This document shows positions 1-43,001 of a DNA stretch of 43,001 nucleotides, piece by piece. The stretch comes from Candidatus Cloacimonadota bacterium (GTDB lineage: Bacteria; Hydrothermota; E44-bin80). The stretch's first letter is position 1; each line of letters opens with the position of its first letter. The notes under the pieces are model-generated. The model had not been told where the DNA came from. It saw nothing but the letters and a program-made list of their open reading frames with translations, and did no database searches. Where the stretch lies: contig SOIS01000239.1 in assembly GCA_004375965.1 (NCBI GenBank), forward strand, positions 1-43,001, read 5' to 3'. The translations under genes and the position numbers were made by a program.

Positions 1-1172
1 ATTTTAGTCCCGACTGGATATTTCTCTTCTATCGCCTTCCATGGGTCTGGTTCCAGCTGTTTTAATCCAAGTGAAATGCGTTCCCTCTCTTTATTTACAT
101 CAAGGACTATTGCCTCTACCACATCACCGATTGCGAGTAGTTGGGAAGGGTGTTTTATGTGTTTTGTCCAGGACATTTCGGATATGTGGATGAGACCTTC
201 AACACCTTTTTCAAGCTCAACAAATGCACCATACTCAGCAATTGAGACTATCTTACCACGCACCTTCTTACCAACTGGATATTTTTCTTCAACATCTTCC
301 CATGGGTAAGGATAGAGTTGTTTCATCCCGAGAGAAACCCTCTGTTTGACCGGATCATATGCAATTACCTTCACCTTAATTTTATCACCAATCGCAACCA
401 ATTCTGATGGATGTGAAATCCTACCCCAGGACATATCGGTAATATGAAGAAGCCCATCAATACCGCCTAAATCAACAAAGACTCCAAAATCGGTAATGTT
501 CTTGACGATACCCTCCTTTTCCTGTCCTTCTTCAAGTTCTGCCAGTAGTTTTTGTTTTGCTTTCTCTTTTTCTTCTTCCAGTATTATTCTCCTTGAGACA
601 ACAATGTTCCTTCTTTTTCTGTTTAACTTAATAACCTTTACTTTTATCTCTTGCCCAACGAGTCCATCTAAGTTATTTACAGGATGAAAATCAATTTGTG
701 AACCAGGTAAGAATGCTTCAGCCCCACCCACATTAACAATCATTCCACCTTTCACCCTGCGAAGAATCTCGCCTGCAACAGGTTCCTGGCTTACCTGTTT
801 CTCGTAAATAAAATCCCACACCTTCATAAAATCTGCCTTCTGTTTTGAGATAATGGCAAATCCCTCATCGTCTTCAATGTCTTCGAGGTAAACTTCCACA
901 GTGTCACCGACCTTTACATTTTCAGGATTAGGAAAGTCACTTAGGGGTATACATCCCTCTGATTTAAGTCCGAGGTCTATAATTACATCTTTCTTTGTAA
1001 GTTTTATTATTTCTCCCTTGACTATTCCTCTGTTTTTTACATCAATGAGGTGCTTACTGTAAAGCTTCTCCATTTCAGTCTCTGACAATTGTGGTATGTT
1101 AAAGAGAGAGCTCTTTACTTGTTCATTTTTTTGACTCTTTTCACTCTGGTTTGTAGTTTTTTTATCAGTCAT
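1..1172 (-). CDS. rpsA: 30S ribosomal protein S1, 3' end outside window
   Basis: About 390 codons are visible; the C-terminus lies beyond base 1. The protein reads as tandem S1 RNA-binding domains at about residues 43-112, 127-197, 218-287 and 303-373, with a fifth beginning near 385. Domains 3 and 4 carry the typical blocks DFGVFVDLGGIDGLLHITDMSW and EYGAFVELEKGVEGLIHIS. S1 binds mRNA on the 30S subunit and helps initiation. The start ATG (1172-1170) has a strong AAGGAGG upstream and overlaps the end of ispH by 8 bases. The N-terminal 30 residues are polar and lysine/glutamine-rich. In many clostridia IspH and S1 are one fused protein; here they are separate but overlapping. Last gene visible of the cmk-plsC-ispH-rpsA run, probably translationally coupled to ispH. 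Confidence 0.95.
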   Translation of the reverse strand, partial: MTDKKTTNQSEKSQKNEQVKSSLFNIPQLSETEMEKLYSKHLIDVKNRGIVKGEIIKLTKKDVIIDLGLKSEGCIPLSDFPNPENVKVGDTVEVYLEDIEDDEGFAIISKQKADFMKVWDFIYEKQVSQEPVAGEILRRVKGGMIVNVGGAEAFLPGSQIDFHPVNNLDGLVGQEIKVKVIKLNRKRRNIVVSRRIILEEEKEKAKQKLLAELEEGQEKEGIVKNITDFGVFVDLGGIDGLLHITDMSWGRISHPSELVAIGDKIKVKVIAYDPVKQRVSLGMKQLYPYPWEDVEEKYPVGKKVRGKIVSIAEYGAFVELEKGVEGLIHISEMSWTKHIKHPSQLLAIGDVVEAIVLDVNKERERISLGLKQLEPDPWKAIEEKYPVGTK

Positions 1173-2067
1173 TTACCACTTCCTCCTTATATAATAATCT
1201 CGATCCTGAAGGATCGGAAATCTTTTCCATTATAGATTCCAATTTAGAAATCACTTCTTTAATTACATAAGCTGGTGTAGATGCACCAGCAGAAATACCA
1301 ATAATGGTTTTCCCCTTTAACCATGCTGGCATAATCTCATCTGATTTTTCGATATGATATGTGGGTTTTCCTGTTTTTCCTGATAATTGGGCAAGATGCG
1401 TTGTATTAGCGCTATTTTTACCCCCAATAATGAGCATAATATCTGCCCTTTCTGCAAGTTCAAGTGTAGCCTTTTGGCGCTTCTGGGTTGCTCCACATAT
1501 GGTTTTATATATTTTTATCTCATTTCCTATCTCGAGAATTTTCATAACGAGAAACTGGAAATATTCCATTGACTGCGTGGTCTGAGTGACGATACCTATT
1601 TTTTCCCTCCCCACCAACTTCTCAATATCGGATTCATTTTCAACAATCACCGCTTTTCCATCTGTATGTCCAACAATTCCAACTACTTCAGGATGTTCAG
1701 CTTCACCAATAACAACAACCTCATAATTCTCTTTCAAAAGTGTTTTTGCAAAGTCCTGAGTCCTTCTCACAAATGGACAGGTTGCATCAATTATTTCAAA
1801 CCCTTTTTCCTTTGCAGCAGTTATAATCTGGGGATGTAAACCATGGGAACGAACAATCAGTTTTCCTGGTTGAACTTCGTCGAGCTTACTTATTGAATGG
1901 ACTCCTATAGATTCAAGATATGAAACTGCCTGTGGATTATGAATAAGTGGACCAAATGTATACACAGGCTTATTTGAACTATTACCTGCGGTTTTTTTAG
2001 CAATCGACATTGCTCTTTTAACACCAAAACAGAACCCCGCATTCTTAGCTAAAATTATCTTAAACAT
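1165..2067 (-). CDS. ispH: 4-hydroxy-3-methylbut-2-enyl diphosphate reductase
   Basis: IspH/LytB catalyses the last step of the MEP isoprenoid pathway, reducing HMBPP to IPP and DMAPP with a [4Fe-4S] cluster. All three cluster cysteines are visible: C13 in GFCFGVKRA, one in DATCPFVRR near residue 97, and one in TICGATQKRQ near 192. The substrate histidines lie in GPLIHNPQ and VRSHGLHP, and the glutamate region VIGEAEHPEV is present. At 300 residues the length is normal. It overlaps plsC by 13 bases upstream and rpsA by 8 bases downstream, so the four genes are almost certainly one transcript. The MEP pathway is thereby implied for this organism. Confidence 0.96.
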   Translation of the reverse strand: MFKIILAKNAGFCFGVKRAMSIAKKTAGNSSNKPVYTFGPLIHNPQAVSYLESIGVHSISKLDEVQPGKLIVRSHGLHPQIITAAKEKGFEIIDATCPFVRRTQDFAKTLLKENYEVVVIGEAEHPEVVGIVGHTDGKAVIVENESDIEKLVGREKIGIVTQTTQSMEYFQFLVMKILEIGNEIKIYKTICGATQKRQKATLELAERADIMLIIGGKNSANTTHLAQLSGKTGKPTYHIEKSDEIMPAWLKGKTIIGISAGASTPAYVIKEVISKLESIMEKISDPSGSRLLYKEEVVND

Positions 2068-2681
2068 CTTTTTCCCAAAGACATAATTTCTTTCATTACA
2101 AGTTTACTTAATTCACGACTTCTCTCAGGAAGCGAACCTTTGATGTTAAGTTTTGAAACATCAATAATCTTACCAAACCTTACAAGCACCCTTTTTCTTC
2201 TCCGTATTAGATCGATTATACTCTCTGCGCTACCTTCAATGTATGTTGGAACAATCCCTACCCCGGTCTTAAGAGCAAGATAGCCAACACCAGGTAGAGG
2301 TTTAAGGAAGCTTTTTTCAATGCTTCTTTTACCTTCAAGGAAAATTACCAATGTCCTACCTCTCTTTAGATGAAAGGTTGAAGCCCTTATAGATTTCTTA
2401 TCAATTCCATATCTTTTTATTGGAATGGTGTTGTATTTTGAAAGGAGAAGTGAATAAAATTTATTTGATGAAAAGAGTTCTTGCTTTGCCAGAAAAAATA
2501 CTTCTCTTCTCAGTGCAGCAGATGCTCCTATAATTGGGGGATCCCAGTTGGATAAATGATTCGGAGCAATGATAACACCGCCATCTCTCGGTATATTCTT
2601 CTGTCCTTCAACCCTGAGCCCCATAGCGATTTTCATAAAAAGGAATGTTATTATAACAGAAATAAAAATATGAAATTGCAT
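2055..2681 (-). CDS. plsC: 1-acyl-sn-glycerol-3-phosphate acyltransferase
   Basis: PlsC family enzyme that acylates lysophosphatidic acid to phosphatidic acid at the inner membrane. The catalytic NHxxxxD motif is NHLSNWD (H42, D47), and the acceptor-binding motif appears as FLEGKRS. An N-terminal hydrophobic stretch (about residues 4-20) probably anchors it. At 208 residues it is on the short side but typical of the bacterial cmk-linked form. The start codon follows the cmk stop directly with no gap, and GAAGGAG upstream inside the end of cmk is the ribosome site. The exact acyl acceptor cannot be read from sequence. Confidence 0.9.
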   Translation of the reverse strand: MQFHIFISVIITFLFMKIAMGLRVEGQKNIPRDGGVIIAPNHLSNWDPPIIGASAALRREVFFLAKQELFSSNKFYSLLLSKYNTIPIKRYGIDKKSIRASTFHLKRGRTLVIFLEGKRSIEKSFLKPLPGVGYLALKTGVGIVPTYIEGSAESIIDLIRRRKRVLVRFGKIIDVSKLNIKGSLPERSRELSKLVMKEIMSLGKRCLR

Positions 2682-3350
2682 CTACACTCCTTCAAGAGAA
2701 TGGATTAAATCAAGCACCCTCTCTACTTGTTCCTCTATTTTAAGATTTGTTGTGTCAATGATTTCAGCACATTCAGGAATTCTTAAAGGAGAAAATTCCC
2801 TTTTACTATCCATTTTGTCACGTCTTTCGAGTTCTTGTTTCACCTTCTCAAGATTTGTGTTCACTTGAGCTCTTTTTAAGTCAAGTAATCTTCTTTTTGC
2901 TCTTTCTTCAAGGGAACAATCAATATAAATTTTTATATCAGCATTTGGAAATACAACTGTTCCAATATCTCTGCCTTCACAAACAACATTATTATTCTCT
3001 GCCATCGCTCTCTGTAAACCAACAAGATATTCCCTAACACGCCGATAACTTGAAATAAGTGAAACAAATCCTGTGACTTTAGGTGATCTTATATCCTTTG
3101 TAACATCTATTTTGTTAACCAAAACCTTCAATTCTCCTTTGTTGTTTACTAAACTAATATCTGAATCGTGGACTAGTTTTGTGACGCTATTCTTATCATG
3201 GGGGTCAACATCTGAGGTGAGAACTATTAGTGTTGCTGCCCTATACATAGCGCCTGTATCTATATATAAAAAACCTAACTTTTGTGCAACAAGTCTTGCA
3301 GTTGTACTTTTTCCAGAACCAGCAGTTCCGTCAATAGAGATTATAATCAT
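2682..3350 (-). CDS. cmk: Cytidylate kinase
   Basis: Phosphorylates CMP and dCMP with ATP. The P-loop is DGTAGSGKST at about residues 6-15; further typical blocks are DTGAMYRAATL, EGRDIGTVVFPNAD, and RAKRR followed by the lid region ending in RRDKMDSKRE with SPL. I start it at the ATG at 3350-3348 (222 residues) because GGAAGAGG lies 7 bases upstream. The ATG 24 bases further out (3374) has no ribosome site and adds eight residues that do not fit the family. First gene of the run with plsC, ispH and rpsA, an order familiar from Firmicutes. No clear promoter is seen in the 138 bases upstream. Confidence 0.94.
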   Translation of the reverse strand: MIIISIDGTAGSGKSTTARLVAQKLGFLYIDTGAMYRAATLIVLTSDVDPHDKNSVTKLVHDSDISLVNNKGELKVLVNKIDVTKDIRSPKVTGFVSLISSYRRVREYLVGLQRAMAENNNVVCEGRDIGTVVFPNADIKIYIDCSLEERAKRRLLDLKRAQVNTNLEKVKQELERRDKMDSKREFSPLRIPECAEIIDTTNLKIEEQVERVLDLIHSLEGV

Positions 3351-3488
3351 AATAATACCTCTTCCAGGGGTCAAAAAGGACGAATTTTCTCTCCATTCAG
3401 CCCCTTCACTATTTTAATACTACATAATGACATAAATTTTATAAAAAAGCAAGTATTTTTTTCTTCATTTTTAATTTTTATACATTTC

Positions 3489-3772
3489 ATGAAGAATTAT
3501 TCAGAAATCACAGAAAAAAAAGAATTATCTCAGATGGGATTTCCTCAGCCGTTGTTCTGTTACTTGTTATTCCAGATATATGGAAAGTTGTTAATGCGAG
3601 GTTTGCTTTTCTCGTAGCGGGATTGTCGGAGTTAATGTTCCTCATTCTCTTCTCCTACGCATTCTTCTGGCCAGGATGGACAGGATTAATCATAACAATT
3701 GGTTCAATACTTACCCTTGCAATACTTATTTTCTCAACATCAAAAGTAAAGTGGGGAGAAGTCTTCAAATAA
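3489..3772 (+). pseudogene. Small hydrophobic membrane protein, one-base frameshift
   Basis: Unrecognised family. The ATG at 3489 opens MKNYSEITEKK and then meets an A8 run (3514-3521). Read straight on, it gives a nonsense tail ending at 3617. Shifting back one base at the run continues as RIISDGISSAVVLLLVIPDIW and on to a stop at 3770-3772. The joined product is 94 residues, with strongly hydrophobic stretches at about 36-58 and 60-80 and a lysine-containing tail, so probably an inner-membrane protein. The downstream frame has no ATG, GTG or TTG of its own, which argues that the two halves belong together. Because one A is missing, this could be a true mutation, an assembly indel, or slippage on A_AAA_AAG. 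No good ribosome site is seen. Convergent with tRNA-Ala, divergent from cmk. Confidence 0.6.
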
Positions 3773-3818
3773 AGTTATTAAGTTATTATGTAATTTAGTA
3801 ATTAACCAAAATAAAAAG

Positions 3819-3891
<73 letters not shown>

Positions 3892-3909
3892 CATTATAAA
3901 AACAAATAT

Positions 3910-3938
3910 ATAATAACATTTATTGTCTCATTTGTCAA
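3910..3938 (-). promoter_or_regulatory. Sigma-70 promoter of tRNA-Ala
   Basis: On the minus strand TTGACA (3938-3933) is followed after exactly 17 bases by TATTAT (3915-3910). The tRNA begins 19 bases after the -10 box, so the precursor has a short leader. This is one of the best promoters in the window. Confidence 0.8.
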
Positions 3939-4084
3939 ATATTTTTTAAAATACCACAGAGAAAAATAGATATATTTCGATTTTCTATTTCACTTTCTCT
4001 TGTGCTATTATGACTTGTGCAGTTGTGAATCTGTGGTCTCTCTTTTCTCTTGACTTTGGAGAAAATGTGTGGTAAGCAAATATT

Positions 4085-5095
4085 ATGCAGAAAGATAGGG
4101 TGATTTCTATTCTGGATAATATAAAGAATAAAAAAATTCTTGTAGTTGGCGATGTAATGCTTGATGAGTACCTATGGGGAAAGGTTGAAAGAATTTCACC
4201 AGAGGCGCCTGTTCCTGTTGTGAAGGTAGAGAAACATTCTTATTCTCTTGGTGGTGCAAGTAATGTTGCATTAAATGCACATTCCCTTGGAGCAGAACCC
4301 ATTCTTGTGGGAATAATTGGCAACGATGTTACTGGAAAGATGTTAAGGTCGCTTGTGAAGAAAAAAGGGATGATTGATAAAGGTCTTTTCACAGAAATTG
4401 GAAGGTCAACTATATTGAAGAAAAGGGTAATTGCACACCATCAGCAAGTAGTAAGGGTAGATATTGAAGAAACTGTTCCTATTGGAAAGAAAATCGAGGA
4501 TAGGATAGTCACATTTTTAAGAAACATTGAAAGTGATTTTTGTGCGATAATAATTGAGGATTACAATAAAGGATTTTTAACAAAAAGCCTGATAAGAAAA
4601 ATTATTTCATTTGGGAAAAAAAGAGGTAAGCTAATAACTGTAGATCCAAAGTTTGAGAATTTTTTTGACTACGAGAAGGTAACACTTTTTAAGCCAAATT
4701 TCAGGGAACTCGAAAGGGTTAGCGGTAAATTACTTACCAGTAATGATGAAGTTGTTAAAACAGTTAGAAGACTACATAAAAAAATAAAAGCGCAAGCGAT
4801 TCTCCTCACTATGGGAGAAGAAGGGATGATGCTGGTAGAGAAAGGGAAAAAACCGTATTATGTAAAACCGTACACTCTTGATGTTTACGATGTTTCTGGT
4901 GCAGGAGATACTGTTATTACTGCTGTTACGTTAGCAATCGCTGCCGGTTTTGATTTAAGAGAAGCTACAAGGTTTGCAAGCATTGCAGCAGCACTTGAGG
5001 TAACAAAACTCGGTGCAGTACCTGTAACGCCAGATGAAATTATTAGATATTGCGAGAAAAATAATTTTTCAGGAAGGATTAAAAACATAAAATAA
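4085..5095 (+). CDS. rfaE1: D-glycero-beta-D-manno-heptose-7-phosphate kinase
   Basis: PfkB/ribokinase-family sugar kinase matching the RfaE1 (HldE N-terminal) type. It phosphorylates heptose 7-phosphate at C1 on the way to ADP-heptose for the LPS core. The N-terminal block GDVMLDEYLWGKVERISPEA and the glycine-rich LGGASNVALNA are characteristic, and the catalytic motif VSGAGDT places the base at D275. At 336 residues it has only the kinase domain. The cytidylyltransferase-like second half of bifunctional HldE is absent and no partner (RfaE2) lies in this window. It stands alone between tRNA-Ala and a converging gene. The ribosome site is weak, so the start is slightly uncertain. Confidence 0.88.
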   Translation: MQKDRVISILDNIKNKKILVVGDVMLDEYLWGKVERISPEAPVPVVKVEKHSYSLGGASNVALNAHSLGAEPILVGIIGNDVTGKMLRSLVKKKGMIDKGLFTEIGRSTILKKRVIAHHQQVVRVDIEETVPIGKKIEDRIVTFLRNIESDFCAIIIEDYNKGFLTKSLIRKIISFGKKRGKLITVDPKFENFFDYEKVTLFKPNFRELERVSGKLLTSNDEVVKTVRRLHKKIKAQAILLTMGEEGMMLVEKGKKPYYVKPYTLDVYDVSGAGDTVITAVTLAIAAGFDLREATRFASIAAALEVTKLGAVPVTPDEIIRYCEKNNFSGRIKNIK

Positions 5096-5139
5096 TCCTA
5101 AACATCCTGTTATCCTGTAAAAAAAAACTCCATCCCTAC

Positions 5140-5766
5140 TTACTTTTCTGGCATTTCTATTCTCATTGATTCAATTACAACGGGCTCAAGCGGTTTGTTA
5201 TTTTTGTCTCGTTTTACTGTAGCAATTTTGTCTACTACATCCATTCCTTTAATTACTTCACCGAACGCAGTATATTGATTATCAAGATGGGCGCATCCTT
5301 TCCTTGTAAGGCAGATAAAGAATTGACAGCTTGCTGAATTGGGATTGGGACCTCGTGCCATTCCAAGTGTTCCTCTATTGAATTGATGTTGGTTAAATTC
5401 AGCATCAATAGTATATCCAGCATTTCCAGTCCCATCTCCACTAGGGTCTCCGCCCTGGATCATAAATTTAGGAATAATCCTGTGGAATGTCAGCCTATCA
5501 TAGAAACCTTTTCTTGCAAGTTTGATGAAATTTTCAACAGTTTTTGGTGCATCTGTGTAATAGAATTTGATAACAATCTCACCACTGTCTTTAATCTTTA
5601 TGACGGCAAGCTCATCTCCTGTAATTGTTATTGGCTTAGGTACTTCTATTTCCATTGTATCCTCTACTTCCTTTTTCTCTTCTGTCTTTACCTGCTTTTC
5701 CTTCTCTTCACATCCTAAAGCGAGAAGAGAAATAATGAATGAAAGTATAGTGAGTCTTAAAAGCAT
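5140..5766 (-). CDS. Cyclophilin-type peptidyl-prolyl isomerase, lipoprotein
   Basis: Residues 1-18 are a signal peptide ending in the lipobox LALGC (C19), followed by a charged linker rich in Glu and Lys. The cyclophilin domain fills about residues 50-205, with FHRIIPKFMIQGGDPSGDGTG, LGMARGPNPNSASCQFFI and AFGEVIKGMDVVDKIA. The catalytic arginine region (FHRII) and the Q/GGD motif are intact. It should catalyse proline isomerisation in the periplasm or at the outer membrane as a folding factor. AAGGAGG sits 4 bases before the ATG. It lies 53 bases after tyrS on the same strand and may be co-transcribed, although the two have no functional link I can see. Confidence 0.93.
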   Translation of the reverse strand: MLLRLTILSFIISLLALGCEEKEKQVKTEEKKEVEDTMEIEVPKPITITGDELAVIKIKDSGEIVIKFYYTDAPKTVENFIKLARKGFYDRLTFHRIIPKFMIQGGDPSGDGTGNAGYTIDAEFNQHQFNRGTLGMARGPNPNSASCQFFICLTRKGCAHLDNQYTAFGEVIKGMDVVDKIATVKRDKNNKPLEPVVIESMRIEMPEK

Positions 5767-5819
5767 AAAACCTCCTTGATTAAGTTCTAGTAAAGATAGT
5801 TATTAAGATATTGATTTTC

Positions 5820-7070
5820 CTATTTCCCATTTTCCTGATTTCGAACTTTTTGACTTTTTTTGCTGTTTTGTGGGACAATCTTTAAAAACCTCCTTTTTCC
5901 AACCTTCAAAATAAAAGGTTTATCAAAGGTAATCTCAGCATTAACATCAGAAATGTTTTCACCTTTGATCTCAACTCCTCCCTGTTCTATCAATCTTCTT
6001 GCTTCAGAATTCGTATGTGCCATATTTGATTCTGTAAGAAGTTTAACAATCCATATGGGAATTTCCTCTGTTTCAATAGGGAATTCAGGTATTTCATCAG
6101 GGAGTTCTTTCATCTTGAAGATTTTTTCAAATTCTAAAGCAGCCTTCTCTGCTTCTTTTGCATTATGATAAAGAGATACTATCTCACGAGCAAGCCTGAA
6201 TTTTACATCCCGGGGATTTGTTTTTTTATCCTCCAATTCTTTCTTTAAAGAATTCATTTGTTCTTTTGTATAAGAAAGAGCAAGTTCAAAATAACTCTCT
6301 ATCAGTTCATCAGGAATTGACATAGCCTTGCCGAGCATTTCACGCGGAGATTCCATAATACCGATATAGTTACCATAACTCTTGCTCATTTTCATTTTTC
6401 CATCAAGCCCGACGAGTAATGGCATGGTGAGTATAACCTGCGGAGTCATATCCATTTCTCTCATCATTTCTCGTGCAATCATGAAATTGAATGTCTGATC
6501 TGTTCCCCCTATTTCCACATCAGCTTTTACTGCTACTGAATCATATGCCTGAAAAATGGGGTAGAGAAATTCATGTATATATATAGGTTGCTGTGATTTA
6601 TATCTTTTTGAAAAATCATCCCGCTCAAGCATTCTTGCAACAGTAATTTTAGATGCAAGTCTTATAATATCTGATGGAGGAAGTATGGCGAGCCATTCGC
6701 TGTTATACCTGAATTCTGTTCTATCCTTCCGCAATATCATGTAGATTTGAACTGCGTAGTTCTTCATATTCTTCTTTATTTCTTTTTCTGTAAGTTGTGG
6801 TCTGGTTTTAGACCTTTCTGATGGGTCACCTATCATTCCGGTGAAGTCTCCTACGATGAGAACTGCGGTATGTCCACATTCCTGAAAATCCCTAAGTTTC
6901 CTCAAAACAACTGCAAAACCGAGATGAATATCGGGTCCTGATGCATCAATCCCAAGTTTTATTCTTAAAGGTCTTTTTTCTTTAAGTTTATTGATAAGTT
7001 CAGCCTCGGGAATTATTTCGGCAGTTCCTCTCTTTATAATCTCGAGCGACTTCTCTATATTTCTTTGCAT
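5820..7070 (-). CDS. tyrS: Tyrosine--tRNA ligase
   Basis: Class I synthetase, 416 residues, which charges tRNA-Tyr. The HIGH-type motif is HLGF at 49-52, in IKLGIDASGPDIHLGF. The second signature KMSKS is at 227-231. A C-terminal S4-like RNA-binding domain (about 335-405) carries SEARRLIEQGGVEI. The block GDFTGMIGDPSERSKTRPQLT is typical of the TyrZ branch of bacterial enzymes. The N-terminal ATG has no strong ribosome site, but there is no better start. It lies 55 bases downstream of the SPFH gene. The last 20 residues are a short lysine- and serine-rich extension. Confidence 0.96.
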   Translation of the reverse strand: MQRNIEKSLEIIKRGTAEIIPEAELINKLKEKRPLRIKLGIDASGPDIHLGFAVVLRKLRDFQECGHTAVLIVGDFTGMIGDPSERSKTRPQLTEKEIKKNMKNYAVQIYMILRKDRTEFRYNSEWLAILPPSDIIRLASKITVARMLERDDFSKRYKSQQPIYIHEFLYPIFQAYDSVAVKADVEIGGTDQTFNFMIAREMMREMDMTPQVILTMPLLVGLDGKMKMSKSYGNYIGIMESPREMLGKAMSIPDELIESYFELALSYTKEQMNSLKKELEDKKTNPRDVKFRLAREIVSLYHNAKEAEKAALEFEKIFKMKELPDEIPEFPIETEEIPIWIVKLLTESNMAHTNSEARRLIEQGGVEIKGENISDVNAEITFDKPFILKVGKRRFLKIVPQNSKKSQKVRNQENGK

Positions 7071-7125
7071 AAATGATAATTACGAAGTTTTTCCCTCCTC
7101 CTTACTGTATACTATGTACTCCTTA

Positions 7126-8040
7126 CTATTTTCTCCCTGTTGGTATATTCAATAAAGGTGTCAGCTTCTGGTCAAATGGAGTAACAATAATAGTGTTATT
7201 GGGCGAGTTTACCAGTTCCTTCAATGTCTGGACATAATACCACTGAAGATATTGGCTTGTAAGTGAGTTGGCAATGATTCTCTGTGCCTTTGATATACCC
7301 TCCGCTTCAATCCTTTTCCTTTCCCTTTCCTGTGTCTCTTTCTGAAGGACAAATTTCATCTTCTGTGCATCTTGTTCAGCTGAAATCTTCTCATCAATTG
7401 CATTCTTCACCATTGGAGGGAGTTCAACATTCCTCAGTAGGACCTTTTCGCATTCTACACCTTTGACGGAGAAATCTGACACTAAAATTATGAAAATATC
7501 GTCAGTTACTTCTGCTCTCTTTGCAGAATAGATATCTGTCGCATTATATTTAACTACTGCACTCCTTATAGCAGTTCGTATTGCAGGTCTTACAATCTTA
7601 CCTACATAGTTCAGTCCAATATTTTTGTAAACCTCTGCAGCATCATCCGGAATGAGATGGTACCAGATCGTGACATCAAGATTAACACTCAATCCTTCTG
7701 CTGTAAGTGTAACAATTGCATCATCTCCCTTAATCTGCCCTTCTCCTGCTTTAGCAGTCATTGTATATGACTGTGTCCTGACAGACATTCGTTCAAGGGT
7801 TATCAGTGGATTGACAAGGTGTAATCCACTCGGAAGTGTCTTCTCTTGAACCTTTCCAAATAGTACCTGAATTCCTACATGTCCAGGGCCAACCATCCTC
7901 ACCATAGAGAGCAAAAGGAATACAACGGCAAGAACAAAAGCGGCAGGTGAAAGTAAGGGATTCAGGTTTCTAACAGTTTTTCTCGCTGCGATGAGTATAA
8001 AACCAGCAATAAGGAATATAATAAATAAGAATAACAGCAT
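7126..8040 (-). CDS. SPFH/band 7 (prohibitin-like) membrane protein
   Basis: Two hydrophobic stretches at the N-terminus (about 1-19 and 33-49) are followed directly by the prohibitin-type start RMVGPGHVGIQVLFGKV and the SPFH domain to about residue 215. A charged, probably coiled-coil segment follows (about 215-260, EQDAQKMKFVLQKETQERER). SPFH proteins oligomerise at membranes as scaffolds and often regulate proteases such as FtsH (HflK/HflC); the partner here is unknown. The 304-residue length is normal. The ribosome site AAGGAGGGTGCT precedes the ATG. No NfeD or HflK partner gene is adjacent, so it acts alone or with distant partners. A TATAAT-like box at 8074-8079 could be the -10 of its promoter, but I see no good -35. 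Confidence 0.88.
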   Translation of the reverse strand: MLLFLFIIFLIAGFILIAARKTVRNLNPLLSPAAFVLAVVFLLLSMVRMVGPGHVGIQVLFGKVQEKTLPSGLHLVNPLITLERMSVRTQSYTMTAKAGEGQIKGDDAIVTLTAEGLSVNLDVTIWYHLIPDDAAEVYKNIGLNYVGKIVRPAIRTAIRSAVVKYNATDIYSAKRAEVTDDIFIILVSDFSVKGVECEKVLLRNVELPPMVKNAIDEKISAEQDAQKMKFVLQKETQERERKRIEAEGISKAQRIIANSLTSQYLQWYYVQTLKELVNSPNNTIIVTPFDQKLTPLLNIPTGRK

Positions 8041-8232
8041 AGCACCCTCCTTTTAAGTTAAAGTTAAAAAAACATTATAAGCAAAATCTGAAATCGGAAT
8101 GTCGAAAAAAGTCCAGATGACAAAACACCAATTTTCATAATGATTGTTGTTTTTTGATATTGATGTTTATAACTTCGTCATTTCTTCGTCATTCGGGTTT
8201 CGGATTTAGACGTTTTTATTTGCTATTGATTG

Positions 8233-8306
8233 TGGCGGCGAAGGGATTTGAACCCCTGACACGCGGATTATGATTCCGCTGCTCTAACCTACTGAGCTAC
8301 GCCGCC
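8233..8306 (-). tRNA. tRNA-Met (anticodon CAT), elongator-like
   Basis: The minus strand folds as a 74-base cloverleaf. The acceptor GGCGGCG/CGCCGCC is perfect, the D stem is GCTC/GAGC, the anticodon stem GCGGA/TCCGC has loop ATCATAA, and the T stem is AGGGG/CCCTT with loop TTCAAAT. A perfectly paired first base and a D arm unlike initiator tRNA argue for elongator Met. A lysidine-modified Ile tRNA with CAT cannot be fully excluded. CCA is not encoded. Confidence 0.94.
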
Positions 8307-8322
8307 CTTCATAATTTGTTAA

Positions 8323-8351
8323 ATTATATCACAGTAAATTTCAATTGTCAA
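8323..8351 (-). promoter_or_regulatory. Consensus sigma-70 promoter of tRNA-Met
   Basis: Minus strand TTGACA (8351-8346), a 17-base spacer, then TATAAT (8328-8323): both boxes match the consensus perfectly. The tRNA begins 16 bases after the -10 box. This is the strongest promoter in the window and may also feed the SPFH-tyrS genes beyond the tRNA. Confidence 0.88.
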
Positions 8352-8484
8352 GATATTTAATGAGAAGTCACTGAAAAAGTACTCAAAAATTTCTATTTTT
8401 TTCAGAAACATCCCTCTTAATAGTTAGTGGGATTTTTATATTATTACGAAAAATAAATTGCTTTTATCTCCTTCCCTTTTAGTC

Positions 8485-8580
8485 TGTCATTGTGAGCCTG
8501 GCTCCAAGCTAGAAATTTAAGGATTTAAAACATCATTTAGTAGTGTGAGAAGAGGGTGGAGTTCACAAACAAAGCAATCT
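8485..8580. repeat. Degenerate copy of TGTCATTGYGAG palindromic repeat
   Basis: The stretch 8307-8667 has no gene. Within it TGTCATTGTGAG (8485) and AAAGCAATCT (ending 8580) are the two recognisable ends of a repeat whose better copy lies at 40661-40943. The middle is diverged and no perfect stem remains. The rest of the gap holds the tRNA-Met promoter, AT-rich filler and the promoter of the following lipoprotein gene. Confidence 0.5.
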
Positions 8581-8628
8581 GGGTACTGATACATTTTCAT
8601 TTTGACTTGACATGATACCATTTTTTAT

Positions 8629-8657
8629 TTGACTTTTTGGTAAATTTGAATTACTAT
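8629..8657 (+). promoter_or_regulatory. Sigma-70 promoter, nearly leaderless transcript
   Basis: TTGACT (8629-8634), a 17-base spacer, then TACTAT (8652-8657). The ATG of the next gene is at 8668, so transcription would begin only a few bases before it and the message would be almost leaderless. Confidence 0.65.
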
Positions 8658-8667
8658 AACTTACATA

Positions 8668-10011
8668 ATGGAAAGAGAGAGGAGAAAAAACCTGGTTTTC
8701 AAAAAATTCTTCAGAGTAAGTGATAGGGTTCTCTTTTCATTACTTGTACTTTTCTCAATACTTGCTGGGTGTACACACATGATTGTTAGGGCAAAGAAAG
8801 AACAGATTCCCGATGAAAATGTTGCAATTTCCTCTATAGCAAGAATTGACTCAATTTTAGGTTTTTTCTTTGACTGGCAGTTTGGGAGGGAAAAAATTGG
8901 ATTAATGCCTGAGTTAAAGGCAGAGTTTTCTGGCAAAGTAAGCATACCCGATAGGATTTTTCTCAAAGGAACACTGAGAACTGGTGATATAGTAGAGAAG
9001 ATTAATACGTACACAATAGAAGGAAAGGAATATACCTATAATAAGGAGACACAAATCTGGGAAGGTGGTGCAAAGGGCTCTTTTCCCAACCCATTAGAAA
9101 ATCTTAAACTCATTCTCTCCTTTGGTGAATTCACGTTCATTAAATTTGATAAATATAATAATTCTGAATGTTATCTTTTTTCATTTAAACCAAATGTTTA
9201 TTTTCTCGACCCTATCGAAGCAACAAAACCAGAGGGATTTTTCTGGATTTCTGAGAAGAAAGGGCTACCACTCAGGGTAAAGGTTTCATCTGAAAGAAGG
9301 CGTTTAAACTGGGATATGAGGTTGTCTAAATTCAATAGTTTTGCAAACATAAATGTTCCTTTTAGGAGTCAAAAGATACGAGTAAGTGGGATCAAGAATA
9401 TAGAAAGAGAAGTTGATTTGATAATGGATAGATTCATTTTCCTGGGATATGAAAAGCCGGATGTCACAATAGAAAAAATCGGTGATGTAGTATTTTCTAT
9501 TAAAGCGGAGAGGCTTTCGGATTCTATAATAAGCGATATCCTCAGAAAGGGAAAAGTAGATCTTTACATAGGGACCTGGCCAAAGGACCCCATTTTTGAA
9601 TTGAAAGAGAATCGTAAACTTGTTTGTGAAAAATATGGCGAAGGAGCACAACTCTTCTTTGAGAGAGGAATGGTAACAAAACCTGTGATTGCGGTGAAGA
9701 AAATCTTATCAAGGGATGCGCTTCACTCCTTTGAACTGAAAAATGACATCCTCGGAGAATACTCGATCTATGCGTATCTTAAATCAGAGGGAGGAGATAG
9801 TCTTAAGGAGATTGTTGAAAACTACCTGGATGAGCCAATGGTTGTTGTAGTTGATAACAGAGCAGTATCAGTTTCACTTATTCGAGATACATGGCTCGTT
9901 GAAAATAAAATCCCCATTGTTAAAGGGTTGAAAGGTAACGAGTCTATACGTATATTTACAAAACTAAAAAATAAACCTTTGGAAAAAGATTACGATTTTA
10001 CATGGGATTAA
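8668..10011 (+). CDS. Lipoprotein, LolA/LppX-like half plus SecD P1-like half
   Basis: The 447-residue protein has a basic start, a hydrophobic core (about 22-34) and a lipobox SILAGC with C35. The first half (about 45-235) resembles LolA/LppX-type lipid-binding folds, with beta-rich spacing and phrases such as YTIEGKEYTYNKETQIWEG. The second half (about 265-430) reads like the first periplasmic (P1 head) domain of SecD: DVVFSIKAERLSD, an ILRKGKVDLYI strand, a later FELKNDILGEYSIYAYL, and PMVVVVDNRAVSVSLI at the place of the SecD phrase LAIVLDGKVISAPVI. It has no other membrane span, so it cannot be SecD itself. No ribosome site precedes the ATG, in line with a leaderless message. Domain calls are by eye; the function is not established. 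Confidence 0.7.
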   Translation: MERERRKNLVFKKFFRVSDRVLFSLLVLFSILAGCTHMIVRAKKEQIPDENVAISSIARIDSILGFFFDWQFGREKIGLMPELKAEFSGKVSIPDRIFLKGTLRTGDIVEKINTYTIEGKEYTYNKETQIWEGGAKGSFPNPLENLKLILSFGEFTFIKFDKYNNSECYLFSFKPNVYFLDPIEATKPEGFFWISEKKGLPLRVKVSSERRRLNWDMRLSKFNSFANINVPFRSQKIRVSGIKNIEREVDLIMDRFIFLGYEKPDVTIEKIGDVVFSIKAERLSDSIISDILRKGKVDLYIGTWPKDPIFELKENRKLVCEKYGEGAQLFFERGMVTKPVIAVKKILSRDALHSFELKNDILGEYSIYAYLKSEGGDSLKEIVENYLDEPMVVVVDNRAVSVSLIRDTWLVENKIPIVKGLKGNESIRIFTKLKNKPLEKDYDFTWD

Positions 10012-10023
10012 TAAGGAGGAATA

Positions 10024-10188
10024 ATGGATAAGAAATTACTTGATATCCTTGCATGTCCTAAGTGTAAGGGTGACCTTGAGTACGATGAAAAGAATCAGAA
10101 ATTGATATGTAGAAAATGCAAACTTGCATATCCGATAAAGGAAGATATTCCTGTGATGTTAATAGACGAGGCAGATAAAATACAGTAG
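10024..10188 (+). CDS. Trm112-like zinc-ribbon protein
   Basis: A 54-residue protein that starts 13 bases after the lipoprotein gene, with an ideal AAGGAGGA 3 bases before the ATG. It begins [16 protein letters not shown] and has a second pair in CRKC, giving a CxxC...CxxC zinc ribbon, followed by [16 protein letters not shown]. This is the Trm112/YcaR (UPF0434) family. In eukaryotes and archaea Trm112 activates several methyltransferases; in bacteria the role is unclear. The stop at 10186-10188 ends the short operon. Confidence 0.9.
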
Positions 10189-10314
10189 GGAGTAAGTAGT
10201 AAGAAGTAAGCAGAGGGCAGAAGACATAAAAACAAAATAGACGACAGAAGAGTAGAATATCAGATTATCAGAGAATCAGAAACAGATATCGAATAACGTA
10301 TGGATAGAATTTTT

Positions 10315-10343
10315 TTGACGTTAAAACATAACTTCAATGTGAT
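10315..10343 (+). promoter_or_regulatory. Probable promoter of the PorU-like gene
   Basis: TTGACG (10315-10320), a 17-base spacer, then TGTGAT (10338-10343, 4 of 6 matches). Transcription would start near 10350 and leave a leader of about 90 bases that contains the hairpin at 10381. Confidence 0.5.
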
Positions 10344-10380
10344 GCAAAAGTTACTATGAGGCTCGAAAAAATAAATAAAA

Positions 10381-10410
10381 CTCCCAGTTTCTAATTATCG
10401 AGAATGGGAG
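10381..10410 (+). promoter_or_regulatory. Hairpin in leader of the PorU-like gene
   Basis: CTCCCA (10381-10386) pairs with TGGGAG (10405-10410), and inside it TTCT pairs with AGAA with a small bulge. No T run follows, so it does not look like a terminator. The ATG is 30 bases further on. Possibly a stability or regulatory element of the mRNA leader. Confidence 0.4.
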
Positions 10411-10440
10411 AACCTTTATACAATATGAAGTGAGGTAAGA

Positions 10441-13400
10441 ATGAATAAGATAATTTCCTGCATTCTTTTTCTTGTTATCATTTCTTCTCTTTTTGCAGAG
10501 GATATTAGTATACTCAGTTCTTCGGAAAAGGGAATTGCTTTTGAGTTCAGAGTGCCAGCTTTCTCTGTAACTCCATTATTGATTGATAATAAAGAATACA
10601 AAATAATAGATATACGTGGAACAGGTATGATAAATGACATTGGAAAACCTGCCTTGCCTGTAAGATATATTTATGTTGCTCTTCCCTTAGAAACAGAGAA
10701 TGTAAAGATCTATGTAAAGAAAGAAGGGAAACAGACAATAAAAAATGCAAGAATTATTCCTGTTTTCCAAATGACGTGGAAAGACCAGAAAATTGAAGAA
10801 GACCCTGCTATTTATGGAAAAAATGCATATTTCCCTGGTAAGGATTACGAAGTTCTTTATGACAAGATTCTTCTTCATCAAAGGATTGTTAAGATCGCCA
10901 TCTATCCATTTCATTTTAATCCCTATATTAACGAACTAATATCATATAATACTATTAAGGTAAAAATTATGTTTTTGGGTGGAAAACAAAAAGAGGGAGA
11001 ATATAGGTTTCTGGGTATCCCGAATGAGCGGAGGTTAAAAAACCTTATTATTAATTACAATAAAGGACAATCATGGAGGAAAAAGAAGAAGGTTGGTAGA
11101 GGATCACTGCTCAACTATACACCATGGTATAAAATAAAGGTTTCTGAGGATGGGGTTTATAAAATTGACTATAACTACCTGAAGAACCATAACATTAATC
11201 CTGATAATATAGATCCCCGAACAATAAAGGTATACAATGGGGGAAGTTCAGTTCTCAATGATGATATTTTAATTGTACCGGGAGAAAATGATACAATACC
11301 GTATCAGATACCCATATACATACATGGTGAGGATGATGGGGAATTTAATAAGGATGATTATATCCTTTTCTACGGTCTTTCACTTACAGGGTGGGAGAGG
11401 TGTTCTGTAAGCGTCGGTGTTCCGCTCTTTTACAATCCATTTACTGATACCAATGTCTATTGGCTAACCTGGGGAGAAAATGAAGGTAAGAGGATGGAGG
11501 TAGTAGATGGAAGCCCATCCTTCAATGAGCCGTATACTCCATCCTGTTTCAAAAAGACTATACACATTGAAGAGAATCATCTTTGTCCTTCAAAATCAGG
11601 ATTTGGTTGGGTGTGGGAAGAGGTTGTTCTCCCAACAAATGTCAGTTCAATCTCCCGTAATTATGCATTTTCCGTCAAAAATCTTTACAGTGATAGTTTC
11701 GAGGTTTTTACTGCTGTATATGGTGCTACTACTGGAACCCATTGTATTGAACTTCAGATGAAGAGTATCCCATTCAGTGATACCTGCTGGGCAGGTATGA
11801 ATTATACTGCACCATTTACATGGCTTAGCGGTGGAACTAATCTGTCTTCTGGTGATAATACTATTACAGTAAGAGTTCATAAAGGTGGTGGGGGTGATAA
11901 GATATATATAGATTATTTTGAGGTCTCTTTCTACAAGAACTATAAAGCATTTAACAATGTTCTTGAATTCTCTATTAAAGAGGATGCACCGGTTGATACA
12001 ATCTATGAATTTAATCTTAATGGCTTTTCTGAATCTCCCTATATCTTTGATATTACTTCGCCATATAACACCAAAAGGATTACAGGTTCAACATTCAATT
12101 ATGGTACTGTAAAATTTCAGATCTTTGTATCTCAGGAAGAGAAAAAGAAATGTATAGCAACGAAGGTTTTTAAGACACCCGAATCTATCACTGAAGGAAA
12201 TCCAAACTCTCTGAGAAACGTGGATAAAGCCGATTATATAATCGTTACGCATAAAAAATTCTACTATGCAGCATCGGAGCTAAGGGATTGGAGAAGAAAC
12301 CATCTTTTGGGTGTTCAGAATCCTACTATTAAGATTGTAATGATTGACGAGATATTCGACAATTTTAGTTGGGGTCTTAGTGACCCTGTTGCGATCAGGA
12401 ATTTCTTCTATTATGCAGCGAATTTCTGGGAATATCCCCCTGGGTATGTGCTCCTTTTTGGCGGAGGCTCGTACGATTATAAAAATCTATTCAAAAGCCA
12501 GGAGCCCAAAAATAGCATTCCGGTTTATGAAACAGGGGATTATGTGCATTTTCAAGAATTGATGAGTCATAATCCCTGTTATGAAGATTTTTTTACTGAT
12601 TTTACTGGGGATTTACTGTGTGATATTCCTATTGGAAGGATAACTGTTGTAACACAAGAAGAAGCAGGTGATGTAGTTAATAAGATAATTAACTATGAGA
12701 CCAATAACCTTGGTTCCTGGAAAAATAGGATCATTCTTCTCGCTGATGATGAATTTGACTATAAAGGAATTGATGGTCTCTATCGATTCCATATTTCCGG
12801 AACAGAGGGAATATCACAACTTGTTCCTGGCCCGTTTGATCAAACAAAGGTATATCTGACTGAATATCCTGGAACTAATCCCGGAGCAGTTCCGCCTGGC
12901 AGTAAACCACAAGCAAGAAGTGCCTTAATAGAGGCTCTCGATAAGGGTGCTTTACTCGGGACATTTCTTGGACATGGGAACCTGAGGCAGCTAACACACG
13001 AACTTGTTTTTCATAGAGCTGATGTTGGGATGCTGGAGAACGATTACAGGGAACCATTTTTCTATTTTGGCTCCTGCAGTGTAGGCGATTTCGACAGAGC
13101 TGAAGAGGAAAGTATTGCGGACCTTTTGCAGAAAAGTTGTAGAAGGGGTGCAATTGCAACGTTAGCTTGCACAAGGACTTCTGGTTACTCCAGTATCACT
13201 GTACTTGGGAAAGAACTTGTTACTAACATACTTGGAAACAAAAATGCCACACTTGGTGATGGTGTATTTCTTTCAAAAAAGAATGCAAATTTTGGTAAAA
13301 CATATGCATTCTTTGGTGATCCTGCAACACCTTCTTTCCCTGATTCAATTGGTTTTCAGGCAACAATCAGTAGTGAAACCCTTGTTGGAGGAAGGAAAAT

Positions 13401-14373
13401 ACTGATTGATGGTCAGACAGATGATCCGGGATTCAATGGATTTCTATTTGCAGCAGCATATGACCCTATAAAAAGAATAGCCCATCCAGTTCCCACCACT
13501 TCAGACACGATTCGTTATAACCTTCCAGGTAATTCCATCTTTAAGGGTATCTTCAACATAACAGGTGGAAAAATAGATGCTGCATTTTTTGTCCCAACCA
13601 AGCTTGATTCTGGAAATACAGGAAGAATTAGTATGTATATCTGGGGTGATGCAAAGGAAGGCAGACGAAGTCTTGATTCCCTCATAACAGGTATTGATGA
13701 TACACTTTCTACTGATTCAATTCCACCCGACATTGAGATATACCATAGTGGAAAACTTCTTGGAGACGGAATGTCAATTCCCAGTGATGCAGAAATCATA
13801 GGCGTTCTGGAAGATGAGAGTGGAATTGATATAACTGGTAGAGAAAATAGATCAATATACCTTGCTATCAATGAAGATTATACTCATATAAAAAAGATAA
13901 ATGATTATTTCTTCTATGATATTAATAGCTCGACAAAAGGTTCGTTCAGGTATGCTCTTGGGCTCGAGTCAACTATGAAGACTGTTAGGTTGGAGTTTAC
14001 CTGCTACGACAATTGTGAAAACCAGGCTGTTAAAGTTCTTGACTTAAATGTTTATAGTGGAGAGGAATTTAGTCTAAGTAATGTATATAATTTTCCAAAT
14101 CCCTTTAAGAAAACCACATATTTTACATATTATCTTAGCCACCGGAGTTCTGTCACACTTACTGTGTTCACCATTACTGGGAAAACCATTTATAAAAAAA
14201 ACATTGTTTGTGAACCTGGTTTTAACAGGATTTTATGGGATGGGAGGGATGCAGATGGTGACAGGATAGCTAATGGTGTCTATTTTTATAAAATAAAGGC
14301 ACAAGCATCTGATGCACAGGATAATTTCCAAAGTAAAGCAGAATATAGAGGAAAGATTGCAATAGCTCGATAA
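10441..14373 (+). CDS. Gingipain-like C25 cysteine peptidase, PorU-like
   Basis: A 1310-residue secreted protein with signal peptide (about 1-19, ending SLFA). The N-terminal part resembles C25 propeptides (DIGKPALPVRYIYVALP). The peptidase core spans about 590-970. The catalytic histidine is H845 in FLGHGNLRQ and the nucleophile is C879 in FYFGSCSVGDFDRAEEESIA, the normal gingipain spacing. The C-terminus (1217-1310) starts NFPNPF and ends in GVYFYKIKA, the FlgD-like/type IX sorting-domain pattern. PorU is the type IX sortase that cleaves such domains and links cargo to the cell surface, and a PorV/PorQ-family gene follows directly as in Bacteroidota. A plain secreted C25 protease is the alternative. 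The start lacks a strong ribosome site, although GAGGTAAGA lies just before the ATG. Confidence 0.85.
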   Translation: MNKIISCILFLVIISSLFAEDISILSSSEKGIAFEFRVPAFSVTPLLIDNKEYKIIDIRGTGMINDIGKPALPVRYIYVALPLETENVKIYVKKEGKQTIKNARIIPVFQMTWKDQKIEEDPAIYGKNAYFPGKDYEVLYDKILLHQRIVKIAIYPFHFNPYINELISYNTIKVKIMFLGGKQKEGEYRFLGIPNERRLKNLIINYNKGQSWRKKKKVGRGSLLNYTPWYKIKVSEDGVYKIDYNYLKNHNINPDNIDPRTIKVYNGGSSVLNDDILIVPGENDTIPYQIPIYIHGEDDGEFNKDDYILFYGLSLTGWERCSVSVGVPLFYNPFTDTNVYWLTWGENEGKRMEVVDGSPSFNEPYTPSCFKKTIHIEENHLCPSKSGFGWVWEEVVLPTNVSSISRNYAFSVKNLYSDSFEVFTAVYGATTGTHCIELQMKSIPFSDTCWAGMNYTAPFTWLSGGTNLSSGDNTITVRVHKGGGGDKIYIDYFEVSFYKNYKAFNNVLEFSIKEDAPVDTIYEFNLNGFSESPYIFDITSPYNTKRITGSTFNYGTVKFQIFVSQEEKKKCIATKVFKTPESITEGNPNSLRNVDKADYIIVTHKKFYYAASELRDWRRNHLLGVQNPTIKIVMIDEIFDNFSWGLSDPVAIRNFFYYAANFWEYPPGYVLLFGGGSYDYKNLFKSQEPKNSIPVYETGDYVHFQELMSHNPCYEDFFTDFTGDLLCDIPIGRITVVTQEEAGDVVNKIINYETNNLGSWKNRIILLADDEFDYKGIDGLYRFHISGTEGISQLVPGPFDQTKVYLTEYPGTNPGAVPPGSKPQARSALIEALDKGALLGTFLGHGNLRQLTHELVFHRADVGMLENDYREPFFYFGSCSVGDFDRAEEESIADLLQKSCRRGAIATLACTRTSGYSSITVLGKELVTNILGNKNATLGDGVFLSKKNANFGKTYAFFGDPATPSFPDSIGFQATISSETLVGGRKILIDGQTDDPGFNGFLFAAAYDPIKRIAHPVPTTSDTIRYNLPGNSIFKGIFNITGGKIDAAFFVPTKLDSGNTGRISMYIWGDAKEGRRSLDSLITGIDDTLSTDSIPPDIEIYHSGKLLGDGMSIPSDAEIIGVLEDESGIDITGRENRSIYLAINEDYTHIKKINDYFFYDINSSTKGSFRYALGLESTMKTVRLEFTCYDNCENQAVKVLDLNVYSGEEFSLSNVYNFPNPFKKTTYFTYYLSHRSSVTLTVFTITGKTIYKKNIVCEPGFNRILWDGRDADGDRIANGVYFYKIKAQASDAQDNFQSKAEYRGKIAIAR

Positions 14374-14422
14374 CGAAAACCAAAATACATAAAAACTTGT
14401 CTTCCAGATTGCCTTTTTTTGC

Positions 14423-14451
14423 TTGACATTTTTGGATTTTGTTGATATTAT
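14423..14451 (+). promoter_or_regulatory. Sigma-70 promoter upstream of the PorV-like gene
   Basis: TTGACA (14423-14428), a 17-base spacer, then TATTAT (14446-14451). The TTG of the -35 box happens to be in frame with the gene and could be mistaken for its start. The real start at 14486 lies about 28 bases after the expected transcription start. Because truB follows one base after the gene, this promoter probably drives the truB-ribF-rpsO run too. Confidence 0.82.
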
Positions 14452-14485
14452 AAAAAAAAGAAAAGTAGTTGAAAAGGAGGGAAAA

Positions 14486-15490
14486 ATGAAAGGACTAATA
14501 AAAATAACAATCGTTCTCATATTTATTATTACTCTGTCAACGTTACAATTGCATGGATTTGCATCAGAAGCGGGGGCTATATTCCTGACTATTTATCCTG
14601 GTGCAAGACCCAACGGTATGGGAGGAGCGTTTGTTGGATTAGCGGACGATGCCCTTTCGACATTTTATAATCAGGGTGGAATGGCATTTATAGAGTCAAG
14701 AAATTTTTACCTAATGCATGCAAACTGGCTTCCTGGACTCTACCCTGGTATGTACTATGATATTGTTTCCTATGTGAACCCAATAAAAGGTTGGGGAACT
14801 ATAGGAGGGAACATAATCTATCTTACAACAGGAGAGACAGAGGCAAGGGATGACCAAGGTAATCCTGTTGGAACATTCAGAACATTTGATGTTGCATTTT
14901 CCTTAGGTTATGCGACAAAGATGAGTCCTTTTCTGGGGCTTGGAGTTGGAGCGAAATTTATTTATAGTTATCTTGCTCCTCCTGAAATTGTTGAGAAGGT
15001 TCTTCATATGAGAGGTGGAACAGGTATAAGTTGGGCGGTTGATATTTCTGCACTATACCATACTCCAATACGGGGTTTAAATCTTGGTGCCTCACTGCAG
15101 AATATCGGTCCTTCCATTCAATATGCACAAAGTGGTAATAAGGACCCATTGCCCAGAACACTGCGACTTGGTATAGCTTATAAACTTTTTGATACTGAGA
15201 CAAATAAATTAAATTTTCTTGCTGATATTACGAAGGTTGTTGTTAACTGGAGCGGTGATCTAAAAAAAGAGAATGAAGATACCTGGAAATCTATAGGGAT
15301 GGAATACACATATTTCAATCTTTTAACAGGAAGGATTGGTTATTTTAGAGATTCATCAGGTAAGAGAATAGGTTTTACGTACGGTGGTGGAGTACAGTTT
15401 AAGAATTTAATATTTGATATTGGTGTGGACGATAAACTCTATGAGTTCCCTACTTCGAACTACAGATTTTCTATCTCATACAGTTTTTGA
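14486..15490 (+). CDS. PorV/PorQ-family outer-membrane beta-barrel protein
   Basis: 334 residues from the ATG with AAAAGGAGG six bases upstream. The signal peptide (about 1-28) ends near HGFASEAG. The mature start reads AGAIFLTIYPGARPNGMGGA with VGLADDALSTFYNQGGMAF, the hallmark of the PorV/PorQ family. The remainder alternates like beta strands with turns at regular intervals and ends in an aromatic strand (RFSISYSF), as outer-membrane barrels do. In the type IX system PorV is the shuttle that carries cargo to the PorU sortase. Here it directly follows the PorU-like peptidase, which supports that role. PorV and PorQ cannot be separated by eye. One base separates its stop from truB. Confidence 0.87.
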   Translation: MKGLIKITIVLIFIITLSTLQLHGFASEAGAIFLTIYPGARPNGMGGAFVGLADDALSTFYNQGGMAFIESRNFYLMHANWLPGLYPGMYYDIVSYVNPIKGWGTIGGNIIYLTTGETEARDDQGNPVGTFRTFDVAFSLGYATKMSPFLGLGVGAKFIYSYLAPPEIVEKVLHMRGGTGISWAVDISALYHTPIRGLNLGASLQNIGPSIQYAQSGNKDPLPRTLRLGIAYKLFDTETNKLNFLADITKVVVNWSGDLKKENEDTWKSIGMEYTYFNLLTGRIGYFRDSSGKRIGFTYGGGVQFKNLIFDIGVDDKLYEFPTSNYRFSISYSF

Positions 15491-15491
15491 T

Positions 15492-16232
15492 ATGGAAGGC
15501 ATACTTTTGGTAAACAAACCCAAAGGACCAACCTCTTTTCATATTATTAAATTATTGAGGAAGATAACAGGCGAGAAAAAGATCGGACATTCAGGAACTC
15601 TCGACCCGAATGCACGGGGTCTACTCTTAGTTGCCTTTGGGAGGGCAACAAAGCTCATTAGGTTCTTGCAAGAACAAGATAAAGAATATATTGCCAAGAT
15701 TCTTTTCGGAGTTTCTACAGAGACAGACGACATATCAGGCAAGATACTATCCAAAAAAGATATCCCCCAAGTTCCTAATGATGTTCTAAGAGAGATTCTT
15801 AGAACCTTTAAGGGAAGGATACAACAGGTTCCTCCGAAATTTTCTGCTGTTAAACATAAAGGAGAAAGGGCCTATTCTCTTGCAAGGCGTGGAAAAGATT
15901 TCTTGTTAAAGGAAAAGGATGTGGTAGTTCATAAGATTGATTTAATATATTATTGCCATCCTTATCTGAAGATAGCGATCGACTGTTCTAAAGGGACATA
16001 TATTAGAGCGATAGCAAGAGATATTGGAAAGACATTAGGTACCTATGCCACTCTCTTTTCATTACTACGAAGAAGCATTGGAAAATGGACTTTAAGGGAT
16101 TCATTAAACATTGATGATATAATGGACAGGAAGTTGATTAGAAAACGCATTATACCAGTCTCAGAGTTCTTCAAGGATTTTCCTCAGATAACTCTGTGTA
16201 ATCCAAAATTTAAAAAAGTTTGTTCAGTTTGA
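15492..16232 (+). CDS. truB: tRNA pseudouridine(55) synthase
   Basis: Makes pseudouridine 55 in the T loop of tRNAs. The catalytic aspartate is D38 in GHSGTLDPNARGLLL; other family blocks are LLVNKPKGPTSF, VPPKFSAVKHKGERAY and GTYIRAIARDIG. At 246 residues it is short and has little or no C-terminal PUA domain. I start it at the ATG at 15492, one base after the porV-like stop. An upstream start would lie inside the barrel gene and add unrelated residues. Its stop overlaps the ribF start (TGATG). First gene of the classic truB-ribF-rpsO-pnp run. Confidence 0.94.
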   Translation: MEGILLVNKPKGPTSFHIIKLLRKITGEKKIGHSGTLDPNARGLLLVAFGRATKLIRFLQEQDKEYIAKILFGVSTETDDISGKILSKKDIPQVPNDVLREILRTFKGRIQQVPPKFSAVKHKGERAYSLARRGKDFLLKEKDVVVHKIDLIYYCHPYLKIAIDCSKGTYIRAIARDIGKTLGTYATLFSLLRRSIGKWTLRDSLNIDDIMDRKLIRKRIIPVSEFFKDFPQITLCNPKFKKVCSV

Positions 16233-17179
16233 TGAAAATTGGATGGGGTCTTGAGGAAAAGGAATTTGAAAAATGCGAAAATATTATTACCATAGGAAGT
16301 TTTGATGGTATTCATAGGGGACACAGCATAATTCTTAAGAATCTCCTTAAACTTGCCACAAAATATGGCGGTAAGAGTATCGTTATTACTTTCGACCCAT
16401 TACCAAAGGAATTTCTTAAAAAGAATAATTATCAGGTAATTACAACACTCGAAGAAAAACTGAAAATCCTACAGGAGAATGGCATAGATGGTGTATGTAT
16501 AATCCCTTTCACAGAGGACTTTTCAAAAATTGAACCATATGATTTCTTAAAAAAGATATGGAAACATTTTCGTCCAGATGCTATTTCAGTTGGCTATACC
16601 CATCATTTTGGAAAAGATGGAAGTGGAGGAGTATCTTTGCTTGAAGAATTCTCAAAGGAAAAAGGGATTGATCTGCTGGAGGTCGAAGATGTAAAAGTAG
16701 ATGATATGACTGTAAGCAGCTCAAGAATAAGAGATTTTATAAATCGAGGCGAAATCACGAAAGCAAATGATATGCTTGGTAGAGAATTCTTTTTTTCAGC
16801 AACGGTAAATAGAGGTCAAGGTATAGGAAAGACTTTATCATATCCAACTGCCAATCTCAAAATTAACTCACTAAAAAAGATTCTTCCCAAGGAAGGTGTT
16901 TATGCTGCGAAGGTGTTGTTAAGTTCCAGAAATTATGGAGCTATGCTCTATCTTGGCAAGAGACCGACCTTTTATGAAGATTCTCGTTCCACCTGTGAAG
17001 TGTATATTATGGGATTTAAAGGAAATCTTTATGACAAGCAACTATTGGTTAAAGTGGTAGATAGAATTAGAGAAGAAAGAAAATTTCGTTCTGCCCAAAA
17101 CTTAAGAAGCCAAATCATGAACGACGAAGAGACTGCAAGAAAGATTATAAATAGCTTGGTTTCAAAACAAGGAGGTTAA
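16232..17179 (+). CDS. ribF: Bifunctional riboflavin kinase/FAD synthetase
   Basis: Converts riboflavin to FMN and then FAD. The N-terminal nucleotidyltransferase domain (about 15-185) has the HIGH-like [13 protein letters not shown] and the later [14 protein letters not shown]. The C-terminal flavokinase domain (about 186-310) has [17 protein letters not shown] and a GKRPTF block. At 315 residues it is a normal length. The start ATG overlaps the truB stop by one base, and its stop is one base before the rpsO start, so translation is probably coupled throughout. Confidence 0.95.
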
Positions 17180-17180
17180 G

Positions 17181-17450
17181 TTGTCTTTGGACAGTAAAGT
17201 AAAGGGTAAGCTTATAGGAAACTTCAAGATACATGATAGGGATACGGGATCACCGGAGGTTCAAATTGCTCTTCTTACGGCAAGGATTAAGGATATAACA
17301 AACCATTTAAGAGTACACAAGAAGGATATCCATTCAAGAAGAGGTCTTCTGTTGTTGGTCAGTCAAAGGCGAAAACTCCTAAAGTATCTTTCAAGAAAAG
17401 GAGATGATCGCTACCGTGATCTTATCAAGAAACTTGGATTGAGAGCATAG
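17181..17450 (+). CDS. rpsO: 30S ribosomal protein S15
   Basis: 89 residues, full length for S15, which binds the central domain of 16S r[19 protein letters not shown], the His-rich [16 protein letters not shown], and [12 protein letters not shown] are diagnostic. Translation starts at TTG (17181) with AAGGAGG eight bases upstream, and no ATG fits. It is followed by a 178-base gap before pnp. In many bacteria such a region holds an S15 autoregulatory structure; I see no specific known fold there, only the 13-mer ATCTAACAGGGTG at 17521. Confidence 0.97.
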
Positions 17451-17628
17451 AGATAAACGCTGGTTTAATGTCAAAAATATACCCAAATAGTTTATTGTAA
17501 TCAGAGCAAAATATAGCAATATCTAACAGGGTGGTATTACGTATCTGGAAGGTTTATAAAAAAATTCAGGATTGGATTTTTAATGTGGTTCATTAACAGA
17601 TACTATAGATAACGTTTCAGGAGGTTAA

Positions 17629-19803
17629 ATGCTATACAAGGATAATATTGAGATAGGAGGACGGAGAATATCATTTGAAACAGGCGGAATAGCGAAACAG
17701 GCTGATGGTTCTGTAATAATCCGATATGGAGATACAATGGTTCTTGTAAGTGCTGTTGCATCAAAGGAGGAAAGCGAAGAAAATCACTTCTTTCCTCTTA
17801 CCGTCAATTATGTTGAAAGAACATACGCTGCAGGAAAAATACCGGGAGGCTTTTTCAAGAGAGAAGGAAGACCCCGTGAAAAGGAGATTCTTTCGTCTCG
17901 CATGATTGATAGACCTATAAGGCCACTCTTCCCTGAAGGATTCTTATGTGATACACAGATAATAGCTATGGTTCTCTCTGCTGACCAAGAAAATGATAGT
18001 GACATTCTGGGAATAATTGGTGCGAGTGCTGCACTTACAATATCCGATATACCGTTCAATGGACCAATCGGTGCAGTGAGAATTGGTTATGTTGATGGTG
18101 AGTTTATAGTGAATCCTACTTTTTCACAACTTGATGAAAGCAAAATGGATTTGGTCATTGTTATTAAAAATGATTCAATTATTATGCTTGAAGGGGAATG
18201 CTTTGAGGTTGACGAGAGTGATATCATCCGTGCTATTGAGATTGCGATTCCTGTGGCACGAGATATAATTGCTATGCAGGAAAGATTGAGAGATAAAATT
18301 GGAGAAACAAAAAGAACAATAACCCCATTTAATGTACCTCTCGGTCTTGAGGAGAAGATTAAAGATTTATTAAAAAGCGAAGTTGAGATAATTAATCTGA
18401 CAAAGGATAAACTGGAAAGAAACAGGGCAGTAGAGAACTTGGAGAGGTTGGTCTATAAAGAGATAGAGAATAAATTTCCTGATACACAGCAAATTGTTAA
18501 AATAGTAATTGATGATATGAGAAGGAAAAGTATGAGGGAGAGGATTATAGGAGAAAAAATTATGCGTATTGATGGAAGAGGGGCAAAGGAGATTCGTCCA
18601 ATTCATTGTGAAGTTGGCATCCTACCGAGAGTTCATGGCTCTGCACTTTTCACGAGAGGACAGACCCAGAGTTTATGCACTATAACACTTGGGACAACAA
18701 CAGACCGGCAGAGAGTTGAAGATCTTGAAGGGCAGAGTGTGAAAACCTTTATGCTTCATTACAATTTTCCACCTTTCAGTGTTGGGGAGACAAGACCGTT
18801 GAGAGGTCCTGGAAGGAGAGAGATAGGACATGGTTCACTTGCAGAAAGAGCCCTTGAATCAGTTCTTCCTGTAGAGGAACGTTTTCCATACACAATAAGA
18901 ATTGTTTCTGATATCCTTGAGTCAAACGGTTCTTCTTCTATGGCAACTGTTTGTGGGAGTTCATTGGCATTGATGGATGCAGGTGTACCAGTAAAGACAT
19001 CTGTTGCAGGGCTTTCAATTGGTCTTGTTAAAGAGAGTGAAAAATATTGTATGCTTTCTGATATCATTGGGGATGAGGACCATTTTGGAGATATGGATTT
19101 TAAGGTTGCAGGAACCAGGAAAGGGATTACCGCTATTCAACTTGACACAAAAATATCTGAACTCAGTGTTGACATAATTAAGGAAGCACTTGCTCAGGCA
19201 AAAGATGGAAGGTATTATATTCTTGATATAATGGATAGAACCTTGAAAGAGTCTCGGGCAACCCTTTCTGATTATGCTCCAAAGGTCATAATGATGACTG
19301 TTCCCAAGGAAAAGATTGGTGAAATAATAGGTCCGGGAGGGAAAACAATAAGAAGATTGATTGAAGAGACAGGAGCAGAAATTGAAATATCAGACGATGG
19401 AAAGATTTCTATTGTTTCTTCTGATATTGAGTCAGCTGAGAATGCGAAAGCCAAAATAAATTTGCTTATCCAGGAACTTGAACCAGGTAGTATCTTTGTT
19501 GGAAAGGTTACAAGAACCACCAATTTTGGTGCCTTTGTGGAAATTTCACCGGGGAAAGAAGGTCTTATCCATATATCCCAGTTGGCTGCCCATAGGGTTG
19601 CAAAGGTTGAAGATGAGGTCAAGGTTGGAGATGAGGTTAAAGTTATGGTAAAAGAGATAGATGATATGGGAAGAATCAATTTATCAAGAAAAGCAGTTAT
19701 GCCTCCATCCGATCCATCAAAGAGAGAAAATCAAACAAAGTCAAGATATAATGATAAATATCAAAAAAAGCCAACTCGAAAGCGGAATAACAGTAGTAAC
19801 TGA
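17629..19803 (+). CDS. pnp: Polyribonucleotide nucleotidyltransferase (PNPase)
   Basis: Phosphorolytic 3'-5' exoribonuclease of RNA turnover, 724 residues. Two RNase PH domains are present; the second carries the active-site region FGDMDFKVAGTRKGITAIQL. A KH domain follows (GPGG loop near 567-571) and then an S1 domain (about 620-690, TRTTNFGAFVEISPGKEGLIHIS). A basic disordered tail ends the protein. AGGAGG precedes the ATG by five bases. Its 3' end overlaps the next gene by 53 bases. The order rpsO-pnp-M16 peptidase is the same as in Bacillus. Confidence 0.96.
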   Translation: MLYKDNIEIGGRRISFETGGIAKQADGSVIIRYGDTMVLVSAVASKEESEENHFFPLTVNYVERTYAAGKIPGGFFKREGRPREKEILSSRMIDRPIRPLFPEGFLCDTQIIAMVLSADQENDSDILGIIGASAALTISDIPFNGPIGAVRIGYVDGEFIVNPTFSQLDESKMDLVIVIKNDSIIMLEGECFEVDESDIIRAIEIAIPVARDIIAMQERLRDKIGETKRTITPFNVPLGLEEKIKDLLKSEVEIINLTKDKLERNRAVENLERLVYKEIENKFPDTQQIVKIVIDDMRRKSMRERIIGEKIMRIDGRGAKEIRPIHCEVGILPRVHGSALFTRGQTQSLCTITLGTTTDRQRVEDLEGQSVKTFMLHYNFPPFSVGETRPLRGPGRREIGHGSLAERALESVLPVEERFPYTIRIVSDILESNGSSSMATVCGSSLALMDAGVPVKTSVAGLSIGLVKESEKYCMLSDIIGDEDHFGDMDFKVAGTRKGITAIQLDTKISELSVDIIKEALAQAKDGRYYILDIMDRTLKESRATLSDYAPKVIMMTVPKEKIGEIIGPGGKTIRRLIEETGAEIEISDDGKISIVSSDIESAENAKAKINLLIQELEPGSIFVGKVTRTTNFGAFVEISPGKEGLIHISQLAAHRVAKVEDEVKVGDEVKVMVKEIDDMGRINLSRKAVMPPSDPSKRENQTKSRYNDKYQKKPTRKRNNSSN

Positions 19804-20992
19804 AGGTATTGAAGGTGTTCGTTCCATTTCTTTGGGTTTCTGGGTTGTTGTCGGTTCAAGAAATGAGAATAAACAGGAAAAGGGCATTTCTCATTTTATT
19901 GAACATACTCTCTTCAAAGGAACAAAGAAAAGGAACGCAAAGGAGATAGCAAGAGCACTTGAAAGTAAAGGTGCCACACTCGATGCTTTTACTTCGAAGG
20001 AGATAACTTGTTTTTATTCAAGGGGTCTCGATACACACTTAAAAATTGCTACAGATGTTATTGCAGACCTCATAACAAACCCACTCTTTCCAGAGGAAGA
20101 ACTAAAAAAAGAGATAGGTGTTGTAACAGAAGAGATAAAAGATAGCGAGGATTCTCCAGAAAGACATATCTTTGACCTGCTGTTTAAGAAAATCTTTACA
20201 AAACATCCCCTTGCAAACTCGGTATTAGGGGAAAAAAAAGATGTTGAAAAGATAACAAGAAAGAAGGTTTCTTCGTTTTTCAAGAAATGGTATAATCCTG
20301 AGAGAATTGTTGTTACTGCAAGCGGGTATCTTCAGCACAATGAACTCCTTGGATACTTAGAACCATATTTCAAACCAAAAGAGACTTCTAATGATTCCTT
20401 TTTTACACCCGTAAAAAACTACTATAAACCGTTCTCTTATACATTCAAGAAAAAAGGTCTTTTTCAGGCACATCTTATTCTTGCTACCACAGTATTTGAT
20501 TACAATGATCCGAGAAGATATCCACTTTTAGTTCTTGATACAATACTCGGAGATGGAATGAGTTCAATACTCTTTCAGAAGGTAAGGGAGGAAAAAGCCC
20601 TTGTTTACCAGATCTTTTCTTTTGCAGATTTCTTTTCCGATGCTGGAATCTTCGGAGTTTATCTTGCATGTAATCCAGTAAAAATAGAGAATGCAAAAAG
20701 TACAGTAATCAAAGAATTCAAGAAACTTGTAAAGAAAGGATTAACAAAGAAGGTAGTTAGCGAGGCAAAGGTTCGGCTCAAGGCAAAACTTCTCATTGGG
20801 CAGGAGAGCACATCAAATCGTATGATGAGATTAGGTAGAAGTGAAATTTACAGAAGAGAAAATAGGACGATAGATGAAATTATTGCTTCTATTAATAGAG
20901 TAAAAACTGGTGATGTGAACGATGTTATTAAAGATGTACTCAGGGAGGATAAATTCTCATTCGTCTATTTTGGAGATTTTCGATCTGTGTAA
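19751..20992 (+). CDS. M16 family zinc peptidase
   Basis: Pitrilysin/processing-peptidase-like, 413 residues. The inverted zinc motif HxxEH appears as HFIEH (H48, E51, H52), and the downstream glutamate ligand lies in KKEIGVVTEEIKDSED. The C-terminal half is the usual inactive homologous domain with a basic patch. I start it at the ATG at 19751, which gives MINIKKSQLESGITVVTE, the normal family opening. An earlier in-frame start lies deeper inside pnp and gives unrelated sequence. The overlap with pnp is therefore 53 bases in another frame. The same neighbour (mlpA/ymxG) follows pnp in Bacillus. The substrate is not known. Confidence 0.9.
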   Translation: MINIKKSQLESGITVVTEGIEGVRSISLGFWVVVGSRNENKQEKGISHFIEHTLFKGTKKRNAKEIARALESKGATLDAFTSKEITCFYSRGLDTHLKIATDVIADLITNPLFPEEELKKEIGVVTEEIKDSEDSPERHIFDLLFKKIFTKHPLANSVLGEKKDVEKITRKKVSSFFKKWYNPERIVVTASGYLQHNELLGYLEPYFKPKETSNDSFFTPVKNYYKPFSYTFKKKGLFQAHLILATTVFDYNDPRRYPLLVLDTILGDGMSSILFQKVREEKALVYQIFSFADFFSDAGIFGVYLACNPVKIENAKSTVIKEFKKLVKKGLTKKVVSEAKVRLKAKLLIGQESTSNRMMRLGRSEIYRRENRTIDEIIASINRVKTGDVNDVIKDVLREDKFSFVYFGDFRSV

Positions 20993-21019
20993 TCTACAAT
21001 ATGAAATAAAGGAGTAGTT

Positions 21020-22243
21020 ATGACTTTCGATAGAATGAGGGTATCAAATAGAGCAGTGTTAATGCCGGAGTCCCCTATAAGGAAACTTGCTCCTTATGCT
21101 GCTGAAGCAAAAAAGAGGGGAATTGAAATTTACCACCTGAATATTGGTCAACCTGACATACATACGCCCAAACCTATTTTTGAAGCGATAAAAAATTTTT
21201 CATCTGATATTTTGCCTTACGGACCATCACAAGGTCTTATCGATTTAAGAAAGACTATTGCTGAATATTTTACACGATATAACATTGATGTTGAACCAGA
21301 CAATGTTTTTATAACGACGGGAGGAAGCGAAGCTATTATTTTCACCTTTATGGTTGCCTGCGATGTAGGGGATGAGGTGTTAATTCCAGAACCATTTTAT
21401 ACAAATTATAATGGGTTTGCTGAAATGGCTGGTGTTAGTATTATCCCTCTTTCGACCACTGTCTTAAACGGTTTCCGATGTCCTTCAAGAGAAGAGATAG
21501 AGTCGAAGATTACCAGGAGAACAAAAGCAATACTTGTCTGTTCTCCAAATAACCCCACAGGAACTGTTTACTCGCGAGAGGAATTAGAGATGGTAGCATC
21601 AATTGCAAGGAAATACAATATGTTTATTCTTTCAGATGAAGTTTACAGGGAATTTACATTTGATAATATTACCCATACAAGTATTCTCCATCTCATGGAT
21701 GTTGAGGATAGAGCAGTTATTATGGATAGTATTTCAAAGAGATTTAGTGCATGTGGAGCAAGAATAGGTTTTCTTGTATCAAAAAACAAAAACTTTATTA
21801 AGAGTGTTCTAAAACTGGGTCAAGCAAGACTATGTCCACCAACAATTGAGCAGTATGGGGCAATTGCGGGTTTCAAGATGATTGACAATTTTATATCAGA
21901 TATGAGGCGTAAATATGAGAAGAGAAGAGATATTGTCTTTGAAGAATTGAACAAAATCGAAGGTGTTTATGCACAAAAGCCCGAGGGAGCCTTTTATACT
22001 GTTACAAGAATTCCTGTTGATGATGCTGAAGATTTTACAAAATGGATGCTTACAGAATTTAATGTTGATAAAAAAACAACTATGGTTGCACCAGCGAATG
22101 GATTCTATGCAACAAAAGGTAAAGGTAAGGATGAGGTGAGGATTGCATTCGTATTAAAGGATGAAGACCTTAGGGATGCAATAAAGATTCTAAAGATGGG
22201 AATTGAGGAATATAAAAGTAGAGTAAATATAAAAGAGAGTTAA
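21020..22243 (+). CDS. PLP-dependent aminotransferase, class I (AspC-like)
   Basis: 407 residues of the fold-type I aspartate aminotransferase family. The PLP-binding lysine is K240 in SISKRFSACGARIGF. Other landmarks are LNIGQPDIHTPKP, CSPNNPTGTVYSREEL, LSDEVYREFTF and the carboxylate-binding arginine in DEVRIAFV. It transfers amino groups between amino and keto acids; aspartate is the likely but unproven substrate. It lies 27 bases after the M16 gene, with GGAG before the ATG, so it is probably in the same transcript. Confidence 0.9.
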   Translation: MTFDRMRVSNRAVLMPESPIRKLAPYAAEAKKRGIEIYHLNIGQPDIHTPKPIFEAIKNFSSDILPYGPSQGLIDLRKTIAEYFTRYNIDVEPDNVFITTGGSEAIIFTFMVACDVGDEVLIPEPFYTNYNGFAEMAGVSIIPLSTTVLNGFRCPSREEIESKITRRTKAILVCSPNNPTGTVYSREELEMVASIARKYNMFILSDEVYREFTFDNITHTSILHLMDVEDRAVIMDSISKRFSACGARIGFLVSKNKNFIKSVLKLGQARLCPPTIEQYGAIAGFKMIDNFISDMRRKYEKRRDIVFEELNKIEGVYAQKPEGAFYTVTRIPVDDAEDFTKWMLTEFNVDKKTTMVAPANGFYATKGKGKDEVRIAFVLKDEDLRDAIKILKMGIEEYKSRVNIKES

Positions 22244-22340
22244 TCACAAACAACCCTTAAATTCACTGTTGATAAAAACAATTATTCCTCCTTGTATTTT
22301 CTGATGTCCCTGTAATTACTGTTGTTTATAATTTCTTAGT

Positions 22341-22787
22341 ATGTCGAAAAATGTTAAAATCCGGATTAAAAAACTTGTCCCCGATGCAACAATTCCAACC
22401 TATGCATCGAGTGGTTCCAGTGGAGCAGATCTCTATTCTGTAATCGATATGAATATTGCACCAAAGTCATTTTCTTTAATACCCACAGGTATTGCTATAG
22501 AGATGCCTGAAGGTTTTGAAGCCCAGATAAGACCAAGGAGCGGCATTGCTTTAAAACATGGGGTGACAATCTTAAATGCACCTGGTACAATTGACTCAGA
22601 TTATAGAGGGGAGATTAAAATAATCCTGATAAATTTCGGTGATGAAATATTCAAAGTAAAGAAAGGAATGCGGATTGCACAGATTGTATTCACAAGCGTG
22701 GAGCAGGTAAAATTTGAGGATGCGAATAAACTTGGAAAGACAGAGAGGAATAATAGAGGGTTTGGGCACACAGATTCTGAAAAGTAG
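22341..22787 (+). CDS. dut: dUTP diphosphatase
   Basis: Trimeric dUTPase of 148 residues, which hydrolyses dUTP to dUMP to keep uracil out of DNA. The five family motifs are in order: SGSSGADLYS, PRSGIALKHGV, GTIDSDYRGEIKIIL, GMRIAQIVF, and a C-terminal RGFGHTDSEK. The last reads GHTD rather than the more common GSTG. It lies 97 bases after the aminotransferase, and in Bacillus-type clusters dut also follows pnp and the M16 gene. The ribosome site is weak. Confidence 0.95.
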   Translation: MSKNVKIRIKKLVPDATIPTYASSGSSGADLYSVIDMNIAPKSFSLIPTGIAIEMPEGFEAQIRPRSGIALKHGVTILNAPGTIDSDYRGEIKIILINFGDEIFKVKKGMRIAQIVFTSVEQVKFEDANKLGKTERNNRGFGHTDSEK

Positions 22788-22876
22788 AGAGCAATGGAAA
22801 GAGAATGACAAAGCCCAAAACCCAAATGTCGAATAATGACTAAATCCCAATGACAGGTAAGGAATGAGATTAATAA

Positions 22877-22980
22877 ACCCCGTTAGAATTTTCCCCAGTA
22901 GATATTATCAACGGGGTGAAAAGCGGAAGATTTTTTAATTTATCATCCCAGTGGCAAACCACGAGGTTTTCTAACGGGGT
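22877..22980 (+). repeat. Inverted repeat with three CCCCGTT/AACGGGG arms
   Basis: ACCCCGTTAGAA (22877-22888) is the perfect reverse complement of TTCTAACGGGGT (22969-22980). A third copy, AACGGGGT, lies between them at 22910-22917. The left arm can therefore pair with the near copy (7 bases, short loop) or the far copy (12 bases, 80-base loop). The far copy ends shortly before the ribosome site GGAGGA of the phospholipase-D-like gene. It could be a palindromic intergenic repeat or a leader switch. Confidence 0.65.
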
Positions 22981-22997
22981 AAATTTGGAGGATATAA

Positions 22998-23570
22998 ATG
23001 AGGAGATGGTGTTTATACAGTATAATTATAACTATTTTCTTTTTTTCATGCCATAAAAGCGAGCCATTAGAACCACCATACGGTGATAGACCAGTGATTG
23101 CTGTTACAGACAGGGATTATACATCTTATCTTCTTTCTTATTTTGGTGAATCTGAGAATTATATACATATTGTAATGTATCTGATGAAATATTATCCTTA
23201 TGATTCTACAAATGGGGTAAGTCAGCTACAAAAGGCATTAATTAGTGCACGAGAGAGGGGATTGGATATTAAAGTGCTTCTTGAAAGGAGCGATTATAAC
23301 AGTAGTTTGAATGCAATGAACGAATCCACTTATGTTTATCTTGACTCGCAAGGGATAGATGTGCGGTTTGATCAGCTCTCTGTTACGACTCATGCAAAGC
23401 TTGTCATCATTGATGATAAGGTTGCATTTGTTGGGTCTACAAACTGGAGCCAATCTGCTCTTGAAAAAAACAATGAGGTGAATGTTGAGATAAAAGAAGA
23501 GGAGGTTGTCAAAGAACTTGAGTCTTACTTTCAACATTTATGGGAAGTTAGTAGACTTAAGATAAAGTAA
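22998..23570 (+). CDS. Phospholipase-D-like (single HKD) lipoprotein
   Basis: 190 residues. The first 17 are a signal peptide ending in IFFFSC (C18), a plausible lipobox. One HKD motif is present: H132, K134 and D139 in THAKLVIIDDKVAFVGSTNWS, followed by the usual asparagine/glutamate-rich NNEVNVEI. Single-HKD proteins of this size (Nuc-type) dimerise to form the active site and cleave phosphodiester bonds in DNA or in cardiolipin. The substrate cannot be told here. GGAGGA precedes the ATG by five bases. It stands alone, facing nth, with an inverted-repeat leader. Confidence 0.87.
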   Translation: MRRWCLYSIIITIFFFSCHKSEPLEPPYGDRPVIAVTDRDYTSYLLSYFGESENYIHIVMYLMKYYPYDSTNGVSQLQKALISARERGLDIKVLLERSDYNSSLNAMNESTYVYLDSQGIDVRFDQLSVTTHAKLVIIDDKVAFVGSTNWSQSALEKNNEVNVEIKEEEVVKELESYFQHLWEVSRLKIK

Positions 23571-23640
23571 TTTCTAAAGGGATAACCCTATCGATTAAAT
23601 TTTCTGGATGGATCATTAATTTTTTTTGTCTGTAAATATA

Positions 23641-24285
23641 TTATTCTTTATAGCAAAGACAGTATTTAGAAATACTGCAAATATTACATTTAGGAGAGAT
23701 GGGTCTGCAGAGATTTTGACCATAAGCAACAAGCAGGTCGTTGAAAATAATCCAATATCGGGGTGAGAGTTTTTTTCTCAAAGCCATCTCTGTCTCATAT
23801 GGTGATTTTGTCTTGACATACCCCCATCTATTTACGATTCTGTGAACATGGGTATCCACACAAAGACCTTGTTTTTTGTAAGCAACAGTTACAACAAGGT
23901 TTGCAGTTTTTCTTCCTACACCAGGAAGTTTTAGAAGTTCGTCAATTTTATCAGGGACAATTCCGTTATGCTTCTCAATCAATATTTTGCTGATTATTCT
24001 TACTGCCTCTGCCTTTCTTCTGTAAAATCCAACAGGATAAATTGCTTTCATGATCTTTGCAGGTGAAAGCTTTAACATACTGTAAGGGTTATCTGCAAGG
24101 GAAAAAAGTTTTGTAGATGCTCCTCCTGTTACCTTATCCTTTGTTCTCAGGCTGAGTAAACAGGATATAAGAACCCTATAAGGGTCCTTGAAATGCCTTT
24201 CTATCTCACCAACGATAGGGGGTTTCCATTGTTTAACCTCTTCTTTCAATATTTTCATAACCCTTTGAATATCGCTATTGTTCAT
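23641..24285 (-). CDS. nth: Endonuclease III (DNA glycosylase/AP lyase)
   Basis: Base-excision repair enzyme for oxidised pyrimidines, 214 residues. The helix-hairpin-helix LPGVGRKTANLVV holds the catalytic lysine K126, and the aspartate is D144 in CVDTHVHRIVNRWG. The C-terminal [4Fe-4S] loop C-x6-C-x2-C-x5-C is intact (CRPISPKCNICSISKYC). It starts 13 bases after the fhs stop on the same strand, so it is probably co-transcribed with fhs although the functions are unrelated. Confidence 0.96.
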   Translation of the reverse strand: MNNSDIQRVMKILKEEVKQWKPPIVGEIERHFKDPYRVLISCLLSLRTKDKVTGGASTKLFSLADNPYSMLKLSPAKIMKAIYPVGFYRRKAEAVRIISKILIEKHNGIVPDKIDELLKLPGVGRKTANLVVTVAYKKQGLCVDTHVHRIVNRWGYVKTKSPYETEMALRKKLSPRYWIIFNDLLVAYGQNLCRPISPKCNICSISKYCLCYKE

Positions 24286-24298
24286 CCCTTTATCCTTT

Positions 24299-25966
24299 TC
24301 AAAAAAGACCTGTTATGTTTCCTTCTTCATCTATATCAACATTCTCTGCTACAGGTACCTTTGGGAGACCTGGCATAAGAAGTATATTACCTGTTATTGG
24401 GACAAGGAAGCCCGCACCAGATGATATCCGTATTTCTCTAACAGTTACCAGAAAATCTTTTGGACGTCCTAAAAGTTTAGGATTATCAGAGAGGGACTTC
24501 TGGGTTTTTGCTATGCAAACTGGAAGTTTTTCCATTCCCAGTTTCTTTATTATCTTTAAGTCATATTTTGCCTTTTTTGTAAAGTCAACTGCTTTTGATC
24601 CGTAGATTTCTTTGCAAACTGTTTCTATCTTCTCTTCAACCGGTTTACTCAATTCATAAAGAGGTTGGAATTTTCTATTATGTTTAGACATTTCTACCAC
24701 CTTTTCAGCAAGTTCAGTGGTTCCTTCACCACCTTTATCGTATTCTTCAGCAACTGCGCATGGAGTTCGCTTTATCTTTGAAAAGTTTTGGATTATTTCA
24801 ATTTCTTCATCTGTATCAGTTATAAATCTGTTGATTGCAACAACTGCAGGAACCTTAAATTTGTAAATGTTTTCAAGGTGCTTTTCAAGGTTTGAAAGAC
24901 CCTTTTCAACTGATTGGGGGTCCGGTTCTTGGATTCCCTTAAGTTTTTTCCCTCCGTGCATTTTAAGTGCTCTTGTTGTTACAACAAGAGCAACAACCTT
25001 TGGGTTAAGTTCGGATTTTCTCGCTACAATATCAAAGAACTTCTCAGCCCCAAGGTCAAAACCAAATCCAGCTTCTGTGATAACAAATTTAGATAGTTTA
25101 AGGGCGAGTTCCATAGATTGAACAGAACAGGTTCCTTGTGCTATATTTGCAAAAGGACCTCCATGAACAAATGCAGGAGTTCCTTCAGTTGTCTGAACAA
25201 GATTTGGTTTAATGGCATCTTTCAGCAACGCAGTTGCTGCTCCGCAAATTTTTAAATCCCTTAAATAAACAGGATCACCGCTGTAAGTAAAGCCAAGGAG
25301 TATATTTGAGATTCTATGGTTTAGTTCTTTAAAAGTCTCTGAGAGACAGAGAATTGCCATTATTTCAGAAGAAGCGGAGATGTGAAAAGATGTTTCCCTT
25401 GGGAACCCATGCTTTCGTCCTCCAAGTCCTATAACTATGTTTCTTAAGGACCTGTCATTCATATCCATTACCCTTTCCCATTCTGTTCTCCTTGGGTCAA
25501 GTTGAGGTTCCTTTCTTCTGAATATGTGGTTGTCCAGTGCTGCTGATATGAGATTGTGGGCAGATGTAATTGCATGAATATCACCCGTGAAGTGAAGATT
25601 TATGTCCTCCATAGGAAGAACCTGAGCCTTACCGCCTCCAGTTGCTCCTCCTTTCATCCCGAAAAGGGGACCTAACGAAGGTTCCCTTAGTGTTACAATT
25701 GATGAATAACCTAGCCTGTTTAGACCCAATGAAAGTCCAATTGCAACTGTCGTTTTACCTTCTCCTGCAGGGGTTGGCGTGATTGCAGAGACAAGAATTA
25801 AATTCCCATCTTCTTTATTTTCACATCTTTCATAAGCAGCAAGCTTTACTTTTGCTTTGTAATCGCCGTAGAGTTCAATTTCTTCTATTGTGAGTCCTAT
25901 TTCTTCTGCAATTCTATGAATTGGTTTTAATTTTACTAATTTTGCAATGTTGCTGTCTCTCACCAT
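24299..25966 (-). CDS. fhs: Formate--tetrahydrofolate ligase
   Basis: Makes 10-formyl-THF from formate, THF and ATP, 555 residues. The ATP-binding loop TPAGEGKTT is at 65-73, followed by GLNRLGYSSIVTLREPSLGP and GMKGGATGGGKAQVLPM. The C-terminal LVPITGNILLMPGLPK is also diagnostic. The enzyme serves one-carbon supply and, in acetogens, the Wood-Ljungdahl methyl branch; no other gene of that branch is in this window. GGAGGG precedes the ATG. Upstream a weak TTGCAA-17-TATTTT could be its promoter. Confidence 0.97.
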   Translation of the reverse strand: MVRDSNIAKLVKLKPIHRIAEEIGLTIEEIELYGDYKAKVKLAAYERCENKEDGNLILVSAITPTPAGEGKTTVAIGLSLGLNRLGYSSIVTLREPSLGPLFGMKGGATGGGKAQVLPMEDINLHFTGDIHAITSAHNLISAALDNHIFRRKEPQLDPRRTEWERVMDMNDRSLRNIVIGLGGRKHGFPRETSFHISASSEIMAILCLSETFKELNHRISNILLGFTYSGDPVYLRDLKICGAATALLKDAIKPNLVQTTEGTPAFVHGGPFANIAQGTCSVQSMELALKLSKFVITEAGFGFDLGAEKFFDIVARKSELNPKVVALVVTTRALKMHGGKKLKGIQEPDPQSVEKGLSNLEKHLENIYKFKVPAVVAINRFITDTDEEIEIIQNFSKIKRTPCAVAEEYDKGGEGTTELAEKVVEMSKHNRKFQPLYELSKPVEEKIETVCKEIYGSKAVDFTKKAKYDLKIIKKLGMEKLPVCIAKTQKSLSDNPKLLGRPKDFLVTVREIRISSGAGFLVPITGNILLMPGLPKVPVAENVDIDEEGNITGLF

Positions 25967-26079
25967 GTTCCCTCCTGTTATAACAAATTAAATTCGATAA
26001 ATTAAAATATGGCTAAATAGATTTGATTGCAAATTACACAGATCCTTAAACCAAAGATAGTCTATGCAATCTATTTACT

Positions 26080-26104
26080 CTGTTAGATGTTTACTATCTA
26101 ACAG
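26080..26104 (-). repeat. Hairpin after lolA, 9-bp perfect stem
   Basis: CTGTTAGAT (26080-26088) pairs with ATCTAACAG (26096-26104) around a 7-base loop. It lies 17 bases after the lolA stop. No T run follows in the direction of transcription, so it is either a processing/stabilising hairpin or one more palindromic repeat. Its right arm with the next four bases (ATCTAACAGGGTG) recurs at 17521-17533. Confidence 0.6.
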
Positions 26105-26121
26105 GGTGTAATCAAAAAATA

Positions 26122-26739
26122 TTATTTTTCTATTATTTCTATACCGTCTGGGGGAGTGAAGGTGAAATTGATTTTCTTTTTACTATTCACCTCGATCTCA
26201 GAAAAATTATACTCTGTTTTATTCCCGGTTTTATCCTTAAAAGTAAGAGAGAGGAGTAACATTTTGTCCTTTGAAACCTTTAACTCTATACATTGAAAGA
26301 ACTCTTCGTCCTCTTTCATGGATAATTTAATAAATATGAAACTTGTGTCACTGTAAAGAGTATCAACAATTAGGTTGTTGAAAGGTTCAAAAATATAACG
26401 AGGGATCTTTGAAAGACTATTTTCCTTTCCACAACTATATTTTAAGCAATACTTTTGCTCTGGTAAATAGACCCAAGCTGTTTCACCGTTATATAGAATC
26501 AGTTGTTTTTCCGGTGCAATTATTTCCATCCGAAGATTATGGGGTCTTAAAATATCAATTGTTCCCTCAAAGAATTGTGCTTCTCCAATAACAGGCGCAA
26601 CCTTCTGGTTGAAGGTTGCGCTAAATTCCTTGATAGAGGAAAACCTCTTTTCTATCTTGTCAAGTAATTCCTCTTTGCTTTCTGAGAAAATAAATGTTCC
26701 AAAAGCAAGAATTATAATTATTAGAAATAGTTTCTTCAT
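26122..26739 (-). CDS. lolA: Outer-membrane lipoprotein carrier protein LolA
   Basis: Periplasmic chaperone that carries lipoproteins from the LolCDE exporter to the outer membrane, 205 residues. The signal peptide is at about 1-19 (ending FIFSES). The mature protein has the LolA pattern: an early FSSIKEFSATFNQKV, then GTIDILRPHNLRMEI, LYNGETAWVYLPEQ, and a late PDGIEIIE. The start codon overlaps the stop of the histidine kinase by one base (TAATG), so it is translationally coupled to that sensor, an uncommon neighbour for lolA. Its presence confirms an outer membrane. Confidence 0.88.
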   Translation of the reverse strand: MKKLFLIIIILAFGTFIFSESKEELLDKIEKRFSSIKEFSATFNQKVAPVIGEAQFFEGTIDILRPHNLRMEIIAPEKQLILYNGETAWVYLPEQKYCLKYSCGKENSLSKIPRYIFEPFNNLIVDTLYSDTSFIFIKLSMKEDEEFFQCIELKVSKDKMLLLSLTFKDKTGNKTEYNFSEIEVNSKKKINFTFTPPDGIEIIEK

Positions 26740-28367
26740 TAAATTTCCATTGAGGGTAGTTCAACTGTAACTGTTGTTCCTTGATCCAATTCACTTTCAA
26801 TTGTTATATTCCCACCATGCATGTCTATAATATCCTTAACTATTGTTAAACCCAATCCAAAGCCACTGATAGTATGAATCTTCTTTTCTACCCTGTAGAA
26901 TTTTCCAAAAAGATAAGGAATTTCTGATTTTGCAATGCCAATACCTGTATCCTTTATGACTATCTCAAAGTTCCAGCTCGAGTCTCTCAGTATCAAACCT
27001 TCAGTTGAAATCTTAATCGTGCCTCCTGGTTTATTAAATTTGATAGCATTATCAATAAGGTGAGAAAAGGCGTATTGAAGTGCAAGTTTATCACCGGATA
27101 TTTGGATGGGTTCAGAAGGGAAGTTGACCTCAATTGCTATATTTTTTTCCTTACTTTTTTGCTTAAAGTTTTCAGCAATTTTCTTCACAAGTTCAAGTAT
27201 TGGAAAAATTTCTCTTTTTAGTCCAATATTCCATTTACTCACTTCATCAAAATCTAAGAGCGCATTCAGTATATTTGCAAATTTTTCCCCCTCTTCTCTA
27301 ACTATATTAAGAAAACTCTGGATAGTTGGCGGTAGGTTGTTCATTCCCTTTAACTCCGTTTCCAGAATACTTAGACTTCCAATAATTGCAAAGAGAGGGG
27401 TTCTTAATTCATGGGCAACATTGGTTATGAATTCATCTTCCTTTGAGTGTACCATCTCCCATTCAGCAGGATTTGTAAAGAATAAAACTGCAAAGCTTTT
27501 CCCGTTAAATTTAAATGGGGAGACTCCAAAAGAGACTGTTATTTCATGCCCATCTTTTCTTAAGAGATGGAGGGGGCTTTGAAAATAGGTTTTTTCAGGA
27601 AATTTTGATAGGAATTCATCAAGGAGTGAAATGTTACCCTTCATATCATTTGAAAGTATAACATCATGGCATTTTTTCCCTATCGTTTCATCGGTTTTTA
27701 AACCAAGCGTATTCAATCCAAAACTGTTTGCAAAGAGTATTTTAAATTCCTCGTTGATAATAAAAAATCCTATTGGGACTGATTGGGTAGCCGTAGAAAA
27801 AGATAATTCTTCTTCTATCTTTTTTTCTTTTTCTCTCTTTTTTAACTCTAAATAGAAGAGAAAAAAACCAAAAATGTTTGATATCTCAAAAAGCCTTTCA
27901 GCATCTGTTTTATCAAAAGGATTATCAAGTTTTCTTCTGTTTATTTGTATTATACCACATATATCTTCCCCGAAAGAAATTGGTGAAGCAACAATACTTT
28001 CTGGGGCAGGTTCAAAAATATTATCCTTTGCGTCAAATCTTATATCCTTTTTTGCTTCAGATAGAAATGCAGGTTTACGACTCTGTAGTAACCATCCTCC
28101 CAGACCTTCTTTCTTAGAAATTTGTCTTCCTTCAACAAGTGATGTTGTTCCTATTGTAATCTTACATGAAAGACTATCCTTATCGTTAAGGAAGATTGCT
28201 CCTTCATCGCCACCAAGTTCATTCACAAGCTCTTTTAACCAGTTAGCAAGCATCTTCTCATCCATCTTATTCTTATGAAATAGTTTATTCATGTAGTAAA
28301 GATTGGATTGTCGTGTTTGAAGAGGTTCTTTTTCTTCAGTTTTCTTTTTTCCAAACTGGCTTAACAT
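26739..28367 (-). CDS. Soluble sensor histidine kinase (GAF-PAS-HisKA-HATPase)
   Basis: 542 residues and no membrane span. A GAF-like domain occupies about 45-175 (GLGGWLLQSRKP, ICGIIQINRR) and a PAS domain about 190-305 (SVPIGFFIINEEFKILFAN). The phosphorylated histidine is H319 in NVAHELRTPLFAII. The ATPase region has the N box HLIDNAIKFNKPGG, G1 DTGIGI and G2 GFGLGL. It should sense a cytoplasmic or redox/small-molecule signal and phosphorylate a response regulator, most likely the one encoded 93 bases upstream. Downstream it shares one base with lolA. The start is weakly supported: AAAAGAG lies close to the ATG. Confidence 0.9.
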   Translation of the reverse strand: MLSQFGKKKTEEKEPLQTRQSNLYYMNKLFHKNKMDEKMLANWLKELVNELGGDEGAIFLNDKDSLSCKITIGTTSLVEGRQISKKEGLGGWLLQSRKPAFLSEAKKDIRFDAKDNIFEPAPESIVASPISFGEDICGIIQINRRKLDNPFDKTDAERLFEISNIFGFFLFYLELKKREKEKKIEEELSFSTATQSVPIGFFIINEEFKILFANSFGLNTLGLKTDETIGKKCHDVILSNDMKGNISLLDEFLSKFPEKTYFQSPLHLLRKDGHEITVSFGVSPFKFNGKSFAVLFFTNPAEWEMVHSKEDEFITNVAHELRTPLFAIIGSLSILETELKGMNNLPPTIQSFLNIVREEGEKFANILNALLDFDEVSKWNIGLKREIFPILELVKKIAENFKQKSKEKNIAIEVNFPSEPIQISGDKLALQYAFSHLIDNAIKFNKPGGTIKISTEGLILRDSSWNFEIVIKDTGIGIAKSEIPYLFGKFYRVEKKIHTISGFGLGLTIVKDIIDMHGGNITIESELDQGTTVTVELPSMEI

Positions 28368-28460
28368 CTCTTTTAGTTTGTGAAGAGTATTAAATCATTT
28401 ATGTTTAGAGGAATTTAAGTTAATACTTTCTAATTAATGTTTACTTTTTATTCAGCAAAT

Positions 28461-29129
28461 CTATTCTAATGAAATCTCTGTTTCTGCAATATCCTGAGGA
28501 ACGCTGTTCTTAATCTGGAACTTACCATCCTTCCATGTAAGGATTGATTCAAGAGCTACTTTGTCTTTGCTCACAGAAGTTTCAGCTTTTGTAATCTTCC
28601 CATTTTTTATATAGATCTTACCAACATCATCAGATGTTGTTGCAGTTAGTGTTGCTGTTTCCTTATTTGATTTCATGCTCTGGAGAACCTTTATAATCGG
28701 GAATTCGCTTATATCTCCCTCTTTAGGGATATCCTTTACAATAGAACCTTTCTCCTTATACTGTTCAATACTTTTTGCAATCTTTTTTAGAAGGTCATTT
28801 AGATTAAATGGTTTAACAATGTAGTCGTCCCCCCCAAGGCTAAACCCTTTCAACTGATCGTCCAGTTTTCCTTTTGCTGTGAGAAAAAGAAAGGGTATAT
28901 CCTTCGTTTTGGGATCCTCTTTTGTCTTTTTGCATAATTCAAAACCATCCATCTTAGGCATCATTATATCAGCAAGGATGAGGTCTGGAGGATTATTAGA
29001 GATTATTTTTATTGCTTCTTCTCCATCATATGCTTTGAGTACCTCGTAATTCTCCATCTCAAGACTAAAACTGAGAATATCAACAAGATATGCATTATCA
29101 TCGACTACAAGTATTTTAGATTTAGCCAT
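28461..29129 (-). CDS. Response regulator with DUF4388-like C-terminal domain
   Basis: 222 residues. The receiver domain (about 1-122) has the acidic pair D10/D11, the phosphate acceptor D54 in LILADIMMPKMDG and the lysine in FLTAKGK. The second part (about 138-222) reads like DUF4388/PATAN: EFPIIKVLQSMKSNKETATLT, a GKIYIKNGKITKAE strand pair, and SILTWKDGKFQI. It is not a DNA-binding domain, so the output is probably protein-protein interaction. The histidine kinase gene follows and is the likely partner. A clear promoter lies about 70 bases upstream. Confidence 0.88.
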   Translation of the reverse strand: MAKSKILVVDDNAYLVDILSFSLEMENYEVLKAYDGEEAIKIISNNPPDLILADIMMPKMDGFELCKKTKEDPKTKDIPFLFLTAKGKLDDQLKGFSLGGDDYIVKPFNLNDLLKKIAKSIEQYKEKGSIVKDIPKEGDISEFPIIKVLQSMKSNKETATLTATTSDDVGKIYIKNGKITKAETSVSKDKVALESILTWKDGKFQIKNSVPQDIAETEISLE

Positions 29130-29196
29130 AAATTTCCTTTATTACAAAACTCTTATATAGTTAATCATATGATTAAACCAAAAACAAATATATTTA

Positions 29197-29226
29197 TTTA
29201 TAACAGAAAATATACACTGTTGTCAA
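29197..29226 (-). promoter_or_regulatory. Sigma-70 promoter of the regulator-kinase-lolA run
   Basis: Minus strand TTGACA (29226-29221), an 18-base spacer, then TATAAA (29202-29197). The predicted leader before the response-regulator ATG is about 60 bases. Confidence 0.72.
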
Positions 29227-29304
29227 GTTTTTTTTCAAGATTTCTCACTTCAGACTTATGATCAAGGATGTGTTTCTCAATTTCTAATTTCCTCATTTCC
29301 AATT

Positions 29305-29601
29305 TTATTCTGGCTTCCTGAAACCTATTTCCTTACCAGGTTCCACAACATTTTTAATCTCGCCAAACCGGTCTTCAAATTTCTTTATATTGTTTTCGAG
29401 AGCCTTAAATAGCATCCTGGCATGTTGAGGGGTCATTATTATTCGTGAATGCACCTTCGCTTTTTTCATGCCTGGTAGAATTCTTGCAAAATCTATAATA
29501 AATTCAGCAGGGGAATGGGTAATAAAGGCAAAATTGGAATACGTTCCTTGAACTTCTCCATTTCCAATTTCTACATTAATCTGCTGTTTTGGTTTCTCCA
29601 T
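29305..29601 (-). CDS. DUF3467 family protein
   Basis: A 98-residue protein of unknown function that matches the DUF3467 pattern: YSNFAFITHSPAEFIIDFAR, MKKAKVHSRIIMTPQHARML and LENNIKKFEDRFGEI. I start it at ATG 29601 (MEKPKQQINVEI), because a purine-rich GAAAGGAGAG lies upstream and the next in-frame start falls at the promoter -10 box. It is monocistronic with its own strong promoter. Members of this family are common in diverse bacteria, but no biochemical role is known to me. Confidence 0.87.
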   Translation of the reverse strand: MEKPKQQINVEIGNGEVQGTYSNFAFITHSPAEFIIDFARILPGMKKAKVHSRIIMTPQHARMLFKALENNIKKFEDRFGEIKNVVEPGKEIGFRKPE

Positions 29602-29634
29602 GTTTCTCTCCTTTCTCAATCTCATTGTATTCAT

Positions 29635-29663
29635 TTTATAGAATAAAACTTGCAAAAAGTCAA
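29635..29663 (-). promoter_or_regulatory. Sigma-70 promoter of the DUF3467 gene
   Basis: Minus strand TTGACT (29663-29658), a 17-base spacer, then TATAAA (29640-29635). The leader to the ATG at 29601 is about 27 bases with a ribosome site in it. Confidence 0.75.
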
Positions 29664-29850
29664 GAAAAAAAGACTCAGACTACAGAAGACACAGAGGTGT
29701 ATAAATTTTTTTATTCTTTTTATCTTTAATTTCTGTATTCTTCTTGTAGTCAGTTTTATCTTGACTATTCACAATTTTTGGAGTAAGACTATGAAGATAG
29801 TGGTTTAGTTCTTGGTTTTACGATTTTATAAGAAATTAAGGGAGGAAAAG

Positions 29851-30182
29851 ATGATTCTAAGAAGTCATGAAAACTCGCAAGATTTAAGTTTCATCTCCCT
29901 ATTAAAGTTTTGAGAATAGAAAATCGTAATAACAAAAAGATTGCCATAATTGATTTAAGAGAAAAGAACCATCCATATCCACATGGGTATTCCTGGCGTG
30001 GTATTTACTTTCAGGGCTCATCAGGTGGTGGGTCTACAACAGTAACATTAATCAAGACCTTTCTTCAGGAGAATTATAAAGGGGAGTGGATAGATGGTGT
30101 TGAATTTTACTATGAGGGCAAACCTATAGTAGAAGATGAATGGGCCCATATTTTTTTAAGTGGTACAATATATAGAAAATGA
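29851..30182 (+). pseudogene. Small unrecognised protein gene, one-base frameshift
   Basis: GGGAGGAAAAG directly precedes an ATG at 29851. That frame reads MILRSHENSQD and stops at 29913. Moving to the next frame at the AAAA run (29870-29873) continues as KLARFKFHLPIKVLRIENR and stays open to 30182. With one more A the product would be a clean 110-residue protein (MILRSHEKLARFKFHL and on) with a glycine/serine-rich middle (YFQGSSGGGSTTV) and an aspartate/glutamate-rich end. Without the repair the only start in the long frame is a TTG at 29910 with no ribosome site. I do not recognise the family. It could be a sequencing indel or a decaying gene. No signal peptide or membrane span is seen. Confidence 0.6.
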
Positions 30183-30283
30183 AAAGTTATTAAGCATTAA
30201 TAATTTGAGATTCTTCGTTTACCTAGTACGAAAAATCTTCACCTTTAAAAATGATAAAATCTAATGTTATCTACCGTTTAATC

Positions 30284-30814
30284 TCATTCTGATGTGTAAT
30301 CAATAAATGAAAGAATTGGATAACCATGCAACTTTTCTCTTCCTTTGAGGAAAGATAACTCTATAAGAAAAGCAAAGCATATAACCTCTCCACCCAGTTT
30401 TTCAATAAGACGACAGGTTGATAGAGCTGTTCCTCCTGTTGCAAGCAGGTCATCTATGACAAGTACCTTATCACCCTTTTTTACTGCATCTTTATGAATT
30501 TCAAGTGCATCCGTCCCATACTCAAGTTCATATTCCTCTTTTTCTGTCTCTGCAGGAAGCTTATTAGGTTTTCTAATGAGGATTAAACCTTTTTGAAGCA
30601 TATTAGCAAGTGCGCCACCCAGAACAAAACCCCTGGATTCGATTGCTGCAATCTTATCAAAATGTTTACCCTTGAACTCCTCAAGAAAGATGTTCATGGT
30701 AGAGTGGAAGGCAAAACCATCTAAGAGAAGAGTAGTAATATCTCTGAAAACAATTCCTTTCTTTGGAAAATCGGGCACATTTCTGATGTATTTTTTTATG
30801 TCTTCTCTTTTCAT
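30284..30814 (-). CDS. apt: Adenine phosphoribosyltransferase
   Basis: Purine salvage enzyme making AMP from adenine and PRPP, 176 residues and normal length. The PRPP-binding motif [14 protein letters not shown] lies at about 117-130. The N-terminal block [15 protein letters not shown] and [13 protein letters not shown] are typical of APT. AAGGAG precedes the ATG by about six bases. It lies 21 bases after tRNA-Pro on the same strand and seems to share a transcript with it. Confidence 0.95.
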
Positions 30815-30833
30815 CTTTTCTCCTTGGCTTTAA

Positions 30834-30909
<76 letters not shown>

Positions 30910-30946
30910 TTTAAATCTCAAATAGGAATAAATCTGTGTGCGATTT

Positions 30947-31219
30947 TTAAAATCTAACATCAAAACCATTAAATTCACCTTTTGGTTCAACCCACTCAAT
31001 TTTCATATCCCTTACATCACTGGAAATAGGGCCGATCTTGATTTCTTCTATAAATTGATTGAGCATTCCACTGTTACCTTCGGCAACAATTTCAACATCT
31101 CCTTCGTATCTATTTCTAACAAAACCATAAAGACCAAGTGACATTGCCTTTCTTACAACAAAATATCTGAATCCCACACCCTGGACAAGACCAGAGACAA
31201 GTATACGCACTGCTTCCAT
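30947..31219 (-). CDS. Acylphosphatase
   Basis: Small enzyme that hydrolyses acyl phosphates, 90 residues from the ATG at 31219. The signature SGLVQGVGFRYFV contains the catalytic arginine R18, and GFVRNRYEGDVEIVAEG contains the asparagine N35. A longer reading from 31243 would begin inside the promoter -10 box, so I prefer the inner start, which also gives the usual family length. There is no strong ribosome site, so the leader may be very short. First gene of the acylphosphatase, tRNA-Pro, apt transcript. Confidence 0.9.
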   Translation of the reverse strand: MEAVRILVSGLVQGVGFRYFVVRKAMSLGLYGFVRNRYEGDVEIVAEGNSGMLNQFIEEIKIGPISSDVRDMKIEWVEPKGEFNGFDVRF

Positions 31220-31242
31220 CGTTAATGTTTCAACTAAAACCA

Positions 31243-31271
31243 TTTATATACCTTAAAAGGAACAAAGTCAA
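31243..31271 (-). promoter_or_regulatory. Sigma-70 promoter, acylphosphatase-tRNA-Pro-apt
   Basis: Minus strand TTGACT (31271-31266), a 17-base spacer, then TATAAA (31248-31243). The -10 box runs into the outer ATG, which therefore cannot be translated from this transcript. Confidence 0.75.
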
Positions 31272-31302
31272 GAAAAAAAACGAATTGTACCGCAGCACAC
31301 CC

Positions 31303-31328
31303 TGCCTGTACATGCATCCAGACAGGCA
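31303..31328. repeat. Small palindrome in divergent intergenic region
   Basis: TGCCTGT (31303-31309) is mirrored by ACAGGCA (31322-31328) with a 12-base loop, between the acylphosphatase promoter and the alpha-2-macroglobulin gene. Downstream a weak TTGCTT-16-TATATT (31350-31377) might be the promoter of the latter. Confidence 0.4.
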
Positions 31329-31442
31329 ACACTGCACTTAAATTTTTGCTTGCTTAATTATTTTTTTTCTGTATATTGTATTAGATGGAATAAATTATTA
31401 TACATGGTGTATATCTTAATGAAAACAAAAAAAGGAGGTAGT

Positions 31443-34400
31443 ATGAAACGGTTTCTATTAATAACAGTTCTTTTTTCCCTTTTATACTTTTCGCTCTTTG
31501 GTTTTGGGGATAAACCTCTACTGGTTTTTAATGAGGATACCTCAAAGGCAAAACTTGAAGAAGGCAAACTAACCATCACTATTTCTTTGAGCAAAAAAAC
31601 TTGGGTGAGTCTTGGTGGTGAGATTACTGTAGAGGTAATAGACGCAAACGATAAAGTTCTTTTGACAAAGCAAAAGCATTTACGATTCTTCAGAAGGTCT
31701 ATAACAACAAGTTTTGTCTTTGAAACAGACCTGACAGAAGAGGAGCTATTTACCAATAGGTTGAGGATAACATTTGAAAGCAAAAAAGCAGAAGAAACGC
31801 ATATCTTTGCTATCTCCCAATTGATGGATAAACTTGAACTAATGGTTTTAGGACAGAATAATTTACTTGCTGGAAGTAAGGCATCTATAAGGATTATTAC
31901 AGTGAACTACAGAGGGAAAAAACCTATTAAGAATGCTCTTGTTGAGATCACCTTAAAAGGCGATAAGATTAAGAAAAGGCTTTTTTCGGGAAGAACAGGC
32001 AATAATGGGAGTATTGATGCCATATTTAGTATCCCTGACGTAGAGGATGAAAACACGAGAATAGAAGTATCTGCTGAAACAGCAATTGGAAGTGAAAGAT
32101 TGGAATATAGTATTACAATGAAGAAAGTATATAATATCTATCTTGTAACAGATAAACCTGTGTATCAACCAAATCAGATTATTCATATAAGAAGCTTAAC
32201 ATTACAAAAGCCATCCCTTAAAGCTGCTTCTGGTATTCCTATCACATTAAGCGTGGAAGATTCTAAAGGTAATAAGGTTTTTAAAAAGTCTCTCAAAACT
32301 GACAAATTTGGTATTGCTTCTATTGATTTTCAATTAGCAGATGAACTAAATATGGGTGATTACAGAATAATGGCAGAGATGAAGAATACGAGAGTAGAAA
32401 AAACTGTTAATGTAAAGCGATATGTCCTTCCGAAGTTTAAGATAACCCTTAAAACTAATAAGGATTATTATCTGCCATCTGAAAATTTCAAAGGGGATAT
32501 AAATGTCAAATATTTCTTTGGGAAGCCTGTTGGTGGTGGAAAGGTAAAGATCACATTAAGCAAGTTTGATGTAGGGTTCGAGGCGTTTCAGGAGATAAAA
32601 GGTGAGACAGACAGTAAAGGTAATTACCACTTTGATGTCCGACTTCCATCACATTTTGTAGGAACTCCACTTGAGCAGGGAAAGGCATTCATCAAAATAG
32701 ACATTGAAGTTACTGATAAGGCAGAACATAAAGAAAAACTGACAAACAAGAGAATTGTTGCAAAAAGTGACCTTATTATTGTGCTTATACCAGAAAGTGG
32801 TACTCTTGTACCGGGGTTTGAAAATACTCTTTATGTAATGACAACATATCCTGATGGAACACCGGCAAGGACCACTGTTACACTAAAAAGTGGTAAGATA
32901 ACATTAACTGGAAAGACTGACGACTCTGGTATTGCAGAATTTTCTGTAACTCCAGAAGAGAAAGATGGAATGGCTTTTGATGCTCAAGCAGTTGATGAGA
33001 AAGGAGCAAGCGGTAAGGCAGATGTCTATTTCTCATACGATTCAAGTCTGCCACACATACTTCTCAGAACAGACAAAGGGCTCTATAAGGTTGGTAATAG
33101 GATGAACCTTACTGTTTTATCATCGAAGAAGAAAGGCGTGGTTTACCTTGATATTATAAAGGATAAACAGACTATAATGACAAAGACTGTAAGTATAAAA
33201 AGAGGGGTAGGCAAAATTACTATTCCCTTGACCACAGATTTAAGCGGCAGTATATGGATTCATTCATACACAGTTGCTGCTGGAGAAGAGATAATGAGGG
33301 ATACAAAGGTAGTATATGTTAATCCTGCCAATGACCTATGCATTTCTATTGTTCCTGATAAAAAGATATACAAACCTGGTGAGGAAGGAAAACTCAGGTT
33401 CTCTGTAAGGGATAGGAAAGGACATGCTGTTATATCTGCACTCGGGATCAGCATTGTGGATGAAAGTGTTTTTGCACTGACAGAGATGCAGCCTGGCCTT
33501 GAAAAGGTATATTTTACACTCGAAAAGGAATTAATGGAACCCAAATATGAAATCCATTATCTATCTCCAAGAGAAATAGTAATGTTTGAAACAAAAAAGG
33601 AGATAGAGAAGAGGAAAGAGAAGGCAGCAAAGCTGCTCTTTGCTTCAGTTTCTGAGCTTTCACCTTTCAATATAAAGGAAGATAACACGAGAGAGTTGGA
33701 TAACAGCATCTATGATAAATATCAGTCAAGGGTATGGAATGACCTTTCGAAAATACGAAACGCTGTATATAGATTCTATAGCAAAGAGAAGCGTTATCCA
33801 ACAAAAGAGGAAGGTCTCTTAATACTAATTAGAAAGGATTATTTAATCACGAAGGATATTCTTGACCCCTGGGGTATGGTTTATGAAGTAGTAACAAGTA
33901 GTAATGATCTCTCTTGGTTCGGACTCTTAAGTTACGGACCTGATAAGAAAAAGGATACTGCTGATGACATAAATACAGAGGTTTATAGAAGAGGTTGGAG
34001 TTGGCAGAAGAATGAACTTTTGTTCGAAGCAGAGGAGGGTCTTGGTGGTATTGGAAGAAGAGAGATGCTTGCGAAGAAAGCAAAAGCAGCGCCTGTACCT
34101 GCAAACGGTGATAAACTTGATATTTTAACGTCATCAACAAAAACGGGCAAGAAGGAACCGAGGATAAGGGAATATTTCCCAGAAACCTTCATATTTGAGC
34201 CTGTGCTTATCACAAACAAAAAAGGAGTTGCTGTACTCCCGCTTAAATGGCCTGATTCCATAACTGAATGGAGGATAACAACTACTGCATCAACCATACT
34301 TGGACGGCTTGGAAGTACAACAAAAGGGATAAAGGTCTTCCAAGATTTCTTTGTAGATATAGACCTTCCTGTTTCACTAACGCAGAACGATATAGTTGCT

Positions 34401-36260
34401 GTTCCGGTTGCACTATATAACTATGTCAAGGGCTCACAAAAGATTAATTTGACACTCAAAAAAGAAGAATGGTATGAACTTATTGATGATGCAGAAAAGA
34501 GTGTTACTCTTGAGGAGAACGAGGTTTCTGTTATCTATTTCAGATTAAGGGCAAAGGATATTGGCAGGCATAGTTTCACGGTAAAGGCAATAGGCAGCAA
34601 GATGAGTGATGCAATTAAGAGGGAGATAGAGATTGTTCCAGATGGGAAGAAATTCGAATATATTGTGAGCGACAGGTTAGCAGGCAAGATAACAAAAAGT
34701 GTTTACATACCTGAAGAATCCATAGATGGCTCAGGTAAAATTTTTGTAAGAGTCTTTCCTGGAATGGTCAGTCAGGTTGTGGAAGGTATGGAATCAATGC
34801 TCGGAATGCCTTTTGGGTGTTTCGAACAAACCTCTTCTATTACCTATCCCAATATACTAATCCTTGATTACCTTCGAGGAATAAAGAAAATAACACCTGA
34901 GATAGAGATGAAGGCTGAACAGTATATAAATGTTGGTTATCAGAGATTACTTGCATACGAGGTTACTGGTGGAGGATTTGAATGGTTTGGTAATGTTCCA
35001 GCGAACAGGTTGCTCACCGCATATGGGCTCATGGAATTTTATGATATGGCAGAGGTGTTTGAGACAGACCCTAACATCGTTCCAAGAACACAGAGATGGC
35101 TTATCAACCAGCAGAACAAGGATGGTTCCTGGTCACCTGATAAGAGTTACTGTCATCAGGAGAGCTGGAACAGAATTCAGAAAAACAGGACGCTTCCAAC
35201 TGCATATATTCTCTGGTCGCTTGCAGAAACAGGATACAAAGGCAAGGAGTTAAAGAAGGCTGCAGCATATGTTGAAGATAATCTTGGAAAAGAAGAGGAC
35301 GCTTACATACTTGCTATTTGTGCAAATGCCTTTGTAACATACGAGCCTGATGGAAAAACCACTGAAAAGATAATCAAAAGACTAATTGATAGAAGAATTG
35401 AAGAGAAGGATGTTGTTTACTGGAGTTCAGGAATACCAACGTTCACTTACGCAAAGGGAAAGGGAGCGGATATTGAGGCGACTGCGCTTGCAACCTACGC
35501 ACTCATAAAATATAACAGGTATCCAAATATCCTGAATAAAGCAATAAACTACCTTGTAAAATCAAAGTATCCAGGTAGCACCTGGGGTTCTACACAGGCA
35601 ACATTTCTTGCATTGAAATGTCTGTTAGCATCTCTAAAAGGAAGCACGGAGAATGTGGATGCAACCGTCAGGGTCCTTATCAATGGGAAATCGAAAGAGA
35701 CCATACGACTGGATGAGGATAATGCAGATATAATGTATCTTATTGACCTTACAAAAGAGACGAAAGAAGGTAAAAATGAAGTAACGGTTTCCATTGAAGG
35801 CAAAGGAAATCCAATGTATGAGATTGCATCACGGTACTATATTCCTTGGAAACTTGTTATGCCTGAAAAGAAAAAGGATATCCTTTCTATAGATGTTGAT
35901 TATGATAAGACAACACTTACCCAGGATGATATTGTTACCTGTTCTGTGAAGATAAAAAACAATATCTTGGAATCTGCCAATATGGTTATTGTTGACCTTG
36001 GTATTCCGCCAGGATTCTCCGTTGAAACAGGTGATTTACAAAAGCTTGTTGGTAAGAAAATCGAGAAATATAGTCTGACTGCGAGACAGATTATTCTATA
36101 CATAGAGAGGATAGATTTTAAGCATCCCATTGAGTTGTCTTACAGGATAAAGGCGAAGTTCCCGATAAAGGCAAAGACACCGACATCGAAGGTTTATAAA
36201 TACTATGAACCCGAGGTGGAGACCATAGCAGAACCTATAGATATTGAGGTGAAAGGGTAA
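31443..36260 (+). CDS. Alpha-2-macroglobulin with GspG-like insert in bait region
   Basis: 1605 residues from an ATG preceded by AAAGGAGGTAGT. Signal peptide about 1-22 without a lipobox cysteine. The N-terminal macroglobulin domains include the MG2-type phrase YLVTDKPVYQPNQIIHIRSL. The region near residue 670 (GISIVDESVFAL) ends the A2M_N part. After it comes a charged linker and, at about 760-850, a segment like the globular part of the pseudopilin GspG: NDLSKIRNAVYRFY, KRYPTKEEGL, DPWG (808-811) and a final DTADDI (838-843). A second linker leads to REYFPETFIFEPVL, the start of the conserved A2M domain. The thioester is GCFEQ with C1126. Such proteins trap proteases that cut the bait; here the bait position holds a folded-looking domain. 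No pbpC neighbour is present. Confidence 0.9.
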   Translation: MKRFLLITVLFSLLYFSLFGFGDKPLLVFNEDTSKAKLEEGKLTITISLSKKTWVSLGGEITVEVIDANDKVLLTKQKHLRFFRRSITTSFVFETDLTEEELFTNRLRITFESKKAEETHIFAISQLMDKLELMVLGQNNLLAGSKASIRIITVNYRGKKPIKNALVEITLKGDKIKKRLFSGRTGNNGSIDAIFSIPDVEDENTRIEVSAETAIGSERLEYSITMKKVYNIYLVTDKPVYQPNQIIHIRSLTLQKPSLKAASGIPITLSVEDSKGNKVFKKSLKTDKFGIASIDFQLADELNMGDYRIMAEMKNTRVEKTVNVKRYVLPKFKITLKTNKDYYLPSENFKGDINVKYFFGKPVGGGKVKITLSKFDVGFEAFQEIKGETDSKGNYHFDVRLPSHFVGTPLEQGKAFIKIDIEVTDKAEHKEKLTNKRIVAKSDLIIVLIPESGTLVPGFENTLYVMTTYPDGTPARTTVTLKSGKITLTGKTDDSGIAEFSVTPEEKDGMAFDAQAVDEKGASGKADVYFSYDSSLPHILLRTDKGLYKVGNRMNLTVLSSKKKGVVYLDIIKDKQTIMTKTVSIKRGVGKITIPLTTDLSGSIWIHSYTVAAGEEIMRDTKVVYVNPANDLCISIVPDKKIYKPGEEGKLRFSVRDRKGHAVISALGISIVDESVFALTEMQPGLEKVYFTLEKELMEPKYEIHYLSPREIVMFETKKEIEKRKEKAAKLLFASVSELSPFNIKEDNTRELDNSIYDKYQSRVWNDLSKIRNAVYRFYSKEKRYPTKEEGLLILIRKDYLITKDILDPWGMVYEVVTSSNDLSWFGLLSYGPDKKKDTADDINTEVYRRGWSWQKNELLFEAEEGLGGIGRREMLAKKAKAAPVPANGDKLDILTSSTKTGKKEPRIREYFPETFIFEPVLITNKKGVAVLPLKWPDSITEWRITTTASTILGRLGSTTKGIKVFQDFFVDIDLPVSLTQNDIVAVPVALYNYVKGSQKINLTLKKEEWYELIDDAEKSVTLEENEVSVIYFRLRAKDIGRHSFTVKAIGSKMSDAIKREIEIVPDGKKFEYIVSDRLAGKITKSVYIPEESIDGSGKIFVRVFPGMVSQVVEGMESMLGMPFGCFEQTSSITYPNILILDYLRGIKKITPEIEMKAEQYINVGYQRLLAYEVTGGGFEWFGNVPANRLLTAYGLMEFYDMAEVFETDPNIVPRTQRWLINQQNKDGSWSPDKSYCHQESWNRIQKNRTLPTAYILWSLAETGYKGKELKKAAAYVEDNLGKEEDAYILAICANAFVTYEPDGKTTEKIIKRLIDRRIEEKDVVYWSSGIPTFTYAKGKGADIEATALATYALIKYNRYPNILNKAINYLVKSKYPGSTWGSTQATFLALKCLLASLKGSTENVDATVRVLINGKSKETIRLDEDNADIMYLIDLTKETKEGKNEVTVSIEGKGNPMYEIASRYYIPWKLVMPEKKKDILSIDVDYDKTTLTQDDIVTCSVKIKNNILESANMVIVDLGIPPGFSVETGDLQKLVGKKIEKYSLTARQIILYIERIDFKHPIELSYRIKAKFPIKAKTPTSKVYKYYEPEVETIAEPIDIEVKG

Positions 36261-36285
36261 GAAGGTAGCCAGCAAATGGATTGTA

Positions 36286-36312
36286 GGGGCAGTCCTGTGG
36301 TCTGCCCCTTTT
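36286..36312 (+). terminator. Probable terminator after alpha-2-macroglobulin
   Basis: GGGGCAG (36286-36292) pairs with CTGCCCC (36302-36308) around a 9-base loop and is followed by TTTT. It lies 25 bases after the stop codon. The T run is short. The same GGGGCA core occurs in the palindromic repeats elsewhere, so it may be a repeat that has been used as a terminator. Confidence 0.6.
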
Positions 36313-36363
36313 ACTTATTTAGAGTGCAATGTCTCCAACATTGTACACCAAATGAAAAAAATC

Positions 36364-36391
36364 TTGACATAAATGTATATTTTGATATAAT
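36364..36391 (+). promoter_or_regulatory. Sigma-70 promoter of the helicase gene
   Basis: TTGACA (36364-36369), a 16-base spacer, then TATAAT (36386-36391), both perfect boxes. The leader to the ATG at 36436 is about 38 bases and ends in a GAGGAATA ribosome site. Confidence 0.8.
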
Positions 36392-36435
36392 TATAAAGTG
36401 TAAAGAACCAATACAAAATATAGTACCGAGGAATA

Positions 36436-38766
36436 ATGCAGAATTATACAGAGATAGATAATTTTATTGAGCCATTATCACAGGATCCACAATTAAGTAA
36501 ACGGGTTTCTCATATTGAAATAATAAAAGAAAAAGAAGCAGAATTTTCTGATTTTCCTTCTGATATGCATGAAACACTTATTGCAGCATTGAGGAATTCA
36601 GGAATTAAACAGTTATATAGTCACCAGATACAATCGTATTCACTGCTTAAAGAGGGGAAAAATATCGTCGTTGTTACACCGACTGCCTCAGGGAAAACAC
36701 TCTGTTACAACATCCCTGTAATTAATACTATCCTTGAGGATGAGAGCGCAAGGGCACTCTATCTTTTTCCAACAAAAGCCCTCTCCTATGACCAGCTTGA
36801 AGGTCTTGAGAAATTACTTGAAGCACTGAAAAAAGGCATAGCGACATTCACATACGATGGCGACACCCCGAAGGATATAAGGAAAAGTGTAAGGGAGAAG
36901 TCTAAGATTGTCATCTCCAATCCTGATATGCTCCACAAGGCAATTCTTCCACATCATACAAAATGGATTGGACTCTTCTCAAATCTTCGATATGTCGTAA
37001 TAGATGAACTACACAACTATAGAGGTGTTTTTGGTAGCCAGGTCGCCAATGTTATAAGAAGGCTAAAAAGGGTTTCGAAACATTATGGTTCAAAACCACA
37101 GTACATTCTATCATCAGCAACTATTTCAAATCCAGCTGAACTTGCAGAGAAACTTATAGAAGAGGAGGTTGAACTAATTGATAAAAGTGGTTCTCCGCAG
37201 GGAAGGAAATATTTTATACTCTGGAACCCACCCCTCATTGACAGGGAACTTGGCTTGAGGAGGAATTATATAACTGAAGCACAGTTTGCCACTGAGAGGT
37301 TGTTAAAACTCGGGATTCAGATAATTCTTTTTGCAAGGAGCAGGTTAAATGTTGAGATACTTACCACACGACTAAGAGAGAAATTTGAGAAAAATCCAAA
37401 AATGATCGGTAAAATAAGAGGATACAGAGGAGGGTATCTCCCAAACGAAAGAAGAGAGATAGAAAAAGCCTTGAGGGACGGGGAGGCAAGAGTAGTTGTA
37501 AGCACAAATGCACTTGAGCTGGGAATAGATATTGGTTCTCTTGATGGTGCAATACTTGCAGGATATCCTGGTTCGATTGCAAGCACCTGGCAACAGGCAG
37601 GGAGGGCAGGAAGAAAGGAGAAATCATCCATTGCTATTCTTGTTGCAAGTTCAGCACCATTAGACCAGTTCCTTATCAATAATCCTCAGTACTTATTCGG
37701 AGTATCACCTGAAAAGGGTCTTATAAACCCTGATAACCTTCTTATCCTTCTTGCTCATATAAAATGTGCTGCATTTGAATTACCTTTCCGAGAAGGGGAA
37801 CATTTTGGAAAGGAACCACTCGAAGAGGTTCTCTCGTACCTGGAAGAAAAGGGTGTTTTGCATAAAAGCAGTGGACAGTGGTACTGGACAGAAGATTCCT
37901 ATCCTGCTGATACATTCGGATTGAGAAACATCCCAAGTGAGAATTTTGTAATTGTTGACAGAACAGGAAAGAAACCAAGAAGCATAGGAAATGTAGACTA
38001 TTGTTCTGCACCGATGCTGCTACATGAAAGCGCAATCTATATTCATGGAGGGGAGCAGTATCATGTTGATAAACTTGATTTTGAGGAGAGAAAAGCTTAT
38101 GTAAAGAAGGTTTCTGCAAATTACTACACAGATGCAATAGAATACACAAAAGTGAAGGTTCTTGACAGCTTTGGTACTAAAGGTGAAGCGAGCTGGGGAG
38201 AGGTATGTGTAACAAAAAGGGTAGTAGGCTACAAGAAAATTAAACTTTCAACATTCGAAAATATTGGATTTGGTGATGTTAACCTACCTGAAAATGAGAT
38301 GCATACAACCTGTTACTGGTTTACAATTGACAAAGAAAAATTAAAAAATCTTGGGTATACGGAGGAGGCAATTGTTTACGGACTCTATGGTATTTTATAT
38401 ATAATCGGGAATATCGCGCCACTTTTTCTACTCTGTTCAAGGAGGGATATAGGAGTTCATCTTGGAGGTAAAGAGGGAGTGTGGTCTTATCAGGGTGAGT
38501 TAAGAAAGAAGGATACACAGACAATAGATGATTTTAAAAGGGGATTATATTCACCAACAATTTTTATATATGAGAACTACCCTGGTGGTGTTGGTTTTGC
38601 ATATGAACTATTCTCCATTCATCCCGAACCTCTTATCAAGGCACGGGAAGAGATACAATCTTGTTCCTGCAACACAGGTTGCCCTTCCTGCATAGGACCG
38701 TTATTTATTACCAATGTCAATGTAAAGGAGATTTCATTGAAAATGCTTGATGTTATTCTTAAATGA
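36436..38766 (+). CDS. DEAD/DEAH-type helicase with DUF1998, MrfA/Hrq1-like
   Basis: 776-residue superfamily 2 helicase. Walker A is TPTASGKT (81-88), the DExH box DELH (190-193), motif III SSATISNP, and motif VI QQAGRAGRKEKSS (from 386). The C-terminal half is DUF1998-like and ends with four cysteines in CSCNTGCPSC (743-752), the metal site of the MrfA/YprA group. In Bacillus MrfA repairs mitomycin adducts, and yeast Hrq1 is a homologue. A DNA-repair role is therefore likely but not shown here. The length matches MrfA. The gene has its own consensus promoter and looks monocistronic; the next gene begins 129 bases on, after a hairpin. Confidence 0.92.
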   Translation: MQNYTEIDNFIEPLSQDPQLSKRVSHIEIIKEKEAEFSDFPSDMHETLIAALRNSGIKQLYSHQIQSYSLLKEGKNIVVVTPTASGKTLCYNIPVINTILEDESARALYLFPTKALSYDQLEGLEKLLEALKKGIATFTYDGDTPKDIRKSVREKSKIVISNPDMLHKAILPHHTKWIGLFSNLRYVVIDELHNYRGVFGSQVANVIRRLKRVSKHYGSKPQYILSSATISNPAELAEKLIEEEVELIDKSGSPQGRKYFILWNPPLIDRELGLRRNYITEAQFATERLLKLGIQIILFARSRLNVEILTTRLREKFEKNPKMIGKIRGYRGGYLPNERREIEKALRDGEARVVVSTNALELGIDIGSLDGAILAGYPGSIASTWQQAGRAGRKEKSSIAILVASSAPLDQFLINNPQYLFGVSPEKGLINPDNLLILLAHIKCAAFELPFREGEHFGKEPLEEVLSYLEEKGVLHKSSGQWYWTEDSYPADTFGLRNIPSENFVIVDRTGKKPRSIGNVDYCSAPMLLHESAIYIHGGEQYHVDKLDFEERKAYVKKVSANYYTDAIEYTKVKVLDSFGTKGEASWGEVCVTKRVVGYKKIKLSTFENIGFGDVNLPENEMHTTCYWFTIDKEKLKNLGYTEEAIVYGLYGILYIIGNIAPLFLLCSRRDIGVHLGGKEGVWSYQGELRKKDTQTIDDFKRGLYSPTIFIYENYPGGVGFAYELFSIHPEPLIKAREEIQSCSCNTGCPSCIGPLFITNVNVKEISLKMLDVILK

Positions 38767-38790
38767 GATAGAAGCATGGATTTAAGTAGC

Positions 38791-38860
38791 GTTGGAGCTT
38801 GCCCCGTGAAATAGAAGTAAGAGATGAGGTTTTTGTTATTTCACAGGGCTTGTCCCCAAC
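38791..38860. repeat. 70-base imperfect palindrome between helicase and ligase
   Basis: GTTGGAGCTTGCCCCGTGAAATA at the left is mirrored by TATTTCACAGGGCTTGTCCCCAAC at the right, with a 23-base loop. The inner 8 bases (GTGAAATA/TATTTCAC) pair perfectly; the outer part has a few mismatches. No T run follows. It belongs with the other palindromic intergenic repeats and could act as a weak bidirectional stop. Confidence 0.6.
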
Positions 38861-38895
38861 AGAAAAACTAATAACCAACAAAAAGGAGAAATATC

Positions 38896-40644
38896 ATGGA
38901 TGAAAACGTTGTGAAACCTGAGGAATTGATGACCATAGCAGAGATGGTAAAGAGAAACGCAGAGCTGTTTGGTGAAAAGACAGCACTTCAGATGAGAAGA
39001 GGAGACGTCTTTGAAAAAATATCATACAGGGAACTTTACCAAAAGGTGCGTGCAACAGCAGCTGCACTTGTGTCAATCGGTTTTAGCAAAGGGGATAGAG
39101 CGGGTGTAATAGGAGAAAATCGACCTGAATGGCCGATTTCTTACCTTTCAATAGTTACTGCAGGAGGTATTGTAGTCCCTCTTGACCCGCAATTGAAATA
39201 CAAGGAAATAGGGCATATACTTACGATTTCTGGAACAAAAATTGTATTTGCTTCTCCAAAGTATATTCCACTTCTTAATGAATGTCAGGAAAGCACAGGG
39301 TTACCTGAAACAATTATATCAATGGAGAGTAAATACCCGGAAGCCCTTTTTATATTAGATGATTTTATTAAAAAGGGACAGGAACTTATTGCAGAAGGAT
39401 CTATTAATCTTGATGAAAGAAAGGCAAAACTGGATGATCTACTTGCTATAATTTTTACATCAGGAACTACAGGAAAATCGAAGGGTGTAATGTTGACACA
39501 CAGGGGTGTGATGTTCGATGCAATAGCCTCGAGCAAGGTAATAATTATTAATAGTACTGACCGATTAATATCAATACTCCCCCTTCATCATACATTCGAG
39601 GCAACAGCGGGTTTTATCTTCCCTCTTTATATAGGGGCAATGATTACGTATGCGAGAAGCCTGAAATCGAAAGAGATTATTGAGGATATAAAAGATACAA
39701 AAGCAACAATAATACTTGGTGTACCACTGATCTATGAAAAGATGCTTAAAGGTCTTAGAAAGGGAATTTCTGAACAGAGACCATTGATTAGATCACTTGT
39801 GCAAACAAACCTTGCGGTTGTTCATGGCACAAGAAAGATATTACACTTAGATCCTGGTAGGTTTCTTTTTAAAAGTTTAAGAAAGAAATCAGGACTGGGG
39901 TCCTTAAGATTGCTTATAGCTGGAGGTGCTGCTCTTCCCCTCTGGGTGTCAGAAGGATTCAGTGAATTTGGATTCAATATTATCCAGGGTTACGGACTGA
40001 CTGAGACATCACCTATTACAAATATAAATCCGCTTGAGAAGGTGAAACACGCATCTGTAGGACCACCTATTCCTGGTATTGAGATGAAGATCGTTAACCC
40101 TGATGAGCATGGGATTGGGGAAATTGCTGTTAAAGGTCCAATAGTAATGCAAGGTTATTATAAGGATGAAGAAGAGACAAGTAAGGTTATAAAAGAAGGC
40201 TGGTTATACACAGGTGATTATGGAAGGGTTGATAAGGATAACTATTTCTATATTACGGGCAGAAAGAAGAGTCTGATTGTTTCGCAAGCTGGAAAAAACA
40301 TCTATCCTGAAGAGGTTGAGGAAGAACTTCTTCTGAGTGACTTTATTGAGGAGGTTTTAGTTATTGGTAGGCTTAATCCTAATACAAAAAGAGAAGAGGT
40401 TTATGCAATTATTTATCCCAACTGGGAAAGCCTGGATGCGTACACAAAAGAGAAAGGAATTGATCAGACTGAAACCTGGGTAAATTCCTTTTTCAAAGAA
40501 GAAATAGAGAAGTATTGTAAGGAGCTTGCCGATTATAAAAGGGTGAAATCATTCTCCATAAGGGAAGAGGAGTTTCCAAAGACAACAACGAAGAAGATAA
40601 AAAGGTTCCTTTTCCAGGAAGAAACAATTCAGACAGAGAAATAG
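38896..40644 (+). CDS. Long-chain acyl-CoA synthetase (AMP-forming)
   Basis: 582 residues of the ANL superfamily. The phosphate-binding loop is FTSGTTGKSKGVMLTH (from 187). Later motifs are QGYGLTETSP, YTGDYGRVDKDNYFYITGRKK and the C-terminal KNIYPEEVEEEL. The C-terminal catalytic lysine region is FPKTTTKKIKR. It activates a carboxylic acid as acyl-AMP and then acyl-CoA. Long-chain fatty acid is the best guess from similarity to FadD/LACS, but other acids are possible. AAAGGAG lies before the ATG. No other fatty-acid gene is adjacent. Confidence 0.87.
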   Translation: MDENVVKPEELMTIAEMVKRNAELFGEKTALQMRRGDVFEKISYRELYQKVRATAAALVSIGFSKGDRAGVIGENRPEWPISYLSIVTAGGIVVPLDPQLKYKEIGHILTISGTKIVFASPKYIPLLNECQESTGLPETIISMESKYPEALFILDDFIKKGQELIAEGSINLDERKAKLDDLLAIIFTSGTTGKSKGVMLTHRGVMFDAIASSKVIIINSTDRLISILPLHHTFEATAGFIFPLYIGAMITYARSLKSKEIIEDIKDTKATIILGVPLIYEKMLKGLRKGISEQRPLIRSLVQTNLAVVHGTRKILHLDPGRFLFKSLRKKSGLGSLRLLIAGGAALPLWVSEGFSEFGFNIIQGYGLTETSPITNINPLEKVKHASVGPPIPGIEMKIVNPDEHGIGEIAVKGPIVMQGYYKDEEETSKVIKEGWLYTGDYGRVDKDNYFYITGRKKSLIVSQAGKNIYPEEVEEELLLSDFIEEVLVIGRLNPNTKREEVYAIIYPNWESLDAYTKEKGIDQTETWVNSFFKEEIEKYCKELADYKRVKSFSIREEEFPKTTTKKIKRFLFQEETIQTEK

Positions 40645-40660
40645 AAATTTATTATTTATC

Positions 40661-40943
40661 TGTCATTGCGAGTATTCTTTCATATTCACAATCGAAGCAA
40701 TCCCATTTCTAATAAAACAGGCGAGTCTTGCCGTCCTCGCATTCTACGGTAGGGGCAACCCTTGCGGTTGCCCATTATTTGGAGTAGCGAAACTTGTTAC
40801 GCGGTAAGCGTGGAGTAGCAAGACTTGTCTTGCGCAGTTAAACGCAGAGCAAGCTCTGCTACTCCAGAGAAGTCTGAGTCCTATAAGGAAGGAATGAGAT
40901 TGCTTCGCAAAAGCAGAGCAGGTGAGAGTAACTCGCAATGACA
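40661..40943. repeat. 283-bp element with terminal inverted repeats and nested hairpins
   Basis: The region 40645-41074 has no gene. TGTCATTGCGAGT (40661-40673) and ACTCGCAATGACA (40931-40943) are perfect 13-base inverted ends. CGAAGCAATC (40693) and GATTGCTTCG (40898) form an inner pair. Inside lie GGGCAACC/GGTTGCCC (40753-40773) and two tandem units beginning GGAGTAGC (40781 and 40812), each with its own small stem, then CAGAGC/GCTCTG. No open frame is seen. It resembles a non-coding MITE or a cluster of REP-like palindromes. Confidence 0.75.
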
Positions 40944-40976
40944 TCCTTTATTTTATCTGTGTAAATCAGAGTTAAT

Positions 40977-41008
40977 CCCCACAACAACGTGTTGATGTTG
41001 CTGCGGGG
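40977..41008. repeat. Palindrome upstream of the glycosyltransferase gene
   Basis: CCCC (40977-40980) pairs with GGGG (41005-41008), with CAAC/GTTG pairs inside. It lies 66 bases before the next start codon and just outside the larger repeat element. It may be a repeat or part of the leader. Confidence 0.45.
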
Positions 41009-41074
41009 TTCATCGCTGTCTCTATTTTTATTTTCTTGACTTTTAATTCTTTCTATGATAAATTGAGAAGGGTT

Positions 41075-42229
41075 ATGGATAGAAACAGGTTACGGATTGC
41101 TCTCGTTACTAATGTATACTATCCCCATGTTGGAGGAATTCAGGAACATATCTACCATCTCGGGATTGAGCTTAAAAAAAGAGGACATCACGTAAAAGTG
41201 ATAACCGGCTCTACAGGTGAGAATAGTGCACCAGAAGGGATTGATGTTATCAGAATTGGTCGTGTTATCCAGTATCCAGCAAACAGATCCTTTTCAAAAA
41301 TGACCGTCTGTTTTGGGATAAAAGGCAAAATGATTAAAATCTATAAGAAAGAAAAGTTTGATATAGTGCATGTTCATGGAGTACTGAGCCCTTTCCTTCC
41401 TCTCTATTCACATCTCTTATCGAATACGACAACCATTCAAACATTCCATGCTCAATTTGAAATGAGCACCGGCTATAATATTTTCAAGAAGTTATTACAA
41501 AAATGCATGAAAAAAATCGATGCTTGTATCGCAGTATCTAATGCAGCAAGGAATTCTATTGCAAAATATCTTCCTGGTGATTATACTATCATTCCTAATG
41601 GTATTGACACCGAAAGATTTAATCCTAAACAGAAAAGATTAAAAAAATTTAATGGCAAGTCTCCAGTTATACTCTTTGTAGGAAGATTTGAACCGAGAAA
41701 GGGCTTGAAATACCTCTTTCTTTCATTTAATCAAATCATCGAAAAGATTCCAGATGCAATCCTTGTTGTTATTGGTGAAGGACGATTAAAGGATTATTAC
41801 AAAAGCTTTCTTTCAAAGCATGCGTTGAAGAATATTTTTTTCGAAGGGAAGGTCTCCATGGAAGTGCTACCTTCCTATTTTACAACCTGTGATATCTTTT
41901 GTTCACCTTCATATACAGGCGAATCGTTCGGAATAACACTCCTTGAGGCACTCTCTTCGGGAAAACCTGTTATTGCATCCGATATTCCTGGATACAGAAC
42001 AGTGATAAAAGATGGATATAATGGGGTTCTTGTCCCTCCCAGGAAGCCAAGTGCAATAACTGATGCAGTTTTAAGAATAACAAAAGACGATAGACTTAAA
42101 AAGAGACTCATTGATAATGGGCTGCAGTCTGTTAAGAAATATTCCTGGAAAAATGTATCGTTAATGATTGAGGATTTTTACTATAAGACAATTAAAAAAA
42201 AGAAAAACAATAGTGGAAAGATTCAATAA
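41075..42229 (+). CDS. GT4 family glycosyltransferase
   Basis: 384 residues with a GT-B fold. The N-terminal half has the acceptor-side glycine loop VYYPHVGGIQEHIYHLG. The C-terminal half has FVGRFEPRKGLKYL and the E-x7-E motif GESFGITLLEALSSGKPV (E283, E291), which binds the nucleotide sugar. It resembles PimA-type mannosyltransferases acting on lipids or surface polysaccharide, but the sugar is unknown. I start at ATG 41075 with GAGAAGGG just upstream. An earlier TTG at 41036 adds unrelated residues and overlaps a possible promoter box (TTGACT). The next gene overlaps its 3' end by 17 bases, so the two form an envelope operon. Confidence 0.9.
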   Translation: MDRNRLRIALVTNVYYPHVGGIQEHIYHLGIELKKRGHHVKVITGSTGENSAPEGIDVIRIGRVIQYPANRSFSKMTVCFGIKGKMIKIYKKEKFDIVHVHGVLSPFLPLYSHLLSNTTTIQTFHAQFEMSTGYNIFKKLLQKCMKKIDACIAVSNAARNSIAKYLPGDYTIIPNGIDTERFNPKQKRLKKFNGKSPVILFVGRFEPRKGLKYLFLSFNQIIEKIPDAILVVIGEGRLKDYYKSFLSKHALKNIFFEGKVSMEVLPSYFTTCDIFCSPSYTGESFGITLLEALSSGKPVIASDIPGYRTVIKDGYNGVLVPPRKPSAITDAVLRITKDDRLKKRLIDNGLQSVKKYSWKNVSLMIEDFYYKTIKKKKNNSGKIQ

Positions 42230-43001
42230 TACCCCTGTTCTTGCATACCATAAGGTTGACAGAAATTTTGAATGGGGGGTAACAAGGGTTTTACCTTCGC
42301 AATTTTCAGAACAGATGAGGTTTCTATATCAAAAAAGATATAAAGCTATCACCTTGAGTGACTTATTAAAGAATAATAGCTATGAAAAAAGGGTTGCAAT
42401 AACCTTTGATGATGCATATGAGGAATTGATAAATAATGCATTTTCTATTATGCAGAAATATTCTTTTAAGGCTACCATTTTTGTTGTTACAGACTTTGTC
42501 GGGAAAGAAAACCTCTGGGATGTCAATCTTGGGTTTCGCAGATTTAACCATATGAACTGGTCTGCTTTAAGAAATATAAGTAGTGCTGGCTTTGAGATCG
42601 GCTCTCACACACATACGCATCCAGACCTTACAAAGATTTCTGAGGAAAGTATAAGAAAAGAATTCTCTTTCTCAAAAAAAATCCTTGAGGATAAACTTGG
42701 CATTTCTGTCCGTTTTGTCTCTTATCCTTTTGGAAGATACTCGCGTAAGATAAAGGAGATTGCTTACAAATGTGGATATAGTGGAGGTGTTTGTCTTTCA
42801 CATCCTTTTAAAAAAAAGGTCGATATCTTCGAGATAGAAAGAGAAGGTATCTACATATTTGATACACTTGATGATTTCAAAGCTAAATTATCACTATATG
42901 GGAAGGGTGCTTTTCTTTTTGAAAAAATTAAGGGAAGGATTGTGAACTTCTTTGCAGGAGCTACCTACATAATAAAGAGGTCCCAGGAACTTTTTTCGAG
43001 A
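42213..43001 (+). CDS. Polysaccharide deacetylase (NodB-like), 3' end outside
   Basis: 263 codons are visible and the frame runs off the window. The start is taken as GTG at 42213, overlapping the glycosyltransferase by 17 bases; there is no ATG that keeps the conserved opening TPVLAYHKVD. The NodB motifs are AITFDDAYEE (D66, D67) and GSHTHTHPDL (metal ligands H132 and H136), then VSYPFGRYS. It should remove N- or O-acetyl groups from a surface glycan and probably acts with the adjacent glycosyltransferase. No signal peptide or transmembrane segment is seen at the start. Confidence 0.88.
   Translation, partial: MERFNNTPVLAYHKVDRNFEWGVTRVLPSQFSEQMRFLYQKRYKAITLSDLLKNNSYEKRVAITFDDAYEELINNAFSIMQKYSFKATIFVVTDFVGKENLWDVNLGFRRFNHMNWSALRNISSAGFEIGSHTHTHPDLTKISEESIRKEFSFSKKILEDKLGISVRFVSYPFGRYSRKIKEIAYKCGYSGGVCLSHPFKKKVDIFEIEREGIYIFDTLDDFKAKLSLYGKGAFLFEKIKGRIVNFFAGATYIIKRSQELFSR

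What the first reader, a model, noticed from the sequence alone, without database searches (positions are those of the whole stretch)
33600..34170. Alpha-2-macroglobulin with a pseudopilin (GspG)-like domain at the bait position
Between the end of the N-terminal macroglobulin part (DESVFAL) and the start of the conserved A2M domain (REYFPETF) the protein should carry a flexible bait that proteases cut. Here residues about 760-850 instead read like the soluble part of GspG: the DLxxIRNAVxxFY helix, RYPTxxEGL, DPWG, then a tail resembling the calcium loop (DTADDI). Charged or Ala/Pro/Lys-rich linkers flank it on both sides. I know of no described macroglobulin with this insert. It might act as a folded bait for a specific protease, or dock the trap on a type II secretion or pilus-like machine.
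Basis: partly seen in the sequence, partly recalled or inferred. Interest (0 to 1): 0.85.

Follow-up and report, generated by a model that had tools for sequence, protein, structure and literature searches.

The report
Protease trap with pseudopilin-like domain at bait
A secreted bacterial relative of human alpha-2-macroglobulin, a trap that springs when a protease cuts its bait, carries a small folded domain related to secretion-machine pilins (with its calcium-binding loop intact) next to the bait, and this layout is conserved across many bacterial phyla although no paper in the open-access library searched mentions it.

Summary
The 1605-aa protein at 31443-36257 (+) is a thioester-containing (GCFEQ) alpha-2-macroglobulin from the WOR-3/Stahlbacteria phylum. 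Residues 766-842 match T2SSG (E 4.5e-7); an alignment of 59 such inserts matches solved GspG/PulG sequences (best E 1.4e-11); the AlphaFold model finds GspG-type pseudopilins as its top 13 PDB matches. The GspG calcium loop, S-x-G-P-D-x6-D-D, is the domain's most conserved part. The domain splits MG6, where complement proteins carry the anaphylatoxin domain.

The interpretation needs correcting. The domain does not replace the bait: directly after it lies a predicted-disordered, fast-evolving linker (852-901) ending where human A2M's bait ends. Docking on a type II machine is unlikely: there is no pilin membrane helix, and in 24 of 24 genomes of the phylum it is the only complete T2SSG domain.

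The architecture occurs in every orthologue read in this phylum and in Armatimonadota, Hydrogenedentota, Poribacteria, KSB3, TA06, Myxococcota and some Planctomycetota. In Chloroflexota and other Planctomycetota the same slot holds predicted transmembrane helices or a plain bait. Most likely: a secreted thioester protease trap with a calcium-stabilised spacer beside the bait. The domain's role is inferred.

The parts
31443..36260 (+). gene of the macroglobulin, 1605 aa plus stop
   Evidence: ORF and translation; aggagg at 31433-31438; Pfam A2M domains
31443..31505 (+). probable Sec signal peptide, no lipobox
   Evidence: hydrophobic N-terminus from residue 4; no lipobox found; cleavage site not predicted
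33462..33644 (+). residues 674-734: conserved, partly helical connector after the first half of MG6
   Evidence: mean pairwise identity 0.51; helices in the model
33687..33995 (+). residues 749-851: GspG (major pseudopilin)-like domain
   Evidence: T2SSG match 766-842 = 33738-33968; model with core pLDDT above 90; Foldseek; PDB profile search
33930..33971 (+). residues 830-843: calcium-loop motif SYGPDKKKDTADDI, with D834, D841 and D842
   Evidence: near-invariant in 59 inserts; aligns without gaps with solved GspG loops
33996..34145 (+). residues 852-901: disordered, fast-evolving linker, the probable bait
   Evidence: pLDDT about 28-45; lowest identity and variable length
34161..34454 (+). 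residues 907-1004: second half of MG6 and start of MG7 (Pfam A2M)
   Evidence: Pfam 915-1004; residue 907 aligns with human A2M residue 730
34767..35624 (+). residues 1109-1394: thioester domain, GCFEQ at 1125-1129 (34815-34829)
   Evidence: Pfam TED E 3e-41; GCFEQ in every relative read through this part in the set
35973..36227 (+). residues 1511-1595: A2M receptor-binding-type domain
   Evidence: Pfam A2M_recep

Best explanation
A secreted, thioester-type bacterial alpha-2-macroglobulin that traps proteases. Shown by sequence and prediction: MG6 is split by an insertion made of a conserved, partly helical connector, a GspG-type domain without the pilin membrane helix but with the complete calcium loop, and a disordered, fast-evolving linker. 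Inferred mechanism: an attacking protease cuts the linker at 852-901 (the bait), the halves of MG6 are untethered as in other A2Ms, the thioester in the TED is exposed and the protease is caught covalently. The GspG domain, held rigid by bound calcium, is a protease-resistant spacer that positions the bait away from the macroglobulin body, and it stays on the N-terminal fragment after the cut. My estimates: thioester trap 0.8; bait is 852-901 0.75; the domain is mainly a calcium-stabilised structural spacer 0.5.
For: Complete A2M domain set and thioester motif. Domain fold. Disorder and fast evolution confined to 852-901. Within the domain the calcium loop and the DPW turn are what is conserved, as expected of a structural rather than a docking role. 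Conserved layout in many phyla. The domain persists in genomes with no other complete T2SSG domain, and T2SSG-type domains occur in other non-pilin proteins. E. coli A2M is activated by untethering of its disordered bait on cleavage (PMC4498604).
Against: No experiment: protease trapping, calcium binding and the cut site are all inferred. The larger model has pTM 0.51, so how the domain sits on the MG body is unknown. One close pair shows no excess dN/dS in the linker, and dS is saturated in the nearest pairs. A spacer does not by itself explain why a pseudopilin fold was kept, or why membrane helices occupy the same slot elsewhere.
Confidence: 0.5

Rival explanations
1. The slot domain is a localisation module: it tethers the trap to an envelope structure such as a type IV pilus or another surface layer, and membrane-spanning inserts do the same job in other phyla.
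For: Membrane helices fill the same slot in Chloroflexota and part of Planctomycetota, in even number in nearly all of the first set. The window's genome has a secretin and PilB/PilT-like ATPases. Pilin-like membrane helices occur in the slots of L162 and L101.
Against: The GspG-type inserts have no membrane helix, and no complete GspG exists elsewhere in 24 genomes of the phylum. Outside the calcium loop and DPW turn the domain is poorly conserved (mean identity 0.29), unlike a docking face. Planctomycetota carry both kinds of insert.
Confidence: 0.2
2. Calcium gate: the domain is folded and protease-proof with calcium; when calcium is low it loosens and adds cleavable sites, so trap activation depends on calcium.
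For: The calcium loop is the most conserved part of the insert.
Against: A stabilising site would be conserved just the same. L027/L080 keep the insert with a degenerate loop.
Confidence: 0.12
3. Folded bait: a specific protease cuts within the GspG domain itself.
For: The domain lies inside the MG6 split.
Against: It is confidently folded, and a disordered linker that looks like an ordinary bait follows it.
Confidence: 0.07
4. Anaphylatoxin-like signal: cuts on both sides release the domain as a free messenger.
For: Same position between the MG6 halves as the anaphylatoxin domain of C3/C4/C5 (topology from own knowledge; placement here).
Against: No anaphylatoxin match in Pfam; the connector on the N-terminal side is conserved; no receptor is known.
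Confidence: 0.04

Closest known systems
Type I (thioester) bacterial A2Ms: E. coli ECAM, Salmonella SaA2M
   Same: Secreted MG-domain protein with a CxEQ thioester and a disordered bait (PMC4498604, PMC5764988)
   Different: Those papers describe no folded domain beside the bait, and type I genes there sit in an operon with the gene for PBP1c; here a GspG-type domain precedes the bait and no partner gene recurs across phyla. By sequence this protein is nearest to CD109, human A2M and complement among solved chains.
Human alpha-2-macroglobulin and CD109
   Same: Best solved matches; the second half of MG6 resumes at the equivalent residue, just after the bait
   Different: The human slot holds a bait domain without a pseudopilin fold (own knowledge)
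Complement C3/C4/C5 with the anaphylatoxin domain
   Same: A small folded domain between the two halves of MG6, followed by the cleavable segment (position only)
   Different: Unrelated fold; no anaphylatoxin match in Pfam
GspG/PulG/EpsG major pseudopilins of type II secretion
   Same: Profile, fold, DPW turn and calcium loop with the same spacing
   Different: No hydrophobic first half of helix 1; embedded in a 1605-aa protein; no other complete T2SSG domain in the genome

Membership tests
thioester (type I) alpha-2-macroglobulin | MG, A2M, TED and receptor-type domains in order | tested here: met
   Pfam matches
thioester (type I) alpha-2-macroglobulin | CxEQ thioester motif in the TED | tested here: met
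   GCFEQ at 1125-1129
thioester (type I) alpha-2-macroglobulin | disordered bait within the MG domain preceding MG7 | tested here: met
   852-901 low pLDDT and fast evolving; prediction only
thioester (type I) alpha-2-macroglobulin | traps proteases covalently after bait cleavage | not testable with these tools
   needs a protease assay
GspG major pseudopilin | T2SSG profile and pseudopilin fold | tested here: met
GspG major pseudopilin | calcium loop with the acidic residues in register | tested here: met
   D834, D841, D842 align without gaps with solved GspG loops; binding itself not tested
GspG major pseudopilin | hydrophobic N-terminal half of helix 1 and prepilin peptidase site | tested here: not met
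   no hydrophobic segment in any GspG-type insert
GspG major pseudopilin | works in a type II secretion system of the same cell | tested here: not met
   no other complete T2SSG domain in the window's genome or 23 relatives, though a secretin and PilB/PilT-like ATPases exist
complement-type protein with anaphylatoxin | anaphylatoxin domain in the slot | tested here: not met
   no anaphylatoxin match in Pfam; the slot matches T2SSG

The most novel reading that the evidence does not exclude
The MG6 bait slot of bacterial thioester macroglobulins is a plug-in site. A calcium-binding pseudopilin-type domain (sometimes apparently repeated), a polytopic membrane bundle, or nothing can occupy it, and the occupant decides where the trap sits or when its bait can be cut. 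The exchange of occupants is shown by sequence; the functional meaning is not.
Probability: 0.35. Interest if true: 0.8.

Novelty: new variant of a known kind. Interest (0 to 1): 0.62.

Why it matters
The bacterial macroglobulins described so far are protease traps with a disordered bait. Here a further folded domain, related to secretion pseudopilins and keeping their calcium loop, is held next to the bait across many phyla, and related lineages put membrane helices in the same place. It parallels, by position only, how complement proteins carry the anaphylatoxin domain. It makes testable whether bacterial traps are calcium-controlled or locally tethered, and warns that a T2SSG match need not mean a secretion system.

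Tried and rejected
Ordinary MG domain: rejected, since the segment matches T2SSG and pseudopilins and lies between the two strand-rich parts of MG6 in the model. Assembly or frame artefact: rejected. A true pseudopilin: rejected, no membrane helix. Type II docking in this phylum: disfavoured. A conserved neighbour as partner: none found across phyla; in part of WOR-3 the gene lies among housekeeping genes. Literature: no held paper has both 'macroglobulin' and 'pseudopilin', nor alpha-2-macroglobulin with bacterial and T2SSG. The CAGE complex paper (PMC12485934) describes a different protein. The two GspG calcium papers known by title (Korotkov 2009 and Lopez-Castilla 2017, in the reference list seen) are not held, so which residues bind calcium rests on own knowledge plus the alignment.

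Full report
Observation. The ORF at 31443-36260 encodes 1605 aa, starting at an ATG with aggagg just upstream. Pfam reads it as a thioester macroglobulin: MG2, MG3, MG4, A2M_BRD, A2M, TED and A2M_recep, with T2SSG (PF08334) at residues 766-842, E 4.5e-7. NCBIfam's gspG model also matches, weakly and far below its cut-off. The closest solved sequences are CD109, A2M and complement.

Is the domain really GspG-like? Yes, by three lines of evidence. 48 of 59 inserts match T2SSG one by one. A profile of the inserts matches GspG/PulG/EpsG sequences in the PDB, best E 1.4e-11. The predicted structure of residues 735-860 (mean pLDDT 85, core above 95) finds GspG-type major pseudopilins as its 13 best PDB matches, best E 2.6e-4, TM 0.60/0.66; only that best match passes E 0.001. 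The calcium loop S-x-G-P-D-x6-D-D is the most conserved part and aligns without gaps with the loops of solved GspG. PDB entry 5o2y is titled as calcium-bound PulG. Calcium binding here is inferred, not shown.

Where it sits. In the model of residues 530-1110 (mean pLDDT 79, pTM 0.51) the first part of MG6 ends near 673, helices follow to about 734, the GspG domain spans about 749-851, residues 852-901 are disordered (pLDDT about 28-45), and strands resume near 908. Residue 907 aligns with residue 730 of human A2M, just after the human bait (bait position from own knowledge). The 852-901 stretch has the lowest pairwise identity of the regions compared (0.18), variable length (26-92) and an Ala/Gly/Met-rich make-up. 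Its dN/dS is 0.17-0.41 in six of seven close pairs; in those six the C-terminal MG6/MG7 part shows 0.02-0.05. The seventh pair (L051/L085) shows no excess (0.10), and dS is above 1 in several comparisons, so the ratios are rough. This stretch is the best bait candidate. The GspG domain is an addition to the bait, not its replacement.

How widespread. In the window's phylum 55 of 147 genomes have an A2M match at E 1e-10 or better; that count includes more distant A2Ms. Every orthologue read through the slot has the insert, though in L027 (the same protein as L080) the calcium loop is degenerate. The genome-contig scan named hosts: WOR-3/Stahlbacteria, TA06, Poribacteria, KSB3, Hydrogenedentota, Armatimonadota, Myxococcota/Deltaproteobacteria, and one MAG labelled Cloacimonadota that groups with the window. 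A profile built from the inserts matches 115 of 131 proteins read; the 16 without a match are exactly those with membrane helices. Most of the 115 were in, or copies of, the training set; the rest of the Armatimonadota sample is independent.

What else fills the slot. In Chloroflexota, part of Planctomycetota and one Bacillota MAG, hydropathy counts give 2, 6 or 8 helices in nearly all (5 and 7 in one each). Further Planctomycetota show 2 to 8, including one with 3. Even counts would leave both halves of the protein on the same side of the membrane; the counts are rough. Other Planctomycetota have GspG-type inserts (for example L151, L153-L156, L166), some of which look repeated. More distant Chloroflexota and Planctomycetota have only a plain linker, in most of them 113-148 residues. 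Two slots hold membrane helices that read like pilin N-termini (L162, L101, by eye). On a quick tree built without the insert columns, GspG and membrane types need 3 changes. In that tree L099, whose slot was not recovered, was labelled GspG by default, and one join is of two long branches, so the count is approximate.

Docking on a secretion machine. The insert is the only T2SSG match above the cut-off in the window's genome, and the only complete one in each of 23 other genomes of the phylum, where the remaining matches cover only the N-terminal pilin part of 110-135-aa ORFs. Most other host genomes tested do have stand-alone GspG-type proteins; the TA06 genome has the insert alone and the two Chloroflexota tested have no match. 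The window's genome has a secretin and PilB/PilT-like ATPases, so contact with a pilus is not excluded. T2SSG-type domains also occur in other large proteins, such as a FecR-like protein (L203) and a second macroglobulin-like protein (L200) (these names read by eye). The fold is reused outside filaments.

Mechanism. Best supported: a secreted thioester trap whose bait is 852-901, with the GspG domain as a calcium-stabilised spacer. E. coli A2M is activated by untethering of its disordered bait on cleavage (PMC4498604); the same step is inferred here. A localisation role is the main rival, suggested by the membrane inserts. Neither is tested.

Known or new. The protein class and the domain are both known. 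The combination, its spread and the exchangeable slot were not found in the papers searched. The library lacks most subscription papers and InterPro architecture lists could not be checked, so prior notice cannot be excluded.

Noticed in passing
L092, L095-L098, L100-L109, slot between DE[AS]VF and FPET: In Chloroflexota, some Planctomycetota and one Bacillota MAG the bait slot of the same protein holds predicted transmembrane helices, mostly 6 or 8 (L090 has 2), so the trap would be anchored by its bait region.
   Followed up: partly
L162, and L101 (end of its membrane bundle): The slot holds a helix that reads like a pilin N-terminus (LLLPAVQQSREAARRMSAMNNLKQIG; IIIIIAPNFLKARAQG), which may link the membrane and GspG types.
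   Followed up: partly
L154, L156, L166, MG6 slot: Planctomycetota slots where the GspG-like unit looks repeated, with only the last unit keeping a clear calcium loop (read by eye).
   Followed up: no
L200, L201, L203: T2SSG-type domains in other large non-pilin proteins: a macroglobulin-like paralogue, a protein of 893 residues and a FecR-like protein (names read by eye).
   Followed up: partly
L027 and L080, MG6 slot: A fast-evolving WOR-3 orthologue keeps the insert but has lost the calcium-loop motif.
   Followed up: no
window 10441-15490: A C25 (gingipain-family) peptidase with its propeptide and an FlgD-type C-terminal domain, followed by a PorV-like protein, which suggests type IX-like secretion in this genome.
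   Followed up: no
L035, L045, L047, L048, L051 and others, flanks: In one WOR-3 clade the A2M gene lies near dnaG- and sigma-factor-like genes on one side and ssb- and rplI-like genes on the other (read by eye); the window's neighbours differ.
   Followed up: partly
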